A stretch of DNA of 64,000 nt, taken from NCBI RefSeq assembly GCF_023705585.1, contig NZ_BOQE01000001.1, forward strand, positions 3,318,710 through 3,382,709, given 5' to 3'. Source of the stretch: Collibacillus ludicampi (GTDB taxonomy: Bacteria; Bacillota; Bacilli; Tumebacillales; BOQE01). Below, in pieces: positions 1 through 64,000 of this stretch (the first letter of the stretch is position 1; every line of letters begins with the position of its first letter). The notes under the pieces were generated by a model. It made no database searches and was not told where the DNA came from. It saw only the letters and a list, made by a program, of their open reading frames with translations. The position numbers and the translations under genes were made by a program.

Positions 1-1
1 C

Positions 2-490
2 AAAGAGTACGGGGAATTGCTGCACAACGATCCGATGTACCGGGAAAAAGCGAAACGTTTTTCCGCAAAGGTCGAGGATGTGTCCCGGTTTTTATATGTG
101 AACGGATATGAAAAACCGAAAGGCCGGCTGGACACCCGTGTCGCTTACCATGACGCGTGCCATCTGGCACATGCGCAGGGGATTCGCCTGGAACCGCGCC
201 GGCTTTTGGGGGAGATCCCCGGGGTGGAGTTGGTGGAGATGCCGGAGGCGGACCGTTGTTGTGGAAGCGCGGGGATCTATAATCTGACCCATCCGGACAT
301 GGCGGGAAAATTATTGGAGGAGAAGATGAGGAACGTGCCGGAGGAAGCGGACTATATCGCCATGGGCAATCCGGGATGCATGTTGCAGATGGCGGTGGGG
401 GTCCGGCGGCTGGGAAGGAAACAGAAAGTGGTGCATACCCTGCAGCTTCTTCATTGGTCGTACATGAAGGAACAGGATACGAGATACTGA
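2..490 (+). CDS. glcF: Glycolate oxidase iron-sulfur subunit, C-terminal part (window edge)
   Basis: The reading frame is open from the first bases of the window, so the N-terminal 4Fe-4S ferredoxin part lies outside it. What is visible is the second cysteine-rich CCG domain: YHDACHL, then EADRCCGSAGIYN and MGNPGCMLQM, the motifs that bind an Fe-S cofactor in GlcF, LutA and GlpC. Together with the FAD subunit that follows 56 bases downstream it should form a membrane-associated glycolate or D-lactate dehydrogenase passing electrons to quinone. The gene order GlcF then GlcD suggests one operon. The choice of glycolate over lactate rests on the GlcD-type partner and is not certain. Confidence 0.88.
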   Translation, partial: KEYGELLHNDPMYREKAKRFSAKVEDVSRFLYVNGYEKPKGRLDTRVAYHDACHLAHAQGIRLEPRRLLGEIPGVELVEMPEADRCCGSAGIYNLTHPDMAGKLLEEKMRNVPEEADYIAMGNPGCMLQMAVGVRRLGRKQKVVHTLQLLHWSYMKEQDTRY

Positions 491-546
491 CATCAGATTG
501 ATAAGGAAGAAAATAGAGAAGAAAAACGGGAAGGAGGTCCGGAAAC

Positions 547-1986
547 ATGCCGCCGGAGGATTCTGTCATTCAGGGGTTGATTCAGTTGGTCGGCCCGGGG
601 GCTGTCTTGCATCGGCAAGAAGATCTGATGGCGTATGAATGCGACGGGTATACGGTTCACAAAGCGGTTCCACGGGCGGTCGTTTTTCCTTCGACGACCG
701 AGGAGGTTTCCGCTGTTGTGAAATTCCTGCATCAACGGAAAATCTCGTTCGTTCCGCGGGGAGCGGGAACCGGGTTGAGCGGCGGGGCCATTCCTCTGAA
801 CGGGGAAGTGATCATCAGCCTCGTCAGAATGAAGAAGTTGTTGCACGTGGATTATGAGAACCGGAGGGCTGTCGTTCAACCCGGTTTTGTCAACCTGAAA
901 TTGACCCACTCGATCGCCGGCAAGGGATATTATTATGCGCCGGATCCCTCCAGCCAGTATGCCTGCACCATCGGCGGCAATGTGGCGGAAAATGCCGGCG
1001 GCGCCCACTGCTTAAAGTACGGCGTGACGACCAACCATATCCTAGGCTTGGAAGTGGTGCTCGCGGACGGGGAAGTGGTGGAATTCGGCGGGATGCCAGA
1101 CCAGCCGGGTTATGATCTGGTGGGCCTCCTTACAGGTTCGGAGGGGACGCTGGGGATCGTGACGAAGATCACGGTGCGGATCCTGAAAAATCCGGAGGGG
1201 AAAAAGACGGTTCTGGCCTATTTTGACCGGGTGCAGGACGCCAGCCAGGCGGTTTCCGATATCATTGCGGCCGGCATTGTTCCCGCCGCTCTGGAAATGA
1301 TGGACCGGATCGCCATCGAGGGGGTGGAAGCGGGCAATTATCCCGTCGGGCATCCGAAAGATCTGGAGGCGCTCCTGTTGATCGAAGTCGATGGGATCAT
1401 TGCCGGTCTTGATGAGCAGATCGACGAAATCCGGAAGATCTGTCACAAGCGGAATGTGCGGGAGATCAAAGTGGCGGCCGATGAGCAGGAACGGGGGAGA
1501 TGGTGGGCCAACCGGAAGACGGCATTCGCGGCGATGGGAGCCATTTCCCCCGATTATCTGGTCCAGGACGGCGTGATTCCGCGGAGCCGGCTGCCGGAAG
1601 TATTGGCCAAAATCGATGAGATCAGCAGGCAATCGGGCCTGCGCATCGCCAACGTATTTCATGCGGGTGATGGAAATCTGCATCCCCTGATTCTGTATGA
1701 TGCGAGGATTCCCGGGCAGACCCAACTGGCGGTCGATGTGGGCAGCCGCGTGTTGCAGGCGTGTGCGGAAGTAGGCGGTTCGATCACCGGGGAGCACGGG
1801 GTCGGGATTGAAAAGCTGGAAGAGATGCGGCTGATTTTCACGGATGAGGAATTGGCCGCCCAGATCCGTATCCGCGACGTCTTCAACCCGCATCAACTGT
1901 TGAATCCCGGGAAACTGTTTCCGACCCCGGGACGTTGTGCGGAAATGAAAAAAGGGACTCAAACGGAAAGAGGGCGCTCGTCATGA
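547..1986 (+). CDS. glcD: FAD-linked glycolate/D-lactate oxidase subunit GlcD
   Basis: 479 residues, the usual length of the GlcD/D-lactate dehydrogenase family. The N-terminal FAD-binding (PCMH-type) domain shows PRGAGTGLSGGA and the GGNVAENAGGAHCLKYG stretch; the C-terminal FAD-linked oxidase domain shows NVFHAGDGNLHP (metal- and substrate-binding histidines) and GGSITGEHGVG. It oxidises a 2-hydroxyacid such as glycolate or D-lactate, working with the Fe-S subunit encoded just upstream. The ATG follows an AAGGAGGT ribosome binding site at about 530-538. A hairpin at the 3' end overlaps the last codons and probably ends the operon. Confidence 0.93.
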   Translation: MPPEDSVIQGLIQLVGPGAVLHRQEDLMAYECDGYTVHKAVPRAVVFPSTTEEVSAVVKFLHQRKISFVPRGAGTGLSGGAIPLNGEVIISLVRMKKLLHVDYENRRAVVQPGFVNLKLTHSIAGKGYYYAPDPSSQYACTIGGNVAENAGGAHCLKYGVTTNHILGLEVVLADGEVVEFGGMPDQPGYDLVGLLTGSEGTLGIVTKITVRILKNPEGKKTVLAYFDRVQDASQAVSDIIAAGIVPAALEMMDRIAIEGVEAGNYPVGHPKDLEALLLIEVDGIIAGLDEQIDEIRKICHKRNVREIKVAADEQERGRWWANRKTAFAAMGAISPDYLVQDGVIPRSRLPEVLAKIDEISRQSGLRIANVFHAGDGNLHPLILYDARIPGQTQLAVDVGSRVLQACAEVGGSITGEHGVGIEKLEEMRLIFTDEELAAQIRIRDVFNPHQLLNPGKLFPTPGRCAEMKKGTQTERGRSS

Positions 1987-1993
1987 GCGCCCT
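1971..1993 (+). terminator. Hairpin at the end of glcD
   Basis: Perfect 9-bp stem AGGGCGCTC / GAGCGCCCT with a 5-base loop. It overlaps the glcD stop codon. The following T-run is weak, so it may be an intrinsic terminator or just a 3'-end stabilising hairpin. Confidence 0.55.
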
Positions 1994-2003
1994 TGTGCGT
2001 TGG

Positions 2004-2129
2004 CTAGAAGTTTTTCGCGACTTCTTTCGCGCATTCGATCGCTTTTTGCTTGATGTTTTCAGCTTCCTGCGGCATTTGAGCCATTCCTTCCACGATCACC
2101 GGCTGTAGAGACCGGGGCTTGACGAACCT
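2004..2129 (-). pseudogene. Short coding remnant, C-terminal end of an unknown protein
   Basis: Minus-strand frame of about 40 codons ending in a stop at 2004-2006, with the terminal residues AENIKQKAIECAKEVAKNF. The amphipathic, lysine-rich helix looks like real protein sequence, but the frame is closed by a stop just upstream and has no convincing start. I do not recognise the family. It is most likely the 3' remnant of a gene whose body has been lost, but a short functional peptide starting at the ATG near 2085 cannot be ruled out. Confidence 0.3.
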
Positions 2130-2139
2130 AATTCACAAC

Positions 2140-2310
2140 CTACCACTCAACTGTTTTGTCTGCAATAATTCCGTCTGTTTTTGTATATGCAGTGAGTGAC
2201 CCTTCTTTTGGCTGGATACATATGTAGTAAAAGGTCCTCAGAAGATTTATTCCGTATTGCGTGTACTCCATCTGGACAACACGGATCGAAGTTCCTTCTT
2301 GAACCTGCAT
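2140..2310 (-). CDS. Small hypothetical protein, 56 aa
   Basis: An ATG-initiated minus-strand frame of 56 codons (MQVQEGTSIRVVQMEYTQYG at the start, ending DGIIADKTVEW). No signal peptide, membrane segment or known motif is visible. It begins right after the terminator hairpin of the SRPBCC gene and is in frame with that gene's stop codon, so it could also be a remnant or a 3' fragment of a larger ancestral gene. No clear ribosome binding site is seen because the hairpin occupies that position. Confidence 0.3.
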   Translation of the reverse strand: MQVQEGTSIRVVQMEYTQYGINLLRTFYYICIQPKEGSLTAYTKTDGIIADKTVEW

Positions 2311-2333
2311 AAAAAAGAGCCAAATGGCTCTTT
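2311..2333 (-). terminator. Terminator of the SRPBCC gene
   Basis: On the minus strand the stem AAAGAGCCA / TGGCTCTTT is followed by six T residues, directly downstream of the stop codon at 2341-2343. A typical intrinsic terminator. Confidence 0.8.
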
Positions 2334-2340
2334 GAACGTG

Positions 2341-2778
2341 TTACCCCTTAACCAATCCTGCTCTCAATTTGTTAACGCCAAATTCCAAATAACCCTTTAA
2401 ACAGGTTAACATATAAACCCAGCCTTCTTTGTTACCTAACAAATTACTTATTAGTTCATCATCATTTTCATTAAAACCTTCTTCGTTAACTTCAACAATT
2501 GTACTCGCATTATCCAACTCTTTCAGCGTAATCGTTACAACATTTCCTTCCCCATCTGCACCCCACTGGAAAACGATTTTCTTATTTTCCTCGATTTCCA
2601 TTATTTTTATATCAGCTTGTGCATCGTATTCATCATATCTCAATGTAATCGTCTTGCCTTGTTCCCATCTTTCAGAACTCGATGAGAACCAAAAATTCCC
2701 TATTTTTGAAGGGTCAACGAAGGCTTCAAACACTTCATTAACGGGCTTGAATATTTTAATTTTCGTAAGGTTGTTCAT
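2341..2778 (-). CDS. SRPBCC (AHSA1/START-like) domain protein
   Basis: 145 residues, one domain. The start VNEVFEAFVDPSKIGNFWF and the later segments GKTITLRYDEYDAQADIKIM and WGADGEGNVVTITLKELD follow the pattern of Activator of Hsp90 homologue 1-like / SRPBCC proteins, which bind hydrophobic ligands in a helix-grip cavity. The actual ligand cannot be told from sequence. A ribosome binding site AGAGGGA lies upstream of the ATG, and an intrinsic terminator follows. No operon partner is visible; the next gene upstream is read in the same direction but 170 bases away. Confidence 0.85.
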   Translation of the reverse strand: MNNLTKIKIFKPVNEVFEAFVDPSKIGNFWFSSSSERWEQGKTITLRYDEYDAQADIKIMEIEENKKIVFQWGADGEGNVVTITLKELDNASTIVEVNEEGFNENDDELISNLLGNKEGWVYMLTCLKGYLEFGVNKLRAGLVKG

Positions 2779-2947
2779 AAAGAATCCCTCTTTCGTCTAG
2801 TTTTCATGCACCCTTTAATGACGGAAACCCACTGCTTGGAATTCGGGGTTTACTGCTTCCTTGTTTCCGATGTACAACTTCCGGCAACTCACTGGCGTCG
2901 CGTCAACTCTTAAGCATTAACGACCATTTCTCGTTGTTACTATGTTA

Positions 2948-3757
2948 CTATTGCGTCTGACCGATGCTCTTGAGGAAATTTTGGACCTCCGCTACGTACC
3001 TATCAGGATTGTCGTAATATATCGCATGACCGGCGTTGATATGAACGAGGGTTGTGTTCGGTCTCCTATGAGCCATTTCTTCCGCATGTTCATATGAAAG
3101 GACTTTGCTTCGCGTGCCGTGTAGGAGAAAAGTAGGAACCCTGGAGGCTAGCCAGTCGTGCCAGTAGTCACCATTGAGTTCACGCTGCGAAATGATCATG
3201 TCTTCGGCTACGAAAGGTAACCCCCAACCATCTTCGTACTGACGCATTGAATACGCGTGAGCCGGCCCCAAGTGACCCAAAGCCGCAATTAGTGCCTCCC
3301 GCGTCGGCGCTCTGTGTGGCCAGCTAGCCACAAACGTCAGGTCATTGTCAACAACCGCGCCGATATCTACAACGATAAGAGCGAGAACTCGTTCGGGTCG
3401 ACGAGCCGCTAATCGGTAAGCGACCACGCCGCCGAGTGAGTGACCGAGAATTACGGCTTTCTGCACACCCAGATAATCCAGCAGTGCTAACGTGTCGTCG
3501 ACATACCGGTCATTTGCGAAGCTAGACGGCCGACTGGATTCACCGTGCCCCCGCTGATCCAGCGCGATCACGCGGTAGTCATCGCGGATCGCATCGGCCA
3601 GACCTTGCACGAAACGCCCTTCATTCATGTGGCCGTGCAATGCCAGAAGAGGCAGCCCGTCACCTCCGTAGTCAATGAACGACAACGTAGTATTGTCAGG
3701 GCCCTCAAAAAAACCTCTCGTGTAATCTCCTTCAGGTTTAGTAATATTTTTTTGCAT
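2948..3757 (-). CDS. Alpha/beta hydrolase
   Basis: 269 residues of the alpha/beta hydrolase fold. Visible are the oxyanion region LALHGHMNEG, the LDQRGHGESSRP strand-loop, the nucleophile elbow GHSLGG, and a C-terminal NAGHAIYYDNP carrying the catalytic histidine. There is no signal peptide, so a cytoplasmic esterase or lactonase-type enzyme is likely; the substrate is unknown. A ribosome binding site AAGGATGTGGGG precedes the ATG. Base composition is richer in GC than the flanking SRPBCC gene, fitting a patchwork accessory region. Confidence 0.88.
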   Translation of the reverse strand: MQKNITKPEGDYTRGFFEGPDNTTLSFIDYGGDGLPLLALHGHMNEGRFVQGLADAIRDDYRVIALDQRGHGESSRPSSFANDRYVDDTLALLDYLGVQKAVILGHSLGGVVAYRLAARRPERVLALIVVDIGAVVDNDLTFVASWPHRAPTREALIAALGHLGPAHAYSMRQYEDGWGLPFVAEDMIISQRELNGDYWHDWLASRVPTFLLHGTRSKVLSYEHAEEMAHRRPNTTLVHINAGHAIYYDNPDRYVAEVQNFLKSIGQTQ

Positions 3758-3846
3758 TTATTCCCCACATCCTTTCATTTAGTGCTGATACCCGTTTAAA
3801 GGCCGGTTAGCCTCAGCCAGCCACTCTTTTCCGAGTGGCCCCATAT

Positions 3847-3939
3847 TTACTTTTGGTTGCTGTACCCCCGTACTGTTGAGCGCGGTTTCCTCAAAATATC
3901 GGCTATTTGTGAGAGAGTAAACGTTTTTAACGGTTCCAT
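3847..3939 (-). pseudogene. Truncated helix-turn-helix regulator, 30 aa
   Basis: An ATG with a ribosome binding site (GTGGTGAG) opens a 30-codon frame: TFTLSQIADILRKPRSTVRG is a good HTH in the style of MerR/RacA-like or DUF3967-type small DNA-binding proteins. The frame stops right after the recognition helix. A hairpin CCACTC/GAGTGG follows at 3820-3837. It is most likely the 5' stump of a regulator gene; a functional mini-HTH is less likely. Confidence 0.4.
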
Positions 3940-3943
3940 CGAT

Positions 3944-4057
3944 TCACTCACCACTTCCCGTTATCGTATAATCGTTGCCGTTTAATATACGACCGTTTTC
4001 GAATGTCGTATAACCGTCGCCATTCGTTTTTATCGCCGTTATTTGTCGCTGGGTAAA
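3944..4057 (-). pseudogene. Remnant of a small protein with NGxGYT/NGxDYT repeat
   Basis: A minus-strand frame of 37 codons from just after a stop to the TGA at 3944-3946 contains TNGDGYTTFENGRILNGNDY, an internal imperfect repeat at both peptide and DNA level (GGCGACGGTTATACGA and GGCAACGATTATACGA). It has no start codon and ends four bases before the start of the HTH stump, overlapping its ribosome binding site, which looks like the remains of a translationally coupled pair. Confidence 0.3.
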
Positions 4058-4075
4058 TTATAGCACGATTGCTCA
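4050..4075 (-). promoter_or_regulatory. Possible extended -10 promoter for the remnant HTH unit
   Basis: The minus strand reads GTGCTATAATTTACC, an extended -10 (TGnTATAAT). No convincing -35 was identified. It would drive the fragments at 3847-4057. Confidence 0.3.
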
Positions 4076-4393
4076 CCCATCCCACTTAGTAGAGAAAGAT
4101 CGTGTAAAAGTAGTCCAGCCAAGTGCCAATTGAAAGCCCCCAAGATAATCCTTTGATTCCAAACTTGACAAGTGCTCCGTAATGACAAAGACATGCGTAG
4201 CCTTATATTGCACATAACTTTTCCGTTCAAAGATGGTACTTTTTATAATGGAAAATTGATAAACAAGGTATCATGATGATTGAGTACCTTCGTGTAATAG
4301 GATAGGGGCTCGTGGGTCTAAAAAATGGTTTTTCTCGTACTGTTTATTCAGAAGAAGAAAGTCAGTGTAAAAAGTTTGATGATTTTGTTCTTT

Positions 4394-4416
4394 ACATACA
4401 CTAGGGGGGTATTGTA
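4394..4416. promoter_or_regulatory. Putative CsoR operator upstream of csoR
   Basis: ATACACTAGGGGGGTAT is an imperfect inverted repeat with the G-tract/TAT arms of CsoR-family operators. It lies 25-45 bases before the csoR start, so the repressor probably controls its own gene. A perfect version of the site occurs at 5048-5066. Confidence 0.6.
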
Positions 4417-4440
4417 TATTCTTTGTGGGAGGGATCATGT

Positions 4441-4779
4441 ATGGAACCCACGGTAGTTAATCAAAGTGAAAGGAATTGCGAAAATTGTCATGCGGAAGGT
4501 GTAAGAAAGAGCCATCATTCTGAGAAAATGAAGGGAAATCTAATTGCCCGCTTAAACCGTATTGAAGGACAGATTCGCGGCGTAAAAGGGCTCATTGAAA
4601 AAGACACTTATTGTGATGATGTTTTAAACCAGATTGCGGCGATACAATCGGCATTGAATGGTGTCGGTAAGCTTTTGCTGGAAGGACACATGAAGAGCTG
4701 TGTGGTGGAACGGATCCAAGCCGGCGAGCATGAGGTCATCGACGAATTACTGATTACGGTGAATAAATTATTGAAATAG
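4441..4779 (+). CDS. csoR: Copper-sensing repressor CsoR
   Basis: 112 residues from the ATG at 4441, which has a GGGAGGGA ribosome binding site. The core LIARLNRIEGQIRGVKGLIE and the metal ligands Cys in TYCDDV, His and Cys in GHMKSC are those of the all-helical CsoR/FrmR family; the Cys-His-Cys set is the Cu(I) site. It represses copper export genes until Cu(I) binds. Its natural targets, copZ and copA immediately downstream, are both dead here. An upstream TTG at 4423 in the same frame would add six residues but has no ribosome binding site. Confidence 0.93.
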   Translation: MEPTVVNQSERNCENCHAEGVRKSHHSEKMKGNLIARLNRIEGQIRGVKGLIEKDTYCDDVLNQIAAIQSALNGVGKLLLEGHMKSCVVERIQAGEHEVIDELLITVNKLLK

Positions 4780-4802
4780 TAGCATACATCGGAGGAATTT
4801 AC

Positions 4803-5000
4803 ATGCAACAAGTAATACTTTAAGTAAACGGGATGTCTTGCCAACACTCTGTCAATTCTATCGAGAAAGCCTAGGAAATCGGGGCTTCCGAACAAGTCGA
4901 CCTGTGAGCAAACTCAGTGGCCGTGGAATATGACGAAACGAAATTATCTTTGGATACGAGTAAGGGAGCCATCGAAGACCAAGGTTACGATGTCGCTTAA
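4803..5000 (+). pseudogene. copZ: copZ pseudogene, copy 1
   Basis: Starts ATG with a GGAGGA site and reads as a CopZ-like copper chaperone (HMA domain), ending EDQGYDVA at the stop 4998-5000, but is interrupted by TAA, TAG and TGA codons in frame. The metal motif MxCxxC is damaged (MSCQHS: second Cys is Ser). The TAG, the TGA and the Cys-to-Ser change are also in copy 2 at 12849-13044, whereas the TAA is private to this copy. No functional product is expected. Confidence 0.85.
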
Positions 5001-5010
5001 TGGATAAGCG

Positions 5011-5036
5011 AGGCCGCTCGCGGGCGGCCTTCCTTT
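5011..5036 (+). terminator. Terminator after copZ pseudogene, copy 1
   Basis: Stem AGGCCGC / GCGGCCT with a short loop followed by TCCTTTT. The same hairpin follows copy 2 at 13055-13080. Confidence 0.65.
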
Positions 5037-5047
5037 TCACAAAAACA

Positions 5048-5066
5048 CATACCCTATAGGGGTATG
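5048..5066. promoter_or_regulatory. Perfect CsoR operator before copA remnant, copy 1
   Basis: cataccctataggggtatg is a near-perfect palindrome matching the CsoR operator type, placed 15 bases ahead of the copA-like start codon. It has survived in both copies of the dead cassette. Confidence 0.75.
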
Positions 5067-5080
5067 AGGGGGTGAATTCA

Positions 5081-5335
5081 GTGCAAAACGCGGAAACGCA
5101 AAAACATCAGCAAATAACTTTACAAATCACCTGAATGACGTGCGCTGCTTGCGCCAACCGAATTGAAAAGGGCCTCAACAAGTTGGAAGGCGTGTCTGAA
5201 GAAACTGTAAACTTTGCGATTGAGCAGGCATCCGTTACATACACCCCCGCAAAAGTAGGCCTTCCTCAAATCCAGCAAAAGATCAAGTCTCCAAGGTAAA
5301 CGTCACGTGTAAGTTGCAAGGTTAACCGGTACCTA
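5081..5335 (+). pseudogene. copA: copA N-terminal fragment, copy 1 (P-type copper ATPase)
   Basis: From the GTG at 5081 the frame reads a CopA-type N-terminus and its first heavy-metal domain, MTCAACANRIEKGLNKLEGV, but a TGA replaces the glycine codon just before MTCAAC. Compared with copy 2 about 130 bases are missing after KIKS, joining the end of the first metal domain to the middle of the second. No membrane or ATPase domains exist. The rest of the gene is gone. Confidence 0.85.
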
Positions 5336-5443
5336 AATGGTGTTGATGATAGGCTTTTTTAAATGAAAGTATACGGTACCCAGGTATACTATCCGTACAG
5401 GTCAGCATTTGTTGGAAAAAAGATATAAAGGAGGAATTAGATC

Positions 5444-6277
5444 ATGAAAAAAGCAGCCATTTTTATTTTACTTTCAACAGCGCTAGTAACGGCGTGCGGA
5501 AAATCAGGCAGTTCGATGGAGGGCCATTCCTCGCATAACGAAACGGCAGGAGTTGCTCATGATCATCACACATATGCAGAGAAAGAAGGAGAGATTGAGG
5601 CTAAGTTTACTCTGTCATCTGAAAATCCTCGGCCCAATCAGGACACAACCCTAACAATTCAAATTCAGGACAAGAACGGCAAGCCGATCGAAAAATTTGA
5701 TACGGTACATGAAAAACAATTGCATCTTATTGTTGTTAGTAAAGATCTTTCTTTCTTTAACCACATCCATCCCGAGTATAAAGGTAACGGACAGTTCACA
5801 ATCACCACGACGTTTCCTACAGCTGGGGAGTTCAAAGCAATTGCCGACTTTACCCCAACTGGCATGGGAACCATGAATAAAAGTCATTGGTTTACAGTTC
5901 AAGGAAACGCAACGGCATCAAAAGCCATTGATCCAGATGAAACGTTCACCAAAGTAGTTGATGGAAAAGAAGTTACGCTTACATTTGATCAGTTAACGGC
6001 AAATAAGGAACTAAACATGAACTTCAATATCAAAGATGCCCAAACGAAGCAGGATGTTACTGATCTTCAGCCTTTCCTAGGCGCAGTTGGGCACGTTGTT
6101 ATCTTAAGTCAGGACGCTGAGAATTATCTGCACGTGCATCCGATAGATGAAAAAGCAAAAGGACCAGATGCTAAATTTATGACGACGTTCCCCCATAGCG
6201 GAGTGTATAAGATTTGGGGACAATTCCAACAAAATGGCAAGGTATTTACAGTACCGTTTGTTGTAAAAGTGCGATAA
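5444..6277 (+). CDS. FixH/YtkA-like lipoprotein
   Basis: 277 residues. The N-terminus has a lipoprotein signal peptide with the lipobox LVTAC (Cys about residue 18), so the protein should be anchored on the outer face of the membrane. A His/Met-rich linker (MEGHSSHNE, AHDHH) follows, then two beta-sandwich YtkA/FixH-like domains: NPRPNQDTTLTIQIQDKNGK with KQLHLIVVSKDLSFFNHIHP, and a second repeat with LGAVGHVVILSQDAENYLHV. Such proteins occur next to copper genes and may bind copper; that role is inferred from the histidines and the csoR-copZ-copA neighbourhood. Ribosome binding site AAAGGAGGAA. Confidence 0.8.
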   Translation: MKKAAIFILLSTALVTACGKSGSSMEGHSSHNETAGVAHDHHTYAEKEGEIEAKFTLSSENPRPNQDTTLTIQIQDKNGKPIEKFDTVHEKQLHLIVVSKDLSFFNHIHPEYKGNGQFTITTTFPTAGEFKAIADFTPTGMGTMNKSHWFTVQGNATASKAIDPDETFTKVVDGKEVTLTFDQLTANKELNMNFNIKDAQTKQDVTDLQPFLGAVGHVVILSQDAENYLHVHPIDEKAKGPDAKFMTTFPHSGVYKIWGQFQQNGKVFTVPFVVKVR

Positions 6278-6370
6278 AGCAGTTTATCTGATTGTAAATG
6301 ATGAAATGGAGAGTCTTTTGGGAGCGGTTAGCGGTTTCGATACAACGATCATAAAGAGGAGGAGATTCAG

Positions 6371-7732
6371 TTGTTGAAGTTATTGTTTCGTTTCTTTGTT
6401 TATGTATGTATTTTCGTTGTTTTTGTGGGAGGGATCGGATGGTTTGGATATGATCGATCCTATAAGGATTTTTACGGGACCGTTTTCGATAAACAAGTTC
6501 CTTCATTACAAGGAGTCAAACCACCAACGTATGACCCCAATAAACCGACAGTGGCGGTTTTATTAGCGAATGTAGACACGGAAGTGTTTGACTTTATGAT
6601 TCCGTATGATCTGTTCTCTAGGACAGAAGGTTTTAATGTATTTGCCGTGGCCCCGGACAAAAGCGTGAAGTCGTTATCGGGCGGATTGGATGTGGTACCG
6701 CACTATTCTTATCAAGAACTCGACCAATTATTAGGTAAGAGTCCCGACATTATCGTGGTCCCTTACATGCCAATCGTTGACGAAAAGAAGTATCAACCTA
6801 CCCGTGAATGGATTCAACAACATTCCAGCAATAAAACTACTTTATTAAGCATTTGTGGCGGATCATGGAATCTTGCAGATGCTGGTTTATTGAAAGGGAA
6901 GTCAGCAACGACACACTGGCAAGTGATGCCTGGGCTCATGAGGAGATATCCGGAAACGAAATGGAGAGAGGATCTGCGGTATGTTCACGATGGGAATATC
7001 GTGTCCTCGGCTGGTCAAACTGCAGGAATCGATGCTGTCCTCTATGTCATTTCACAAAAATTAGGCGAACCCATGGCGGCAAAAATAGCGAAAGAAATCC
7101 ATTACCCTTCTTACCAATTTGTTCAAAATCCAAAGGTAGATCCGTTTCATATTGATCTGCGCTTTACAACCTATGTTTTAAACTACGCATTTCATTGGAA
7201 CAAGGAAAAGACAGGTGTGCTGCTATATAACGGTATGGAGGAAATCGCATTGTCTTCTATATTTGACACGTATGCAGATACAGGAACGACACAGGTCTTA
7301 ACAGTTTCAAGCTTGCATGCGCCTATTGTTACAAAACATCACCTTAACCTGGTCGCAAGATATCAAATTTCGAATGCCCCGAAATTAGATAAGATGATCG
7401 TTTCAGGAGCTGACGCAAGATCGTTAGCTGCGGAGGATATAAAACACTGGAACGAACAGGGCCATGCGAAGGAGCTTCTGTTCATGCATAGCGATTCGCC
7501 GGACAGATATGTTTTTGAAGCTCCAATGGAGGATTTAGCGAAGCAGGAGGACTTGTTAACCGCTCAACATGCGGTGAAACGACTAGAATACCGTGCAAAC
7601 AATCTCAAGCTTGAAGGCAATGCACTACCCCTTGAAACTTATGGCAATCTGCTTTTGACCACTGTAATATCAGTGTTGGTAGCTTTATATATCGACAGAC
7701 GATTCATCATAAAGAAGAGAACTTCCAATTGA
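6371..7732 (+). CDS. Membrane-anchored DJ-1/PfpI (GATase1-like) protein
   Basis: 453 residues starting at TTG 6371, seven bases after AGGAGGA. One membrane helix at the N-terminus (residues about 5-25) and one near the C-terminus (LLTTVISVLVALYI) flank an extracytoplasmic-looking body. Residues about 55-215 resemble DJ-1/PfpI domains of AraC-type regulators: VAVLLANVDTEVFDFMIPYD and a nucleophile elbow LSICGGSWNLADAGLLKG followed by TTHW. No AraC HTH is attached. Function is unknown; it follows the FixH-like lipoprotein by 93 bases and may share its transcript. The second half (residues 240-420) resembles a second, degenerate copy of the same domain. Confidence 0.75.
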   Translation: MLKLLFRFFVYVCIFVVFVGGIGWFGYDRSYKDFYGTVFDKQVPSLQGVKPPTYDPNKPTVAVLLANVDTEVFDFMIPYDLFSRTEGFNVFAVAPDKSVKSLSGGLDVVPHYSYQELDQLLGKSPDIIVVPYMPIVDEKKYQPTREWIQQHSSNKTTLLSICGGSWNLADAGLLKGKSATTHWQVMPGLMRRYPETKWREDLRYVHDGNIVSSAGQTAGIDAVLYVISQKLGEPMAAKIAKEIHYPSYQFVQNPKVDPFHIDLRFTTYVLNYAFHWNKEKTGVLLYNGMEEIALSSIFDTYADTGTTQVLTVSSLHAPIVTKHHLNLVARYQISNAPKLDKMIVSGADARSLAAEDIKHWNEQGHAKELLFMHSDSPDRYVFEAPMEDLAKQEDLLTAQHAVKRLEYRANNLKLEGNALPLETYGNLLLTTVISVLVALYIDRRFIIKKRTSN

Positions 7733-8120
7733 AGTAAAGCAGTTTGTTAGCCTAAAAAATTGCCGTTACAATTAGCGCTGTGAACCATATCACAAGTAAC
7801 ACGTTGATAATTCGCTAATCGGGATCAGGGTGGGGCAGTGGGCCGGCTGCTCCATCCGGCAGTATTTCAGTAGCACACGCTAATTACAGGAAAAATAGAA
7901 ATGTGGAAACCATATTTTGTCGTAATCATGTATCGATTTATTGATATAGCTAAATTGAAAAATATTGGAACAAAGGAACAAGCGGATTCAGAAAATGTCC
8001 GATTCAGAGCATAATGATTTCATCGGGACGGTTCCGGGTTATTCTATAAAGTGCATAAGTCTGGATCAGCAATAAATCGTCTTTAGTTTGTATCATTCAT
8101 ATTTTTGTAATTTCCGGACA
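7733..8120. other. Gap without recognisable gene
   Basis: About 390 AT-rich bases. I see no open frame with coding character, no repeat shared with the rest of the window and no clear terminator. The promoter of the downstream AraC gene presumably lies near its end. Confidence 0.4.
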
Positions 8121-8139
8121 CTAGAAGGAGATGGAGATA

Positions 8140-9024
8140 ATGAAGATTGCCACTTCACTTAATACGCTGCAGCAGGTTGCTCTGCATTTGTCCGGAAACC
8201 CAGTATCTATTAAGGTACATTATTGGGGAGGGCAACTTCGCCACCAAGATAATCCGCTACACAAGCATTCGTTTTTTGAAATATGCTATGTCTTAGGGGG
8301 GAGAGGTGTCTATTGGGAGGCTGGCCGGGAGTATCTGCTACAAAAAGGTACGATATTTTGTTCGCGACCTGGTAACATGCATCAAATCCATAAAGGTGAT
8401 AACTTGTTTCTCTTATGGGTGGGGTTTGAAATTGATGAGGCTGGGTCGCAGACGGCGGGTATATCCATGTTTGAACGGTTGGCCCAAACTCCACACTTTT
8501 ATGTCTCCGGCGCCGACGATTCCCCGGCCGCCTCAATTTGGAGAGCGCTGATGCAGCATGCGGAAGCTCCCCATCCGTCCATGACAGGACTGATAATATC
8601 CCTCGCCCACTCCCTTATTCTATCGCTCCAGACGCTGTTCTGTAAAACTAACCCGGTGTGGGGGGAGTTGCTTCATACTCGTTCCAGCGTACTGCTTCAT
8701 CAGGCAAAGTTGTTCATCAAGGACAACCTGGCACAGCCGCTGTCGCTGGTTGACGTTGCCAAATACCTGCACATTTCGCCACGTCACTTGTCCCGCCTGT
8801 TTAGCGAGCAGTATGGCGTATCTTTTACGTCCTTTGTTCGCAGGGAACGGGTACGTACGGCTGCAGAGTTGCTACGTTCCACAGACCTCGCAATCAAAAC
8901 GATTTCCGAGGAGAGTGGCTTTTCCTCGGTGCATTATTTCACGCGAGTATTTGCCGCGGAAATGGGCATGACTCCCGGAGAATACCGAAAATTATCACTT
9001 TCTAACACCAAAGACGCTACCTGA
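8140..9024 (+). CDS. AraC-family transcriptional regulator
   Basis: 294 residues from ATG 8140, which is nine bases after AAGGAG; the ATG at 8131 sits directly on that site and is less likely. The N-terminal half is a cupin-type ligand domain (HKHSFFEICYVLGGRG, then YLLQKGTIFCSRPGNMHQI). The C-terminal half has two AraC helix-turn-helices: PLSLVDVAKYLHISPRHLSR and TDLAIKTISEESGFSSVHYF with the YFTRVFAAEMGMTPGEYR signature. It resembles regulators of sugar use. The next intact genes, two Gfo/Idh/MocA dehydrogenases 780 bases downstream, are possible targets. Confidence 0.9.
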   Translation: MKIATSLNTLQQVALHLSGNPVSIKVHYWGGQLRHQDNPLHKHSFFEICYVLGGRGVYWEAGREYLLQKGTIFCSRPGNMHQIHKGDNLFLLWVGFEIDEAGSQTAGISMFERLAQTPHFYVSGADDSPAASIWRALMQHAEAPHPSMTGLIISLAHSLILSLQTLFCKTNPVWGELLHTRSSVLLHQAKLFIKDNLAQPLSLVDVAKYLHISPRHLSRLFSEQYGVSFTSFVRRERVRTAAELLRSTDLAIKTISEESGFSSVHYFTRVFAAEMGMTPGEYRKLSLSNTKDAT

Positions 9025-9157
9025 ACTGGCACAAGAGGAAGTGTATTTCGCAAACTGCAGCGAGGCACGAGCCGCTGAAGCGACTACCATCTACGAAGGT
9101 GAGCCAGGGTATCGTCCGAAACTAGACTGTGACAATAGTGGGATTGCGTGCGAGTAG
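9021..9157 (+). pseudogene. Excalibur calcium-binding domain remnant
   Basis: Reading +1 relative to the AraC gene end, the frame gives VYFANCSEARAAEA, IYEGEPGYRPKLD and CDNSGIACE before a stop at 9155-9157. This is a clear excalibur domain (DxDxDGxxCE type) normally found at the C-terminus of secreted nucleases and envelope proteins. There is no start codon, signal peptide or partner domain. The first Asp of the calcium loop triad reads Cys (DCDNSG instead of DRDxDG). It is the 3' stump of a lost gene. Confidence 0.7.
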
Positions 9158-9199
9158 ACAAGAGAAGCCCTTCTCGTGGGAGAGGGGCTTCTCTTGTCT
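9156..9199. terminator. Long perfect hairpin after the excalibur remnant
   Basis: A perfect 15-bp stem AGACAAGAGAAGCCC / GGGCTTCTCTTGTCT with a 14-base loop. It starts inside the stop codon of the excalibur remnant. It is probably a bidirectional terminator. Confidence 0.75.
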
Positions 9200-9234
9200 G
9201 AATTTGTATTTTGTATATGTTAGGTAAACCGGAA

Positions 9235-9453
9235 CTATATCAATGAGATCATTGCAGGCATTAGCATTCCGTAGAGTCCTTTTAAGATGCCGGGCTTTTG
9301 AAGTATATTGAATCGGTTTACTTCGCCGTGTATGAGCTTTTCCTTTGGAGCTATTGTTTTATTGTGTGCCTAGGAGATTCATACAAGCTGTGCAACATCT
9401 GGGATGCCAAATAGGCCACTATATGTGTTCGTTCGTGCAGAGATAGGATTCAT
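9235..9453 (-). pseudogene. Decayed minus-strand gene, unknown family
   Basis: Seventy-three codons in one frame starting with MNPISARTNTYSGLFGIPD and ending with GILKGLYGMLMPAMISLI, interrupted by TGA and TAG. The protein-like character on both sides of the stops suggests a recently inactivated gene or its 3' part. I do not recognise the family. Confidence 0.3.
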
Positions 9454-9800
9454 ACGCAAGATCATGCTTGACTTCCCCAATAAATGTCTCAATTTGTCAA
9501 ATAGGCGCTTAGCTTACAGATCGCCGGTTTCCACCAGGAAGGGACGGTTCTCGGTTGCAATTTTCTCCCTGTGAGTGTGATGCACTGAATCGGCGATGAC
9601 ACGTTTACTTTAGCAAGATGTCTTCAAAATACAAAAACATGTCTTTTTTTTGAAAAGACCAATATTCTGTATTCCTAATACAATACATAGTGAGAAGGAT
9701 AATTGCATGAATTTGTAAGGAACGTGTCAATTTTTACAAAGAAAACGGCAACTTTGCTGATTAAAGGTGTCTTTAAGTGGAAGATAAAGGAGGTTTGAAT
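9454..9800. other. Gap with promoter region of the dehydrogenase pair
   Basis: No coding frame is recognised. The part from 9600 is AT-rich with T- and A-tracts and probably holds the promoter for the downstream genes, but no single -35/-10 pair stands out. Confidence 0.3.
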
Positions 9801-9802
9801 GA

Positions 9803-10804
9803 ATGCAAAACAAGAAAATTAATTGGGGGATTTTAGGTACAGCCGAAATTGCGGAAGTTCAAGTGATACCAGCAATCCAAAAATCTAAAAATGCCAACCT
9901 TTTAGCTATCGCAAGTCGTAGTGGTAAAGAGCGGGAATTTTCAACAAAGTACAATATTCCTAAATCTTATAGATCATACGAAGATCTGTTAGAGGATCCA
10001 GAAATAGATATAATCTATATTCCATTACCTAATGATTTACACTCGAAATGGGTTAAAGCTGCTGCATATCATGGGAAACATGTGTTGTGTGAAAAACCAG
10101 CTGCCCTAAACGTACAAGAAACAAGAGAAATGATCGAAATATGTGAAAAGCACAATGTACTTTTTATGGAAGCTTTAATGTACCAATTTCATCCTCAGCA
10201 CCAGAGGGTTAAAGAAATGATTCAAGCAGGTGTTATAGGTGAAATCGTGCTTATGCGTGCATCCTTTACATTTATGTTGAAAAAATTGGAGGGAAATTTT
10301 AGGTTGAATCCTCAGCATCGCGGGGGAGGAAGTATATACGATATTGGCTGCTACTGTATTCACGCGATTAGGGAAATTATGGGGGAGCCTACGAAAGTAT
10401 CATGTATAGCAAATATGTCCTTAACCCACCAAGTTGATTGGTCTGCAATTGGAATTCTTGAATTTGAAAACGGTGTAAAATCTTATTTTGACTGCGGTAT
10501 GAATATGTCGACACGTCATGAGTATGAGATTGTCGGGACGAAAGGATCGATTCGGGTTCCTAAAGCGTTTATACCACAAGAAGATGGAGAAGGCATTATT
10601 CAACTTATTGATCACACTGGAAAAATTGGAGAGGAAAAATATTATGGAAACTATTATTTACTCGGTATTGAATACCTTTCAAATTGTCTTCTGGAAAATA
10701 CAAAACCACAATATACCAAAGAAGGTAGTATAAATAACATGAAAGTGATCGATGCTTGTCTTGCATCCATCGCAAGTGAAAGTGCATTCATAGAATTAAA
10801 TTAA
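9803..10804 (+). CDS. Gfo/Idh/MocA family oxidoreductase
   Basis: 333 residues. The N-terminal Rossmann domain starts WGILGTAEIAEVQVIPAI (glycine motif) and contains the family signature EKPAALNVQETREM with the conserved Glu-Lys-Pro. The C-terminal alpha/beta domain includes GGGSIYDIGCYCIHAIREIM with the catalytic Asp/His region. These enzymes oxidise or reduce sugars, inositols or amino sugars with NAD(P). Ribosome binding site AAGGAGG. The next dehydrogenase starts 22 bases after its stop, so the two form an operon; the exact substrate cannot be told. Confidence 0.9.
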   Translation: MQNKKINWGILGTAEIAEVQVIPAIQKSKNANLLAIASRSGKEREFSTKYNIPKSYRSYEDLLEDPEIDIIYIPLPNDLHSKWVKAAAYHGKHVLCEKPAALNVQETREMIEICEKHNVLFMEALMYQFHPQHQRVKEMIQAGVIGEIVLMRASFTFMLKKLEGNFRLNPQHRGGGSIYDIGCYCIHAIREIMGEPTKVSCIANMSLTHQVDWSAIGILEFENGVKSYFDCGMNMSTRHEYEIVGTKGSIRVPKAFIPQEDGEGIIQLIDHTGKIGEEKYYGNYYLLGIEYLSNCLLENTKPQYTKEGSINNMKVIDACLASIASESAFIELN

Positions 10805-10826
10805 AATAAATTTAGAGGTGAAAAAT

Positions 10827-11870
10827 ATGTCAAAAAAAATCAACGTTGGCATTATTGGCGCAGGAAAAATAGGTAAATTACATGCAAATAATTTATCCAC
10901 TTTTGCAGAGGTGAAGATTAGGGCAATTTCTGATGTATATATTGACCAAATGACAGATTGGGTGAGCACATTTGGGGTTGATTATGTCACTACTGATTAC
11001 AAAGATATTTTGCATGATCCTGAAATTGACGCTGTACTCGTTTGTACCCCAACCAAAATGCACGTGGAAATCGTACTCGAGGCAGCTACATTCAAAAAAC
11101 ATGTATTTTGTGAAAAACCAATAAGCTTTATCCTCGAGGATACATTGAAAGTGCTGCGAGCGGTAAAGGATGCGGGCATTCTGTTTCAGGTCGGTTTCGT
11201 AAGAAGGTTTGATCATAACTTTAAAAAGGTGTATGAATTGGTTCGGCAGGGTAGGATAGGGACTCCTCATATTATACACATTTTTTCAAGGGACCCAGAA
11301 CCAGCCCCAAAGGAATATGTGAAGCACTCAGGTGGTATGCCTTTTGATATGACGATCCATGATTTTGATATGATCAGATATTTAACGCAATTTGAAGTGG
11401 AAGAGGTTTATGCTCAAGGATCTGTTTTGATTGATGAATTTTTTAGAGAATGTAATGATATCGATACAGCTGTTTATTTATTGAGGTTTACTAATGGGTC
11501 ACTAGGTGTTATTGACAACAGTAGAAAAGCCGAGTATGGGTACGATCAACGAGTGGAGGTTTTTGGTTCGAGAGGTTCAATTACAATTAAAAATGATGTG
11601 GATAATTCTGCAGAAGTAATGACGAAAGAGGGTGTGCTTTCAGAAAAACCAAAGTGGTTTTATCTCGAAAGATATAACGAGGCGTTTAAAGAAGAGCTAA
11701 AGTCATTCCTGAAATGCATAGTAACGGGACAAGAACCCATTGTAAATGGTAATGATGGGTTACAAGCTGAACTGATGGCTCATGCTGCTGCAAGATCCTT
11801 GAAAGAAGGAAGGCCTGTTAAAATTCAAGAAATACTACTTGAAAGTACGGGAAGAATTCCGAGACTATAA
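10827..11870 (+). CDS. Gfo/Idh/MocA family oxidoreductase, inositol 2-dehydrogenase-like
   Basis: 347 residues from ATG 10827 (AGAGGTG ribosome site; the in-frame GTG at 10818 overlaps that site). Rossmann motif VGIIGAGKIGKLHANNL, signature FCEKPISF, and the catalytic pattern GGMPFDMTIHDFDMIRYL, which is the arrangement of inositol 2-dehydrogenases (IolG) and related scyllo-inositol enzymes. NAD(H)-dependent oxidation of inositol or another cyclic polyol or sugar is likely. No transporter or other iol gene is nearby, so this pair may be an isolated leftover of a catabolic locus. Confidence 0.88.
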   Translation: MSKKINVGIIGAGKIGKLHANNLSTFAEVKIRAISDVYIDQMTDWVSTFGVDYVTTDYKDILHDPEIDAVLVCTPTKMHVEIVLEAATFKKHVFCEKPISFILEDTLKVLRAVKDAGILFQVGFVRRFDHNFKKVYELVRQGRIGTPHIIHIFSRDPEPAPKEYVKHSGGMPFDMTIHDFDMIRYLTQFEVEEVYAQGSVLIDEFFRECNDIDTAVYLLRFTNGSLGVIDNSRKAEYGYDQRVEVFGSRGSITIKNDVDNSAEVMTKEGVLSEKPKWFYLERYNEAFKEELKSFLKCIVTGQEPIVNGNDGLQAELMAHAAARSLKEGRPVKIQEILLESTGRIPRL

Positions 11871-11961
11871 TTTCGCATCACTATGATCAAGTGGGTTTAG
11901 CAAGCATATTTATTATAACTTTAATAAAATTAAATATTTTTTGGTTGTTAGAACCCATTTC

Positions 11962-12231
11962 GTGATTGTTTACTATATTTCAGATGATAAACGACAAAAT
12001 TAATTTTTTAAAATTATGAAAGATAATACTCATCGCGTACAATTCGGCGTATTCGAGGCTAAACTGACATCGTCTTCACTGATCAGCTTGCGAAGGCGGA
12101 TCAACAAGGTCTTAAATCCTAAGGAAGACAGCGTCATTTCCTATTCGCATTGTGAAAATTGCAAGGATCGTGTGATAAGAGACGGGAGCAGTTATTCAGC
12201 TTTTGAGGACGAAGATTGGTATTACATCTAG
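11962..12231 (+). pseudogene. cas2: cas2 pseudogene (CRISPR adaptation endonuclease)
   Basis: From GTG 11962 the frame reads VIVYYISDDKRQN, then TAA at 12001-12003, then continues in the same frame FFKIMKDNTHRVQFGVFEAK, RRRINKVLNPKEDSVISYSHC and ends DEDWYYI. This is a full-length Cas2 ferredoxin fold with one nonsense codon (probably AAA to TAA). The conserved first-strand Asp (YDI) reads Tyr (YYI). The part after the stop has its own ATG at 12016 but lacks the first strand. No cas1 or other cas gene is in the window. A two-repeat array follows. Confidence 0.85.
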
Positions 12232-12440
12232 TGAAAATTGAAGATGAAGCGGCGGAAATCTTTTGAATCCGAATGAGAGCGAAGTATCCGTACAAAAATG
12301 GCTGAGATTGCTCGTACCAGACAGAACAAGGGATTCACGTCGATTCTTCGTTTTAAGCAGAGCACAAAATTAACTCTTGAACCAGGCGCTCGCAAACTAA
12401 TATTATAATACTTGTGAATACTTGATTTTCACGAGGTACC
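12232..12440 (+). other. Possible CRISPR leader region
   Basis: A non-coding stretch between cas2 and the first repeat. The AT-rich end (TAATATTATAATACTTGTG near 12399-12417) could hold the array promoter. Leader orientation fits the repeats, whose ATTG(A/G)(A/G)AC-type 3' ends are on the plus strand. Confidence 0.45.
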
Positions 12441-12551
12441 GTCATAAAAGAAGGGATTCCCCAAGGGGAATTGGAACGTCGTAAAGCCGGGACAGTATTT
12501 CGCGGCGATGTCACGTCATAAAAGAAGGGATTCCCCATGGGGAATTGAGAC
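12441..12551 (+). CRISPR. Relic CRISPR array, two repeats and one spacer
   Basis: Two 37-base repeats at 12441-12477 and 12515-12551 differ at three positions. Both begin GTCATAAAAGAAGGG, contain the palindrome ATTCCCC(A/T)GGGGAAT-type core, and end ATTGGAAC or ATTGAGAC, one change each from the canonical ATTGAAAC end. The spacer 12478-12514 is also 37 bases. Repeat-spacer-repeat lengths and the cas2 pseudogene 210 bases upstream identify it as an eroded array. Confidence 0.88.
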
Positions 12552-12722
12552 AAGGATGATTAACGAACAAACAAAAAACTGAGAATTTATCTACTGTACA
12601 TCTCGCGGGGAATGACATAGGACTTTTCCATCTAAACGGATTTTATCCGGATTTCATTTTGTGGTTGCATAACAATCAGATGTTTTCATGCATTTTTCTT
12701 TTCTCCCCCTTCCACTGAATTA
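12552..12722. other. Short gap downstream of the CRISPR relic
   Basis: No third repeat copy and no gene are seen. The frame of the following fragment is open through part of this stretch but has no start codon. Confidence 0.4.
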
Positions 12723-12860
12723 AGGATCGAAGCCGCAAGAAAGGCGACGGAGGAATGGCTTGCGAAACTGGCCCCCATGGTACGTCTGGAGAAGGCGACG
12801 CTCAAAGACATCGAATGGTGGCTGCGGAGGATTCAGTTCAGCGTGGAAATGTACAAGTAA
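12723..12860 (+). pseudogene. C-terminal fragment of an unknown protein joined to copZ copy 2
   Basis: An open frame of 45 codons, EAARKATEEWLAKLAPM then KDIEWWLRRIQFSVEMYK, ends at TAA 12858-12860, which lies inside the decayed start of copZ copy 2. It has the look of a real amphipathic helical C-terminus. The junction marks the left boundary of the duplicated copper cassette, so the fragment belongs to the gene into which, or next to which, the cassette was placed. Family not recognised. Confidence 0.4.
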
Positions 12861-13044
12861 TGCTTCAAGTAAACGGATGTCTTGCCAACGCTCTGTCAAT
12901 TCTATCGAGAAAGCCTAGGAAATCGGGGCTTCCGGACAAGTCGACCTGTGAGCTAACTCAGTGGCCGTGGAATATGATGAAACGAAATTATCTTTGGATA
13001 CGAGTAAGGAAGCCATCGAAGACCAAGGTTACGATGTCGCTTAA
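12849..13044 (+). pseudogene. copZ: copZ pseudogene, copy 2
   Basis: Same gene as 4803-5000. It lacks the private TAA of copy 1 (reads CAA there) but has lost single bases near the start and before the metal motif, which breaks the frame. It shares the in-frame TAG after IEKA, the TGA after VDL and the loss of the second metal cysteine. The end EAIEDQGYDVA is better preserved than in copy 1. Confidence 0.85.
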
Positions 13045-13054
13045 TGGATAAGAG

Positions 13055-13080
13055 AGGCCGCTCGTGGGCGGCCTTCCTTT
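13055..13080 (+). terminator. Terminator after copZ pseudogene, copy 2
   Basis: Stem AGGCCGC / GCGGCCT followed by TCCTTTT, as at 5011-5036. Confidence 0.65.
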
Positions 13081-13091
13081 TCACAAAAACA

Positions 13092-13110
13092 CATACCCTA
13101 TAGGGGTATG
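13092..13110. promoter_or_regulatory. CsoR operator, copy 2
   Basis: cataccctataggggtatg, identical to the site at 5048-5066 and placed before the copA stump. The intact csoR product could still bind it. Confidence 0.75.
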
Positions 13111-13124
13111 AGAGGGTGAATTCA

Positions 13125-13465
13125 TTGCAAAACGCGGAAACGCAAAAACATCAGCAAACAACTTTACAAATCACCTGAATGACGTGCGCTGCGTGTACCA
13201 ACCGAATTGAAAAGGGCCTCAACAAGTTGGAAGGCGTGTCTGAAGCAACTATAAATTTTGCGATTGAGCAGGCATCCTTTACATACAACCCCGCAAAAGT
13301 AGGCATTCCTCAAATCCAGCAAAAGTTCAAATCTCTAGGATACGATACTGTTAAAGAAACAGCAGATTTGATAATACTGGTATGACTTGCACAACAAGTG
13401 CCGCCCGAATTGAAAAAGGACTAAGCAAATTGTCAGGCATCACCAAGGCAAACGTCAGCGTGTAA
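13125..13465 (+). pseudogene. copA: copA N-terminal fragment, copy 2
   Basis: TTG at 13125 replaces the GTG of copy 1. The same TGA precedes MTCAACTNRIEKGLNKLEGV. The first metal domain continues to GYDTVKETAD, then a frameshift leads into the second metal domain (AARIEKGLSKLSGITKANVS), which ends in TAA and random sequence. The metal motif of the second domain is also damaged (MTCTTSAA). No ATPase core remains. Confidence 0.85.
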
Positions 13466-13532
13466 ATTGCATGGCTAAGATGATAGGCATTTTAAATGAA
13501 TGTATACGGTACACGGGTAGACTACCTGTACA

Positions 13533-13567
13533 GACTAAACCGAAAAATCAGGGAATCTCCTGATTGC
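13533..13567 (+). repeat. 35-bp hairpin repeat, left copy
   Basis: GACTAAACCGAAAAATCAGG... with the stem AATCAGGGAAT / CCTGATT. It recurs with one difference at 15968-16002 in the same orientation. It resembles an intrinsic terminator core and brackets the 13.57-15.97 kb segment holding the hypothetical membrane protein and the transposon debris. Confidence 0.7.
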
Positions 13568-13609
13568 AGCGTGTAGACAAAGTACCAAAGGTACAAGGTC
13601 TACACGCTG
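13567..13609. other. Nested double hairpin
   Basis: Outer arms CAGCGTGTAGAC / GTCTACACGCTG (12 bp, perfect) enclose AAA, then an inner hairpin GTACC-AAA-GGTAC, then AAG. There is no T-run after it. It could be an operator, a recombination site or an RNA structure. It overlaps the last base of the 35-bp repeat. Confidence 0.6.
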
Positions 13610-13738
13610 AAGCGCTATCACATTGATAGTACTTTTTATATGAGATAAAATCCAAGCGATCTCGGAATTCAAAGATTTCCTACATTTTTCTTGACAAGGC
13701 TTTTAAGCTATGTAAAAACTCTTTATGGGTGATATATA
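13610..13738. promoter_or_regulatory. Upstream region with likely promoter of the hypothetical membrane protein
   Basis: TTGACA at about 13691 followed about 17 bases later by TATGTA gives a plausible sigma-A promoter; the gene starts about 25 bases further on, after GGGTGAT. Confidence 0.45.
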
Positions 13739-14371
13739 TTGAACAAGGTATTGTTAACTATTGTTGTCATCATTGGTATTTATTTTGGACTACACTCTAA
13801 TTTAGGGGAATTATCATCTGGTATTTCAGATCGAGTAGGTTCTGTATTTAATACGGTAAAACAAATTGAGTCAGCAAATTTAAATACTAATCTTGATGAT
13901 GATTTTTCTATACAAGGAGTACATATTGGCGATTCCAAAGCAGAAGTTTTTAAAAAGATGAACCAGTCTTATAATCCAGACTGGCTGGAAGATGACAGTC
14001 CTATTGGTTTTTATGAAGGTGTTTTTGTATTCCAGAATCGTAAATTGACTGAAATTCATTACAGCGAAGGCTCTCAAAACTTTCACGCTAAAAGCGGCGT
14101 AGGTATAGGTTCATATCCTAAAGACATAATTAAAGCTTATGGAGGAAAGGGACTTTGGTTAACGAATAACGGGGTTATGCTATTGAAAAATAATCACATT
14201 CATGTTGTTTTTAATTTTTATCCAACTCACTGTAACCAGATCGCTGTATATGATAATACATACGGAGAAGATAAACTTCCGCCCAATACTGATGGTTGGG
14301 GACAGATTGATGCAGATGGAACAATTCATTGGACTAACGGTAAAACAAGCAACTATTTCTCTCGAAAATAA
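13739..14371 (+). CDS. Hypothetical membrane-anchored protein with two SmpA-like repeats
   Basis: 210 residues from TTG 13739. A single hydrophobic N-terminal segment (VLLTIVVIIGIYFGL) anchors or exports it. The body holds two similar units: FSIQGVHIGDSKAEVFKKMN with FYEGVFVFQNRKLTEIHYSE, and VGIGSYPKDIIKAYGG with GVMLLKNNHIHVVFNFYP. The G-x-x-x-G-D/Y-x-x-x-[ED]-[VI] helix-strand pattern resembles SmpA/BLIP-like or CAP-associated domains. No enzyme motif is visible. It is AT-rich and stands alone among transposon debris. The assignment of the fold is tentative. Confidence 0.6.
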   Translation: MNKVLLTIVVIIGIYFGLHSNLGELSSGISDRVGSVFNTVKQIESANLNTNLDDDFSIQGVHIGDSKAEVFKKMNQSYNPDWLEDDSPIGFYEGVFVFQNRKLTEIHYSEGSQNFHAKSGVGIGSYPKDIIKAYGGKGLWLTNNGVMLLKNNHIHVVFNFYPTHCNQIAVYDNTYGEDKLPPNTDGWGQIDADGTIHWTNGKTSNYFSRK

Positions 14372-14415
14372 CATCAATCCAACCACGAAGTGAGGGGATG
14401 TTATCTTTGTTTCTT

Positions 14416-14454
14416 GGGGCTGTCCCAAAAGTCTAACAACTGAGGGCCAGCCCC
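14416..14454. repeat. Transposon end-like hairpin
   Basis: GGGGCTGTCCCAAAAGT is typical of IS1182-type inverted-repeat ends. Its complement CAGCCCC is found 30 bases on, making a hairpin that could also terminate the preceding gene. No matching distal right end was found. Confidence 0.4.
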
Positions 14455-14539
14455 CTTTATTTTATGAAAAAATATAAGAAGAGATCGCGTCCTCTTGGTA
14501 AAATGGAAGTACCATCAACCATTGCCAAAGGAGCGATCT

Positions 14540-14975
14540 CTTTATGACGAATCATATCACGGAACAACTCACAATGCCACTGGAAGTCGAGCAAGCTTAG
14601 ACTTCTGCTTGCACCCGCATGGTCAAAGGTTCTGCTGCGTTTATACCGTATGAGATGAACCAAATTTGCCTTCCTCTTAGCCTAGAAGAATCCCTCATCA
14701 TGTGGTTCGCATCGTCAACGATGCTGTCGACTGTATCGACGACGATATTTTTTTTAAACCGTATCCTGGTGGCGGTCGAAGCAGTTACCACCCGAAACTT
14801 ATGACAAAGATCATCGTTTACGGATACACACAAAAACTGTACTCCTCCCGTTAAATTGCAAAAGCAATACGTGAGAACATTCCGTTCATGTGGCTAAGCG
14901 CACAGCAAACACCGGGCTTTCGTGCCATCAGTCGGTTTCGTTCCGAACGGATGAAGTTCAACACGAAGGATTATT
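14540..14975 (+). mobile_element. IS1182-family transposase remnant
   Basis: Pieces in different frames give FIPYEMNQICLPLSLEE, NHVVRIVNDAVDCIDDD, FFKPYPGGGRSSYHPKLMTK, YTQKLYSSRQIAKAIREN and FMWLSAQQTPGFRAISRFRS, the N-terminal third of an IS1182-type DDE transposase. At least one frameshift and several stops separate them, and the catalytic DDE part is missing. The element ends abruptly near 14970 where mutator-type debris begins. Confidence 0.8.
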
Positions 14976-15009
14976 ATTAGATCGCAACCGGAGATAATTT
15001 TTTTTTAAA

Positions 15010-15860
15010 ACGATGAAAAGTAAAGGTGTTGCATTCGCACCGTTACCTGTATTTGTGAAAAAGAGGAGAAACCTATCAAAGAATTGAGACGGGCTGCTCC
15101 ATGAGGAGGGTGCATTTCACCGTCACAGTTTCCGCCATCCCTTACCGTAGACTTGTAGCCGCACCTGGGTACAATTTTCAATCGGCATGGCCAGTTTCTC
15201 CATCGTACGAAGCGCATCATCTGCATCCTTATGGTTCCAAGCTTCCATAAACTTTCGTTGCACCCATCCCCGTTCGTCTTAAGGCAGATGATCCGTTACG
15301 TTGCGCATTTTATGTACATAACAGCGTTGTATCACTGCAAATTTCTCAAATTACACTCTTCACTGCGTATGGATCGCTTTACTTCCCATTAACGATCAAC
15401 AAAATCACTTCTTCTGTTTTCAGCTCAGTAGCGATTGCAAGTGGTACCATTCTCCTTGTTTTTCCTTCCAAATCCCCAATTATTTTTCTTACCTTCTTTA
15501 TCAATTCCTCGGGCGGCATCAACCGTATGATTGGCCGCGGCAATCAAATCGATCATGATAACGAGATAACGGCGAATGTCGAGCAGACCTTTCATCATTT
15601 TTCGTCAGCGATTTTGGGTGCGGCCAACAGTATCACCGGTTGGTTATAGAATCCAAGTGTTTCCCACAGTCACATGATGTGGCGAACCGATCGAAGTCGG
15701 TCATTCTTAACCGATATTCCTAGTTTGACCATCGCAGTCGAAAGCGCCGAGTGACTACAAGAACTGCCCGGAGTGTATCCATGGAATCCATTTTAACTAT
15801 TGCGTGTACATACCGTGTCAACTCTGAAACGGAAGCCAGCTTGTTCGCAACAGCCGCTTG
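15010..15860 (-). mobile_element. Mutator (IS256-type) transposase remnant
   Basis: On the minus strand, around 15190-15340, the reading gives QRCYVHKMRNVTDHLP followed after a stop by DERGWVQRKFMEAWNHKD and DDALRTMEKLAMPIE, the well-known CWVHKxxNVLxxLP region of mutator-type transposases; TVTVKCTLLME is seen further on. The upstream part (to about 15860) shows only scattered matches with many stops. The element is dead. Confidence 0.65.
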
Positions 15861-15967
15861 GTGTTAAGCCTTGTGACAGTGATGAAGATTTGTTCACTCA
15901 TATTGAGGACAAAATTATCAAGTGCAAACAACTAAAAATTGAAACAATTGTAAATGAATGCTCACGA

Positions 15968-16002
15968 GACTAAACCGAAAAATCAGGGAATCCCCTGATT
16001 GC
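15968..16002 (+). repeat. 35-bp hairpin repeat, right copy
   Basis: Second copy of the 13533-13567 sequence, followed here by CTTTTAATT, which makes it a plausible intrinsic terminator (stem AATCAGGG / CCCTGATT). Confidence 0.7.
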
Positions 16003-16290
16003 TTTTAATTATTACTCGGGTTATTTTCGACTATATATTATTATCTAATTTCATAGAAAATATATTGAATTTGGGGGGAAGGAGAGTTTTGGATACATTA
16101 GATAATCATTTATATATTTCTTAATCTTAAGTATTTAGAGCAGATGTGCATAAGTTGCAATTTGTCTCATCCCTTCGTTACTGTGTCTACTGATCAATCG
16201 AACGTCAACGACAGCAGTTATAGCTTCATTTTCAAAAACAGATGGTATGACAAAAAATAGTGTAGAATCATCAAATGCGAGGGACTTTTA
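16003..16290. other. Non-coding region upstream of the c-di-GMP enzyme
   Basis: AT-rich, no open frame of note. The promoter for the following gene should be here; GGGGGGAAGGAG at 16073-16083 looks like a ribosome binding site but is followed by no long frame. Confidence 0.3.
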
Positions 16291-19188
16291 ATGGCCAAGC
16301 AAAGCTTCATACTGACAGACGTTCTAAATAAAAGGGTTATCTCGATCTTTCTATTCAGTTTACTCGTTCTATCACTTTCCATTGTCTTTTATCCTTACCT
16401 GCCCAAACATCTCTCTAATTATCCAGCTCTCCATGCACTTTGGGAGCTTTTATCGATTCTAGCGAGTGTGTTGATTTTCACCATTGGCTGGCACTCATAT
16501 CCATTTAACAAATCTCCAGTTGTTTTGCTTATTTCGGTTCCATTTCTAGAGGTCGGATTGTTGGATTTGGCTCATATATTGTCCTATCTTGAAATGCCTG
16601 ATTGGGGCATTCTCAATTCTCCCCAAAAATCGATTTACTTTTGGTTGTGGGCTCGTTCGGTTGAAAGCATATCGATTCTGGTCGTGCTCTTTTGGCCTTG
16701 GCAACGATCACAACCCCCTTGGTTTAAAAGATCCCTACTCTTGATTTGTTTTTCATCCTTATTTTTGATTTTGGGGATTATGTATTTTGGGGAAAACTAT
16801 CTTTCCAATGTTTTTCATGAAGATGATGGATTTATCCGGTTTAAGCAAGGAATGGAGTTGGGTGTTATCTTGTTACATCTCTGGGCGGCCGGGTTGGTGT
16901 TACGGCGAGATGAACTTCCCAGAATTTTGCGATGTCCATCCATTTTTCTCTTTATCTGGATTGCAGGAATCGGAGAAGTGTTTTTCATGCTCTATCAAAC
17001 GGTTAACGATGCTCTGAATCTCCTAGGTGATGTATATAAAGCCGTTGCAAACGGATTTCTGCTGCAAGCCATTTTGACACATGGCATACGCTATCCTTAT
17101 GAACGACTGAAACGATCGGAACAAAAAAGAATGAATCATGAACAACAGTTAAAGACCATTCTTGACCACACGGAGGAAGCCATACTAGCAACGGATCCGC
17201 TTGGCAAAATTCAAATTGTAAATCCTATGGCTGCAAAATTGGTTGGTTTACCATCGGAACAGTTGATTGGAAAACCTATAGACGATATTTGTCAAATCTA
17301 TCACACATTATCGGGGGAAGATTGCACCTATAAATTGATCCAAGCCATACGAAATCAAGAAAAGTGGGAGATTCCCCCCACTCTTTATTTGAAAGACCGG
17401 AGTGGAAACCAAATTCCCGTTTTACTGCAAATCACCATTCTTTCGCAATCCGATTCCGTTCCAATCGGAGCCATTTTCACTCTACGTGACTTGACAGACA
17501 AAAAACGTTATGAAATGCAAGAGATGCTGTCAACAAGAATTCTGGAAAACATGTCAGAAGGGGTGATCATCACAGACCGAAACCGATCAATTGTTTCAGT
17601 CAACCAAGCGTTTACAAATATTACTGGATACAAACAAGAAGAAATACAGGGAAAGACACCGAAAATTCTGGCTTCCGGCATTCATAACCGGGAATTTTAC
17701 CAAGAAATGTGGCAATCTTTGAACCAATACGGTATGTGGCAAGGAGAAATTTGGGATCGAAAGAAGAGTGGTGAGTTTTTTCTGGCAGAAGTAACCATAA
17801 CAGCTATTAAAGACGAAACCGGATTCGTCACACATTTTGTAAGTTTTTTAAAAGATATCACTCTAAAAAAACAGATGGAGGAACAAATCCGTTTTCAAGC
17901 TTTTCACGACCCTTTAACTGGACTGTCCAATCGTTCCACGTTTCTTGCGAAACTTGAGGAAGCCATCATCGAAGCTGAACGAACGGGAAAAAAGCTGGCT
18001 GTCATCTTCTTGGATTTAGATCGGTTTAAACAAATTAATGATAGCTTGGGGCACGAGGCGGGTGACCGTTTATTACAGAAGATTGCAGAACGCTTGCTTC
18101 AGGGAGTTCGAGGGTCTGATTGTGTTGCTCGATTCGGTGGTGATGAATTTGTCGTCCTTGTCTCTGGATTTTCGGAACCTCATGAAGCGAAATTGGTTGC
18201 ACACCGCATATTAGCAGAGATTGAGCAACCATTTAATTTGTACGGCCGGCCATATTTTATTGGGGCTAGCATTGGGATTAGCCTGTACCCAAAGGATGGA
18301 ACCGATCAGGATGCGTTAATTCAAAATGCTGATCTCGCCATGTATCGGGCAAAAGAAAGTGGAAGCGGAGTTGTATTCTACGATGTCGAAATGCAGGTAT
18401 CAAACACCAAACGAATGAGGCTTGAAACACTGTTGCGGAAATCGATTCAGAGTCCTGATTTTGAACTGCACTATCAACCTCAATTTCATGCGCAAACGGG
18501 TGAGATCATTGGAGTTGAAGCATTGATTCGCTGGAGACCGGAAGGAAGTGATCCGATTCCTCCTGGCACGTTTATTCCAATCGCCGAAGAAACCGGATTA
18601 ATCAAGCCGATTGAACGCTGGGTGTTACAAACTGCTTGTCGGCAATTTTCAGAATGGCAGAGTAAACTGAAACGACCGATTCGTCTAGCGGTAAACATTT
18701 CTACATCACAATTTCAACAGAGCCATTTTGTTGATCATGTGAAAGAAGTTCTACGAATAACCCACATGAAACCGGAATTATTAGAATTAGAAATAACAGA
18801 GAGTGTGTTTATGAATCACCCTGAAGAAGCAATACACACGATACGTTCATTGAAAAAATTAGGTGTTCGAATTGCTCTTGACGATTTTGGTACAGGATAT
18901 TCATCCCTGCGCTACCTACAAGATTTTCCGGTGGACACTCTCAAGATTGACCGTAGCTTCATTCAAACCATCGAAAAAAGCCAAGCAACGTTCTCAATCG
19001 TCAAAGCGATTCTTCAAATGGCACACGATTTAAGGATTGAGGTGATCGCTGAAGGAATCGAAACACCCCAACAAAGGAACGTTTTACAACGTCTGAATTG
19101 TGAAGGCCTTCAGGGTTTCCTGCTCAGCCCAGTATTAACGGTTACTGAAATATTGGAATTATTGTTGAGCGAAAAAAGCGCATTGTAG
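16291..19188 (+). CDS. MASE3-PAS-PAS-GGDEF-EAL cyclic-di-GMP enzyme
   Basis: 965 residues. Residues about 15-270 form a multi-helix MASE3-type membrane sensor (LDLAHILSYLEMPDW, FWLWARSVESISILVVLFWP). Two PAS domains follow (about 285-400, ILDHTEEAILATDPLGKIQI; about 410-525, ILENMSEGVIITDRNRSIVS). The GGDEF domain has an intact RFGGDEF with an upstream RGSD inhibitory site, and the EAL domain has VEALIRW, LELEITESVF, DDFGTGYSSLRYL and EVIAEGIET, so both cyclase and phosphodiesterase activities look possible. It should adjust c-di-GMP, and so motility versus attachment, in response to a membrane or redox signal. The ATG has only a weak GCGAGGGAC site. Confidence 0.93.
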   Translation: MAKQSFILTDVLNKRVISIFLFSLLVLSLSIVFYPYLPKHLSNYPALHALWELLSILASVLIFTIGWHSYPFNKSPVVLLISVPFLEVGLLDLAHILSYLEMPDWGILNSPQKSIYFWLWARSVESISILVVLFWPWQRSQPPWFKRSLLLICFSSLFLILGIMYFGENYLSNVFHEDDGFIRFKQGMELGVILLHLWAAGLVLRRDELPRILRCPSIFLFIWIAGIGEVFFMLYQTVNDALNLLGDVYKAVANGFLLQAILTHGIRYPYERLKRSEQKRMNHEQQLKTILDHTEEAILATDPLGKIQIVNPMAAKLVGLPSEQLIGKPIDDICQIYHTLSGEDCTYKLIQAIRNQEKWEIPPTLYLKDRSGNQIPVLLQITILSQSDSVPIGAIFTLRDLTDKKRYEMQEMLSTRILENMSEGVIITDRNRSIVSVNQAFTNITGYKQEEIQGKTPKILASGIHNREFYQEMWQSLNQYGMWQGEIWDRKKSGEFFLAEVTITAIKDETGFVTHFVSFLKDITLKKQMEEQIRFQAFHDPLTGLSNRSTFLAKLEEAIIEAERTGKKLAVIFLDLDRFKQINDSLGHEAGDRLLQKIAERLLQGVRGSDCVARFGGDEFVVLVSGFSEPHEAKLVAHRILAEIEQPFNLYGRPYFIGASIGISLYPKDGTDQDALIQNADLAMYRAKESGSGVVFYDVEMQVSNTKRMRLETLLRKSIQSPDFELHYQPQFHAQTGEIIGVEALIRWRPEGSDPIPPGTFIPIAEETGLIKPIERWVLQTACRQFSEWQSKLKRPIRLAVNISTSQFQQSHFVDHVKEVLRITHMKPELLELEITESVFMNHPEEAIHTIRSLKKLGVRIALDDFGTGYSSLRYLQDFPVDTLKIDRSFIQTIEKSQATFSIVKAILQMAHDLRIEVIAEGIETPQQRNVLQRLNCEGLQGFLLSPVLTVTEILELLLSEKSAL

Positions 19189-19196
19189 TCTGGTTC

Positions 19197-19243
19197 AGAT
19201 AACGGAAGGACACCGCCTTACCCAAATAATGATTCCGTTATCT
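19197..19243 (+). terminator. Hairpin after the c-di-GMP enzyme gene
   Basis: Stem AGATAACGGA / TCCGTTATCT, 10 bp, nine bases after the stop codon; loop of 27 bases. Confidence 0.5.
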
Positions 19244-19321
19244 CTCACTAATCATTCAATTACCGAGGGAAGTGATTGAATCTCGGATCCGAAAACAAGG
19301 AGCTCCATCCAACCTGACAAG

Positions 19322-19348
19322 GCTCATCCAGATCGGGTGAGCTTTTTT
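19322..19348 (+). terminator. Intrinsic terminator
   Basis: GCTCATCC-AGATC-GGGTGAGC (one G-U pair) followed by six T residues. Confidence 0.75.
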
Positions 19349-19419
19349 GTCGTTGGGGAGTGGAGATACAAAGTGAGATTTTCCGCTCAAACGATTGACA
19401 GTTGCTTCAATAAAACTAA

Positions 19420-19677
19420 GTGACTTTTGGGTGGGGTGTATCGCTTTGCAGCGCAGAGGTGAGTGTGTGAGACACCGACTTTGGAGATCGTCTCACTTCC
19501 TTTCGGATGTAAAAGGGTATATGCATTGCGTGTAATAGCGACTTTGAAGGTCGTCTCGCAACATATGATTATAATTCCATGCGAGACGACCTTCACGGAG
19601 CATAAGCGCAATGCATATACCCGCTGAAACGACCTCCACGGAGCGCGAACGCAAAGCATGCGCCCACCAAGCTACAC
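19420..19677. repeat. Nested hairpin element, copy A
   Basis: A two-level long inverted repeat. Outer arms begin GTGACTTTTGGGTGGGG...GCTTTGC and end GCAAAGC...CCCACCAAGCTACAC. Inside sits a second hairpin with perfect 15-bp arms GGGTATATGCATTGC (19515-19529) / GCAATGCATATACCC (19608-19622), an asymmetric internal loop, and a further perfect 15-bp stem GAAGGTCGTCTCGCA (19546-19560) / TGCGAGACGACCTTC (19580-19594). No protein is encoded. Related copies are at 19775-19907 and 45105-45327. Confidence 0.85.
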
Positions 19678-19678
19678 A

Positions 19679-19717
19679 TTTTCAAGGGAGCCACCCATGC
19701 CGCAAGCGGCACCATCA
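19679..19717. repeat. Conserved tail segment after hairpin A
   Basis: TTTTCAAGGGAGCCACCCAT then GCCGCAAGCGGC (small hairpin) and ACCATCA. It recurs at 19911-19949 after hairpin B and at 45006-45044 before hairpin C. Confidence 0.8.
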
Positions 19718-19774
19718 GAGGATGAAAAGTTTCTTGTGTGGGTAGTCAGATTTAAGCCCGCCACATGAGATATA

Positions 19775-19907
19775 GTGACTTTTGGTTGGATGTAATCACT
19801 TTGCAGCGCAGAGGTGAGTTGAAGGTCGTTCCGCAACATCTGTTTATAATGCGGGCGGAACGACCTTCATCGAACCCAAGCGCAAAGTGATACATCCAAC
19901 CAAGCAC
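19775..19907. repeat. Nested hairpin element, copy B
   Basis: The simplest copy. Outer stem TTGGTTGGATGTAATCACTTTGC-type arm (to 19804) pairs with 19882-19903; the internal loop has AGCGCAGAGGTGAGTT (19805-19820) on the 5' side and ATCGAACCCAAGC (19869-19881) on the 3' side; the inner stem is GAAGGTCGTTCCGC / GCGGAACGACCTTC; the apical loop is about 20 bases. Compared with A the outer and inner stems differ by paired changes. Confidence 0.85.
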
Positions 19908-19910
19908 TAG

Positions 19911-19949
19911 TTTTCAAGATTGCCACCCATGCCGGATGGGTGGCACCAT
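19911..19949. repeat. Conserved tail segment after hairpin B
   Basis: TTTTCAAGATTGCCACCCAT then GCCGGATGGGTGGC and ACCATA. Same segment as at 19679, with a changed small hairpin: CCACCCAT-GCCGG-ATGGGTGG. Confidence 0.75.
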
Positions 19950-19980
19950 AAAGTTGAGAGTTTCCAGAAAAAAATATATA

Positions 19981-20050
19981 TTGACTTAAAAATGATTCTA
20001 ATATTACACTAATTATAACGTAAACGTAATAATAACGTTATATTATTTTT
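19981..20050 (+). promoter_or_regulatory. Promoter and putative operator of the upper phenylacetate operon
   Basis: TTGACT (19981-19986) and TACACT about 18 bases later give a possible sigma-A promoter. Just after lies an inverted repeat, ATTATAACGT ... ACGTTATAT, with the perfect core ATAACGTTAT. A similar AACGTTATAT site follows the -10 of the paaA promoter at about 28150, so one regulator (a TetR-type PaaR is the known kind) may act on both. No such regulator gene is in the window. Confidence 0.55.
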
Positions 20051-20110
20051 TGTAATATAACCTCAGTCATTATGAAAATGTTACAGCTACTTTTTTGAGG
20101 AGGAATTGAA

Positions 20111-20410
20111 ATGGTCAAACTTATCGCGATTTATAAAAAGCCGGAAAATACTGAGGAATTTGATCGCCATTACTATGAAGTACATGCTCCATTAGCGGAA
20201 AAGATGCCTGGCCTCATCAAATTGGAAGTGAATAAAATCTTCGGTACGCCTGCTGGAGAGAGCGATCTTCATTTAATCGCCGAGATGTATTTCGAGACGA
20301 AGGAAGCGATGATGAACGCGTTATCTTCACCGGAGGGCCGCGCAGCAGGAAAGGACTTAATGGGATTCGCAGGAAAACTGGTTACCATGCATTTTGCTGA
20401 AGTCGTGTAG
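20111..20410 (+). CDS. EthD-family small protein
   Basis: 99 residues, one ferredoxin-like EthD domain: VKLIAIYKKPENTEEFDRHY at the start, HYYEVHAPLAEKMPGL with the conserved His pair, and EMYFETKEAMMNALSSPEG. EthD-type proteins occur in ring-degradation operons and are thought to act as small enzymes or accessory proteins in handling reactive ring products; the exact role is unknown. It is the first gene of the operon, with a GAGGAGGAATTG ribosome site, and is followed without a gap by a thioesterase gene. Confidence 0.85.
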   Translation: MVKLIAIYKKPENTEEFDRHYYEVHAPLAEKMPGLIKLEVNKIFGTPAGESDLHLIAEMYFETKEAMMNALSSPEGRAAGKDLMGFAGKLVTMHFAEVV

Positions 20411-20419
20411 GTGAGTATG

Positions 20420-20875
20420 ATGAGACAACATGTGGATGAAACGGGAATACACGAACGATATCGGGAAGAAATCCGTGAGAAATTAGAGCAAGATTCTTTC
20501 GCCCAATTTCTTGGTATTTCCTTACTTGAATTCGGGCCGGGAACGGCTGTTGCCGAATTGGAAGTGAAGGAACATATGCTGAATGCCCATGGTACCACAC
20601 ATGGGGCTGTTATTTTTGCATTGGCCGATTTTGTATTTGCGGTTGCCAGCAATTCTTATGGAAAAACATCCGTCGCTCTCTCTATGAATATCGGTTACCT
20701 CGCACCAAGTATGAAAGGAAATCGATTGCGCGCAACGGCACTGGAAGAAAAGAAAAACAACCGCACCTCCTGGTATCGTATTCGCGTGGAGAACGAAGAG
20801 GGGCCTGTTGCTCTACTTGATGCCCTGGCCTATCGCAAGAATGATCATTTTGTTTCTATTGAGCCGCAGACTTGA
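20420..20875 (+). CDS. paaI: PaaI-type hotdog thioesterase
   Basis: About 151 residues. The hotdog core ISLLEFGPGTAVAELEVKEH, NAHGTTHGAVIFALADFVFA (the catalytic H-G-[GA]-x(3)-[AL]-x-[DE] helix) and YLAPSMKGNRLRATA match PaaI. It hydrolyses hydroxyphenylacetyl-CoA or dead-end ring-CoA thioesters, releasing CoA when the pathway stalls. The start is uncertain among GTG 20411 and ATG 20417 or 20420; AGGTGAG sits at 20409-20415, so the last is favoured. It overlaps the end of the EthD region and is tightly linked to the next gene. Confidence 0.88.
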   Translation: MRQHVDETGIHERYREEIREKLEQDSFAQFLGISLLEFGPGTAVAELEVKEHMLNAHGTTHGAVIFALADFVFAVASNSYGKTSVALSMNIGYLAPSMKGNRLRATALEEKKNNRTSWYRIRVENEEGPVALLDALAYRKNDHFVSIEPQT

Positions 20876-20913
20876 AAACGTTTACTACATCGGCGCAAAA
20901 GGGAGGGTACGCG

Positions 20914-21339
20914 ATGTACAAGGCAGGAGAGAAAGTCATGGGTTTTGAAACGAAGAATCGATTCAATCATTATTTAGGTATTGAGATCAAGCGCGTCGAT
21001 GATGAAGGATGTACAGCGGTTTTAAAAATCCGTCCTGAACTCTATAACAGTATCGAGGGAGTGGTTCATGGAGGAGTGACCAGCACGCTGGCCGACGTGG
21101 CCATGGGGCATGGCGCCGCTCCCCATGTGGACGGCGTTCAGCAATGTGTGACGGTGGAAAGTAAGATTAGTTACTTGGCTCCTGCAAAAGGAGATCTGTT
21201 GATTGCTGAATCGAAGGTTTTGAAACGGGGAGCGAAATTAATTACTATGGAAGCCCGAGTGACGACGGGAGATGGGGAATTAGTGGCCGTCGCATTAGGC
21301 ACGTACGCACGTATCAAACCGAAACATCTTACAGATTGA
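20914..21339 (+). CDS. Second PaaI-family hotdog thioesterase
   Basis: 141 residues from ATG 20914, which follows GGGAGGGT; a TTG start at 20872 would overlap the previous stop. The hotdog signature IEGVVHGGVTSTLADVAMGH and SKISYLAPAKGDLLIAESKV are clear. It probably hydrolyses acyl-CoA intermediates of the ring or side-chain pathway. Having two different hotdog thioesterases side by side (identity between them is low) suggests distinct substrates, for example phenylacetyl-CoA-type and straight-chain acyl-CoA. Confidence 0.85.
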   Translation: MYKAGEKVMGFETKNRFNHYLGIEIKRVDDEGCTAVLKIRPELYNSIEGVVHGGVTSTLADVAMGHGAAPHVDGVQQCVTVESKISYLAPAKGDLLIAESKVLKRGAKLITMEARVTTGDGELVAVALGTYARIKPKHLTD

Positions 21340-21364
21340 ATGTGAAAACCAAGGGGTTAAAAGT

Positions 21365-22147
21365 ATGGAAGAGACTGTATTATTGGAGAAACAAGGACAT
21401 ATAGGAATCATCCGATTAAATAGACCTAACGAGTTGAACGCATTGAATTATCCCACTCTCGTGCGCTTAGGTGAAATCATCGATCAGTTACATCAAGAAA
21501 TTAAGGAAACCCGGGTTGTAATTGTAACCGCTTCCGGTAAGGCTTTTTGCGCTGGGGCGGACTTGAAAGAACGAAGGACGCTTAATGAACAGCAAGTTCG
21601 TCGCAATGTGCGTACGATCAGGGATGTATTTTCCGCATTGGAAAGGTTGCCACAACCGACGATTGCTGCAATTAATGGATACGCATTCGGCGGGGGATTC
21701 GAATTAGCCTTGGCATGCGATTTCCGATACGCCGTGAGGGAAGCGAAGCTAGGACTTACGGAAGTAAGCCTGGGGATTATACCGGGGGCCGGGGGAACGC
21801 AACGTCTGCCTAGGTTAATCGGTCCCGCAAAAGCGAAAGAACTGATCTTAACCGCCAGAAAAATCACAGCAGAAGAAGCAAAAGCATATGGAATTCTCAA
21901 CGGCATAGCAGAAAACGAACACCACCTCTGGGATCTCTGTACTATGTTGGCATCTGAAATACTTGCGAATGCTCCACTTGCGGTGTATCAGGCCAAGTAT
22001 GCGATTGACAGAGGACTTGGTACCGATTTTCAAAGCGGGTTGGATTTGGAGTCGAAAGCGTATGAAGTGATTATTCCTACGAAGGATCGCTTGGAAGCGC
22101 TGGAAGCGTTCCGGGAGAAAAGGAAACCGGTGTTTCGCGGTGAATGA
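21365..22147 (+). CDS. Enoyl-CoA hydratase/isomerase family protein 1
   Basis: 260 residues, crotonase fold. CoA and oxyanion loops AFCAGADLKE and FGGGFELALACDF, with both hydratase glutamates in place (GGFE and LTEVSLGIIPGAGGTQRL), so it should be an active hydratase. In this operon it may hydrate 2,3-dehydroadipyl-CoA (PaaF role) or act on the ring-opened or oxepin-CoA product, since no PaaZ-type fusion is present. Sequence alone does not decide between these. The ATG follows AAGGGGTTAA. Confidence 0.85.
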   Translation: MEETVLLEKQGHIGIIRLNRPNELNALNYPTLVRLGEIIDQLHQEIKETRVVIVTASGKAFCAGADLKERRTLNEQQVRRNVRTIRDVFSALERLPQPTIAAINGYAFGGGFELALACDFRYAVREAKLGLTEVSLGIIPGAGGTQRLPRLIGPAKAKELILTARKITAEEAKAYGILNGIAENEHHLWDLCTMLASEILANAPLAVYQAKYAIDRGLGTDFQSGLDLESKAYEVIIPTKDRLEALEAFREKRKPVFRGE

Positions 22148-22176
22148 AGCCAATCGTAAGAAAGGGGTAAGAAGTG

Positions 22177-23508
22177 ATGATTTTTAACCGGGAAATTGAA
22201 ACCATGTCTCGTGAAGAACTCAAAAAGATTCAGTTTGAACGATTGAGAGAGGTAGTCAGTAGAGTATATGAAAGAGTCCCCTTTCATAGAGAGAATTTTA
22301 TCAAGGCAGGAGTCAAGCCTGAAGATATCAAGAGTCTTGAGGATATTCAACGGCTGCCTTTTATGAAGAAAACGGATTTGCGCGAAAACTATCCTTTTAA
22401 CCTATTCGCTGTGGATATGAAAGAAGTCGTTCGTATTCATGGTTCTTCCGGCACCAAGGGGAAGCCCACAGTTGTGGGTTATACGAGAAGGGACATCGAA
22501 AACTGGTCTGAGATCGTTGCCAGGGCGATTTGTTGTGCAGGTGGCCGTCCGGGGGACATTTTCCATAACGCTTACGGATATGGATTGTTCACGGGAGGAC
22601 TTGGATTGCACTATGGAATCGAATATCTGGGGGCGGTGGCCGTACCGGTTTCGGGCGGGAATACACCGCGGCAGATCACATTGATCGAAGATTTCAAGCC
22701 GCGCGGAATTTCAGGCACCCCATCTTATATTCTTAACATAGTGGAAGAGATGGAACGTTTGGGGAAAGATCCAAGAAATACGAGTCTGGAGTATGGAATT
22801 TTCGGAGCGGAACCATGGACGGAAGAGATGCGTGCTCAATTGGAAGAGAAATTGAATATTAAAGCGGTCGATATTTACGGATTAAGTGAAGTGATGGGAC
22901 CCGGGGTTTCCATAGAATGTTATGAAGCGCAAGACGGATTGCATATTGCGGAAGATCACTTCTTGGTGGAGGTTGTCGATCCCGAAACGGGAGAGGTGCT
23001 TCCGTACGGAGAAGAGGGAGAGCTTGTTTTCACTTCGTTGACAAAAGAGGCGTTCCCTGTCATTCGTTATCGTACGGGTGATATCGCTTCTTTGAACCCT
23101 GAAAAATGCAAATGTGGACGTACGACTGTTCGTATGTCGAGAATCAAAGGCCGTGTTGACGATATGTTGATTATTCGCGGGGTAAACGTATTTCCGACGG
23201 AAATCGAATCGGTTCTCTTGAGCTTTAAGCAGTTAGCTCCGCACTATCAAGTGGTCATTGAGCGGGAGGGAGCGTTGGACCGGTTTGAAGTGCAGTGTGA
23301 ATTGACCACGGAATATATGAGACAAATCGGAGACCTCGCGAATAGCCATGATGTCGTTCGTTTGACCAAAGAGATTAGTCATACGATGAAAAATACTTTG
23401 GGTGTCAGCGTTCAGTTAAAGTTGCACGAACCGCATACGATTCCTCGCAGCGAAGGCAAGGCGATACGGATTGTGGACAAAAGGAATCAGCCAGTGAACA
23501 GTAAGTAG
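22177..23508 (+). CDS. paaK: Phenylacetate-CoA ligase
   Basis: 443 residues, the standard PaaK length. Adenylate-forming motifs [19 protein letters not shown] (P-loop), [12 protein letters not shown] and [13 protein letters not shown] are present, followed by the hinge YRTGDIASL and [20 protein letters not shown] in the mobile C-terminal domain, ending with [15 protein letters not shown] carrying the catalytic Lys. It makes phenylacetyl-CoA from phenylacetate, ATP and CoA, the entry step of the pathway. ATG 22177 follows AAAGGGGT; GTG 22174 is an alternative. It is flanked by crotonase genes in the same operon. Confidence 0.96.
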
Positions 23509-23544
23509 ACGCCAAAAGTAATGGAAGGAAAGCGAGGGGAGCAG

Positions 23545-24318
23545 ATGGACTACGAATTCATACGAGTTGCAAGAGATCAAGCCGTGGGGATTATCACATT
23601 GCATCGTCCTGAGGTTCTCAATGCACTAAACCTCAAACTGGTCGACGAATTGGTAGAAGCGTTGGAAAACATGGATCGAGACGATTCGGTTCGTACCATC
23701 GTTCTCACAGGTAATGAGAAAGCGTTTGCGGCCGGGGCCGATATCGATGAAATGGCCGATGAAACAGCCATTTCCATGTTGCTGAAAGACCAGTTTACGG
23801 TGTGGGATCGGATCGCCACAATCAATAAGCCTATCATCGCTGCTGTCAGTGGATATGTTCTCGGTGGCGGTTGTGAACTGATGATGAATTGCGATATCGT
23901 CATCGCTTCCGAAACAACAAAAATTGGACAACCGGAAATCAATCTGGGGGTCATGCCGGGCGCAGGAGGAACTCAACGATTGACCAAAATGGTCGGAAAA
24001 GTCAAGGCGATGGAGATGCTGTTGACAGGTTCACCGATTTCCGCCGAAGAAGCGCTTCGTTACGGCTTGGTCAACAAAGTTGTTCCTGTCGAGATGTATT
24101 TGCAAGAAGCAGTCACATTGGCCAAGAAGATCGCTGCTAAACCACCTCTAGCGGTGCGTTTGATCAAAAAATCCGTCTTAAAAGCGATCGATAATCCGCT
24201 CTCAGAAGGGTTGGCATACGAACGAAACTGTTTTTATCTGCTGTTTGCCAGCGAAGACCAAACGGAAGGTATGAGAGCATTTGTAGAGAAACGTAAACCA
24301 AAATTTACGGGACGGTAG
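23545..24318 (+). CDS. paaF: Enoyl-CoA hydratase, PaaF-like
   Basis: 257 residues from ATG 23545 (GAGGGGAG site; the in-frame ATG at 23521 has none). AFAAGADIDEMAD, LGGGCELMMNCD and IGQPEINLGVMPGAGGTQRL hold both catalytic Glu residues. It is the best candidate for 2,3-dehydroadipyl-CoA hydratase (PaaF), giving 3-hydroxyadipyl-CoA for the downstream dehydrogenase. A standard short-chain enoyl-CoA hydratase role is the alternative. Confidence 0.85.
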   Translation: MDYEFIRVARDQAVGIITLHRPEVLNALNLKLVDELVEALENMDRDDSVRTIVLTGNEKAFAAGADIDEMADETAISMLLKDQFTVWDRIATINKPIIAAVSGYVLGGGCELMMNCDIVIASETTKIGQPEINLGVMPGAGGTQRLTKMVGKVKAMEMLLTGSPISAEEALRYGLVNKVVPVEMYLQEAVTLAKKIAAKPPLAVRLIKKSVLKAIDNPLSEGLAYERNCFYLLFASEDQTEGMRAFVEKRKPKFTGR

Positions 24319-24328
24319 GGATCGAGAA

Positions 24329-25105
24329 ATGTATGAGACCATTATGTACGAGATAACAGAAGGAATCGCGAAAATCACACTGAATCGTCCGGACAAATTT
24401 AATGCATTCACAGAGCAAATGCATAAAGAATTGATCGATGCGCTCAAACAAGCGGGAAAAAGTCAGGATGTCCGTTGCCTTGTGTTGACGGGAGCCGGCA
24501 AGGCGTTCAATGCTGGACAAGATCTTGCTGAAGTACAAGAAGGCGACGTTGATTTTGCCGGTTTCTTGCGCGAGCGTTATAACCCTTTGATCATGCAAAT
24601 CCGTCAAACGGAGAAACCGGTCATTGCTGCGGTCAACGGGGTGGCCGCGGGTGCAGGGATGAGTTTGGCTTTGGCTAGCGATATTCGGCTTGCTTCGGAA
24701 AAAGCATCTTTTATCAACGCTTTTGTCAATATCGGCTTAGTTCCAGATTCGGGCGGCTGTTATTTCCTTCCGAGGATTGTGGGAATCGGCAAAGCTCTGG
24801 AATTGGCAATGACGGGCAGCAAGGTAACAGCTGAAGAAGCGTACCGGATCGGGCTGGTCAACCATGTTTTTCCTGCAGACAGTTTCGAAGCTGATGTGAT
24901 GGAATATGCGATCAAATTGGCAAAATTGCCGACCAAAGCGATCGGATTGATCAAACGTGCGATGTACAAAGGTCTTCATATGACGTTAGAAGAGACCTTG
25001 GAATATGAAGCGTATACCCAACAGATCGCGGGCAACACGGAAGATCATAAGGAAGGTGTTTCTGCATTTTTTGAGAAACGGAACCCAGTCTTCAAAGGAA
25101 AATAA
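24329..25105 (+). CDS. paaG: 1,2-epoxyphenylacetyl-CoA isomerase
   Basis: 258 residues, crotonase fold but with both hydratase glutamates replaced: AFNAGQDLAEV, GAGMSLALASD and FVNIGLVPDSGG. This pattern (GQDL and VPDSGG) is that of PaaG, which turns ring-1,2-epoxyphenylacetyl-CoA into the seven-membered oxepin-CoA and also shifts the double bond later on. It begins 10 bases after the preceding stop, with GGTAGGGAT as a weak ribosome site. Confidence 0.9.
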   Translation: MYETIMYEITEGIAKITLNRPDKFNAFTEQMHKELIDALKQAGKSQDVRCLVLTGAGKAFNAGQDLAEVQEGDVDFAGFLRERYNPLIMQIRQTEKPVIAAVNGVAAGAGMSLALASDIRLASEKASFINAFVNIGLVPDSGGCYFLPRIVGIGKALELAMTGSKVTAEEAYRIGLVNHVFPADSFEADVMEYAIKLAKLPTKAIGLIKRAMYKGLHMTLEETLEYEAYTQQIAGNTEDHKEGVSAFFEKRNPVFKGK

Positions 25106-25164
25106 TCACGGACGCGAAGCATACGCTCAGTAAGCACACATATTTAAAATAGGGAGGCATTCAT

Positions 25165-26022
25165 GTGGCCACTTATCGTCTTGGCGTGGTTGGTGCAGGC
25201 ACCATGGGTGCGGGTATAGCTCTCGTTTGTGCGCGCAAAGGACATCATGTTTCTTTGCTCGATGCCAATCAGACCGCTTTGGAGAAAGCGATGTCTTATA
25301 TTCAATCCGTTCTTTTAAGGGATGAGGAAAAAGGAAAGATCTCGGGTCAGCAAAAAGAAGCGATCTTCCAATCGATACATCCTGTGCAAGAAATCGGACA
25401 ACTTGCCGAGTGCGATATTGTCATCGAAGCGGTGTCAGAGCGTTTGGATCTGAAGAAATCGATATTTCGCTCATTGACGGAGATTTGCCGAACTGATGCA
25501 CTGCTCTTGACGAATACATCATCCCTGTCCATCACGGAAATCGCAGGCGGATTGCCGCATCCGGAACGGATTTTGGGGTTGCATTTCTTTAACCCGGCAC
25601 CCGTTATGCCGCTAGTGGAAGTCATCCGCGGAAAAAAATCGGGCGAAAAAGAAATTGAATGTGTTTACCAGTTTGCCAAAGATCTCGGAAAAGTACCTGT
25701 TCTCGCGAATGACACGCCTGGATTTATCGTCAATCGCGTAGCCCGCCCTTTTTATAATGAAGCTTTACGCATTCTCGGCGACCGTGTAGCTTCTGTGGAA
25801 CAGATTGATCAAATCATGAAATTGGCGGGCGGCTTCAAGATGGGGCCGTTTGAGCTGCAAGACCTGATTGGTATCGATGTGAATTTTGCAGTCACGGAAT
25901 CTGTTTACTCCAGCTTTTTCCATGAAGGGCGTTTCAGACCGAGCCGCCTTCAACAACGGATGGTTCAGGCGGGGACGATCGGAAGAAAGTCGGGTGAAGG
26001 GTATTATGATTACAACAACTAA
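25165..26022 (+). CDS. paaH: 3-hydroxyacyl-CoA dehydrogenase
   Basis: 285 residues. NAD-binding VVGAGTMGAGIALVCARKGH, EAVSERLDLKK, the TNTSSLSITEIA strand, the catalytic His in GLHFFNPAPVMPLVEVI and a C-terminal 3HCDH domain (NDTPGFIVNRVARPFYNEAL). It oxidises 3-hydroxyadipyl-CoA to 3-oxoadipyl-CoA. GTG start with GGGAGG about 12 bases upstream. Its 3' end overlaps the start of a shorter paralogue by 17 bases, indicating coupled translation. Confidence 0.92.
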   Translation: MATYRLGVVGAGTMGAGIALVCARKGHHVSLLDANQTALEKAMSYIQSVLLRDEEKGKISGQQKEAIFQSIHPVQEIGQLAECDIVIEAVSERLDLKKSIFRSLTEICRTDALLLTNTSSLSITEIAGGLPHPERILGLHFFNPAPVMPLVEVIRGKKSGEKEIECVYQFAKDLGKVPVLANDTPGFIVNRVARPFYNEALRILGDRVASVEQIDQIMKLAGGFKMGPFELQDLIGIDVNFAVTESVYSSFFHEGRFRPSRLQQRMVQAGTIGRKSGEGYYDYNN

Positions 26023-26737
26023 AGCGGTTCTACTCGCGGGAGAGAGCCCCCTGTTCGCCGAATTGAAACAAACGCTCGAAGAGCACAATTATGAAGTCGT
26101 ATCGTTGGAGAGAATCGAAGAGTGTGGGGATCGTTTGCTATGCGCGGTAGAGGTGACGAATGTTGACCTCGATCTCAAGCGCTCACTGATCGAAACGATT
26201 GATCAACGGGTGCCGGTAGAGGTTCCTGTCATCACCTCCACCTTATCGATAACGGCTACCGAAGTGGCCTCATGGACGAAGCATCCGGAGCGCATTTGCG
26301 GTTTTGGCACTTTTGTTCCTCTATCAGAAAGGCAATTGATTGAGATCGCCCCCGCTTTACAATCGGAAAAGCAAGCGGTTGAAAAGACAGAGCGTTTTTT
26401 CCGCGAGCTTGGTAAACAAGTGGCGGTGGTCGACGACGAGGTTGGCTTAGTCTTTCCGCGTGTGTTGTCTCTCATCATTAATGAAGCGGTATTTACCGTG
26501 ATGGAAGGCACGGCGACCCCTGAAGATATCGACATCGCAATGAAAAAAGGCACCAACTACCCTTATGGTCCGTTGGAATGGGCGGATCGCATCGGGCTAG
26601 ATGAAGTGTACGCTGTCATTCGTGGATTGCACCGGGATCTGTGCGAAGAGAGGTACCGGCCGGCTCCATTGCTCCGCAAGATGGTTTTGGCAGGAAGAAT
26701 GGGAGTCAGAAGCGGGCGCGGATTTTATTCCTATTAA
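26006..26737 (+). CDS. Degenerate 3-hydroxyacyl-CoA dehydrogenase paralogue
   Basis: 243 residues from ATG 26006 (GGTGAAGGG site), overlapping the end of paaH. The C-terminal 3HCDH domain is well kept (VFPRVLSLIINEAVF, GTNYPYGPLEWADRIGLDEV, RMGVRSGRGFYSY). In the N-terminal half the NAD-binding glycine motif is gone (AVLLAGESPLFAELK) and the catalytic HFFNP reads GFGTFVP. The SITATEVA strand persists. It is probably not an active dehydrogenase; it may be a partner subunit of PaaH or a binding protein for an acyl-CoA. The frame is intact, so it is under selection. Confidence 0.85.
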   Translation: MITTTKAVLLAGESPLFAELKQTLEEHNYEVVSLERIEECGDRLLCAVEVTNVDLDLKRSLIETIDQRVPVEVPVITSTLSITATEVASWTKHPERICGFGTFVPLSERQLIEIAPALQSEKQAVEKTERFFRELGKQVAVVDDEVGLVFPRVLSLIINEAVFTVMEGTATPEDIDIAMKKGTNYPYGPLEWADRIGLDEVYAVIRGLHRDLCEERYRPAPLLRKMVLAGRMGVRSGRGFYSY

Positions 26738-26775
26738 TATAGATAAACCAATTTTAAGGAGAAGGAGAGCGAACC

Positions 26776-27975
26776 ATGAGAACACCTGTGATTGTTGACG
26801 CCGTAAGAACGCCGATCGGACGATACGGAGGCACCTTGAAAGATGTCCGCCCTGATGATTTGGGAGCGATCGTTATTCGCCAATTACTGGAGCGGAATCC
26901 GTTCGATCCGGAATTGATCGACGATGTGATCTTTGGTTGTGCCAATCAAGCGGGTGAGGACAACAGGAATGTCGCACGCATGTCGTTATTGTTGGCAGGG
27001 TTGCCCGTTTCAGTTCCCGGCGTGACCGTCAATCGTCTATGCGGCTCCGGGCTCGAGGCGGTCAATCAGTGTGCCAATGCGGTAGCTGCCGGAAGAGGGG
27101 ATGTCTATATCGCCGGAGGCACGGAAAGCATGACACGCGCTCCCTTCGTCATGATGAAAGCAGAGACCGGTTTTCCTCGCGGCAATATAGAAATGTTTGA
27201 CACAACGATCGGCTGGAGGTTTATCAATAAAAGGTTGGCAGACATGTACTATCCGTACAGTATGGGAGAAACGGCCGAAAATGTGGCGGAACGATATGGT
27301 ATCACCAGGGAGGACCAAGACCGATTTGCTCTCTCCAGCCAGCAAAAATATGCAAAAGCATCGGCTGAAGGAAAATTCAAGGATGAAATTGTCCCTGTAG
27401 AAATTCACGGTCGTAAAGGAGAAGTTACTCTCTTTGTTGAAGATGAACACCCTCGTCCTGATACCACGTTGGAAAAATTGGCGAAATTGAAACCAGCCTT
27501 CCGCCAGGGCGGAACTGTGACGGCAGGTAACTCATCGGGCGTAAATGATGGTGCAGCCGCACTCCTCGTGATGGAAGAGGAAACGGCTGTACGATTGGGA
27601 ATGAGACCGAGAGCGCGAATCGTAGCATCCGCTGTTGCCGGAGTGGATCCCGCAGTTATGGGAATCGGGCCTGTATTTGCTACACGCAAAGTTCTGAAGC
27701 AAGCAGGATTAAACGTCAACGATATCGACCTGATCGAATTGAATGAAGCTTTTGCCGCACAAGCATTAGCGTGCATACGTGAGTTGGATCTCGATATCGA
27801 GCGCGTGAATGTAAACGGCGGAGCGATCGCCCTAGGTCATCCTCTCGGATGCAGTGGCGCGCGGATCATGACCACGTTGCTTTATGAAATGGAGAGAAGA
27901 GGGGCCCGTTACGGATTGGCAACGATGTGCATCGGTGTGGGTCAAGGAATCGCTACGATCATCGAGCGCGTCTAA
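26776..27975 (+). CDS. paaJ: Acetyl-CoA acyltransferase, 3-oxoadipyl-CoA thiolase type
   Basis: 399 residues, the usual thiolase length. Active-site Cys in [30 protein letters not shown], His in [17 protein letters not shown] and the second Cys in [10 protein letters not shown] are all present. [20 protein letters not shown] and [12 protein letters not shown] resemble PaaJ/PcaF thiolases that split 3-oxoadipyl-CoA (and 3-oxo-5,6-dehydrosuberyl-CoA) to acetyl-CoA and succinyl-CoA. Last gene of the upper operon; a hairpin follows at 28044. Confidence 0.92.
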
Positions 27976-28043
27976 GTTCTGAGGTTCTCGTCATGAAGAC
28001 TTATTGTCGACCTATATTGAGATGAAAAATATTCGGATGTGCG

Positions 28044-28065
28044 GGGGCTCTGTTCGATGAGCCCC
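28044..28065 (+). terminator. Terminator of the upper phenylacetate operon
   Basis: Stem GGGGCTC / GAGCCCC with an 8-base loop, followed by TTCC. It lies 70 bases after the thiolase stop. Confidence 0.65.
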
Positions 28066-28124
28066 TTCCATCTGTCTAAGCAAACGCCTTTAGGAATACT
28101 ATGTAACAAAAAAATGAGAAAATT

Positions 28125-28185
28125 TTTGTTGAACATTATATTACGATATGATAATATTACGTTAGATAAACGTTATATAAAATAA
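28125..28185 (+). promoter_or_regulatory. Promoter and putative operator of the paaA operon
   Basis: TTGTTG and GATAAT separated by 18 bases, then the perfect inverted repeat ACGTT-AGATA-AACGT within TTACGTTAGATAAACGTTAT. The AACGTTATAT half recurs in the upper operon's regulatory region at 20030, at the same place relative to the -10. Confidence 0.55.
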
Positions 28186-28237
28186 TGAGTCGCATAATGA
28201 GAGAATAAAGCATGTCATCTTGCTGGGAGGGAGTTTT

Positions 28238-29206
28238 ATGGGAAACCAAATCACGATCGATCACCGAACGGATAACGAACGGATGCAAGAATTTCTCGAT
28301 CGGTTGGATCGTGGAGAAAAGATTGAAGCAGACGACTGGATGCCTGATGATTACCGGCAACAACTGGTGAAATTGATCGCTATGCACGCGATCAGTGAAA
28401 TCATGGGAGCGCTGCCGGAAAAAGAATGGGTCCCCAAAGCGCCTACGCTGCATCGGAAATTGGCGATCATGGCCAAAGTACAAGATGAAATGGGACATGG
28501 ACAATTGCTCCTGCGTGTCGCCGAGGATTTGATCGCACCTTGGGGGAAAACGCGGGAAGATCTGATTCAAGACTTATTTTACGGAACATTGAAATTTCAC
28601 AACGTATTCCATATGTCGGCACCTACCTGGGCAGACGCCGGCTTGATCGGATGGTTGGTTGACGGAGCCGCTATCATCACGCAAACGATGTCATTGGATA
28701 CTTCGTACGCTCCATATGCCCGAGCGTTACAGCGGATTTGCGCCGAAGAGAAGTTTCACATGCAGCACGGCGAAAGCGTGATCCTCGCCCTTGCGGAAGG
28801 GACTAAAGAACAAAGGCAAATGCTGCAAGATGCATTGAATCGTTGGTGGCCTGCACTGCTTATGTTTTTCGGACCGCCGGAAAACGGCAAAATCTCCAGT
28901 AACCAAGAGAAAAATATTCGTTACAAAATTCGCACCCAGACCAACGAGCAATTACGTCAAGCATTTTTCAGCAAGTATGTACCTCAAATTTGGCATATTG
29001 GTTTAACCATTCCTGACGAAACGATTCATTTCGATGAGGAAACGGGTGTGTGGCATTACCAGCAACCCGACTGGGATGAGTTCAAGCGCATCGTGAGCGG
29101 CCACGGTCCGAGATCAAAGGAACGCCTGCTCCTGAGAAGAATGTCTTACGAAGATAGCCAATGGGTCAGGGATGCATTGCTATACCATCAACGTTCCGTC
29201 AGTTAG
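28238..29206 (+). CDS. paaA: Phenylacetyl-CoA 1,2-epoxidase, catalytic subunit
   Basis: 322 residues from ATG 28238, after GGGAGGG. The di-iron carboxylate ligands are in VQDEMGHGQLLLR and CAEEKFHMQHGE. With PaaB, PaaC and PaaD it forms the multicomponent oxygenase that inserts one oxygen atom into the phenylacetyl-CoA ring. MPDDYRQQLVKLIAMHAISE and FYGTLKFHNVFHMSAPTWAD are typical of PaaA. First gene of the lower operon. Confidence 0.96.
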   Translation: MGNQITIDHRTDNERMQEFLDRLDRGEKIEADDWMPDDYRQQLVKLIAMHAISEIMGALPEKEWVPKAPTLHRKLAIMAKVQDEMGHGQLLLRVAEDLIAPWGKTREDLIQDLFYGTLKFHNVFHMSAPTWADAGLIGWLVDGAAIITQTMSLDTSYAPYARALQRICAEEKFHMQHGESVILALAEGTKEQRQMLQDALNRWWPALLMFFGPPENGKISSNQEKNIRYKIRTQTNEQLRQAFFSKYVPQIWHIGLTIPDETIHFDEETGVWHYQQPDWDEFKRIVSGHGPRSKERLLLRRMSYEDSQWVRDALLYHQRSVS

Positions 29207-29217
29207 GAGGTGTTACC

Positions 29218-29556
29218 ATGGCAGAGAAAATCGATAACAATAAAGACTTCGCGGTTTTTGAAGTTTTCAGCCAGAAAAATCCGAAGAGCCCGTTCGTTCA
29301 TCAATTCAGTCTGCTTGCGCCCAATCATGAAATGGCGATGGCATTGGCAAGAGAAAATTTTTTGCGACGAGAATCTTGTACGAACCTATGGGTGATCAAA
29401 AGGGACGACATCTATGTTCTACCGCCTGAAGAGCGTAAAGCATTGGAACGGATGGATAACAAGGATTATCGAGAGACGAAAGGGTATGGAGAACTGCAAG
29501 CGCGCTGGCGGTATCACAGAGAACAATATGAGAAAAATGCTTCAGCGAAGAAATAG
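29218..29556 (+). CDS. paaB: Phenylacetyl-CoA epoxidase subunit PaaB
   Basis: 112 residues from ATG 29218, after GGAGGTG. FAVFEVFSQKNPKSPFVHQ, MALARENFLRRESCTNLWVI and PPEERKALERM are PaaB features; it bridges the PaaA-PaaC heterodimers in the epoxidase. Starts 11 bases after paaA. A few in-frame upstream codons inside paaA are not part of it. Confidence 0.95.
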   Translation: MAEKIDNNKDFAVFEVFSQKNPKSPFVHQFSLLAPNHEMAMALARENFLRRESCTNLWVIKRDDIYVLPPEERKALERMDNKDYRETKGYGELQARWRYHREQYEKNASAKK

Positions 29557-29570
29557 ATGGGAGGATGGAT

Positions 29571-30404
29571 ATGACGGAATTGCAGCGAGTGCTTGACGCA
29601 AACCAGGCGAAGGAACTTGAGGGATTCCGGGACGCACTGGTGGAATTGTTGTACCAACTAGCGGATGATGACTTTATCCTGAGTTATCGGGGATCGGAGT
29701 GGCTCGGTTTGGCGCCGCATATCGAAGAGGATGTATCTTTCTCCTCCATCTCCCAGGATACGATGGGACACGCAGTCGCTTTTTATGAAATGCTGGAGTC
29801 GCTGGGTGAAGGAAAAGCGGATGACCTGGCACAACTTCGCCAGCCGGAAGCGTTTCGCAACGCGATCTTGGTAGAACGCCCGAACGGATCCGGCCACTAT
29901 ATGGAGAAACCGCAATACGATTGGGCTTATACAGTTGTCCGCTTCTACCTTTACGAACTGTTTAAACAGGTTCGTTTGGAATCGCTTGTCCATTCCACAT
30001 ATGTTCCTTTAGCACAATTGGCTCGTAAAATGATGCCTGAATTGCATTATCATCTGATTCACTGGTCCGTATGGCTTAAGCAGTTGGCGAATAGCACAGA
30101 TGAGGCGAAATCAAAGATGGTCAACGCTTTGCAAAAAGCGTGGGTGGACTTGGGAGATTTGTTCGATCTTGGGCCCCAAGCGGATGCCATCGTGCAGCAC
30201 GGGTTGATCGAAGGGGAAGAGTTGTTGAGAGAGCGTTGGATCCATCGGGTGAAACAAACCCTGGAAGTCAACCGTTTGCCTTGGTTTGGCAAGCCGGTAA
30301 AAGGTGAGTATAACGGGCGTGCCGGGAAGCATACGGATGACCTGGTAACTGCCTTGCAAACGCTTTCCGAGGTATATCGTCTGGATCCCGCGGCGAACTG
30401 GTAA
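29571..30404 (+). CDS. paaC: Phenylacetyl-CoA epoxidase structural subunit PaaC
   Basis: 277 residues from ATG 29571, six bases after GGGAGG; the ATG at 29565 touches that site. A ferritin-like helical protein without the full set of iron ligands: LYQLADDDFILSYRGSEWLG, EEDVSFSSISQDTMGHAVAF and LMPELHYHLIHW-like KMMPELHYHLIHWSVWLKQL. It pairs with PaaA and supports substrate binding. Confidence 0.95.
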   Translation: MTELQRVLDANQAKELEGFRDALVELLYQLADDDFILSYRGSEWLGLAPHIEEDVSFSSISQDTMGHAVAFYEMLESLGEGKADDLAQLRQPEAFRNAILVERPNGSGHYMEKPQYDWAYTVVRFYLYELFKQVRLESLVHSTYVPLAQLARKMMPELHYHLIHWSVWLKQLANSTDEAKSKMVNALQKAWVDLGDLFDLGPQADAIVQHGLIEGEELLRERWIHRVKQTLEVNRLPWFGKPVKGEYNGRAGKHTDDLVTALQTLSEVYRLDPAANW

Positions 30405-30417
30405 AGGGGGATTTTTG

Positions 30418-30900
30418 ATGACATCCTTTACGCATGCGCTTGAGAGTGAGGTATGGAAAGGGTTACAAGAAGTAAGCGATCCGGAAATACCGAGTATCAG
30501 TATCGTGGAAATGGGAATGGTCAACGGCGTGCGCGTCGAGGACAATCATGTTTCTATCGAATTTACCCCGACGTTCGTCGGTTGCCCGGCATTAAAGATC
30601 ATTGAGAAAAATATCATTGATCGGATTTCGGCCATACCTGGCGTTGAAAGCGTTGATGTTCAGTTTGTGTTCGAACCTCGCTGGACTACCGATCGAATCA
30701 GCGAATCAGGAAGGGAAAAGTTACGCAAGTTTGGGATACTGCCACCCCCCAAGCGAGCGGAAGATGCTTGGGAAATCGAGTGTCCCTATTGCAACTCCAA
30801 GAATACGACGCTGGATAATCTGTTCGGTCCGACCGCATGTCGAAGCATCGCGTATTGCCGGGATTGCAGGAATCCATTTGAAGCCATAAAACCTATCTAA
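30418..30900 (+). CDS. paaD: Phenylacetyl-CoA epoxidase maturation/assembly subunit PaaD
   Basis: 160 residues from ATG 30418. N-terminal MIP18/DUF59 domain (EVSDPEIPSISIVEMGMVNG, TPTFVGCPALKIIE) and a C-terminal zinc/Fe-S-type cysteine cluster, CPYCNSKNTT ... TACRSIAYCRDC. PaaD is thought to help metal-cluster assembly of the epoxidase system. In most operons paaE (the reductase) comes next; here an aldehyde dehydrogenase gene follows instead. Confidence 0.94.
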   Translation: MTSFTHALESEVWKGLQEVSDPEIPSISIVEMGMVNGVRVEDNHVSIEFTPTFVGCPALKIIEKNIIDRISAIPGVESVDVQFVFEPRWTTDRISESGREKLRKFGILPPPKRAEDAWEIECPYCNSKNTTLDNLFGPTACRSIAYCRDCRNPFEAIKPI

Positions 30901-30927
30901 TTCACATGTGTCAGGGGTGTTGTGCGA

Positions 30928-32370
30928 ATGGCGGAGCAAAAATTGATGTATATCAACGGAGAATGGGTTAAGGCAGAAAACGGGGAAACAATTGAAATCT
31001 TGAACCCTGCGACAGGTGAGTCTGTTGGGGTAGTGAGCTACGGGGATGGCCGAGATGCCGCCAAGGCGGTTGCAGCGGCAGCTGAAGCGTTTGCGGGTTG
31101 GTCAAAACTGACCGCGAGAGAGCGCTCCAAGTATTTATATAATATGTATGAACTTGTTCGTAATCATAGGGATGAGTTGGCTGGCATCATTTCGGCAGAA
31201 ATGGGCAAGCCTGTGCGGGAAGCGAAAGGAGAAGTGCTTGGAGCAGCCGATAACTTTATGTGGTATGCGGAGGAAGCGAAACGTATTTATGGAGATACCA
31301 TCCCCTCCTCCGTACCCAACAAGCGTATCATGGTGATTCGTCAACCTGTCGGTGTGGTTGCCGCTATCACTCCATGGAATTTCCCTGTGAACATGATTGC
31401 ACGAAAGCTTGCACCTGCTTTGGCAGCGGGTTGTACCGTCGTCTTGAAACCGGCGGAAAGCACTCCATTAAGTGCGATTCGATTGTTTGAGTTGTTTGAG
31501 CAAGCCGGATTTCCTAAGGGAGTAGTCAATCTCGTGATCGGGAAACCAGAATCCGTAGGGCAGGAGTTCATAGATAATCCGAAAGTGCGTAAAATTGCCT
31601 TCACCGGATCGACGCGGGTTGGCAAACTGCTTATGGAAGGTGCGGCGAAACATGTGAAGCGGGTAAGTCTGGAATTAGGCGGCCACGCTCCATTTATTGT
31701 ATTCGATGACGCCAATCTGGATGCCGCTGTTGAAGGATTGTTTGAAAGTAAATACCGTAATTCCGGGCAAATGTGTATCTGCACCAACCGACTGTACGTT
31801 CATGAGGCAGTACTCGATGCTTTTACCAATAAACTGGTAGAAAGACTAAAGAAGGCGAAAGTTGGAGACGGCCGAAACAAAGATACAGAAATTGGCCCGT
31901 TAGTGAACGAACGTGCACTTAACAAAGTATTAGATCATATCGATGATGCGAAAGCAAAAGGAGGACGCATCGTTTGCGGGGGTCATCGATTGACTGAGGG
32001 AGATTACAGCAAAGGGTTTTTTATCGAACCCACAGTTATTGTCGATGTAACGCAAGAGATGAAAATCTGTCATGAAGAAACCTTCGGGCCCGTCGTGCCT
32101 ATCATTCCATTTAAAGATGAAGCTTCTGTCGTGGCAATGGCGAACGACTCTAACTATGGTTTGGCCGCTTATGTTTATACCGAGAATAATAGTCGCTGTT
32201 TCCGAATGGCAGAATCCTTAGAATATGGTATTGTCGGTATCAATGACGGTGCCCCGACCCAAACGCAAGCACCTTTTGGTGGTTTTAAGGAAAGCGGGAT
32301 TGGACGGGAAGGCGGTTACTACGCAATGGAAGGCTTTTTGGAAATCAAATTTGTCTCCTTTGGGATTTGA
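30928..32370 (+). CDS. NAD(P)-dependent aldehyde dehydrogenase, GabD-like
   Basis: 480 residues from ATG 30928 (AGGGGTG upstream; GTG 30922 is an alternative). NAD-binding ITPWNFPVNMIARKLAPALA and FTGSTRVGKLLMEGAA, catalytic Glu in LELGGHAPFIV and Cys in NSGQMCICTNR are in place. It resembles succinate-semialdehyde dehydrogenases. In this operon it probably oxidises the ring-opened 3-oxo-5,6-dehydrosuberyl-CoA semialdehyde, the job done by the dehydrogenase half of PaaZ elsewhere; that is inferred from position and not from a diagnostic residue. Confidence 0.88.
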   Translation: MAEQKLMYINGEWVKAENGETIEILNPATGESVGVVSYGDGRDAAKAVAAAAEAFAGWSKLTARERSKYLYNMYELVRNHRDELAGIISAEMGKPVREAKGEVLGAADNFMWYAEEAKRIYGDTIPSSVPNKRIMVIRQPVGVVAAITPWNFPVNMIARKLAPALAAGCTVVLKPAESTPLSAIRLFELFEQAGFPKGVVNLVIGKPESVGQEFIDNPKVRKIAFTGSTRVGKLLMEGAAKHVKRVSLELGGHAPFIVFDDANLDAAVEGLFESKYRNSGQMCICTNRLYVHEAVLDAFTNKLVERLKKAKVGDGRNKDTEIGPLVNERALNKVLDHIDDAKAKGGRIVCGGHRLTEGDYSKGFFIEPTVIVDVTQEMKICHEETFGPVVPIIPFKDEASVVAMANDSNYGLAAYVYTENNSRCFRMAESLEYGIVGINDGAPTQTQAPFGGFKESGIGREGGYYAMEGFLEIKFVSFGI

Positions 32371-32444
32371 ACGTACACATTTTGAAGAAAGACCGATCCA
32401 TCCGTTCGCAGTGTGAGCGCGGGGCTTAAAGGGGGAGTTTACCC

Positions 32445-32861
32445 ATGAAACCGGGTTTACATCCAGGGGTGAAAGTCGAGTTTGAAGTCACCGTAACTGA
32501 TGATATGCGTCCCGCTTTTGATGGTAAGGTTGTACATGATGTCATGTCCACCGTCTCGATGATTTACTTCATGGAAAAAGCGGGACGGATGTTGATTCTT
32601 CCTTATTTGGAAGAAGAAGAAGAAGGGGCGGGCTATGCCATCGATATCAAACACGTCGGTCCAGCGGTCATCGGACAGAGCGTTCGGTTTTCCGCCATCT
32701 GTACAGGAGTCACCCCTAAACGGGTGGTTTGCGATGTCATCGCAGAGACAGATGAAAACCTAGTAGGCAAAGGCTCTTTCACGCAAGCGATCTTTCAACG
32801 TCGAGACATGTTAAGGCGGATCGACGAACTGCAAGAGAAAACATCCATCCAAGCGAATTGA
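32445..32861 (+). CDS. FlK-like hotdog thioesterase
   Basis: 138 residues, ATG after GGGGGAG. HPGVKVEFEVTVTDDMRPAF, VVHDVMSTVSMIYFMEKAGR and GYAIDIKHVGPAVIGQSVRF follow the fluoroacetyl-CoA thioesterase (FlK)-like hotdog family, with the Thr/Glu/His area in TVSMIYFMEKAG and KHVG. It may hydrolyse a toxic or trapped ring-CoA intermediate. It is the third thioesterase of the cluster and is the last gene of the lower operon. Confidence 0.82.
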   Translation: MKPGLHPGVKVEFEVTVTDDMRPAFDGKVVHDVMSTVSMIYFMEKAGRMLILPYLEEEEEGAGYAIDIKHVGPAVIGQSVRFSAICTGVTPKRVVCDVIAETDENLVGKGSFTQAIFQRRDMLRRIDELQEKTSIQAN

Positions 32862-32877
32862 ATTCTTTTAAGGAAGA

Positions 32878-32905
32878 AAGGACCATGAGACGATTCATGG
32901 TCCTT
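32878..32905. terminator. Bidirectional terminator
   Basis: Perfect 11-bp stem AAGGACCATGA / TCATGGTCCTT, 6-base loop, between the thioesterase gene and the convergent gene at 32923. Confidence 0.85.
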
Positions 32906-32922
32906 ATCCTGTTATTACAAAT

Positions 32923-33639
32923 TCAGTATTTTAACGTTTGTGCATAACGCCACAAGTGTTCTCCAACTAATGGTCTTGTCTTGCTCATGGCTTCTCTCAG
33001 ATTCGAGATTTGCTGTTCAAGCCATTCGTGGACGGTTTGAACCCATTTCTCAGCTGTTCCTCTCGCAAACTGTTTCATCTTCATTACGGCTTTCTCGGAC
33101 GCTGCGTCATGTTCTTCCGATTCGATCATACAGCGGATCATGATGCCAAATACATGGGGATGCCGTTCTCCGTTCAATATCCTATAAAGACATCCCAATG
33201 CTGTTGTACGGTGATAACTGGTTTCGTAATTATGTTTGTGCAGATCACGCAATCCGGGAAGATTTTTTGTCTCTTCAAGAAGTTTCATCTGGGTTGCAAA
33301 AGAACATTGGATCTCGAGCGCATACAAACTCTTCTGCATGAGATCCAAGACTTCCCTGAATCCTTCAATATGCTCGGGTTCTTGTCTTACAAGCGGATCC
33401 TCTCGTTCATTCGTAATCACCCATTCGTCATATTGGGGAGGTTGGAGACCTGAAAGAAAAGTGTTGAATTGAAATTCCCATTCGTCAACCTGGTTGAGGA
33501 CTTCGTCCCAGTTTTTTCGCAGATCTTTGATTCTGTGTTTAATGAATTCTGCATCCCGGAAAAACGCTTCGTAAGTGTCAGGCACTTGGCTTCTATAAAG
33601 CGGGACAACTCCATAGGACCATGGGTCGAAATAAAGCAT
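32923..33639 (-). CDS. Hypothetical all-helical protein
   Basis: 238 residues from the ATG whose complement is at 33637-33639, preceded by GGGGGGAGC; an upstream in-frame ATG at 33669 has no site. Trp- and His-rich, with helices such as IKDLRKNWDEVLNQVDEWEF, YETSYHRTTALGCLYRILNG and KQFARGTAEKWVQTVHEWLE. No signal peptide or membrane segment. I do not recognise the family. It lies convergent to the phenylacetate operon and divides it from hemL, and no operon partner is evident. Confidence 0.6.
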   Translation of the reverse strand: MLYFDPWSYGVVPLYRSQVPDTYEAFFRDAEFIKHRIKDLRKNWDEVLNQVDEWEFQFNTFLSGLQPPQYDEWVITNEREDPLVRQEPEHIEGFREVLDLMQKSLYALEIQCSFATQMKLLEETKNLPGLRDLHKHNYETSYHRTTALGCLYRILNGERHPHVFGIMIRCMIESEEHDAASEKAVMKMKQFARGTAEKWVQTVHEWLEQQISNLREAMSKTRPLVGEHLWRYAQTLKY

Positions 33640-33721
33640 GAGGTGCTCCCCCCGTATGATTGAGTTCATTCAATACTGTATTTGGTATCGGTGCCTATGG
33701 TTCGTTGTCCCTGAAAAATTG

Positions 33722-33737
33722 GGCAGATCGATCTGCC
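33722..33737 (-). terminator. Probable terminator of hemL
   Basis: GGCAGATCGATCTGCC is a perfect 16-base palindrome just after the hemL stop, followed on the minus strand by CAATTTTTC. Confidence 0.5.
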
Positions 33738-33740
33738 GCA

Positions 33741-35030
33741 TCAAAGTTGTTTCAATGCGCGAAGATGTGCCTCAATTGTGCGTTCAATATCTTCGTCACT
33801 ATGCTCTGTCGATAGAAACATACCCTCAAACTGGGAAGGAGGAAGCAAAATCCCCTGCTCTAGCATCAAACGAAAATATTTGCGAAAACGATCAACATTT
33901 GATGTTTTTGCCGTTTCATAGTCGATCACTTCTTGGTCTGTAAAAAAGACGCCGACCATCGAGCCCACACGGTTGATGGCGAGAGGGATTCCCGTTTCTT
34001 TTGCGTTCGCAGCGAGGCCTTCAGAGAGACGCGAAGCTTTGCGTTCCAATTCTTCGTACATGCCCGGCTTACCCATTTCAGTTAATGTGGCAAACCCGGC
34101 AGCCATAGCGAGCGGATTGCCGGAAAGCGTGCCCGCTTGATAGACAGGTCCATCAGGTGCGATCTGCCGCATGATTTCTTCTCTACCACCGTACGCGCCG
34201 ACCGGCATTCCTCCTCCGATCACTTTTCCCATGGTTGTCAAGTCCGGTGTCACCCCGAATCGGCCTTGTGCACAATGAAGGTCGACACGAAAGCCTGTCA
34301 TCACTTCATCAAAAATCAACAAGGCACCGTACGTGCGGGTCAATTCGCGCAGCCCTTCCAAAAAGCCTGGAACCGGCGGGACAACACCCATATTTCCGGC
34401 TACCGGTTCAACAATAACAGCAGCGATCTCTTCTCCAAACTGTGCAAAAACTTTTTTTACACTCTCCAAATCGTTATAAGGAACTGCGATGGTTTTGGAT
34501 GCGACAGATTCGGGTACCCCGGGGCTATCCGGCAGTCCTAATGCGGCAACTCCAGATCCCGCTTTGATTAATAAGCTATCGGCACTGCCGTGATAACTGC
34601 CAATGAACTTGACGATCAATTCCCTCTTCGTAAATCCTCGTGCCAACCGCAGGGCACTCATCGTCGCTTCCGTTCCCGAATTGACCATGCGGACAACTTC
34701 TACGGAGGGTACCCGTTCGCATACGAGTTTGGCCATATCGGTTTCAATTGTCGTTGGAACGCCAAAGCTTATTCCCTTCTCAATCGCTGACCGCAAAGCC
34801 GTCTGTACTGCAGGGTGGCAATGCCCTAGAATCAACGGTCCCCAAGATAATATGTAATCGATATATTCATTGCCGTCGACATCATAAACTTTCGAGCCTT
34901 TTCCATGGTCGATAAAGATAGGAGTCATACTCACCGATTTGAAGGCGCGCACCGGACTGTTGACACCGCCCGGTAAATATTTTTTTGCTTCCGCGAAGCG
35001 GGCCGTTGATCGATCGTATCCTCTATGCAT
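33741..35030 (-). CDS. hemL: Glutamate-1-semialdehyde 2,1-aminomutase
   Basis: 429 residues. PLP enzyme of the GSA-aminotransferase family: [54 protein letters not shown], and the PLP lysine in [18 protein letters not shown]. It converts glutamate-1-semialdehyde to 5-aminolaevulinate for haem. The AAAGGAGG site precedes the ATG at the 35030 end. It stands apart from the other hem genes, so it may be the second, dispersed paralogue common in Bacilli (as gsaB); the sequence alone does not tell which. Confidence 0.94.
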
Positions 35031-35134
35031 ATTGTTCCTCCTTTGAAATTTTGTCCATTACTCATTCCCAACTCCATTATAGCGCATACTGACAGAGTGG
35101 GTTTCAATTCAGCATCGAGGGGGAGCCTGAGATC

Positions 35135-36034
35135 ATGTTGCGGCAACGTTTTATAGGGGGAATGGGAAGATTCCTTTCACTCAATCAGCAGACGGTTCTC
35201 TTTTACCGTTCCTGGGTTCCGTTAAAACCTCGACTCATTCTGATCATGATCCATGGTGCTTGTCAACATTCCGGGCTGTTTTTGGAATTGGGGAGGTACT
35301 GTTTGCAACACCGCATCGCTTTCTATGCGCTGGATCTTCGCGGCTTTGGTCAGTCAACGGGAAAACGGGGCCATGTTCACTCGTTTTGTGAATACTTGGA
35401 TGATCTCGATCAATTTATCGGACATATAAAAAACATCCATCCTGATGACCCTGTTTTTTTGTTGGGGCACAGTTTAGGTGGAACAATCGTCATTCGTTAC
35501 GAGCAGGAACGTCCGAACTGTGTTCAGGGAGCGATCTTATCGGCGCCGGCTTTGCGGTTGCGCTTGCATATCCCTTACTATCTCTATTATGTGTGTCGGT
35601 TCTTATCGTGGATGACTCCGGGGCTCTGTCTTGAGTTGTATAAATGGGCCCGCTTGACTGCGAGAATTCCCCGTTTTCGTTTTCTTTTTCATGGTAGACT
35701 GATGAAAAAAGAAGCCGATCCTTTTTCAACCGGTCAACTTTCCATTCGCTGGATCACAGAACTGCTTGCCAACGGACAGCAGGCATTGAATAAAACGGAC
35801 AATTTTCACGTTTCTGTTTTATGTCTTTGCGGTACCGATGATCCATTGATCGATCCGTCTTCCATTCGACAGTTCTATGATTCGATACGTGTCAAAGATA
35901 AGAAAATGCTTCTCTTACCTAACGTGAAACATCAGATCTTACAGTTCGACGGGAAAGAACAGGTTTTTGAACAGATTGTCAACTGGTTAAACGAGCACGT
36001 AACAAGAGATATACCGGAAGGTGTTTTTTCATGA
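35135..36034 (+). CDS. Alpha/beta hydrolase, monoacylglycerol lipase/lysophospholipase-like
   Basis: 299 residues. IMIHGACQHSGLFLELGRYC, LDLRGFGQSTGKRGHVHSF, nucleophile elbow LLGHSLGGTIVIRYEQER, Asp in CGTDDPLIDPS and His in LPNVKHQIL define the serine-hydrolase triad. The RGFGQSxGxRGHVxxF pattern is that of monoglyceride lipases/lysophospholipases. No signal peptide, so it should act on the inner membrane surface or cytoplasm. Ribosome site GAGGGGGAG. It is divergent from hemL. Confidence 0.88.
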   Translation: MLRQRFIGGMGRFLSLNQQTVLFYRSWVPLKPRLILIMIHGACQHSGLFLELGRYCLQHRIAFYALDLRGFGQSTGKRGHVHSFCEYLDDLDQFIGHIKNIHPDDPVFLLGHSLGGTIVIRYEQERPNCVQGAILSAPALRLRLHIPYYLYYVCRFLSWMTPGLCLELYKWARLTARIPRFRFLFHGRLMKKEADPFSTGQLSIRWITELLANGQQALNKTDNFHVSVLCLCGTDDPLIDPSSIRQFYDSIRVKDKKMLLLPNVKHQILQFDGKEQVFEQIVNWLNEHVTRDIPEGVFS

Positions 36035-36067
36035 ATAACCATGCCTTTGGGCGTATCTCGCAAGCAC

Positions 36068-36107
36068 CAAAGCTAAAGGGAACCCTGTGAGGTTCCCTTT
36101 AGCTTTG
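36068..36107. terminator. Bidirectional terminator
   Basis: Perfect 17-bp stem CAAAGCTAAAGGGAACC / GGTTCCCTTTAGCTTTG with a 6-base loop. It includes the stop codon of the minus-strand glycosyltransferase. Confidence 0.9.
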
Positions 36108-37373
36108 ATGTGCAGAAGTATCATCCGTTATGGCCAGTCCTGTCAATTGAAACAACTCTTCCTCTGTCACAACGCGATAATGTTCCGTATGCGTCCACTT
36201 TCTCGCTTTATGTCGGAAGATGCCAATGAGTGCAAGAGGAATCCATGTCAGACTGAAAACGGGAAGATAGAGTATACTCAAGATTCTCTTTGGGCTTACT
36301 CGTTCGCAGATAAGTCCAAAAAAGGGGATGCTCGTTTCCGTCATTAGAAGAATGTTACGTACTTTCGACGGTACGCTTCCCCAAATGGACCAGTAAAATG
36401 GATGAATGTATTGAAGAATCGCAGCGAAAATGAGAATTCCAGATGCTACGATGACGAAAGGTTGTATCAGGTACATGCATAGATCCACCATCGACGGATT
36501 CCTGGTTTTTATTCCTTGTTTCAATAGTGCAGCGATATAACGGAAGCAACAATCGGCATGTCCTTGCATCCAACGGATGCGTTGGCGGATCGATTGAGCG
36601 AGGGAAACCGGTTTTTCATCGTAGATTTTCGCTTCATGTACCCAGGTTGCGCGGATATTTTTTGCAAGCATACATTGCAAGGTAAACTCCAGGTCTTCCG
36701 TCAAGCTCGTGGCATTCCATCCGATTTCTTCGAGAAGTTTTGTCTCGACGCATATTCCCGTTCCGCCAAGTACACAACTCCAACCCAAATTATAACGTGC
36801 CAATTGAAAAATTCGATTGGTTGCCCAATAGGAGAGCGCATAACACTTGGAGATCCAGGAATCATCCGGATTTTTTACGTCAAGACACGCTTGAAGCAAG
36901 GAGTAACCGTTTTGCAAATACGTGTTCAAGATCTCAAGAAAATTGGGCGAAACCAGGTTGTCGGCATCGAGGATGACGAATGCATCCCAACGATTGGGCT
37001 CCTTTGTTAACAAGCGATGGAACATCCACGAGAGAGCGTATCCTTTGCCGCGGTGTTTAGAATCAAAGCGTTCCACCGCGTAGGCGCCTCCTTTGATCGC
37101 GATTTCCATCGTGCGATCCGTACAGTTGTCACATATTACAAAAATATCATACAGATGCCTTGGATAATTGATCTTTAGGAGATTTTGCACCAATTGACCG
37201 ATCACGCGCTCTTCATTGTGTGCGGGAATGACGATAGCGAACCGCTTCGTGGGCTTTGACGGTGATGGTACGTTATGCCGGCGAAACCCAAAAATGGCGA
37301 CAGACAGTTGGTAAAATACGACGATGAACAGCATCACCTGGATCGAGTTGATCAAAAAATTGACAATGATCAT
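36099..37373 (-). CDS. Membrane glycosyltransferase family 2, processive type
   Basis: 424 residues from the ATG at 37371-37373 (GGGAAGGTG site); further in-frame upstream ATGs to 37562 lack sites and overlap the divergent gene. An N-terminal membrane helix (INSIQVMLFIVVFYQLSVAI) precedes a GT-A domain with IVIPAHNEERVIGQL, VILDADNLVSP (DxD), LTEDLEF and QRIRWMQGH (QxxRW), the D, D, D, QxxRW set of cellulose/hyaluronan-type synthases, and C-terminal membrane helices. It probably makes or extends an exported polysaccharide or glycolipid; the sugar is unknown. It is divergent from the GDSL esterase. Confidence 0.88.
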   Translation of the reverse strand: MIIVNFLINSIQVMLFIVVFYQLSVAIFGFRRHNVPSPSKPTKRFAIVIPAHNEERVIGQLVQNLLKINYPRHLYDIFVICDNCTDRTMEIAIKGGAYAVERFDSKHRGKGYALSWMFHRLLTKEPNRWDAFVILDADNLVSPNFLEILNTYLQNGYSLLQACLDVKNPDDSWISKCYALSYWATNRIFQLARYNLGWSCVLGGTGICVETKLLEEIGWNATSLTEDLEFTLQCMLAKNIRATWVHEAKIYDEKPVSLAQSIRQRIRWMQGHADCCFRYIAALLKQGIKTRNPSMVDLCMYLIQPFVIVASGILIFAAILQYIHPFYWSIWGSVPSKVRNILLMTETSIPFFGLICERVSPKRILSILYLPVFSLTWIPLALIGIFRHKARKWTHTEHYRVVTEEELFQLTGLAITDDTSAHQS

Positions 37374-37515
37374 AAAAACACCTTCCCGATAGAATGGCAC
37401 AAATATTACTGTTTCCAGTTTTCGTCGAGACATGCATACCGGTTCCATGTATGTATCATTCAATTTTGGAGACATATAGAACGGTGAACGAATTACGGCA
37501 GGAGGATATAAGGTT

Positions 37516-38574
37516 ATGTTTCTTGCGAGACGACGGGCGTTTCTTGTCATCCTGTTCATCATTTCTGCGCTCCTCTACGTTTGGTTGCAACATAAACAGA
37601 GTGACGAAGGTCAGGAACGGCCGATCACATACCGGGAATTTGAGGAAATGGTTTCCGTTATGATTGGTTCTCGTGTCGACAGGGATAAGTCTATATCGGC
37701 TCAATGGTTAACACGAACGGATGTGAAGAAGCTTTTGTTACAATCTCTCTCACAAAAAAATTGGAAATATACTTCCGGTACCTTGCAGGAATTTCCCGTT
37801 TATGCGCCAGTAACGTCATCAGAATTAGAACGCATGCTGGATCGTCAGATTGGATTGCGTCCTGATCGGAGGTTTGTTACGAAAAAGGAAGCGGTACATC
37901 TGCTCGATCGGCTATTCCACGGCAAGGTAGTTTATACGGCATTAGGGGATTCGTTGGCTCGAGGGGTGGGAGATCACTCGAGGATGAAAGAACAAATTGG
38001 TTATGTAGGAAGATTCCGTACGTTTCTGGAAAAAACGGAAAAACGGACGGTTATTACGAACAATCTGGGGATCAAAGGCTTGACCAGCAGCGAACTTCTT
38101 ATGATGATCCGTCAAAATCCGAGCGTACGGGAGGCCATCCGCGAAGCTACGCTTCTATCTGTACACATCGGAGGAAATGATTTGCTGGAAGCGGCACGCG
38201 CCAAGGAACCAAATCGCGAGTTGGAAAATAATCTTGTTCGCTTTCGGGAGAATTGGAATATGATTTTGATTGAAATCCGAAAGTTAAATCCTCAAGCGGA
38301 GTTGCTTGTTTTAAACAATTATATCCCGTTCCCGAGAAACCACCCGTACCATCATTTTGCTGCGTGGTGGATTTCAAAGTATAATCGAGTGATCGAAACC
38401 AGTGTACGGCGGTTGGAGAAATCGGATCCTTTCTTTTTGGGACTCGCTTCTTTGCCGCCAGTATTCGATAAGCACGAGGATGAATACATTTCTAAATTAG
38501 ATGGTGTACACCCAAATGGCACGGGATATCAGATGATTGCGAATGAGATCATTCATGTATATCAAGCTTCTTAA
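37516..38574 (+). CDS. GDSL/SGNH-type esterase, membrane-anchored
   Basis: 352 residues. A single hydrophobic segment (RAFLVILFIISALLYVWLQ) exports or anchors it. The C-terminal SGNH hydrolase has TALGDSLARGVGD (Ser), SHIGGND-type VHIGGNDLLEAA (Asn) and DGVHPNGTGYQMIA (Asp and His). The N-terminal 120 residues resemble a repeated EExLxxxxGxxxD/LT module (FEEMVSVMIGSRVDRD, LERMLDRQIGLRPDRRF). Likely a surface lipase or O-acetyl-esterase. The glycosyltransferase it diverges from suggests a role in trimming the same polymer. Ribosome site AGGAGG. Confidence 0.85.
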   Translation: MFLARRRAFLVILFIISALLYVWLQHKQSDEGQERPITYREFEEMVSVMIGSRVDRDKSISAQWLTRTDVKKLLLQSLSQKNWKYTSGTLQEFPVYAPVTSSELERMLDRQIGLRPDRRFVTKKEAVHLLDRLFHGKVVYTALGDSLARGVGDHSRMKEQIGYVGRFRTFLEKTEKRTVITNNLGIKGLTSSELLMMIRQNPSVREAIREATLLSVHIGGNDLLEAARAKEPNRELENNLVRFRENWNMILIEIRKLNPQAELLVLNNYIPFPRNHPYHHFAAWWISKYNRVIETSVRRLEKSDPFFLGLASLPPVFDKHEDEYISKLDGVHPNGTGYQMIANEIIHVYQAS

Positions 38575-38704
38575 GGCAAGAAGTTCGTTTGAGATCAAAG
38601 ATTCGCGGCAATAATGGATGGTAACTCCATTTCGACTCCCATGCCATTGAAACGACGTGATCAGAAAATGAAAATCGTCTCAAGGGAATGGAGAAAAGGT
38701 ATCT

Positions 38705-39580
38705 ATGAAACCATTATTTATCGTGAACGAATATGCGGGAAAAGGAAAAACAAAACAACGATGGTCAAACATTCAACGCCATCTAGACATGTTGGCGATA
38801 CCCTATCAGGTTCATTTCACTACACGACCCAGAGAGGCCGTTGAGGTAGCTAAACGGGCAGCGCTCTACGAATGTTCACACGTGATAGCGGTGGGAGGAG
38901 ATGGAACGGTCAATGAAGTGGTGAATGGATTATGCGGACAGCAAGCGGTTTTCGGGGTGATACCGACGGGTACGGGCAATGATTTTGCGCGCATGCTCGA
39001 CATTCCGGATGATCCCTTTTTTGCCGTAAAAAAATTGGTGAACGGCAGTGAGAAAAAAATTGACTTGTTAGAACTTAACGGGAAGTTTATTGCCGGAGCC
39101 ATTGGCATCGGATTCGACGGAGCGATCGCAGAGGATATGAATCGCTCGTCATGGAAGAAAAGATTTGGGGCATTCGGATATGTTTTAAGTATGTTAAAAA
39201 TACTCAGAACATTTTATCCCTTCACCTTGTATTTAGATCTGGACGAAAAAAGCTTTATGATCGACAAATGTTGGATGGTTGCTGTTGGAAATTCTTGTTT
39301 TTATGGTGGAGGAATGAAAATTTGTCCAGATGCAAAACATGATGATGGTTTACTTGATGTCTGTATCGTTCATGACCTCTCTCGTACAGGAATATTAAAA
39401 GCCTTCCCCAGCGTCTTTTCCGGAAGGCATGTTCAACATCCGAATGTGATCTATATGCGGGGACAAGAGGTTCATGTACGTACAGAGCCATCCGTTTACA
39501 TTCACGGGGATGGCGAAATCTTCGGTCAAACCCCAGGGGAGATTGTGATTCATCCGCACGCATTGAATGTCATCTGCTAG
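38705..39580 (+). CDS. Diacylglycerol kinase family lipid kinase
   Basis: 291 residues. The N-terminal FIVNEYAGKGKTKQRW replaces the usual NPxAGxGK loop; IAVGGDGTVNEVVNGL is the nucleotide-binding signature and VIPTGTGNDFAR the second phosphate loop; GAIGIGFDGAIAEDM and GGGMKICPDAKHDDGLLDVC complete the family pattern. It should phosphorylate diacylglycerol or a related lipid at the membrane (YegS/DgkB group). It starts 131 bases after the GDSL gene and overlaps no other gene. Confidence 0.9.
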   Translation: MKPLFIVNEYAGKGKTKQRWSNIQRHLDMLAIPYQVHFTTRPREAVEVAKRAALYECSHVIAVGGDGTVNEVVNGLCGQQAVFGVIPTGTGNDFARMLDIPDDPFFAVKKLVNGSEKKIDLLELNGKFIAGAIGIGFDGAIAEDMNRSSWKKRFGAFGYVLSMLKILRTFYPFTLYLDLDEKSFMIDKCWMVAVGNSCFYGGGMKICPDAKHDDGLLDVCIVHDLSRTGILKAFPSVFSGRHVQHPNVIYMRGQEVHVRTEPSVYIHGDGEIFGQTPGEIVIHPHALNVIC

Positions 39581-39593
39581 GGAGCGTCCGATC

Positions 39594-39782
39594 ATGCATC
39601 TATTTGTTATTGTCTTCGTCTTATTATGGTCCATCTTCTGTATCATGCTTGGAGACTGGCTTTTGAGAAAAGGAGTGGCCTTTCAGAATCAAGGAATTGC
39701 CAAAAGGGGGATATGGCTGCAGATCCTGGGAGCCATCGTCACGCTCGGTTTCCCGATCCTGGTGGCTTGTATGATGAGCTAA
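39594..39782 (+). CDS. Small membrane protein with two helices
   Basis: 62 residues from ATG 39594, with GGGAGCG upstream, 14 bases after the lipid kinase stop. Two hydrophobic segments (HLFVIVFVLLWSIFCIMLGD and WLQILGAIVTLGFPILVACM) with a charged loop LLRKGVAFQNQGIAKRG between. I do not recognise the family. The linkage suggests a role near the lipid kinase in the membrane. Its terminator follows at 39786. Confidence 0.6.
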   Translation: MHLFVIVFVLLWSIFCIMLGDWLLRKGVAFQNQGIAKRGIWLQILGAIVTLGFPILVACMMS

Positions 39783-39785
39783 AGG

Positions 39786-39814
39786 AAAGAACCCCGTTGA
39801 GTAGGGGGTTCTTT
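39786..39814 (+). terminator. Terminator after the lipid kinase operon
   Basis: Stem AAAGAACCCC / GGGGTTCTTT with a 9-base loop. It also ends 22 bases before the convergent gerQ stop. Confidence 0.85.
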
Positions 39815-39836
39815 CGTATTGAAAAGGTTCCTTTTT

Positions 39837-40257
39837 TTAAGCAAATGAATCTTCTTCGCGCCCGGGATATGCCGGAGGAATATACGTAATCGGTTCATCG
39901 AACGTTATATAATCGAGATTGACCATGAGCAGGATATACCTTTTTCCTGTCTCCGGATCGCTGATAATGATATGGTCACGTCCAGCAGTTTCTACACGAC
40001 CGCGAAATACCTTTGCGTTCCACAATGAATTGTTTTCAAACGTCATGTAAATGGTTGCGATTTTTCCGCGATTCATGCGAAGGATGTTTTCGACGTAGGA
40101 TTCTTCGGCTGTAGGAACGGGGGCAGGAGATGGGGGTTGCAGGTAAAGCGGCACCGCTCGGATATTGAACGGTATATGGAGTCATGTCGTACGGTTGCTG
40201 CATTTCTCTGTGTAACCCGTAATCTATGTTACCGTAATAAGGGGAATAAGGATACAT
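39837..40257 (-). pseudogene. gerQ: Spore coat protein GerQ, split by a frameshift
   Basis: Two overlapping minus-strand frames make one GerQ. The first starts at 40257 (MYPYSPYYGNIDYGLHREMQ); the second holds the diagnostic core SYVENILRMNRGKIATIYMT, GRDHIIISDPETGKRYILLM and LDYITFDEPITYIPPAY. The frames meet at 40130-40155, where the strand has a C5 run; a single extra C there (C4 would keep frame) explains the break and would give a normal ALPATPSPAPVP linker. GerQ is a Tgl-crosslinked coat protein that holds CwlJ in the spore. It may be a true null, a slippage-regulated gene or a sequence error. Confidence 0.88.
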
Positions 40258-40275
40258 GTGATCACTCCTCGTTAA

Positions 40276-40704
40276 TTACCTATACACACCTGGACAGTTT
40301 TCGGGAATCGGGGTATAAAAACAATGGCTTTTATAGCGTCCCGCGAGCGGTTGGTTAAACCATTGCGGGTAGCAAGCACCTGCGGGCTTAAAAAACCATA
40401 ATGCGTTACTCGCCGGATGAAACTTTTGACCTTGGATCACCTTTCGGGCCAACCGTTTATCAACCCCCCTGGCTCGTATCGAATAGAAATAAGATTTTAT
40501 CGTCGCTTCAAATCCACCAGGACGCTGAAAGACCATCTGTCTGATCGTACGAATCCCCTTGAAGTCCAAACAATTTCCTCTCACCCGATTGACGCCAACA
40601 TTACCAACCATAAGCATTCCTAACTTTCCTTCTCCTTCTGCTTCCGCGCGCATCAATCGGCAAAGGAGTTCAACGTCTGACGCCCTTGCTCTAACAACGG
40701 CCAT
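40276..40704 (-). CDS. cwlJ: Spore cortex-lytic hydrolase CwlJ
   Basis: 142 residues, the usual CwlJ length, with no signal peptide as in CwlJ and unlike SleB. DVELLCRLMRAEAEGEGKLG contains the catalytic Glu, followed by MVGNVGVNRVRGNCLDFKGI, FHPASNALWFFKPAGACYPQ and GRYKSHCFYTP. It cuts cortex peptidoglycan during germination triggered by Ca-dipicolinate. It is followed 18 bases later by gerQ, as in the Bacillus cereus group, which supports both assignments. Ribosome site GGGAGGTGAAC. Confidence 0.95.
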   Translation of the reverse strand: MAVVRARASDVELLCRLMRAEAEGEGKLGMLMVGNVGVNRVRGNCLDFKGIRTIRQMVFQRPGGFEATIKSYFYSIRARGVDKRLARKVIQGQKFHPASNALWFFKPAGACYPQWFNQPLAGRYKSHCFYTPIPENCPGVYR

Positions 40705-41044
40705 GTGTTCACCTCCCGTTTCCCGAGTACATTACAAAGTATGTGGAAACAGGAATTTAGTGACTTGCCCATCTTTTTTTCGCGCAGATCTTTACATATT
40801 ATTTGCAGATATAGGACATCTCGATTTTATTTTTTAGTTCATGTGAGTGTTAGCCATCCGTTCTTTCGAGTAGCGGTCGGTTCGTACGTGTCAATCTGAT
40901 TCAATATCACTCCCGAATTTGGCATAAGATACATAGTATAAAAATGTCGTCACCTTTTTTAATAAAAGGTGTTTACAATCGCTTCGTTCGAAGCGCTTGA
41001 AGACGCTCGTCGTGATTTTGTCGATTGGAAGGGAGGTGTTTGAT
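40705..41044. other. Intergenic region between cwlJ and the small zinc protein
   Basis: No gene is seen. CACCTTTT-TTAAT-AAAAGGTG at 40951-40971 is a hairpin, and CGCTTCG-TT-CGAAGCG at 40980-40995 a near-perfect palindrome, both ahead of the small zinc-ribbon gene. The sporulation promoter for cwlJ should lie at 40710-40800 but I could not define it. Confidence 0.35.
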
Positions 41045-41164
41045 GTGGAGTTTCTTTGTCTCGGTTGCGATAAGTTTTTCGTGGGCGACGAAATGCGGAT
41101 GATTATAAATTTATGTGAAGAATGTGAGAGGAGAGAAAAGGATCTGGAAGAAGGCCCGTCGTAA
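41045..41164 (+). CDS. Small zinc-ribbon-like protein, 39 aa
   Basis: GTG at 41045 follows GGGAGG at 8-bp spacing (GTG 41036 is the alternative, adding three residues). The product reads MEFLCLGCDKFFVGDEMRMI then LCEECERREKDLEEGPS, with two CxxC pairs 20 residues apart, a typical small zinc ribbon. A terminator hairpin follows. It resembles the small sporulation-linked zinc proteins of Bacilli in size but no family could be named. Confidence 0.7.
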   Translation: MEFLCLGCDKFFVGDEMRMIINLCEECERREKDLEEGPS

Positions 41165-41170
41165 AAACAG

Positions 41171-41193
41171 CCAACATCCATCCTTCATGTTGG
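41171..41193 (+). terminator. Hairpin after the small zinc protein
   Basis: Stem CCAACAT / ATGTTGG, extendable by CAGCCAAC pairing downstream, just after the stop codon. Confidence 0.6.
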
Positions 41194-41219
41194 AAGGAAG
41201 GGTGCCGGCTGAACACGTT

Positions 41220-41621
41220 CTATGTTAAAAGAGAATGCATTTTCTGGAGCTTTTCTTTAAGTTCCTCTTGCCATACTGCATCTTTCGTTTGTATGGCGAG
41301 ATTTAAAAGATCGAGCAGAATGTCGATCTGTTCCGAAACGACGCGGACTCCCTTACGACAGCGCAGATCTTCCGGATAACGTTCCAGTATCGAGAGAATT
41401 TTTTCTTCGCCGATCGCATGCGAAAGACTCGCCGCTTTCACTCCGTCTGTTGCGCAATAATGGGCGAACATCAGGTAATCCAACTCGATTTCGGGAGCGA
41501 TGAAACTTGAGTGGCAAGTAGGGCACACCAGTAAGGGAACATCGTGGATTAAAACGGCATCTTCCTCCGCATAGACGCTTTGTAAGCGTGCAACCATTGT
41601 CAGACCGCAGCAAATGTCCAT
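41220..41621 (-). CDS. Hypothetical protein with CxxC motifs
   Basis: 133 residues with a GAGGGGG ribosome site. CCG near the start, then IHDVPLLVCPTCHSSFIAPE, gives a metal-site pattern like that of YgiT-type zinc domains. The C-terminal 60 residues are helical (SEQIDILLDLLNLAIQTKDA). No DNA-binding helix is obvious. Function unknown; no close operon partner, but it shares direction with the nitroreductase 150 bases upstream. Confidence 0.65.
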   Translation of the reverse strand: MDICCGLTMVARLQSVYAEEDAVLIHDVPLLVCPTCHSSFIAPEIELDYLMFAHYCATDGVKAASLSHAIGEEKILSILERYPEDLRCRKGVRVVSEQIDILLDLLNLAIQTKDAVWQEELKEKLQKMHSLLT

Positions 41622-41771
41622 CTCCGTTCCCCCTCGTTGAAGAGGTTGTTCAAAAAGGCTTCATTGAAGAGTTTTCATGACCTCTTTTAGTACTTGCGAC
41701 CATTATACCATAATTCCTCGTTTTTCGTTTGCCCTTACCCACCATTTGGCTTCCCTCTATGTACACTCAAA

Positions 41772-42257
41772 TTAAGGTCTGTCATGAAGCTTATTTTCAA
41801 TCGGCTGACGTTCTTTTACCTGAGGCAATTCTGCCGGAATGCCCATCGGTATGACGCCTACGACTTCATACCCCTCGGGAATGCCGATGATTTGACGTGC
41901 TCTTTCGCCCGCCGCGATCGAAGACCAACCGGTACCGATTCCTTTTTCCCATGCGGCAAGCATCAAATTCTGGATGAAACAGGCGACGGCGGCGTAATGT
42001 TCATCGCGGTCGATTTGTGTTTTGGCGGGTGTACAGGCGATCGCCAATACGATGGGGGCCCCGCCGAAATTTGTTTTGTGTGCGAGTTTTTCTCTTGTTT
42101 CCGGACCGAGAAAATAGATTTCCCAAGGTTCAGTCATGCGATGATTGGGAGCGAAACTTGCAAGTCGCAATAGTTCGACAACCGTTTCGCGTGCGATGGG
42201 GTCGGATTTGAACGACTTAATATTTCTTCTTGTGGATATACATTCCATCATGTTCAT
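41772..42257 (-). CDS. Nitroreductase family protein
   Basis: 161 residues. STRRNIKSFKSDPIARETVV is the FMN-contacting N-terminus, RLASFAPNHRMTEPWEIYFL the central helix and PMGIPAELP the C-terminal conserved turn. Short nitroreductases like this (YdjA-type) reduce nitro compounds or quinones with NAD(P)H and FMN. GGAGGTG lies eight bases before the ATG at 42257. It overlaps no other gene and faces away from sucCD. Confidence 0.9.
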   Translation of the reverse strand: MNMMECISTRRNIKSFKSDPIARETVVELLRLASFAPNHRMTEPWEIYFLGPETREKLAHKTNFGGAPIVLAIACTPAKTQIDRDEHYAAVACFIQNLMLAAWEKGIGTGWSSIAAGERARQIIGIPEGYEVVGVIPMGIPAELPQVKERQPIENKLHDRP

Positions 42258-42417
42258 ACGGAAACACCTCCGGTTGTATTATATTCTTTATTATAGGAAA
42301 TCCATGTTTGTAATTCGAGAAAAAATGTCTTATTCTTTAAAAGGACAGATCGTATAGTGAAGCGTGTGGATGAGAGACTATGTCATATGCGAATGACAAG
42401 ATAAAGGAGCTGATGAC

Positions 42418-42576
42418 ATGGTCGATGAGCCCAATCTCAACTGTGTGATTTGTGGGAAGCGCATCTCCCCGGAACCGACTGCCCTCGATCAATTACAAGC
42501 GTCGAAGAATCAATCGATATACATCTGTCCCCCGTGTGCCAACAAAGTTCGCAATGAAAGCGATGTGAACTTGTAA
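42418..42576 (+). CDS. Small zinc-ribbon protein, 52 aa
   Basis: ATG 42418 follows AAGGAGC. MVDEPNLNCVICGKRISPEP then NQSIYICPPCANKVRNESDV gives CxxC ... CxxC, matching the DUF2197/YlaI-like small zinc ribbon proteins of Bacilli. It is 64 bases upstream of sucC and could be cotranscribed. Function unknown. Confidence 0.7.
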   Translation: MVDEPNLNCVICGKRISPEPTALDQLQASKNQSIYICPPCANKVRNESDVNL

Positions 42577-42640
42577 AGCAGGATTATGACGAATCATGTA
42601 GAATTGTGTCATGTAGGAATTTGGAGAAGGAGGAAGAGGC

Positions 42641-43798
42641 ATGAATATTCATGAATACCAGGGCAAACAGATATTGAAACAATACGGCGTCGCGGTTCCT
42701 GAAGGAGATGTAGCTTTCAGCGTAGACGAGGCGGTTGCGATTGCCGAGCGCTTAGGCGGGAAAGCCGTTGTCAAAGCGCAAATTCATGCAGGCGGACGCG
42801 GTAAAGCTGGCGGGGTTAAGCTTGCAAAAAATCTCGACGAAGTACGTACATACGCGAGCGAATTGTTAGGCAAAACACTTGTGACACACCAAACCGGCCC
42901 TGAAGGTAAAGTCGTTAAACGCTTGTTGATCGAAGCGTTGTCCGACATTAAAAAAGAATACTATGTCGGTCTTGTTGTCGACCGCGCAACCGGCCGTGTC
43001 GTTATGATGGCTTCCGAAGAAGGCGGTACGGAGATTGAAGAAGTCGCAGCAAAAACCCCGGAAAAAATCATTAAAGAAGTGATCGATCCAGCAGTCGGAT
43101 TATTGCCATTCCAAGCCCGTCGATTGGCTTATGCGATCAACATTCCGAGTGAATTGGTAAATAAAGCGGTTAAGTTCATGATGGGCTTATATCAAGCGTT
43201 CGTTGACAAAGACTGCTCGATCGCTGAGATCAACCCGCTTGTCGTGACAGGCGACGGCAATGTACTTGCTCTTGATGCTAAGTTGAATTTCGATTCCAAC
43301 GCGCTCTTCCGTCATAAGGAAGTTCTTGAACTGCGTGACCTCGATGAGGAAGATCCGAAAGAGATCGAAGCGTCCAAATACGATCTCTCTTACATCGCGC
43401 TTGACGGAAACATCGGTTGTATGGTCAACGGTGCAGGCCTCGCCATGGCAACGATGGATACGATCAAATATTACGGCGGCGAACCGGCAAACTTCCTCGA
43501 TGTAGGTGGTGGCGCAACGACGGAAAAAGTAACTGCTGCTTTCAAGATCATTCTCTCTGACCCGAACGTTAAAGGAATTCTGGTAAATATTTTTGGCGGC
43601 ATCATGAAATGTAACGTTATCGCTGAAGGTGTTGTTGCCGCAGCGAAAGAAGTGGGCTTGGAGAAGCCGCTGGTCGTGCGTCTCGAAGGAACGAACGTGG
43701 ATCTCGGCAAGAAGATTCTAAACGAGTCGGGGCTGAACATTGTAGCAGCTGATTCTCTGGCTGACGCTGCACAGAAGATCGTTAATCTTGTGAAATAA
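42641..43798 (+). CDS. sucC: Succinyl-CoA synthetase beta subunit
   Basis: 385 residues. ATP-grasp N-terminus [39 protein letters not shown], Mg/nucleotide site [11 protein letters not shown] and CoA-ligase domain [19 protein letters not shown] with [17 protein letters not shown]. With SucD it makes ATP or GTP from succinyl-CoA in the TCA cycle; here it also handles the succinyl-CoA from phenylacetate breakdown. Strong AAGGAGGAAG site. Confidence 0.97.
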
Positions 43799-43822
43799 TC
43801 GATAAGGAGCAGGAGGGAGAGC

Positions 43823-44728
43823 ATGAGTATCTTAATCAACAAAGACACGAAAGTCATAACACAGGGGATTACCGGCGCAACAGGCCTATTCCATACGAAA
43901 CAAGCGATCGAATATGGAACGAAGATGGTCGCTGGTGTAACGCCAGGTAAAGGCGGTACGGAAGTAGAAGGGATCCCCGTATTCAACACGGTTGCAGAAG
44001 CGAAAGAAAAAACGGGTGCAAACGTCTCGGTCATCTACGTTCCGCCGGCATTTGCCGCTGACTCGATCATGGAAGCGGTTGACGCGGAATTGGATTTGGT
44101 CATCTGTATCACAGAGGGCATCCCGGTTCTCGATATGGTGAAAGTGAAACGTTATATGGAAGGGAAAAAGACGCGCCTGATCGGTCCGAACTGCCCGGGT
44201 GTCATCACACCGGGGGAATGCAAGATCGGAATCATGCCGGGATATATCCATATGCCTGGTCGCGTTGGCGTGGTTTCCCGCTCGGGAACGCTTACATACG
44301 AAGCGGTTTACCAGTTGACCACACGTGGTATCGGACAATCGACGGCTGTAGGGATCGGTGGCGACCCTGTCAAAGGAACCGAGTTTATTGATGTACTTGA
44401 AATGTTTAACAATGACCCCGATACTGACGCAGTCATCATGATCGGTGAAATCGGGGGTACGGCCGAAGAGGAAGCGGCTGAATGGATCAAGGCGAATATG
44501 AAAAAACCTGTTGTCGGTTTTATCGCGGGTGCCACAGCGCCAAAAGGAAAGCGCATGGGACATGCGGGTGCCATCATCTCGGGCGGTAAAGGTACAGCAG
44601 CTGAAAAGATCGCGAAGATGAAAGAATGCGGTATTCGCGTAGCACCGACCCCATCTGAAATGGGTTCCACATTGGTCGAGCTTCTAAAAGAGCGTGGAAT
44701 GCTCGAACAAGTGATTACCAAGAAGTAA
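43823..44728 (+). CDS. sucD: Succinyl-CoA synthetase alpha subunit
   Basis: 301 residues. CoA-binding [20 protein letters not shown], the [19 protein letters not shown] region, [18 protein letters not shown] and the phosphohistidine in [18 protein letters not shown]. It starts 24 bases after sucC with AGGAGGGAG, forming one operon that ends in the hairpin at 44738. Confidence 0.97.
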
Positions 44729-44737
44729 GTGAGCATC

Positions 44738-44769
44738 AAAAAAGGAGACCTGAAAAGGCCTCCTTTTTT
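44738..44769 (+). terminator. Terminator of sucCD
   Basis: AAAAAAGGAGACCT / AGGCCTCCTTTTTT with a GAAA loop (one mismatch), directly after sucD. Confidence 0.88.
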
Positions 44770-45004
44770 CAACTCATTGCTCAATCCCCCTTCCTACAAT
44801 GGAAAGATCCTCATGTCGCTCATGTTAATGCAATCCGCCATGGCATTCAGTCTGCACTTTCAAAATCTTGAGTTTCTTCGATAAGGATACCTCTTTACTG
44901 CGAGGAAACAAGCTTGCAAGTCGTCATTGCATCTGTAATTTTTTCATAAGCGCGACGATTTTTCTTGACCTCGATCGCAATTAGGAATCCCCAGCAAACC
45001 AAAA
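44770..45004. other. Gap between sucCD and the hairpin element
   Basis: No gene or repeat is recognised; the element begins at about 45005. Confidence 0.4.
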
Positions 45005-45044
45005 GTTTTCAAGGTAGTCCCCCATGCCGCAAGCGGCACCATCA
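45005..45044. repeat. Conserved tail segment before hairpin C
   Basis: TTTTCAAGGTAGTCCCCCAT, GCCGCAAGCGGC and ACCATCA, as at 19679-19717. The linker that follows to 45104 also resembles the A-B linker (ATGAAA, TTTGCTTGTG, CTGCCACA). Confidence 0.78.
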
Positions 45045-45104
45045 AATGAAATTTGCTTGTGAGGAAAAAGAAGCTCAGTCTGCCACAAGCAATGGGGTTG
45101 ACAT

Positions 45105-45327
45105 CTGGGTGGGTCGTGTCGCTTTGCAGCGCAGAGGTGAGTTGAAGGTCGTTCCGCTTCCATTGGCTGTATTAGGGGCATATGCTTTGCGCGTATAGCG
45201 ACTTTGAAGGTCGTCTCGCAACATTCCTTTATTATTATAAGCGAGACGACCTTCACGGAGCATGAGCGCAAAGCAACGACCTTCATCGAACCCAAGCGCA
45301 AAGCGATACACCCACCCAAGCACTAAC
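45105..45327. repeat. Nested hairpin element, copy C
   Basis: Outer arms CTGGGTGGGTCGTGTCGC... (45105-45127) / GCAAAGCGATACACCCACCC (45298-45320). Type-I loop AGCGCAGAGGTGAGTT (45128-45143) / ATCGAACCCAAGC (45285-45297), stem GAAGGTCGTT / AACGACCTTC. A whole type-II hairpin sits in its loop: GCTTTGCGC (45184-45192) / GCGCAAAGC (45266-45274) and GAAGGTCGTCTCGC (45206-45219) / GCGAGACGACCTTC (45241-45254). It lies just upstream of dprA. Confidence 0.85.
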
Positions 45328-45363
45328 TCTCAAGCACTAATTTTCAAATAAGGAGGAACTGAG

Positions 45364-46452
45364 ATGCACGAGGAAAAAGGATATATCTTATGGCTTTCCC
45401 GTGTTCCGGGGATTGGCGCCATACGACTCAAAAGGTTACGGGAATTCTATGGATCTGCAAAAGCAGTGTGGAAATATGCTGAAACAAATGAATTGCTAAA
45501 CATCCAAGGAATCACTTCTGCGATCGCCCAGGCAATCATTGAGAGCCGCAGAGAATTTTCGCTTGAAGAAGAAATACAGCGCCTGACAAAGATGGGTGTT
45601 AACTTCTGTGTCATCGGTGATCCTGATTATCCGACTCCTCTTCTCTCCTTGTATGATCCCCCTCCCATCCTCTACATGAAAGGCAAATGGCTTCCACAAG
45701 ATGAAAAGGCACTCGCTGTAGTCGGCTCCCGAAAAACGACGAATTATGGACAGTTGGTCACAAGAAAGCTCATAACCGAACTTGTTCACTATGGAGTGAC
45801 GATTATATCCGGTCTAGCGCGCGGGATTGACAGTCATGCACATGAAGCGGCTTTACAGGCGAACGGTCGGACAATCGCTGTGTTGGCCGGTGGATGTGCA
45901 CGAATCTACCCAAGAGAAAATCACCGCCTTGCACAAAGAATCAGCGAAAATGGGGCGTTGATATCCGAGTACCCGCCGGAAACAGATGTTCGCGCGGGTC
46001 AATTCCCGGCGAGGAACCGGATCATCTCCGGTTTGTCAAAAGGAGTCATCATCGTGGAAGCCGGCCGCAAAAGTGGCGCCTTGATTACAGCCGATCAAGC
46101 GCTGGATCAAGGAAGAGACGTATTTGCCGTTCCGGGGCCCATCACCTCTCCCAATAGCCAGGGAACGAATGAACTGATCAAACAAGGGGCAAAAATGGTC
46201 ACAAGCATCGATGACATACTCGAAGAATATAAAAGTTGGATCGATCATAAGAAAAAAGCAAACGGACAAACAGCGACCATGTTCAGCCATCCTGTGATCG
46301 ATCTGATCGGATATGGGGCCGTGCATGTGGATCATCTCTATCGCAATCTGAATTTGTCTCTCCCCGAACTGCATAAACTGCTCTTGCACTTAGAACTATC
46401 CGGTGTCATTCGGGCTCTGCCGGGTGGCTACTATACGCGAGGGGATGTATGA
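45364..46452 (+). CDS. dprA: DNA processing protein DprA (Smf)
   Basis: 362 residues. N-terminal SAM-like helices (LWLSRVPGIGAIRLKRLREF), then the Rossmann-like DprA core LAVVGSRKTTNYGQLVTRKL, ISGLARGIDSHAHEAALQAN, AGGCARIYPRENHRLA, FPARNRIISGLSKGVIIVEA and QGTNELIKQGAKMVTSIDDI, and a C-terminal winged-helix-like domain. It loads RecA on incoming single-stranded DNA during transformation. AGGAGGAA site; upstream lies hairpin element C. It leads the dprA-topA-trmFO-xerC gene row typical of Bacilli. Confidence 0.97.
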   Translation: MHEEKGYILWLSRVPGIGAIRLKRLREFYGSAKAVWKYAETNELLNIQGITSAIAQAIIESRREFSLEEEIQRLTKMGVNFCVIGDPDYPTPLLSLYDPPPILYMKGKWLPQDEKALAVVGSRKTTNYGQLVTRKLITELVHYGVTIISGLARGIDSHAHEAALQANGRTIAVLAGGCARIYPRENHRLAQRISENGALISEYPPETDVRAGQFPARNRIISGLSKGVIIVEAGRKSGALITADQALDQGRDVFAVPGPITSPNSQGTNELIKQGAKMVTSIDDILEEYKSWIDHKKKANGQTATMFSHPVIDLIGYGAVHVDHLYRNLNLSLPELHKLLLHLELSGVIRALPGGYYTRGDV

Positions 46453-46476
46453 TCAACTTTTGAATGGGAGTATAGT

Positions 46477-46508
46477 TTGACAAGGGTTGTGTGACCCTTT
46501 ACTATAAG
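46477..46508 (+). promoter_or_regulatory. Possible promoter upstream of topA
   Basis: TTGACA (46477) with ACTATA 18 bases later. The spacer holds the inverted repeat AGGGT-TGTGTG-ACCCT, which could be a regulator site or a supercoiling-sensitive feature. Confidence 0.5.
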
Positions 46509-46576
46509 TAACATGACAAACGGGCGGATCGGTCGTATATCATATGTAAGAACAGAGAGAAAGGAGGAGAGGGTCG

Positions 46577-48670
46577 ATGGCTGATTACCTTGTAATCGTT
46601 GAGTCTCCTGCGAAAGCCAAGACAATTGCTAAATATCTAGGGAAAAAATACATGGTTAAAGCGTCGATGGGGCATGTTCGCGATCTTCCAAAGAGCCAAC
46701 TGGGAGTAGAGATCAAAGACGGCTTCTCTCCAAAGTACATAACGATCCGGGGTAAAGGGAATGTTGTGAAAGAACTTCGTGATTCGAGCAAGAAAGTGAA
46801 AGCGGTTTATCTTGCTGCCGACCCGGATCGGGAAGGTGAAGCAATCGCATGGCATCTTGCCAATACATTGGCATTGGATCCGACGAAACCGTGCCGCGTC
46901 GTTTTCAACGAGATCACGAAAGATGCGGTGAAAGACGCTTTCAAACATCCGCGCCAAATCAATATGGATTTGGTAAATGCACAACAGGCCAGACGAATTC
47001 TGGATCGGTTGGTCGGGTATCAAATTTCCCCGCTTTTGTGGAAATCGGTAAAAAAGGGATTGTCTGCTGGTCGGGTTCAATCGGTGGCCGTTCGTCTTAT
47101 CGTCGACCGAGAAGAGGAAATCAGGAAGTTTGTTCCCGAAGAATTTTGGAGCGTCACCGCCTTTTTTCAAAAAGATAAGACAAAGTTTGAAGCGAAATTC
47201 CATGGTTACGGAGATGAGAAAACGGATCTCTCGAACCAGGAAGATGTGAATCAGCTTCTGGAAAAGATCGCGGGTGCTCAGTATCAAGTCATTCGCGTGA
47301 AACAGAGTGAACGGAGGAGGAACCCGGCAGCTCCTTTCACCACTTCGACTTTGCAGCAGGAAGCCGCAAGGAAACTGAATTTCCGTGCGGCGAAGACCAT
47401 GTCAATCGCCCAACAATTATATGAAGGGATCGATCTCGGCACCGAAGGTTCGGTAGGTCTCATCACATACATGAGAACAGATTCGACACGTATCTCCGAA
47501 GTGGCGCAACGGGAAGCACGGGAGTACATCGAAAAGGAATTCGGTGCATCCTATTTGCCGGAGAAAACGCGGGAATTTTCCACGAAAAGCGGTGCGCAGG
47601 ATGCCCATGAAGCGGTACGCCCGACATCCGTGTACAGACATCCTGATACGATCAAACAATTTTTGAGCCGTGACCAGTACCGTTTATATAAACTGATCTG
47701 GGAACGGTTTGTCGCATCACAGATGGCGTCTGCCGTTCTTGATACGATGACAGTCGACATTCAAGCGAATGAAGCGATCTTCCGGGCGACAGGTTCAAAG
47801 ATTAAATTTCCCGGTTTCATGACCCTCTATATTGAAGGGAACGATGAAGGAAAAGACGAGGGGGAAAAATTTCTTCCGGATCTAAAAGAAGGGGAAGTCC
47901 TCTCCATGCCGGAACTCGTGCCGAAGCAACATTTTACCCAACCGCCGCCGCGCTACACGGAAGCACGTCTTGTTCGGACGATGGAGGAACTGGGCATCGG
48001 CAGACCGAGTACGTATGCTCCGACGCTTGAAACGATTCAAAAACGCGGATATGTCGTCATTGAAGACAAGCGGTTTATCCCGACAGAATTAGGAGAAATC
48101 GTTGTCAAAATGCTCAAAGAGTTTTTTCCCCAAATCATCGATGTCGAATTTACCGCTCATATGGAAAAAGAGCTTGACGGGGTGGAAGAGGGTATCGTCG
48201 ATTGGATTAAAATGCTCGATCAATTCTACAGCGAGTTTCAACGAGATCTGCGTGTAGCGGAAGATCAGATGGAACAAGTGGAAATCAAGGAAGAAGTCTC
48301 AGATGTCCCTTGTGAGAAATGCGGACGATTAATGATTTATAAACATGGTCGTTTTGGCAAGTTTCTCGCGTGCCCGGGGTTTCCTGAATGCCGCAGCACG
48401 AAACCGATCCTCAAAGAGATCGGTGTTGCTTGCCCTCGTTGCGGAGGCAGTCTTGTGGAGAGAAGAGGGAAAAAGCGGAAAGTCTTTTATGGCTGCGTCA
48501 ATTATCCGGAGTGTGATTATGTCTTGTGGGATCGCCCGGCAGGAAAACCCTGTCCTCAATGTGCGCATCCATTGGTCGTCAAAAAAGGCAAGGGCGAAGG
48601 AAAGGAAACCCTTGTTTGCGTAAACCCCGCGTGCGGTACGATAGACAAAGAGGAGAAGGGCAAACAGTAG
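46577..48670 (+). CDS. topA: DNA topoisomerase I
   Basis: 697 residues. TOPRIM domain [20 protein letters not shown] and [17 protein letters not shown]; cleavage tyrosine in [36 protein letters not shown]. Three C-terminal zinc ribbons follow ([50 protein letters not shown] with CVNPACG). It relaxes negative supercoils. Ribosome site AAAGGAGGAG. Confidence 0.97.
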
Positions 48671-48718
48671 TTTGCCCATCCTTTTTTCGGAAAAGTATTT
48701 TTTCAAAGGAGAATTGGT

Positions 48719-50029
48719 ATGACACAGCAAGTAACGGTGATCGGTGCAGGCCTCGCCGGATCTGAGGCGGCTTGGCAGTTGGCGCGAAGGGGGATTTCAG
48801 TCGTTCTCTACGAAATGCGCCCCGTTGTTTCTACGCCGGCTCATCATACGGAAAATTTTGCGGAACTCGTCTGCTCGAACTCGCTGCGAGGTGCCAGCCT
48901 GACGAATGCGGTAGGCTTATTAAAAGAAGAGATGAGGAAGCTAGACTCGTTGATTATTCAAGCGGCCGATAAAACGGCCGTTCCCGCCGGCGGTGCGCTG
49001 GCAGTCGATCGCGAACGTTTTTCCGCAGAAGTGACGAGACGGCTGCAAGAACATCCCAATGTCCGCATTATACGTGAAGAAGTGAAAGAGATTCCGACCG
49101 AGGGAATCGTTGTTATCGCGACCGGACCGCTCACATCTCCATCCCTTTCACAAGCGATCGCTCACGTTACCGGACAAGAATATTTATATTTCTATGATGC
49201 GGCCGCTCCGATCGTAATGAAAGAGACGATCGATTTTGAGAAGGTCTATATCGCATCCCGTTATGGAAAAGGTGAAGCCGCTTATATCAATTGCCCGATG
49301 ACGGAAGAGGAATTCTCTCGCTTTTATGAAGCGCTGATAACCGCTGAAACGGCAGAGCTTAAAGAATTTGAGAAGGAGATCTATTTTGAAGGCTGTATGC
49401 CGATTGAAGTGATGGCCAAACGGGGACGACAGACGATGTTGTTCGGCCCGATGAAGCCGGTTGGGCTCCCGGATCCGCGAACAGGCAAGATTCCCTATGC
49501 GGTCGTACAATTGCGACAAGACAATGCGGCAGCCACATTATATAACATGGTTGGCTTTCAAACCCATTTGAAGTGGGGAGAACAGAAACGGGTCTTTCGC
49601 ATGATTCCAGGACTGGAGAATGCCGAATTTGCCCGTTATGGGGTTATGCACCGAAACACGTATATCAATTCCCCGCGTGTTTTGAAGCCCACCTACCAGT
49701 TGAAAACGCGGGAGACACTCTTTTTTGCAGGGCAGATCACCGGGGTTGAAGGTTACGTGGAGTCTGCAGCGGCAGGCATCATCGCGGGAATCAACGCCGC
49801 ACGGCTGGTGACAGAGAGAAAACCGATCGTTTTTCCGGTTGATACGGCGATCGGCTCGTTGGCACACTACATCACACATACGTCACCCGACAATTTTCAA
49901 CCGATGAACGCGACATTTGGCCTGTTACCGCCTCTCGGAGAAAAGATTCGCGACAAAAAGATAAAAAATGAAAAGATTTCAGAGCGTGCTTTAACCTCTT
50001 TACAGCGCTTCCTCACAGAAATGGATTAA
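48719..50029 (+). CDS. trmFO: FADH2/folate-dependent tRNA (uracil-54) methyltransferase TrmFO
   Basis: 436 residues. [20 protein letters not shown] (FAD), [52 protein letters not shown] and [20 protein letters not shown] are the family signatures. It makes 5-methyluridine at position 54 of tRNA using methylene-tetrahydrofolate. AAAGGAGAA site. Between topA and xerC, as in other Bacilli. Confidence 0.97.
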
Positions 50030-50092
50030 ACGATTGTTGCATGAAGTGGCATATGATACCATGGTATTGTGCTATGAAGTGAGGTGAATCGT

Positions 50093-51001
50093 GTGAATCT
50101 GGAGCAAGGGTATCGATTGTTTTTGGAATACCTGCAATTTGAAAAACATGCTTCCGTTCATACGATTGATAGTTACAAAGGGGATTTGGAGCAGTTTATC
50201 GCCTTTTTGAAAAAAGAAGGTGTTGACAACTGGGGAAAAGTGTCACACCTTCTCATAAGGACATTTCTCTCATCATTGGTGGCAGCAAGCGCCTCGCGTT
50301 CGACTTTGGCTAGAAAGGTCTCCTGTTTGCGATCCTTATATGTCTTTCTGATGCGTGAAGGATATGTGGATACCAATCCCGCGCGCAATTTATCGTTACC
50401 AAAAAAAGAACGCCGTACGCCTAAATTCCTTTACATTGAAGAGGCAAAGCGTTTGGTAGAAGCTCCTGCTCTTGATACACCGCTCGGCGTAAGGGATCGC
50501 GCTTTATTGGAAACATTATACGCTTCCGGTATCAGGGTAAGCGAATGCGTTGGCTTGAATCTCGGGGATGTCGACCTCCGCTTGGGTACCGCGCTGGTAT
50601 ACGGGAAAGGCAGCAAGGAAAGGTATGTTCTACTCGGGAAAAAAGCTTGTGAGTCACTACGCTTGTATCTGGAGAGGGCACGTCCTGCACTCGTAGAGAA
50701 GCGGCCCGATCAAACACACCCGTCCGCTGCTCTCTTCGTGAATTACCGAGGGGGGAGGCTTTCTGCGCGATCGGTTCGCAGGATTGTTGATAAATACATT
50801 GGGCAGGTGGCCGCACATCTGTCGATTTCCCCCCACGTCCTGCGCCATACGTTTGCTACACACATGTTGGATGAAGGTGCCGATTTGCGCGTCGTACAGG
50901 AATTGCTGGGGCACGTGAATTTGTCAAGCACGCAAATGTATACACACACGACGAAAGAACGCCTGGCTCGTGTCTATGCAGATACACATCCACGAGCGTA
51001 A
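50093..51001 (+). CDS. xerC: Tyrosine recombinase XerC
   Basis: 302 residues from GTG 50093 (AGGTG six bases before; GTG 50084 is the alternative). SAM-like core-binding N-terminus ([20 protein letters not shown]) and catalytic residues Arg in [12 protein letters not shown], Lys in GKGSKERYV, His/Arg in [14 protein letters not shown] and Tyr in [11 protein letters not shown]. With XerD it resolves chromosome dimers at dif. Same position as codV in B. subtilis. Confidence 0.95.
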
Positions 51002-51017
51002 TACTGGAGGTGTTTCC

Positions 51018-51560
51018 ATGAAACAAGAGTTTCACGCGACGACGATTTTTGCGATTCGCCATAAAGGTCAGTCGGCTATGGCGGGAGATGGTCAGGTCAC
51101 GTTTGGCAACAGTATGATCATGAAGAGCAGTGCGAAAAAAGTCCGCCGCCTGTATCGAGGAGAAGTGATTGCAGGTTTTGCAGGCTCTGTCGCCGATGCT
51201 TTTACACTTTTTGGGAAATTTGAATCCAAGCTGGAAGAATTTCACGGAAATCTGCCGCGCGCGGCGGTTGAATTGGCAAAAGAATGGCGTACGGACAGGA
51301 TCATGAGGCAACTGGAAGCCATGTTAATCGTGATGAACAAAGACCACCTTCTGTTGATTTCCGGGAACGGAGAAGTCATCGAACCGGATGACCATATTCT
51401 GGCGATCGGTTCGGGAGGAAGTTATGCATTGGCAGCCGGAAGGGCGTTGGCACGTCACTCTTCATTAACAGCCAAAGAGATTGCGGAACAAGCGTTAAAG
51501 ATCGCGGCTGAAATTTGTGTGTACACGAATGACCATATCATCGTCGAGGAAATCCGGTAA
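51018..51560 (+). CDS. hslV: ATP-dependent protease subunit HslV (ClpQ)
   Basis: 180 residues from ATG 51018 after [27 protein letters not shown] contains the Thr that becomes the active N-terminus, then [38 protein letters not shown] and [16 protein letters not shown]. It forms the proteolytic double ring of HslVU. Starts 17 bases after xerC. Confidence 0.95.
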
Positions 51561-51571
51561 GGGGTGTTTTC

Positions 51572-52963
51572 ATGAAAAAGGAACAAGCGCTTACGCCAAA
51601 ACAGATCGTCGCGGAATTGGATAAATACATAGTCGGTCAAAAAATGGCGAAAAGAGCGGTGGCGATTGCGTTACGCAACCGCTATAGACGGAGTTTGCTG
51701 CCGGAAGAGATGCGCGAGGAAATCACTCCGAAAAATATTTTGATGATTGGCCCCACAGGTGTCGGCAAGACGGAGATCGCGAGAAGGTTGGCCAAATTGG
51801 TGGGAGCCCCATTCGTAAAAGTGGAAGCGACCAAATTTACGGAAGTCGGATATGTCGGACGAGATGTGGAAGCGATGATACGCGATCTGGTAGAAACGTC
51901 GATTCGCATGGTGAAAACGGAAAAAATGGCTTTGGTTGAATCACAGGCAAGAAAATTGGCGGAAGAGCGCATCGTCCAAATCCTCGTTCCTGATCCGGAT
52001 CGCGCGAAAAGTTTCAAGAATCCGCTGGAAATGCTTTTTTCCTCAGGTTCCACACAACGTCCGGAAGAGAATGTTACGGAATCGGATACGATTCGTATGA
52101 AGAGACGGGAAATGCGAGCCAAACTGGAACGCGGTGAATTGGAAGATACTATCATCGAAATCGAAGTGGAAGATACTGCGCAGCCGATCTTCGAACTCTT
52201 TCAGGCACCCGGTGAAATGGGCATGAATGTTCAAGAGATGCTGGGGAACCTGATGCCCAAGCGGCATAAGAAGCGGAAAGTTCCTGTACGGGAAGCGCGT
52301 AAACTGTTGACGCAAGAAGAAGCGCAGAAATTGATCGACATGGATGAAGTGACTGCGGAAGCGGTGGTGCGCGCTGAACAGTCGGGAATCATTTTTATTG
52401 ATGAAATTGATAAGATCGCAGGGAAAGAAAGAGGAGGGCCGGACGTTTCGCGCGAAGGCGTACAGCGAGACATCTTGCCGATCGTTGAAGGCTCGACAGT
52501 GATGACCAAATACGGCGCGGTAAAAACCGACCATATTTTGTTTATTGCCGCCGGCGCTTTCCATATATCCAAACCGTCCGACTTGATTCCCGAATTGCAA
52601 GGGCGTTTTCCGATTCGTGTAGAGTTGACGAGTTTAACTGCAGACGATTTTGAGCGGATTCTGACAGAACCGAAAAATGCGTTGATCAAACAATACACCG
52701 CTTTGCTCTCCACGGAAGGGATTGATGTGGAATTTACGACGGAAGCGATCCGCAAGCTTGCAGAGTTAGCGACTCAGGTCAACCAGCAAACGGAGAATAT
52801 AGGTGCACGCCGTCTACACACACTTCTTGAGAAACTCCTCGAGGATCTGTCATTTGAGGCGCCTGATGTGCATCTTTCGAAAATCACCATTACCCCTTCA
52901 TACGTCATGGAAAAACTGGAGGGTATCGTACAAAACCGGGATTTAAGTCAATATATTTTGTAA
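51572..52963 (+). CDS. hslU: ATP-dependent protease ATPase subunit HslU (ClpY)
   Basis: 463 residues. AAA+ motifs: Walker [38 protein letters not shown] (pore loop), Walker [36 protein letters not shown] and sensor-2 [16 protein letters not shown]. It unfolds substrates for HslV. ATG after GGGGTGTT. Where B. subtilis has codY next, there is only a hairpin. Confidence 0.96.
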
Positions 52964-53038
52964 GCTTGAGTTTTCATGAAAAGAAAGGATGTAGCACATG
53001 GTGTTACATCCTTTTTTTCATGAATTTCACGCTCAAGC
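52964..53038 (+). terminator. Large nested terminator after hslU
   Basis: Inner stem AAAGGATGTA / TACATCCTTT followed by T residues; the outer arms GCTTGAG / CTCAAGC and TTTCATGAA / TTCATGAA extend it to about 75 bases. Confidence 0.85.
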
Positions 53039-53183
53039 TCCTGTACAATCCTTTGTCGAAAATCGTATGATTATGTCTGTTGTGATATTTCGAATAATTG
53101 ATTCTTGTCGATTTGTGAAGGATTTACCTGAAATATGACGAATAAACATAGTGCAATTCGGCACGAGGCAAGGGTGGGAATCT

Positions 53184-53600
53184 ATGGATTTATTTAACAC
53201 ACTGGATTTGGTTGTACTTGAGCGCTCTCTCGATGCGGCACAGTTGAGGCAAAAAGTGCTCGCCAATAATATTGCAAATATTGATACACCGGGCTTCAAA
53301 AGAAGTGATGTATCGTTCGACTCGATGTTGCAAGCATATTTGGGGGATCCTGAACGACCGTTGGCAGGCAGAAGAACGAATGAACGACACCTTCCCATTG
53401 GATCAGGAGATATCGAACAACTTCGTCCTTCGGTGATCCAGGAAACCAGTACGACCGTCTCTTCTAACGGCAACAATGTTGATATCGATTCAGAAATGAC
53501 GCAACTCGCACAAAATCAAATCAAGTATAATGCTTTGATTACTCAATTAAACCATCAGTTTTCCTTGTTGCGAACAGCGATTAATGAAGGGAGACGTTGA
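53184..53600 (+). CDS. flgB: Flagellar basal-body rod protein FlgB
   Basis: 138 residues from ATG 53184 (AAGGGTGGG site; the in-frame GTG at 53151 has none). The rod motif [20 protein letters not shown] and C-terminal helix [20 protein letters not shown] are those of FlgB. First gene of the flagellar operon. No sigma-D type promoter is obvious in the 145 bases before it. Confidence 0.95.
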
Positions 53601-53602
53601 GC

Positions 53603-54076
53603 GTGGGCTTGTTTGACAGCATGAATATCAGTGCATCGGGTCTGACCGCCGAGCGGCTGAGGATGGATGTGATCGCGAACAATATCGCGAACGCGAATAC
53701 CACGAGAGCAAGAATTGTAAATGGAATCTCTGTACCTTATCAGCGTCAACTCGTGTCTTTTTCCGCCGCAAACGATACGAGTTTTTCGACGTACCTTGAT
53801 ACGGAAATCAACCAATTCAGCGGGAAAGGAGTACGTGTTTCCTCCATCGAGAGCGATCAGGTGAATCCGTATAAATTGGTATATGATCCTTCTCATCCCG
53901 ATGCCATCAAAGACCCGAACAGTCCGATGTACGGGTATGTGCGCTATCCCAATGTGGATGTTGCCACGGAAATGGTCGATTTGATTTCCGCTTCAAGAAG
54001 CTATGAAGCAAACGTGACGGCCATCAATGCGGAGAAAAGTATGGCGATGAAAGCATTGGAAATCGGTCGAGGTTAA
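53603..54076 (+). CDS. flgC: Flagellar basal-body rod protein FlgC
   Basis: 157 residues from GTG 53603, with GGGAG upstream, overlapping nothing but only two bases after flg[35 protein letters not shown]-like rod motif and [20 protein letters not shown], then [20 protein letters not shown]. Proximal rod component. Confidence 0.95.
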
Positions 54077-54226
54077 TCGTCTGTTTACATAGGTGGATCG
54101 GACAACGTCGCGCGATTCGAGGAGCGGAATGATCGGTGTGGCAACGCGACAATGAAATCGGACGGCCAAGTTTATTAGATTGATAGTAAGACGCGAGAAG
54201 AACGAGAAGAAGGAGTTTGGTTAAAA

Positions 54227-54541
54227 ATGATTGTTCCAGTCACAGCAGCGTTGAATCCCGTTTCTTCACTTGCGTCCGGAGACCCTACTTCTCTTTCTGG
54301 CACAGAATCTTCTCAAGGGCAACCTTCTTTTTCCGAAGTTTTGGGACGGGCACTCGATGAAGTCAACCGTATGGAAATGGACGCGAATCATAAGGCTGAA
54401 CGTATGGCGGCCGGTCTGGAGCCTGACTTTCACACCGTGATGATAGCGGCCGAGAAAGCCGATCTGGCGTTTCAATTGACGGTTCAAGTGCGAAATAAAG
54501 TTTTGGATGCATACCAGGAAATCATGCGCATGCAAGTGTAA
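54227..54541 (+). CDS. fliE: Flagellar hook-basal body protein FliE
   Basis: 104 residues, GAAGGAG site. FSEVLGRALDEVNRMEMDAN, HTVMIAAEKADLAFQLTVQV and NKVLDAYQEIMRMQV are the family core. It links the MS ring to the rod. A 150-base gap separates it from flgC, with no gene. Confidence 0.94.
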   Translation: MIVPVTAALNPVSSLASGDPTSLSGTESSQGQPSFSEVLGRALDEVNRMEMDANHKAERMAAGLEPDFHTVMIAAEKADLAFQLTVQVRNKVLDAYQEIMRMQV

Positions 54542-54571
54542 TGGGCGGAGCAAGGATGACGGGGTGAAAAT

Positions 54572-56098
54572 GTGAATCAGCAAATCAAAGCGTTGTTAGA
54601 AAAACTGTCAGGTCGCTGGCAGCAACTAGAATCGAGACAAAAGCGCAATCTTGCGCTTGCCTCTCTTTTCTTTCTCCTCTCTGTCGGGGTATTGAGCTGG
54701 TATGCGCTGCGGCCCAATTATGTGGTGGTATTTAAAGATTTGGACGACAGTACGAGCGGTGAAGTGAGCACAAAGCTGGATGAACTGAAAATCCCTTATC
54801 AATTAAGCGGAAACACCATTAAAGTGCCGGAAGAGTATGCGGACAAGGCGCGTGTACAACTCGCCATGAACGGACTCCCCAAATCGGGGAATATCAGCTA
54901 TAACGATCTCTTTAACAATGGCAATCTGGGCGGCTTAACGGAAAATGAGTTCAATGTGAAATATTTGGCCGCGTTGCAAGGAAGCATTGCCAACACGATC
55001 AAGAGCATCGACGGAGTCAAAAATGCTCAAGTCTTGATCGTGATGCCCGAGAAAAAATTGTTCGTTGAACAGTCCACCCAAGATGCCAAGGCGTCTGTCA
55101 TGCTGGAACTACAGCCAGGCACGTCCTTTACGTCAAAACAGGTAGCGGGGATTCAACAACTTGTTTCGCACTCGGTTCCAGGGCTGAAAGCGGAGAACGT
55201 AACGGTTGTTGACCAGAAAGGCATTCGCATGGATGGCGTCGAAGATTCGGCGGATGGAGACGGCTTGGGGGCAGAAGCCAACAGGCAGCTGCAGATCCGC
55301 CATCAAGTGGAAGATGACATGGCGAAACGGTTGCGCAACGCACTCGAGAGGATGGTCGGGGTTGGAAACGTTGATGTGGTCGTGAATGCAGATATCTCCT
55401 TCGACCAGACGAAGACGGACGAAACCACGTACAGCAGCCCGATTCAAGGCTCCGATAGGGGGATCGTCGTTTCCGAACAGAAGACGCAGGAGAGCACGCA
55501 AGGGGTTTCCGGTGTAGGTGGCTCACCGACAACAATCGATCCCAATATTAATGTCAAAGGACAATCACAAAACACGTCCACGTCAGACAAACGTTCGCAA
55601 ACCACCAATTACGAAGTGAACAAGAAACAGACGGAGACGATCGGCCAACCGTTCAAAGTGAATCGCTACGCTGTTTCCGTTCTGGTCAACGGACAACCGA
55701 ACACGCAAACGGAAGCGGCGATCAAGGACTACGTCGCTACTGTGACAGCAGGACCGTCCGATAACGGCAAGAATCCAAATGTATCGGTAGCATGGAGCAC
55801 GTATCAACCGCCGAATCCATTTCAGCAACAAGCGTTTTATCAGAACCCGTGGTTCATCGGCGGGGCGGCTGTCGGCGTACTGTTGCTCGGAGGCGGAGCG
55901 ATTGCTCTTGCACGCAGGAAGAAAGAGCAGCCATCGGTGGAGCCCGTTCTGGATCTATCAGTACAGGAAACACCGGGGATTCCGAAAATGGAAATCGAAA
56001 CGGAACATCAGAAGATGAAAAAGCAGATCGAAAAGGTTGCACAACAACGGCCGGATGAATTCGTTCAATTGTTACGCACTTGGTTGGTGGACGAATAG
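54572..56098 (+). CDS. fliF: Flagellar MS-ring protein FliF
   Basis: 508 residues, GTG after GGGGTGA. Membrane helix 1 near residue 30 (LALASLFFLLSVGVLSWYAL) and helix 2 near 435 (FIGGAAVGVLLLGGGAIALA). Periplasmic-side ring-building motifs DLDDSTSGEVSTKLDELKIP, LFNNGNLGGLTENEFNVKYL, and PEKKLFVEQSTQDAKASVML; the FliG-binding C-terminal tail QRPDEFVQLLRTWLVDE. It forms the ring on which the motor is assembled. Confidence 0.95.
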   Translation: MNQQIKALLEKLSGRWQQLESRQKRNLALASLFFLLSVGVLSWYALRPNYVVVFKDLDDSTSGEVSTKLDELKIPYQLSGNTIKVPEEYADKARVQLAMNGLPKSGNISYNDLFNNGNLGGLTENEFNVKYLAALQGSIANTIKSIDGVKNAQVLIVMPEKKLFVEQSTQDAKASVMLELQPGTSFTSKQVAGIQQLVSHSVPGLKAENVTVVDQKGIRMDGVEDSADGDGLGAEANRQLQIRHQVEDDMAKRLRNALERMVGVGNVDVVVNADISFDQTKTDETTYSSPIQGSDRGIVVSEQKTQESTQGVSGVGGSPTTIDPNINVKGQSQNTSTSDKRSQTTNYEVNKKQTETIGQPFKVNRYAVSVLVNGQPNTQTEAAIKDYVATVTAGPSDNGKNPNVSVAWSTYQPPNPFQQQAFYQNPWFIGGAAVGVLLLGGGAIALARRKKEQPSVEPVLDLSVQETPGIPKMEIETEHQKMKKQIEKVAQQRPDEFVQLLRTWLVDE

Positions 56099-56110
56099 GG
56101 GTGATACGGT

Positions 56111-57121
56111 TTGGCGCGAACAAAGAAATTGTCTGGCAGACAGAAGGCGGCGATTCTTCTCATATCATTGGGCCCTGAAATGTCAGCGAAAATCTTTAAA
56201 CATTTACGTGAAGACGAAATCGAACAACTGACTCTGGAAATTGCAAATGTGCGCAAGATCGAAGCTGAACAGAAGGAAGAGGTAATCGAAGAGTTTCACC
56301 AGATTTGTGTTGCGCAGGAGTATATTTCTAAAGGCGGTATCGATTATGCGAAAGAAATTTTGGAAAAAGCGCTGGGTCCCCAAAAAGCGATCGATATCAT
56401 AAACCGCTTAACAGCCTCTCTCCAAGTGCGTCCTTTCGATTTTGCGCGCAAAGCGGATCCGAAACAGATTTTGAACTTTATTCAGAATGAACATCCGCAG
56501 ACGATTGCGCTCGTTTTATCGTATCTGGAACCTCAACAGGCGGCCATGATACTGTCGGCATTGCCGCATGAGATGCAAGCGGATATCGCAAGGCGTATCG
56601 CCATTATGGATCAGACGTCTCCAGAGATTATCAGTCAGGTGGAGCGTGTTTTGGAGAATAAACTGTCACAAATGGCTGTGCATGAATTCTCGAACGTTGG
56701 CGGTATTGATTCGCTGGTTCAAGTCTTGAACGGTGTGGATCGCACAACGGAAAAAACCATTCTGGAAACACTGGGATTACAGGATCCCGAATTGGCGGAA
56801 GAGATCAAGAAGCGGATGTTCGTCTTCGAAGATATCGTTATGCTTGACAATCGGGCGATTCAGCGTGTGATTCGCGAAGTTGATACGAGCGATCTGGCTC
56901 TCGCATTGAAAGTGTCCAGTGAAGAGGTGCGTGAAGTCGTGTTTCACAACATGTCAAAACGCATGGTGGAAACGTTTAAACAGGATATGGAACTGATGGG
57001 TCCTGTACGCCTGCGTGATGTTGAAGAAGCGCAACAACGGATCGTATCGATCATCCGTCGATTGGAGGATAGCGGAGAAATCGTGATATCCCGTGGTGGA
57101 GGAGACGATATCATTGTCTAG
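56111..57121 (+). CDS. fliG: Flagellar motor switch protein FliG
   Basis: 336 residues from TTG 56111 (GGGGTGA site). LSGRQKAAILLISLGPEMSA, NEHPQTIALVLSYLEPQQAA and the C-terminal torque helix MFVFEDIVMLDNRAIQRVIR with charged residues. It couples stator movement to rotation. fliH overlaps its last eight bases. Confidence 0.95.
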   Translation: MARTKKLSGRQKAAILLISLGPEMSAKIFKHLREDEIEQLTLEIANVRKIEAEQKEEVIEEFHQICVAQEYISKGGIDYAKEILEKALGPQKAIDIINRLTASLQVRPFDFARKADPKQILNFIQNEHPQTIALVLSYLEPQQAAMILSALPHEMQADIARRIAIMDQTSPEIISQVERVLENKLSQMAVHEFSNVGGIDSLVQVLNGVDRTTEKTILETLGLQDPELAEEIKKRMFVFEDIVMLDNRAIQRVIREVDTSDLALALKVSSEEVREVVFHNMSKRMVETFKQDMELMGPVRLRDVEEAQQRIVSIIRRLEDSGEIVISRGGGDDIIV

Positions 57122-57944
57122 AGTGCTCAAAGTACATCGCACAGCCGTTTGCGACGAACGGGTCATTATGCCTGAACCGCTCAGGATACAAGCGGGGATG
57201 TCCGTTCAAGATACGGCAGAAGCGGAAGCGCAAATGCTGCAACAAAAGATCGAGCAAACGCTATGGGATGCGGAGAAGACGCGTCTGCAAGCGAAGGAAG
57301 AAGCGGCGCGTATCGTCGCCGAAGCGAAAGAGCAAAGTGATCTTCTTGTACAGGAATCGAGGGAACGCGCAAGCCAATTAATAGAAGATGAGAAAATGCG
57401 CGGATACCAAGAAGGATATCAATCGGGAAGGGAAGATGCACGTAAGGAATACGCTTCGATTTTGGCTCAGGCTCGCGATATCGTCCGACAGGCCTATGAT
57501 GAGAGGAAGAACATCATACAGCAATCCGAATCATTGATTGTCGAACTGGCGATTTCCATCGCAGAAAAAATTATGCGGAAAAAATGGGAAGAAGATCGCT
57601 CGTACGTGCTTTCGATCGTGAAGGAGGCTTGCAATTACATACAGGGCGCTAAGCGAGTAGAAATACGGGTTCATCCGGAGGATTACCCACTTGTCAAACA
57701 GGAACAAGATCAAATAAACCAATCATGCTTGCATACGTCTGAATGGATCGTTATCCCCGATTTACACGTGCAAGCGGGAGGGTGCGTGATTCACACGGAA
57801 AAAGGAACGGTCGATGCGAGACTGGACACGCAACTCAATGAGCTCAAGAATGCCTTACGGGAAGCAGCAGGTGTTTGTATACATGATGAGCAAACTGGAT
57901 CTGTACAAGAATGTCATCAAGCGGACGAAAACGATGCGTCTTAA
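57114..57944 (+). CDS. fliH: Flagellar export regulator FliH
   Basis: 276 residues from TTG 57114 (GGTGGAGGAG site), whose first bases overlap fliG. Start LSRVLKVHRTAV as in other FliH, a long Glu/Ala-rich coiled coil (AEAQMLQQKIEQTLWDAEKT), and the C-terminal V1/Vma-like part LIVELAISIAEKIMRKKWEE. It binds FliI and directs export. The fliI start lies inside its end. Confidence 0.9.
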   Translation: MSRVLKVHRTAVCDERVIMPEPLRIQAGMSVQDTAEAEAQMLQQKIEQTLWDAEKTRLQAKEEAARIVAEAKEQSDLLVQESRERASQLIEDEKMRGYQEGYQSGREDARKEYASILAQARDIVRQAYDERKNIIQQSESLIVELAISIAEKIMRKKWEEDRSYVLSIVKEACNYIQGAKRVEIRVHPEDYPLVKQEQDQINQSCLHTSEWIVIPDLHVQAGGCVIHTEKGTVDARLDTQLNELKNALREAAGVCIHDEQTGSVQECHQADENDAS

Positions 57945-59205
57945 TGGAGTTGTGACGCGTGTGGTGGGATTGATGATCGAATCATGCGGCCCAGTTGCGA
58001 AAGTGGGGGATATCTGTTTGATTCAAGGACGGAATCAAGCAGAGAAAAAAATGGCTGAAGTCGTAGGCTTTGATGAAGAACGCTTGCTTTTGATGCCGCT
58101 CGGCGAATTGGGCTCGATCGCGCCCGGTAGCGAAGTGATTGCCACTGGCGATCCGTTGCGTGTACCTGTCGGTAACAAACTTCTCGGACGGGTTCTCGAC
58201 GGTCTCGGCCGTCCCATTGATGGACGAGGACCGCTGATGCATGTTGAAGAGTTTCCCACGGTGAACGAGCCTCCGAATCCCTTGACCCGACCGAGAATTT
58301 CTCAACCTCTCAGTGTGGGTGTCAAATGTATTGACGGACTGCTTACGATTGGCCGTGGACAGAGAGTTGGGATTTTTGCGGGATCGGGTGTGGGAAAAAG
58401 TACATTGCTCGGAATGATCGCCCGAAATACGTCGGCTGACGTGAATGTCATCGCTCTGATTGGGGAACGCGGTCGCGAGGTTCGAGATTTTCTTGAACGG
58501 GACTTGGGGGAAGAAGGACTCGCTCGTTCTGTCGTGGTTGTAGCAACATCTGATCAACCTCCGCTGGTTCGTATAAAAGGAGCGCTCGTAGCGACATCGA
58601 TCGCCGAGTGGTTTCGTTTACAGGGGAAAAATGTTAATCTGATGATGGATTCCGTGACCCGCTTTGCCATGGCGCAACGCGAAGTGGGACTTGCTGTCGG
58701 AGAACCCCCGGCTACACGCGGATATACGCCTTCCGTTTTCGCTTTATTGCCTCGCTTGTTGGAACGTGCCGGAACCGATTCGAGAGGTACGATCACCGGA
58801 TTCTATACGGTACTTGTAGACGGAGATGATATGAACGAGCCGATAGCCGATACGGTTCGCGGGATTCTTGACGGACATATCGTCCTCTCCCGTTCATTGG
58901 CAAACAAGGGGCGTTATCCGGCGATCGATGTGATGGCGAGTGTCAGCCGTGTGATGGATGAATTGGCCGATACCGATCATCGTCACGCTGCCCATATGGT
59001 CAAACGGTTATCAGCGATCTATAAAGAAGCGGAAGATTTGATTCATATCGGAGCATACCAACGTGGAAGCAACGCGTTAATCGATAAAGCGATTGAATAT
59101 TATCCCGCGATCGAATCGTATATACAGCAAGGAATCAATGAACGTTGGGATTTTGATTCTGCTGTTCAAACCCTCATCTCGCAGTTTGGAGGCTTGACCT
59201 TATGA
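57883..59205 (+). CDS. fliI: Flagellum-specific ATPase FliI
   Basis: 440 residues from ATG 57883 (GCAGGTG site), within the fliH 3' end. Walker A GIFAGSGVGKSTLLGMIARN, Walker B VNLMMDSVTRFAMAQREVGL, the GEPPATRGYTPSVFALLPRL loop and YPAIDVMASVSRVMDELADT. It is the export ATPase, F1-beta-like. TTG or ATG starts further upstream would overlap fliH more. Confidence 0.96.
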   Translation: MMSKLDLYKNVIKRTKTMRLNGVVTRVVGLMIESCGPVAKVGDICLIQGRNQAEKKMAEVVGFDEERLLLMPLGELGSIAPGSEVIATGDPLRVPVGNKLLGRVLDGLGRPIDGRGPLMHVEEFPTVNEPPNPLTRPRISQPLSVGVKCIDGLLTIGRGQRVGIFAGSGVGKSTLLGMIARNTSADVNVIALIGERGREVRDFLERDLGEEGLARSVVVVATSDQPPLVRIKGALVATSIAEWFRLQGKNVNLMMDSVTRFAMAQREVGLAVGEPPATRGYTPSVFALLPRLLERAGTDSRGTITGFYTVLVDGDDMNEPIADTVRGILDGHIVLSRSLANKGRYPAIDVMASVSRVMDELADTDHRHAAHMVKRLSAIYKEAEDLIHIGAYQRGSNALIDKAIEYYPAIESYIQQGINERWDFDSAVQTLISQFGGLTL

Positions 59206-59654
59206 GCATGACACTCAAGTCCGTCAAGAAGATTACGGAACTGAAACAGCGTTTATTGACGCAGGTGGAAGCAGAGTATGCCGAGTTGAAACAGCAAGAG
59301 GCGGAAGCGCTTGCGATGCTTGAACAAATGTGCCAAGAGCGAGAGCGATGCCGCAAGTTGATCGATGAGTGCTGGAAAGAAACAGCGCCAGTTTCCCGCA
59401 TCCTTGAATGGGAGTCCTACCTCAACAGACTGGCAGAGCAAATTCAGACACAGGAAGCTAAAGTATATGCACTTTCCTTAGAGAAACAAAAGAAATTTGA
59501 GACGCTTAAGTCGTACCACATGGAGGAACGCAAGTGGGAATGTTATCTGGAAAAACGCCAGGAGGAACAAACGGTTGCCATGCGTCTTCTTGAACAGAAG
59601 GTTATGGATGATCTTGCGCTTACAAACTATCGCTCTCATCTCAAGCGGGGGTGA
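59202..59654 (+). CDS. fliJ: Flagellar export chaperone FliJ
   Basis: 150 residues; ATGA overlap with fliI. Almost entirely coiled coil (KKITELKQRLLTQVEAEYAE, ESYLNRLAEQIQTQEAKVYA), with the usual FliJ tail SHLKRG. It works with FliI in cargo export. Confidence 0.88.
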   Translation: MSMTLKSVKKITELKQRLLTQVEAEYAELKQQEAEALAMLEQMCQERERCRKLIDECWKETAPVSRILEWESYLNRLAEQIQTQEAKVYALSLEKQKKFETLKSYHMEERKWECYLEKRQEEQTVAMRLLEQKVMDDLALTNYRSHLKRG

Positions 59655-59658
59655 GTGA

Positions 59659-60225
59659 GTGGCTAAAGAGAATTCTTACAGCAAAACAGAGTGGATCCTT
59701 TATATCATAATTCTCCCTTTCATTTTTACGATTATCCTTGCATTCTTGATTTTACAATTCATCGGTTACAACATCGCCGACAAAGTGACAGGCTATTTTA
59801 AACAGATACCCGTGGTGAAAAATGCCGTGTCATCAACAAAAGACGCGAATTCCGGTACACAGAGCAGTGAAGTTCGCCAGTTGGAAAAACAAATGAACGA
59901 ATTGAATCTACAGGTCAGCGAGTTACAGAAACTTCGCGACAGTCTATTGAAAAGTCAAGAGCAGAAGGACGCGTTGATCAGTCAATTGAGAAATCAGATT
60001 TTTACATTGCAAAAACAGCTTGATGACAAGAAAGCTGAAGAAGATAAACAAAAAGCCGATGCGGCGCTCTATGAGGACATGTCCCCGGGCAAAGCGGCGG
60101 CGATCCTTGAAGCGATGCCCAATGAACAGGCCAGGAACATTTTGAATCATCTTTCTACAGACGCGAAAGCGGCGATCTTGGAAAAGATGGATCCCAAGAA
60201 AGTTCTGCAACTCGTATCGCAATAA
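59659..60225 (+). CDS. MotE/YlxF-like flagellar protein
   Basis: 188 residues, GTG after CGGGGGTGAG. One membrane helix (WILYIIILPFIFTIILAFLI), a coiled coil (QLEKQMNELNLQVSELQKLR) and a C-terminal MgtE-N domain: LYEDMSPGKAAAILEAMPNE and HLSTDAKAAILEKMDPKKVL. This is the layout of YlxF in B. subtilis and MotE chaperones elsewhere, which help stator assembly. It sits between fliJ and fliK, the usual place. Confidence 0.88.
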   Translation: MAKENSYSKTEWILYIIILPFIFTIILAFLILQFIGYNIADKVTGYFKQIPVVKNAVSSTKDANSGTQSSEVRQLEKQMNELNLQVSELQKLRDSLLKSQEQKDALISQLRNQIFTLQKQLDDKKAEEDKQKADAALYEDMSPGKAAAILEAMPNEQARNILNHLSTDAKAAILEKMDPKKVLQLVSQ

Positions 60226-60269
60226 TCTTTTTGGGACTGCAAACAGCAACATGAAAGGAGGTGAACAGG

Positions 60270-61601
60270 ATGGTTGGAAATGTACAGATGATTTTTGCAC
60301 AGAATCATACCTTATTTCAAGGCGTTTCCGATGGCGAAGCGAATGATTATTCGTCATTCGCATCGATTTTGCAAACGATTCCCTTTCCAAAGACGCGAAA
60401 AACAAGTGGAAGCGAGCAACCATCAGATCCCATGCTGTCGGAGTTGTTAAACTTGCTTGCATCATTCGCAAACATAGTTCAGAAGCAGGACTTGCCGCTC
60501 CCTCATGCAACGGGTGAGGCGGAAACTTCTCTCCCTCCTTCAAAAGTGAATGATCATCCTGTCTTTGCTTCCATGTTGAATCTTGTAAACAACCTGACGG
60601 AGACGCAGAAGCGAGATTTATTTCGTCTACTAAACAATTACGATAGGAATGGTCAAAATCTGACCGTTGACGCGAAAACTGTTTTGCAATCTTTCCAGAT
60701 GCGCGAAGGTATCCCACAGGAAATGGACGACAAGAAGTTGCAGGAGCTTTTGCGAATCTGGATACAAGAGGGAGTAAAGGATGAGAAAGATCAACTAAAC
60801 ACGCATATTGCTAACCCGTCTCTGCCGACAGCCCAACTCAGCAAGAGAGTGCCAGTGTTTGTCTCCCAGCCACTCGTTCAAGAGACTGTATTTCAGCCTG
60901 GGGAAGTTACGAGTACGAATCAAAGCGTTTCAATAAAATTTGAGAAGATACAAGCGGTGAATGATTCGCGGTCTGTTTCTTTAGTAGGAAATGACTTGCC
61001 GGATCAGAACATGCGCAAGAGCGAATCACCGATTCAAGCGCGTAACATCCCGGAGGGGATCCTTTTCGGTCATGTGGAGAATGGGCCGTTCAGCAAAATG
61101 GACAACTCCAAGATGGAAATCTATCCAGTGAACGCTTCCCGTTTCGACACAGACTTTTCGATCCATCTGATCAAACGGGCGGAACTCATACAAAAGGACG
61201 GCATCAGTACTTATAAGGTTACGCTCATTCCGCAAGGCTTGGGAGAGATTCATGTTCAGGTCACAAAGAATGCAGATTCCCAACTTACATTGCTCCTGTC
61301 CGCCGATTCACCGGCTGCGAAACACTTGTTGGATACACACTTGCTTGCAATGCGTGCTCAACTGGAGCAGCAAGGTTTGCCCGTGAATGAAGTGAAAGTC
61401 GTTCCTTCTTCACAATTTCACCTAGGGACTGACAGCGGCATGTTTCAGCAAAGGGGACAACGGGAACGGGGAGATTCTTTGTCTGGAAGAGTGCAACGCC
61501 GTTCCTACGCAATAGAAGGAGCCGAGTATGAAACGATGGTGGCGTCAAACATCACAAATGTTTCCAATTCTAGGGATTCGGGAATCGATTATATCGCATA
61601 A
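60270..61601 (+). CDS. fliK: Flagellar hook-length control protein FliK
   Basis: 443 residues from ATG 60270, after AAAGGAGGTG. The N-terminal 250 residues are low in conserved motifs, as in the family. The C-terminal Flg_hook domain is clear: GISTYKVTLIPQGLGEIHVQ, LLLSADSPAAKHLLDTHLLA and LEQQGLPVNEVKVV. It measures hook length and switches export specificity. Confidence 0.9.
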   Translation: MVGNVQMIFAQNHTLFQGVSDGEANDYSSFASILQTIPFPKTRKTSGSEQPSDPMLSELLNLLASFANIVQKQDLPLPHATGEAETSLPPSKVNDHPVFASMLNLVNNLTETQKRDLFRLLNNYDRNGQNLTVDAKTVLQSFQMREGIPQEMDDKKLQELLRIWIQEGVKDEKDQLNTHIANPSLPTAQLSKRVPVFVSQPLVQETVFQPGEVTSTNQSVSIKFEKIQAVNDSRSVSLVGNDLPDQNMRKSESPIQARNIPEGILFGHVENGPFSKMDNSKMEIYPVNASRFDTDFSIHLIKRAELIQKDGISTYKVTLIPQGLGEIHVQVTKNADSQLTLLLSADSPAAKHLLDTHLLAMRAQLEQQGLPVNEVKVVPSSQFHLGTDSGMFQQRGQRERGDSLSGRVQRRSYAIEGAEYETMVASNITNVSNSRDSGIDYIA

Positions 61602-61616
61602 GGAGTTGTTTGCTGC

Positions 61617-62036
61617 ATGAGTAATATCACATGGTCTCCTGTGTCGCAATCGCAATCAACAAGTTCATCTTCGACATCAACTGCGCCGAAGAAAGATCTA
61701 GACAAAGATGCGTTTCTCAAACTGCTAGTAACGCAATTACAGACACAGGATCCTCTTCAACCTACTGATAATACGCAATTTATTTCGCAACTGGCCCAGT
61801 TCAGTGCACTTGAACAGATGAATAACGTGGCTAACGAAATGGGGCAAGTGCAAAAGACGAACAGTTTGTCTACAGCTTTTCAACTGATCGGCACTCAGGT
61901 GAAAGTGTCCGATGCGAATGGTCAGACGATTGAGGGCACTGTGACGGGGCTCCAAGTGGTTGATGGTATTGCAAAAGTCTCAATCAACAATCAATTGTTT
62001 GATTTGTCACAGATCGAGTCGGTGGATCGGGCATAG
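61617..62036 (+). CDS. flgD: Flagellar hook capping protein FlgD
   Basis: 139 residues, starting 15 bases after fliK. A Ser/Thr/Gln-rich start, then LDKDAFLKLLVTQLQTQDPL, QPTDNTQFISQLAQFSALEQ and LIGTQVKVSDANGQTIEGTV. It is a short FlgD without the C-terminal Ig-like domains, as in Bacillus. Confidence 0.93.
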   Translation: MSNITWSPVSQSQSTSSSSTSTAPKKDLDKDAFLKLLVTQLQTQDPLQPTDNTQFISQLAQFSALEQMNNVANEMGQVQKTNSLSTAFQLIGTQVKVSDANGQTIEGTVTGLQVVDGIAKVSINNQLFDLSQIESVDRA

Positions 62037-62112
62037 TCGTAAGAAAAAAGCGGTCTATGAAGTATCACTAAAATAAAATTCAATATTAAAAATGAAAGAG
62101 AGGGGCTAAATT

Positions 62113-62913
62113 ATGTTACGTGCAATGTATTCCGCTATTTCAGGAATGCGGGGTTTTCAAACAAAATTAGATGTCATCGGTAACAATATTGCGAATGTAA
62201 ATACACCTGGTTTTAAAGCTGGAAGGGTAATGTTTTCAGATTTATTAAGTCAAACAATTTCAGGTGCATCCGCACCTTCAGCAAATTTAGGAGGAATAAA
62301 CCCCAAACAAGTCGGATTGGGTAGCAAGATTTCTAGCATCGATACAATCTTTACCGACGGAAGTATTCAATCTACATCAAATCCAACTGATCTTGCCATT
62401 CAAGGCAATGGATTTTTTATATTGAAAGATTCGGCTAATAATACTTATTATACAAGATCTGGTAATTTTCAAATTGATAAGAATGGTTACTTAGTCGCTT
62501 CAAACGGTATGTACGTACAAGGTGCGGGTGGAAAAATTCAGATACCTGCAAATGCAACTTCGTTTTCTATTGGAAACGACGGTACAGTCAGTTACATCAG
62601 TAACGGTAATTCAACACCAACAACAATCGATACCATTCAACTAGCCACTTTTTCTAATCCCGCGGGTTTAGAGAAGGTAGGTGATAGTATGTATCAACAA
62701 AGTAATAACTCCGGAACTGCGCAGGTTGGTAACCCTGGAGGAGCAGCGGGACAAGGTACGATTGTTTCAGGTGCACTCGAAATGTCCAACGTCGATTTGG
62801 CGAATGAATTTACGGAAATGATCGTGGCCCAACGCGGCTTCCAGGCAAACTCGCGGATTATCACGACGTCGGATGATATCCTACAAGAGCTTGTCAATCT
62901 GAAGAGAAGCTAA
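62113..62913 (+). CDS. flgE: Flagellar hook protein FlgE (FlgG-like)
   Basis: 266 residues. RAMYSAISGMRGFQTKLDVI, GNNIANVNTPGFKAGRVMFS, STSNPTDLAIQGNGFFILKD and the C-terminal DLANEFTEMIVAQRGFQANS are those of hook/distal rod proteins; a short hook protein of this length stands here in B. subtilis. The gene's first 600 bases are clearly richer in A+T and ATT/AAT/TTA codons than the neighbouring flagellar genes, while its last 150 bases return to the local composition. Confidence 0.93.
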   Translation: MLRAMYSAISGMRGFQTKLDVIGNNIANVNTPGFKAGRVMFSDLLSQTISGASAPSANLGGINPKQVGLGSKISSIDTIFTDGSIQSTSNPTDLAIQGNGFFILKDSANNTYYTRSGNFQIDKNGYLVASNGMYVQGAGGKIQIPANATSFSIGNDGTVSYISNGNSTPTTIDTIQLATFSNPAGLEKVGDSMYQQSNNSGTAQVGNPGGAAGQGTIVSGALEMSNVDLANEFTEMIVAQRGFQANSRIITTSDDILQELVNLKRS

Positions 62914-62964
62914 TGAGATTTTCGCGTAATAACACGGATACATCCGCTTAAGCTAAGACTTTGA

Positions 62965-62999
62965 TGGCAGGTTCGAGCCTGGTTCGCTTGAGCCTGCCA
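62965..62999 (+). other. Intra-operon hairpin between flgE and flbD
   Basis: Stem TGGCAGGTTC / GAGCCTGCCA (one G-U pair) with a 15-base loop. No T-run follows, so it may be a partial terminator or RNA-processing structure lowering downstream expression. Confidence 0.5.
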
Positions 63000-63026
63000 G
63001 CCTTACAGGGAGGTCTGCAATTTCGC

Positions 63027-63242
63027 ATGATCCCGGTCACTCGTTTTAACGGGAGTGAATTTTTCATCAACGCTGTTCTCGTCGAAAGTGTGGAAGCCAC
63101 TCCGGATACTTTGATCACGTTGGTCAACGGAAAGAAACTGGTCGTGAAGGAACCGGTCGAAGTGATACTCGAACGGATCGAAACGTATCACAGAAAGGTG
63201 GGGCTTGTGGCGATTCAAGCGAAACAACTAATGGAGGGGTAG
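63027..63242 (+). CDS. flbD: Flagellar protein FlbD
   Basis: 71 residues from ATG 63027 (AGGGAGGT site). MIPVTRFNGSEFFINAVLVE, ATPDTLITLVNGKKLVVKEP and VEVILERIETYHRKV are the family features (FlbD/SwrD). In B. subtilis SwrD increases motor power. It follows flgE by 113 bases; an in-frame start at 62961 without a ribosome site is unlikely. Confidence 0.9.
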   Translation: MIPVTRFNGSEFFINAVLVESVEATPDTLITLVNGKKLVVKEPVEVILERIETYHRKVGLVAIQAKQLMEG

Positions 63243-63244
63243 GG

Positions 63245-63682
63245 GTGTTGAAGAATAAACCATTTCGTCTAACCTTGATTGTCACGATTGCATTCATTTT
63301 ATTGGTTGGGATCGCATTGCTTTCATTTACGTATTTAAACAAATCGGCCAATGCAAACCAAGCCACTGCCATGTCGGCGAAAGATATGGCCGCCACCCAA
63401 TATACAATGGATAAAATCACCACTAATTTACAGGGGGCCAGTTTTGTGCAGATCGGGCTTACGCTACAAGCCGATAGCAAAGATGCCCGGGATGAATTGG
63501 AACAACGAAAAGTTCAGGTGAAGGATACGGTCAATGAAATCTTACATACGACGACAAAGGTGGATCTCGATAAGCCGGATGGTCATGATAAGTTGAAAAA
63601 AGAGATTATGAACAGTGTGAACAAATTCATGACAAAAGGGAGAGTCATAGACGTATACATCACGGAAATTGTCGTTCAATAA
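63245..63682 (+). CDS. fliL: Flagellar basal body-associated protein FliL
   Basis: 145 residues; GTG at 63245 with GGAGGGGTAGGGG upstream. One N-terminal membrane helix (LTLIVTIAFILLVGIALLSF), then the FliL core FVQIGLTLQADSKDARDELE and IMNSVNKFMTKGRVIDVYIT. It helps stator function. Confidence 0.9.
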   Translation: MLKNKPFRLTLIVTIAFILLVGIALLSFTYLNKSANANQATAMSAKDMAATQYTMDKITTNLQGASFVQIGLTLQADSKDARDELEQRKVQVKDTVNEILHTTTKVDLDKPDGHDKLKKEIMNSVNKFMTKGRVIDVYITEIVVQ

Positions 63683-63716
63683 CGGTCGCACAAATGGAAG
63701 AGAGGAGGTGAACGCC

Positions 63717-64000
63717 ATGTCGGATATCTTGTCGCAGAGCGAAATCGATGCATTATTATCCGCGTTAAAATCGGGAGAAGTTAGCCCTGAGGAGATTCGC
63801 AGGGACGATGAAGAGAAAAGGGTCAAAACGTATGATTTTAAACGAGCGATGCGTTTTTCCAAAGATCAGATCCGTAGTCTCTCGCGAATCTTTGAGAATT
63901 TTTCCCGTTCGTTGACAACTTACTTCTCGGGGCAACTGCGGACATTCGTGCAGATTCAAGTGATCTCTGTCGAACAACTGCCTTATGAAGAGTTTATCCG
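63717..64000 (+). CDS. fliM: Flagellar motor switch protein FliM, N-terminal part (window edge)
   Basis: ATG 63717 follows GAGGAGGTG. Visible is MSDILSQSEIDALLSALKSG, the CheY-binding helix LSQxEIDALL, then YDFKRAMRFSKDQIRSLSRI and ENFSRSLTTYFSGQL. The gene continues beyond the window. Confidence 0.95.
   Translation, partial: MSDILSQSEIDALLSALKSGEVSPEEIRRDDEEKRVKTYDFKRAMRFSKDQIRSLSRIFENFSRSLTTYFSGQLRTFVQIQVISVEQLPYEEFI

What the first reader, a model, noticed from the sequence alone, without database searches (positions are those of the whole stretch)
19420..19949. Nested long-hairpin element with compensatory changes, copies A and B
Two adjacent copies (A 19420-19677, B 19775-19907) are read directly as hairpins in hairpins. 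Seen in sequence: (1) inner stems are GAAGGTCGTCTCGC/GCGAGACGACCTTC in A's inner hairpin and GAAGGTCGTTCCGC/GCGGAACGACCTTC in B, paired changes at the same places; (2) outer stems differ in B (ATCACTTTGC/GCAAAGTGAT) from A's inner (GGGTATATGCATTGC/GCAATGCATATACCC) yet stay paired; (3) the unpaired internal-loop strands stay recognisable. Conserved loops plus covarying stems are what selection on a structure gives, in RNA or in cruciform/single-stranded DNA. Each is followed by a TTTTCAAG...ACCATCA segment. I know no named element with this layout. It may be a MITE-like palindrome, a target of a REP-type transposase, or a structured ncRNA.
Basis: partly seen in the sequence, partly recalled or inferred. 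Interest (0 to 1): 0.85.

Follow-up and report, generated by a model that had tools for sequence, protein, structure and literature searches.

The report
Hairpin satellites with bridge-RNA transposon ends
The two nested hairpins are members of a family of more than 150 short, gene-less mobile elements in this bacterium whose two ends match those of an IS110 (bridge-RNA-guided) transposon, and similar hairpin-carrying elements occur in at least one other genus, so they look like parasites of an RNA-guided transposon, a kind for which I found no description.

Summary
Rfam, plasmids and phages give nothing. The decisive new fact is the ends. Typical units are bounded by RTAG|YCC..CATGCCGC..GCGGCRCCATCAGAGGATGAAAAG on the left and TTTTCAAGRTAG on the right. 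Autonomous IS110-family elements in related genera carry the same left end (about 240 nt upstream of a DEDD transposase) and nearly the same right end (TTTTCRGGRTAGA). Their presumed bridge RNA contains a guide that covaries with each element's own right end. Two genomes of another genus carry independent transposase-less elements with the same left end, a hairpin-in-hairpin and a similar right end; one internal-loop motif (GYGASTT) recurs. Best reading: non-autonomous IS110 derivatives (MITE-like satellites), mobilised in trans by recombinase plus bridge RNA. The present genome keeps only decayed or other-subgroup IS110 genes, so they are probably relics or await a partner. What the conserved hairpin does is unproven: end synapsis by cruciform, recombinase or bridge-RNA mimicry, or an RNA role. 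New variant of a known kind, with an unexplained core.

The parts
19419..19678 (+). Unit A: chimeric or truncated element body (B-type outer left arm 19419-19464, A-type left part 19464-19494, linker 19497-19514, inner hairpin 19515-19622, A-type outer right arm 19623-19678); no left end upstream
19515..19622 (+). A inner hairpin (stem 19515-19530/19607-19622, inner stem 19545-19560/19580-19595), the nested module
   Evidence: CM 130.3 bits
19679..19690 (+). Right end of unit A, TTTTCAAGGGAG (consensus TTTTCAAGRTAG), IS110-type right end
19691..19729 (+). Left end of unit B, CCACCCATGCCGCAAGCGGCACCATCAGAGGATGAAAAG, IS110-type left end with its small hairpin
19730..19773 (+). Spacer S between left end and B hairpin, conserved among B-type units
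19774..19909 (+). Unit B hairpin: outer stem, asymmetric internal loop (GAGGTGAGTTG / CATCGAACCC), inner stem, A+T-rich apical loop
19911..19922 (+). Right end of unit B, TTTTCAAGATTG
19923..19949 (+). Partial left end of a third, decayed unit (CCACCCATGCCGGATGGGTGGCACCAT)
45006..45017 (+). TTTTCAAGGTAG immediately upstream of the next copy (target sequence or remnant right end)
45018..45060 (+). Left end of the third window copy (TCCCCCATGCCGCAAGCGGCACCATCAAATGAAA)
45105..45325 (+). Third copy: B-type hairpin whose loop holds an A-type hairpin (CM hit 45176-45281)
45326..45351 (+). Degenerate right end of the third copy, just before a ribosome-binding site and start codon

Best explanation
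The elements are non-autonomous, MITE-like derivatives of an IS110-family (DEDD, bridge-RNA-guided) insertion sequence. Each keeps the IS110 left end (LE) and right end (RE), that is the donor sequences recognised at the RE-LE junction, and has a nested hairpin in place of the transposase gene and bridge RNA. A recombinase plus bridge RNA made by an autonomous element would circularise and insert them next to TTTTCAARRTAG-like sites, always in one orientation, and would therefore also build head-to-tail arrays. Shown: copies, ends, matching ends of autonomous relatives, guide-donor covariation in those relatives, and an independent second set in another genus. Inferred: mobilisation in trans. 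Unknown: why the hairpin and its internal loop are kept; the likeliest reasons are that a cruciform brings LE and RE together for the RuvC-like recombinase, or that the loop is a recombinase or bridge-RNA ligand.
For: Left end found by similarity in seven genomes (own plus six of other genera; best foreign E 1.7e-6) and in 14 of 399 class genomes by an exact pattern whose reversed control finds none in any listed genome. In G006 two 99.8% identical IS110 copies start at TAGACCTCCATGCCGC and end at TTTTCAGGATAGAC, so both motifs lie inside the IS. In the autonomous copies examined, the transposase (62-99% identical to the G006 query, which has PF01548 and PF02371) starts about 240 nt after the left end, and right-end candidates were found downstream in seven of them. 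The bridge-RNA region reads CAGGATAGAAT, CGGGATAGAAT or CGGGGTAGAAT where the element's own right end reads CAGGATAGA, CGGGATAGA or CGGGGTAGA. A head-to-tail RE-LE junction occurs in L220, like the arrays here. Left end within 330 nt of 99/132 clusters against 4 of 230 random windows; right end 84/132 against 26/230. Target side: sequence upstream of the left end resembles TTTTCAARRTAG, the other side is random (part of these left flanks are right ends of neighbouring units). All 18 multi-unit clusters (700 nt) are on one strand. G342/G378: seven hits of hairpin plus right end in 217 kb, most with LE. Papers: a 22-bp donor works with the bridge RNA in trans (PMC11208160); cargo between intact ends moves with transposase and noncoding RNA in trans (PMC11187229).
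Against: No intact partner in this genome: IS110 genes of other subgroups and one 65-residue decayed fragment of the right subgroup; no bridge-RNA match. No empty site or recent transposition could be shown, because no genome of the same family is held. The right-end motif is only 12 nt, and a degenerate search finds it by chance in about 11% of windows. The G004 hairpin family, whose hairpin resembles this one, has no recognisable IS110 ends.
Confidence: 0.77

Rival explanations
1. The units are REP/BIME-like elements or MITEs of another transposase, and the shared left end is only a REP-like target into which IS110 elements of relatives have inserted.
For: IS110/IS1111 elements are known to insert into REP and GTAG palindromes (PMC1525189; PMC5896051, QMITE2). 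The left end contains a small hairpin and follows RTAG.
Against: In G006 the left-end motif is part of the 99.8% identical IS copy and the flanks differ beyond it. The right end matches too, in the right order and orientation. No Y1 transposase is detected in the genome.
Confidence: 0.1
2. The hairpin is a functional RNA (cis-acting mRNA stabiliser, RNase III site or sRNA) that spread on mobile ends and is kept for a host function.
For: Strong pairing conservation. In co-directional gene pairs 63 clusters are co-oriented with the genes and 22 opposed, p 1e-5. The internal-loop motif GYGASTT recurs in the G000, G004 and G342/G378 hairpins.
Against: Orientation also follows replication in convergent and divergent gaps (32 leading, 15 lagging), so transcription is not separated from replication. 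G-U and A-C exceptions are seen at equal numbers of pairs. The elements lie in many unrelated gene contexts. No Rfam match.
Confidence: 0.2
3. The pairing is a by-product: arms are corrected against each other by template switching during replication, and hairpins nest because hairpin loops are easy insertion or recombination points; no selection on structure.
For: Changes on both sides are common and one-sided intermediates rare. Left junctions of nesting are fixed (after CGC, then TTCC) while right junctions vary. Linker hairpins pair no better than cross-combinations.
Against: The internal loops stay unpaired, asymmetric and recognisable in three genera, which arm correction would erase.
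Confidence: 0.15

Closest known systems
IS110 family insertion sequences with bridge RNA / seekRNA (IS621, ISEc21; PMC11208160, PMC11187229)
   Same: Left end, right end, orientation, tandem RE-LE junctions, guide-donor match in the autonomous relatives; insertion at a short motif.
   Different: No transposase gene and no recognisable bridge RNA; body replaced by nested hairpins; well over 100 copies.
Bacterial MITEs (QMITE1/2 of Coxiella, PMC5896051; reviewed in PMC10969869)
   Same: Short, multi-copy, no recognisable gene, intergenic, strongly foldable, ends matching an autonomous element.
   Different: Ends are not terminal inverted repeats of a DDE transposon but the asymmetric ends of an IS110; QMITE2 is only a target of IS1111, not its derivative.
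REP/BIME with RAYT (Y1 HUH) transposase (PMC2817692)
   Same: Dispersed intergenic palindromes in clusters, next to a GTAG-like tetranucleotide.
   Different: No Y1 transposase in the genome; units are head-to-tail, not alternating; ends are IS110-type.

Membership tests
IS110-derived non-autonomous element | left end homologous to the IS110 left end | tested here: met
IS110-derived non-autonomous element | right end homologous to the IS110 right end, same order and orientation | tested here: met
   (short motif, TTTTCAAGRTAG against TTTTCRGGRTAGA)
IS110-derived non-autonomous element | autonomous partner in the same genome | tested here: not met
   only other-subgroup copies and one decayed fragment; this limits the claim to derivation, not present activity
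IS110-derived non-autonomous element | mobilisation in trans by recombinase and bridge RNA | not testable with these tools
   shown for engineered IS110/IS1111 donors in PMC11208160 and PMC11187229
MITE | short, multi-copy, non-coding, dispersed | tested here: met
MITE | terminal inverted repeats and target-site duplication | tested here: not met
   the two ends are not inverted repeats of each other; only RTAG occurs on both sides; IS110 insertion without target duplication is reported in PMC11187229. Hence 'MITE-like', not MITE in the strict sense
REP/BIME-RAYT | Y1 (TnpA-REP) transposase in the genome | tested here: not met
   no PF01797 match, control genomes ring
Known Rfam RNA | match above gathering score | tested here: not met
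   (window); weak chance matches only
Bridge RNA | guide sequence matching the element's own right end within the noncoding body | tested here: not met
   present in autonomous relatives; none seen in the units of this genome by inspection; one search finds no relative of the G006 bridge-RNA region

The most novel reading that the evidence does not exclude
The hairpin with its conserved internal loop is the working part of a new class of transposon satellite: it binds the IS110 recombinase, or mimics part of the bridge RNA (loop strands resemble TGGCGA / TTCGAGC of the bridge-RNA 5' hairpin), or forms a cruciform that brings left and right ends together, so that minimal elements hijack an RNA-guided recombinase more efficiently than its own IS.
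Probability: 0.25. Interest if true: 0.9.

Novelty: new variant of a known kind. Interest (0 to 1): 0.76.

Why it matters
IS110 elements are the bridge-RNA recombinases now developed for programmable DNA insertion. The searched open library gave no description of natural MITE-like satellites of this family; a review of prokaryotic MITEs does not mention IS110. If right, nature already separates the donor ends from recombinase and guide, at more than 100 copies per genome, and hundreds of natural insertion sites can be read as a record of donor and target rules. The internal loop shared by hairpins in several genera is a concrete, testable handle.

Tried and rejected
Y1/REP transposase: none in the genome. 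Rfam: nothing at gathering score, only chance hits at E up to 5. Plasmids, phages, viral contigs: none. Right-arm pattern in genome contigs: 8 single matches in unrelated taxa (seven Microbacterium, one Elusimicrobia MAG), taken as chance. The reading of the left-end segment as a REP target was dropped after the IS copies of G006 were compared. A small hairpin in the linker of nested units (CCTTT...AAAGG) looked like a third helix, but own halves pair no better than crossed halves. The wobble test for RNA against DNA pairing was uninformative: 81 G-U cells and 43 A-C cells, but 20 pairs each, and one subfamily supplies 20 of the G-U cells. The model R1 does not hit the G342/G378 hairpins; their kinship rests on ends and loop motif.

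Full report
What is in the sequence. The arms and loops reported for A and B are present at the stated places, and both fold far below dinucleotide shuffles (z -9.4 and -11.4). The element lies between a MASE3-PAS-GGDEF-EAL gene (16291-19188, +) and an EthD-domain gene (20111-20410, +) that precedes an operon which, from the ORF translations alone, looks like thioesterase, enoyl-CoA hydratase and CoA-ligase genes. A third copy, at about 45018-45350, is the clearest: left end, B-type hairpin with an A-type hairpin in its loop, right end, then a ribosome-binding site and start codon.

A dispersed family. BLAST of the interval against the own genome gave 172 matches. A covariance model built from 20 copies of the A and B types together found 150 units, the cap, all at E below 1e-16; the window copy at 45176 is not in that list, so the total is higher. 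They form 118 clusters at 3 kb or 132 at 700 nt, all around the chromosome; none of the 18 multi-unit clusters is of mixed strand. In the held set no genome of the same family exists; 200 class genomes scanned with the model (strict filters) gave only the own genome at E 1e-6. A laxer scan of the order gave one hit in G004.

Structure. On 136 distinct copies 95.8% of cells form standard pairs, 18 of 30 pairs have changes on both sides and no shuffle reaches the observed covariation. These counts are cells, not events; subfamilies inflate them, and the alignment was fitted to the structure. Nested units are frequent: an A-type hairpin sits in the loop of a B-type or A-type hairpin, left junction constant (..CGC|TTCC..), right junction variable. 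Exceptions to pairing do not favour RNA over DNA.

The ends. Aligning flanks of many copies shows a left boundary RTAG|YCCNYCATGCCGCAAGCGGCGCCATCAGAGGATGAAAAG and a right boundary TTTTCAAGRTAG; tandem units share the RTAG. The left segment is the only part of the query that matched other genomes. In G006 it is the start of two 99.8% identical IS110 elements whose right end is ATATTTTCAGGATAGAC; the transposase has both IS110 domains. The left-end pattern occurs in 14 of 399 class genomes. In the autonomous copies examined the transposase begins about 240 nt after the left end, and a right end TTTTCAGGATAGA, TTTTCGGGATAGA or TTTTCGGGGTAGA was located in seven; the noncoding region in between contains the identical CAGGATAGA, CGGGATAGA or CGGGGTAGA followed by AT. 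This is what a donor guide of a bridge RNA should do (PMC11208160). So the two ends of the present units are IS110 ends, and the body is something else.

Independent recurrence. In G342 and G378, one genus of another family, left ends without transposase were found. In 217 kb of their contigs seven hits of hairpin plus right end TTTTCCGGGATAG were recovered, most with a left end, some in head-to-tail arrays; one hit is the flank of its neighbour. Seven hairpins from these hits keep the loop strands GCGAGTT and TGTYTG while the outer stem changes on both sides at 7 of 18 pairs. The G004 hairpins match the model at up to 49 bits and show GCGAGTTTG / TGTTTGAGC, but their ends are different. The motif GYGASTT is thus present in the A and B types here, in G004 and in G342/G378 (a pattern chosen after seeing the sequences, so only suggestive).

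Mechanism. Shown by others: a 22-bp donor suffices when the bridge RNA is in trans (PMC11208160), and cargo between intact ends moves when transposase and noncoding RNA are in trans (PMC11187229). A unit with only the two ends is therefore a plausible substrate. Here the partner seems lost: the longer IS110 genes in the genome are of other subgroups, and only a decayed C-terminal fragment of the right subgroup remains. The hairpin's role is open: end synapsis by cruciform, recombinase or bridge-RNA mimicry, or an RNA function. Orientation favours the transcribed strand of co-directional genes (63 to 22) but also the leading strand elsewhere (32 to 15), so it does not decide. Gene calls used there are simple ORF calls without annotation.

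Verdict. Observation confirmed; the interpretation moves from 'MITE-like or ncRNA' to non-autonomous IS110-type satellites with a conserved structured core. Filing as an IS110-derived element rests on the ends; the presence of a partner in the same genome was tested and not met, so the claim is derivation and likely mode of movement, not current activity.

Noticed in passing
L074-L088 (G004), e.g. L076:1563-1667: G004, another family of the same order, has its own dispersed hairpin family with long imperfect outer repeats (CTGAATCCGTGACGATAGTCACC ...) and an internal loop like that of the present element; its mobiliser is unknown.
   Followed up: partly
L182, L184, L219-L223, L226, L228, L230: A subgroup of IS110 elements in Bacilli with a terminal left-end hairpin and a well conserved presumed bridge RNA whose donor guide can be read directly against each right end.
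   Followed up: partly
L231, L237, L240, L241, L243 (G378, G342): A second set of transposase-less IS110-ended hairpin elements in another genus, several per 200 kb in the contigs read.
   Followed up: partly
L039, L042, L040 (own genome): Other IS110-type elements in the own genome: one with an in-frame TAA and a truncated sister copy, another with its frame broken.
   Followed up: no
window 45006-45360: A complete nested unit sits directly upstream of the start codon of a gene whose product begins MHEEKGYILWLSRVPGIGAIRLKRL (looks like DprA/Smf, not tested).
   Followed up: partly

What the first reader, a model, noticed from the sequence alone, without database searches (positions are those of the whole stretch)
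45005..45327. Third copy of the nested hairpin, with a type-II hairpin sitting inside a type-I hairpin
The C copy lies 25 kb from A and B, upstream of dprA. Its outer unit has the B-type loop (AGCGCAGAGGTGAGTT / ATCGAACCCAAGC) and its apical loop is taken up by a complete A-type hairpin (GCTTTGCGC ... GCGCAAAGC with GCGACTTT / ACGGAGCATGA loop). A's outer unit seems to be a hybrid with yet another inner hairpin. This looks like insertion of one element into the loop of another, or growth by copying of modules. The TTTTCAAG...ACCATCA segment here precedes the hairpin, while after A and B it follows it, so the true repeat unit may be hairpin-tail-linker-hairpin, in tandem, with C a broken tandem array.
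Basis: partly seen in the sequence, partly recalled or inferred. Interest (0 to 1): 0.8.

Follow-up and report, generated by a model that had tools for sequence, protein, structure and literature searches.

The report
High-copy hairpin repeats with IS110 ends
The nested hairpin upstream of dprA is one of more than a hundred copies of a gene-less mobile repeat whose two ends are those of an RNA-guided IS110 jumping gene; the matching transposase survives here only as a decayed fragment, and the hairpin cargo has grown by stacking copies of itself inside its own stem.

Summary
Copy C (about 45014-45348) is not a broken array. It is the standard form of a dispersed repeat with at least 118 outer-hairpin cores in this 4.09-Mb genome (control pattern: 0). 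No other genome among 398 of its class has the hairpin. The unit is: left end (LE), 5' domain, outer hairpin holding zero, one or two (rarely three) inner hairpins, right end (RE).

The key result: LE and RE match, at both boundaries, the ends of complete 1.6-kb IS110-family insertion sequences in related genomes (LE about 90% over 43 nt; RE TTTTCARGATAG). The genome keeps a 144-bp decayed fragment of the matching transposase and no intact copy. Best explanation: a non-autonomous, MITE-like element moved in trans by an IS110 recombinase and its bridge RNA, now orphaned. Insertion at TTTTCAARRTAG, which the element's own RE recreates, explains the tandem arrays.

All 13 relatives in the order have sucD-dprA gaps of 62-208 bp without the element; here the gap is 635 bp.

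Inner hairpins lack LE and RE, so the nesting is module copying, not insertion of one element into another. Stems covary and the plus strand folds. No IS110-derived MITE was found in the papers searched. Any function of the cargo is unproven.

The parts
45006..45013 (+). left target flank TTTTCAAG (insertion-site motif)
   Evidence: sequence; logo of 67 isolated copies shows TTTTCAARRTAG before the element, with information falling to zero further out
45014..45058 (+). left end (LE) with core GTAG; matches the LE of IS110-family IS in relatives
45059..45104 (+). rest of the 5' domain (D5b), whose 3' part (CACAAGC) pairs back with GCTTGTG at about 45054-45060
   Evidence: fold; alignment
45105..45161 (+). 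outer hairpin, 5' arm (O5), with conserved internal-loop strand GCGCAGAGGTGAGTT
45162..45176 (+). variable linker that precedes every inner hairpin (small hairpin in most copies)
45177..45232 (+). inner hairpin, 5' arm (I5), loop strand GCGTATAGCGACTTT
45231..45275 (+). inner hairpin, 3' arm (I3), loop strand ACGGAGCATGAGCGC
45276..45320 (+). outer hairpin, 3' arm (O3), loop strand ATCGAACCCAAGC
45321..45348 (+). right end (RE) CACTAATTTTCAA, here in two tandem versions
19427..19678 (+). copy A: left-truncated hybrid (O5 outer half plus I-type, with one N-type hairpin nested inside) ending in an I-type right end
19679..19920 (+). copy B: complete simple unit LE-D5-O5-O3-RE, in tandem with A
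19911..19964 (+). truncated left end of a further unit after B
44738..44768 (+). sucD intrinsic terminator (host; relatives have one in the same place)
45364..46452 (+). dprA (host gene; its AAGGAGG lies just after the element's RE)

Best explanation
The element is a non-autonomous mobile element (MITE-like) with the two ends of an IS110-family insertion sequence and a non-coding palindromic cargo. Inferred mechanism: an IS110-type DEDD recombinase with its bridge RNA (whose donor guide would read about CAAGRTAG) recognised the RE-core-LE junction, excised and circularised the units, and inserted them in trans at TTTTCAARRTAG-like intergenic sites. Each insertion leaves TTTTCAAGRTAG at its right end, a fresh target, which gives tandem arrays. 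The parent IS has since decayed, leaving over a hundred orphan copies. The cargo hairpins lengthened by copying or recombination of arm modules inside the stem, keeping the arms complementary. Shown: copy number, unit anatomy, homology of both ends to real IS110 ends, fossil transposase, empty orthologous site, target-like junction motif, stem covariation. Inferred: movement in trans, the donor guide of the lost parent, the route of nesting.
For: 118 cores in the genome, control 0; only this genome among 398 of the class has the hairpin. LE pattern found in three relatives, control 0; four of those loci open onto a complete IS110 element with a 406-aa ORF, and that ORF has PF01548 + PF02371. 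Two G006 copies with different flanks share exactly TTAGACCTCC... to ...TTTTCAGGATAGAC. LE alignment scores 51-57 against a shuffled maximum of 26, and the LE is also present, more diverged, before annotated IS110 transposases of Alicyclobacillus dauci and A. fastidiosus. Those IS carry a donor guide that changes with their RE: CAGGATAGA for TTTTCAGGATAGA, CGGGATAGA for TTTTCGGGATAGA. Fossil cognate transposase at C1:1423860-1424027, 65% aa, one stop, 72% nt over 144 bp. Junction logos. Empty sucD-dprA gaps in 13 relatives. Movement of IS ends plus cargo with transposase and ncRNA in trans was shown experimentally for ISEc11, and ISEc21's ncRNA works in trans (PMC11187229).
Against: No intact cognate transposase in the genome, so present mobility cannot be claimed. 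No paralogous empty site was found inside the sequence examined. The hairpin cargo has no detectable relative in the IS110 leaders, so its origin is unexplained. RE homology is short (about 13 nt).
Confidence: 0.87

Rival explanations
1. The repeats began as IS110-ended elements but are now kept as RNA-level elements: folded in transcripts of neighbouring genes, they tune mRNA processing or stability.
For: Plus-strand folding bias: 43 G.T against 1 A.C cells in outer stems. Internal-loop strands invariant or nearly so across 37 copies while the apical loop varies. Co-directional gaps favour the sense orientation, 43 to 16. C ends right at the dprA ribosome-binding site.
Against: Orientation bias also holds in convergent and divergent gaps (29 to 12), where transcription cannot explain it. 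No conserved association with one gene class was looked for. No expression data.
Confidence: 0.15
2. REP/BIME-like palindromes spread by a Y1 (RAYT or IS200/IS605) transposase acting on single-stranded lagging-strand template.
For: Hairpins preceded by RTAG, replication-strand bias 72 to 28.
Against: No Y1 transposase in the genome. Both ends match a DEDD IS110 element, not an IS200/IS605 element.
Confidence: 0.03
3. A fixed regulatory RNA local to sucD-dprA.
For: Strong, covarying structure next to dprA.
Against: More than 100 dispersed copies; absent from the same gap in all 13 relatives of the order.
Confidence: 0.01
4. BOX-like composite repeat of unknown mobilising enzyme, the end similarity to IS110 being chance or capture of IS ends.
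For: Variable module number inside a stem resembles pneumococcal BOX (boxA-boxB(n)-boxC; PMC3049150).
Against: The match sits at both exact boundaries and covers both unit types (O and I), and a fossil of the cognate transposase is present.
Confidence: 0.04

Closest known systems
IS110 family insertion sequences with bridge RNA / seekRNA (IS621, ISEc21; PMC11208160, PMC11187229)
   Same: LE and RE sequences of a real IS110 subgroup, short core at both junctions, insertion at a preferred sequence, no terminal inverted repeats
   Different: No transposase gene and no recognisable bridge RNA; instead a non-coding nested palindromic cargo (units about 240-450 bp); over 100 copies
MITEs (e.g. MITEPye1 of IS1182, PMC11578231; MITECca01, PMC9769881)
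   Same: Small, gene-less, high copy, ends borrowed from an IS, dependent on a transposase in trans
   Different: Parent is an IS110 type, which lacks terminal inverted repeats; no clear target duplication; cargo is recursive
Pneumococcal BOX elements (boxA-boxB(n)-boxC; PMC3049150)
   Same: Modular, variable number of inner modules between two outer modules that fold together, dispersed
   Different: Inner modules here are nested in mirror order inside the stem, not in tandem; the mobilising family is identified
REP / BIME / REPIN (RAYT)
   Same: Dispersed intergenic palindromes, clusters, strand bias
   Different: No Y1 transposase; much longer; IS110 ends

Membership tests
IS110-family derived non-autonomous element | left end homologous to that of a genuine IS110 IS | tested here: met
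   about 90% over 43 nt with L246/L248
IS110-family derived non-autonomous element | right end homologous and at the exact boundary | tested here: met
   TTTTCAAGRTAG against TTTTCAGGATAG at the boundary set by two G006 copies
IS110-family derived non-autonomous element | core shared at both junctions, no longer target duplication | tested here: met
   RTAG at both junctions, flanks otherwise unrelated
IS110-family derived non-autonomous element | cognate IS110 transposase present, or evidence of its past presence | tested here: met
   fossil, 65% aa, one stop; no intact copy
IS110-family derived non-autonomous element | mobilisation in trans | not testable with these tools
   needs an experiment; precedent in PMC11187229
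Autonomous IS110 | DEDD transposase ORF between the ends | tested here: not met
   no such unit in the 1.2-Mb census; genome-wide the cognate transposase is found only as a fragment
IS110 bridge RNA | loop with donor guide identical to the element's own RE-core | tested here: not met
   no CAAGRTAG-like guide in O or I loops by inspection; outer-hairpin CM finds nothing in IS110 leaders; only a weak ATAGC in I5
REP/RAYT | Y1 REP-associated transposase | tested here: not met
Rfam RNA families | match to a curated model | tested here: not met
   none at gathering threshold; none for C at E <= 1

The most novel reading that the evidence does not exclude
The nested hairpin is not inert cargo but a structured RNA or single-strand element that the IS110 recombinase-bridge RNA system, or its regulation, recognises. 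The repeats would then be RNA-level parasites of an RNA-guided transposon, with variable nesting depth setting their activity.
Probability: 0.13. Interest if true: 0.85.

Novelty: new variant of a known kind. Interest (0 to 1): 0.64.

Why it matters
IS110 elements are the source of bridge-RNA recombination tools, yet no natural IS110-derived miniature elements turned up in the papers searched. A family of over 100 copies sharing minimal ends gives a large natural data set on which end sequences and target motif such a system accepts in trans, and suggests that RNA-guided IS have gene-less passengers. The recursive, mirror-ordered hairpin growth with covarying arms is an unusual form of palindrome evolution. 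It also shows how such elements settle right next to ribosome-binding sites, as at dprA.

Tried and rejected
Rfam scans of copies and of IS110 leaders: nothing useful. Y1 transposase search: none. Reverse transcriptase: only group II intron-like fragments, no link to the repeats. TnpB: one copy on another contig. Terminator-targeting idea: only 10 of 73 copies have a terminator just upstream, against 0 in shuffles, so terminators are a sub-set of T-rich targets and not the rule. Search for paralogous empty sites: none. Search for an autonomous copy with an ORF between the ends in a 1.2-Mb census: none. Outer-hairpin model against relatives' IS110 leaders: only chance scores. Plasmid, phage and viral collections: no copy of the repeat. 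Literature searches for IS110-derived MITEs: none found. One alignment of relatives' leaders was made with two of three sequences on the wrong strand and discarded; a first alignment of own copies likewise.

Full report
What is there. The region 45005-45327 holds the structure described: an outer hairpin with arms 45105-45127 / 45298-45320, conserved internal-loop strands, and inside it a complete inner hairpin with perfect 15-bp arms 45205-45219 / 45241-45255. The + strand folds at -145.3 kcal/mol (z -10.6, 0 of 100 shuffles as good); the - strand at -136.6 (z -6.5). Copies A and B are a tandem pair at 19427-19920.

It is a dispersed repeat. BLAST with copy C against its own genome gave 101 matches although only 40 of 203 candidates were scored. 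A 22-nt outer-core pattern occurs 118 times (43+/75-), the reversed control 0. Alignment of 30 copies shows that C is the standard form. Among 60 relatives only one weak 48-nt match was seen, which later proved to be the key. A covariance model of the outer hairpin found it in this genome only, of 398 of the class.

Anatomy of a unit. In 86 loci (about 100 copies) the unit is LE - 5' domain - outer hairpin - RE. The outer hairpin holds nothing (45 cases), one inner hairpin (28), two nested (12), or unbalanced arrays. A second unit type has a short LE joined straight to an inner-type hairpin, and ends ACACATTTTCAAG. Both types share LE and RE. In a 1.2-Mb census there are 84 clusters with 63 LE, 52 O5, 96 I5, 103 I3 and 63 O3 modules, some with extra tandem 3' arms. 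57 of 78 complete units stand alone on both sides.

Nesting. Inner arms fall into subtypes that occur in mirror order: K5-N5-N3-K3, M5-N5-N3-M3, K5-M5-M3-K3, apart from cases where an arm is lost or extra. Inner hairpins have no LE or RE, and the apical loop of the simple form is replaced (TTCCGC-AACCTCTG... against TTCCGC-TTCC...), so whole-element insertion is not the route. On 73 inner hairpins 8 of 30 pairs change on both sides (67 cells, 22 expected by shuffling; slid controls 0-8 cells). Intrastrand templated correction of quasi-palindromes could also produce such pairs; that it has not erased the conserved, non-complementary internal loops argues for some selection on them (inference). 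G.T pairs outnumber A.C mismatches 43 to 1 in outer stems and 99 to 20 in inner ones, 61 of the 99 being one nearly fixed pair, so the + strand is the folded one.

What moves it. The weak relative hit covered the LE. A pattern for the LE found it in G002, G006 and G008 of the same order, control 0. At L232/L236 (G006), L238 (G008) and L239 (G002) it is the first stretch of a complete IS110-family element with a 406-aa transposase; the G008 protein bears PF01548 and PF02371. Two G006 copies with different flanks define the ends: TTAGACCTCCATGCCGC... and ...ATTTTCAGGATAGAC. The repeats match both: LE scores 51-57 against a shuffled maximum of 26, RE TTTTCAAGRTAG against TTTTCAGGATAG. A recognisable, more diverged LE stands before annotated IS110 transposases of Alicyclobacillus dauci (79% aa) and A. 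fastidiosus (65% aa). The IS leaders contain a donor guide that tracks the RE: CAGGATAGA with RE TTTTCAGGATAGA, CGGGATAGA with RE TTTTCGGGATAGA, as the bridge RNA model predicts (PMC11208160). G008 also has a short LE-RE derivative without a transposase gene (L249).

In the window's genome, IS110 genes of other types exist, at least two of them broken, but the cognate type survives only as a fragment at C1:1423860-1424027, 65% identical to residues 323-377, with a stop, 72% at DNA level over 144 bp. The parent, or a close relative of it, was therefore once there.

Insertion sites. For isolated copies, the left flank reads TTTTCAARRTAG with information dropping to zero outside it; the right side reads ...CACTARTTTTCAAGRTAG and then nothing. 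The target thus resembles the element's own right end, so every insertion offers a new target at its edge: a simple account of the tandem arrays (inference). All 13 relatives of the order keep sucD next to dprA with 62-208 bp between them, without the element; here the gap is 635 bp. The element accounts for about 335 bp; about 240 bp before it are unexplained.

Orientation. The origin lies near 1.475 Mb by GC skew. Copies are co-directional with replication 72 to 28, and 29 to 12 (p = 0.012) in convergent or divergent gaps, where transcription is balanced. Gene calls here are simple ORF calls. Strand-biased targets or a replication-coupled step could both explain the bias; I cannot separate them.

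Comparison with the known. It works like a MITE of an IS110 element. IS ends with cargo do move when transposase and RNA are given in trans (PMC11187229). The papers searched contain no natural IS110-derived miniature element; that is absence in one library, not proof. The cargo has no Rfam match and no match in the IS110 leaders. BOX elements of pneumococcus are the closest structural analogue, but their inner modules are in tandem, not nested (PMC3049150).

Verdict. Observation confirmed; interpretation partly right. A new variant of a known kind, with an open question about the nested cargo.

Noticed in passing
window 45321-45348; also L053, L063, L091, L095, L096, L115: The right-end motif CACTA(G/A)TTTTCAA is duplicated in tandem in several copies, possibly the remnant of a deleted second unit.
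   Followed up: partly
own genome C1:708234-708634: A unit with two 5' inner arms but five tandem 3' inner arms, a sign of one-sided arm duplication.
   Followed up: no
L208 and G008 loci L222-L230: Relative G008 has its own small dispersed hairpin, GTGACGTGAAGC...GCGAATTCCGAGTAC (10 hits at up to 3 mismatches), two of them in its sucD-dprA gap.
   Followed up: partly
L249 (G008 C134): A short LE-RE derivative of the IS110 element without transposase, so a miniature form arose in a relative too.
   Followed up: partly
L084, L093, L111, L135 flanks: Other short dispersed similarities (about 50-100 bp) next to some copies hint at a further repeat family in this genome.
   Followed up: no
own genome C1:1738856-1740513: Two group II intron-like reverse transcriptase fragments close together.
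   Followed up: no
own genome C2:83541-83741: A single TnpB-like (PF07282) gene on a small contig; no Y1 transposase was found anywhere in the genome.
   Followed up: no
window 44769-45005: About 240 bp between the sucD terminator and the element have no assigned origin; the gaps of relatives are much shorter.
   Followed up: no
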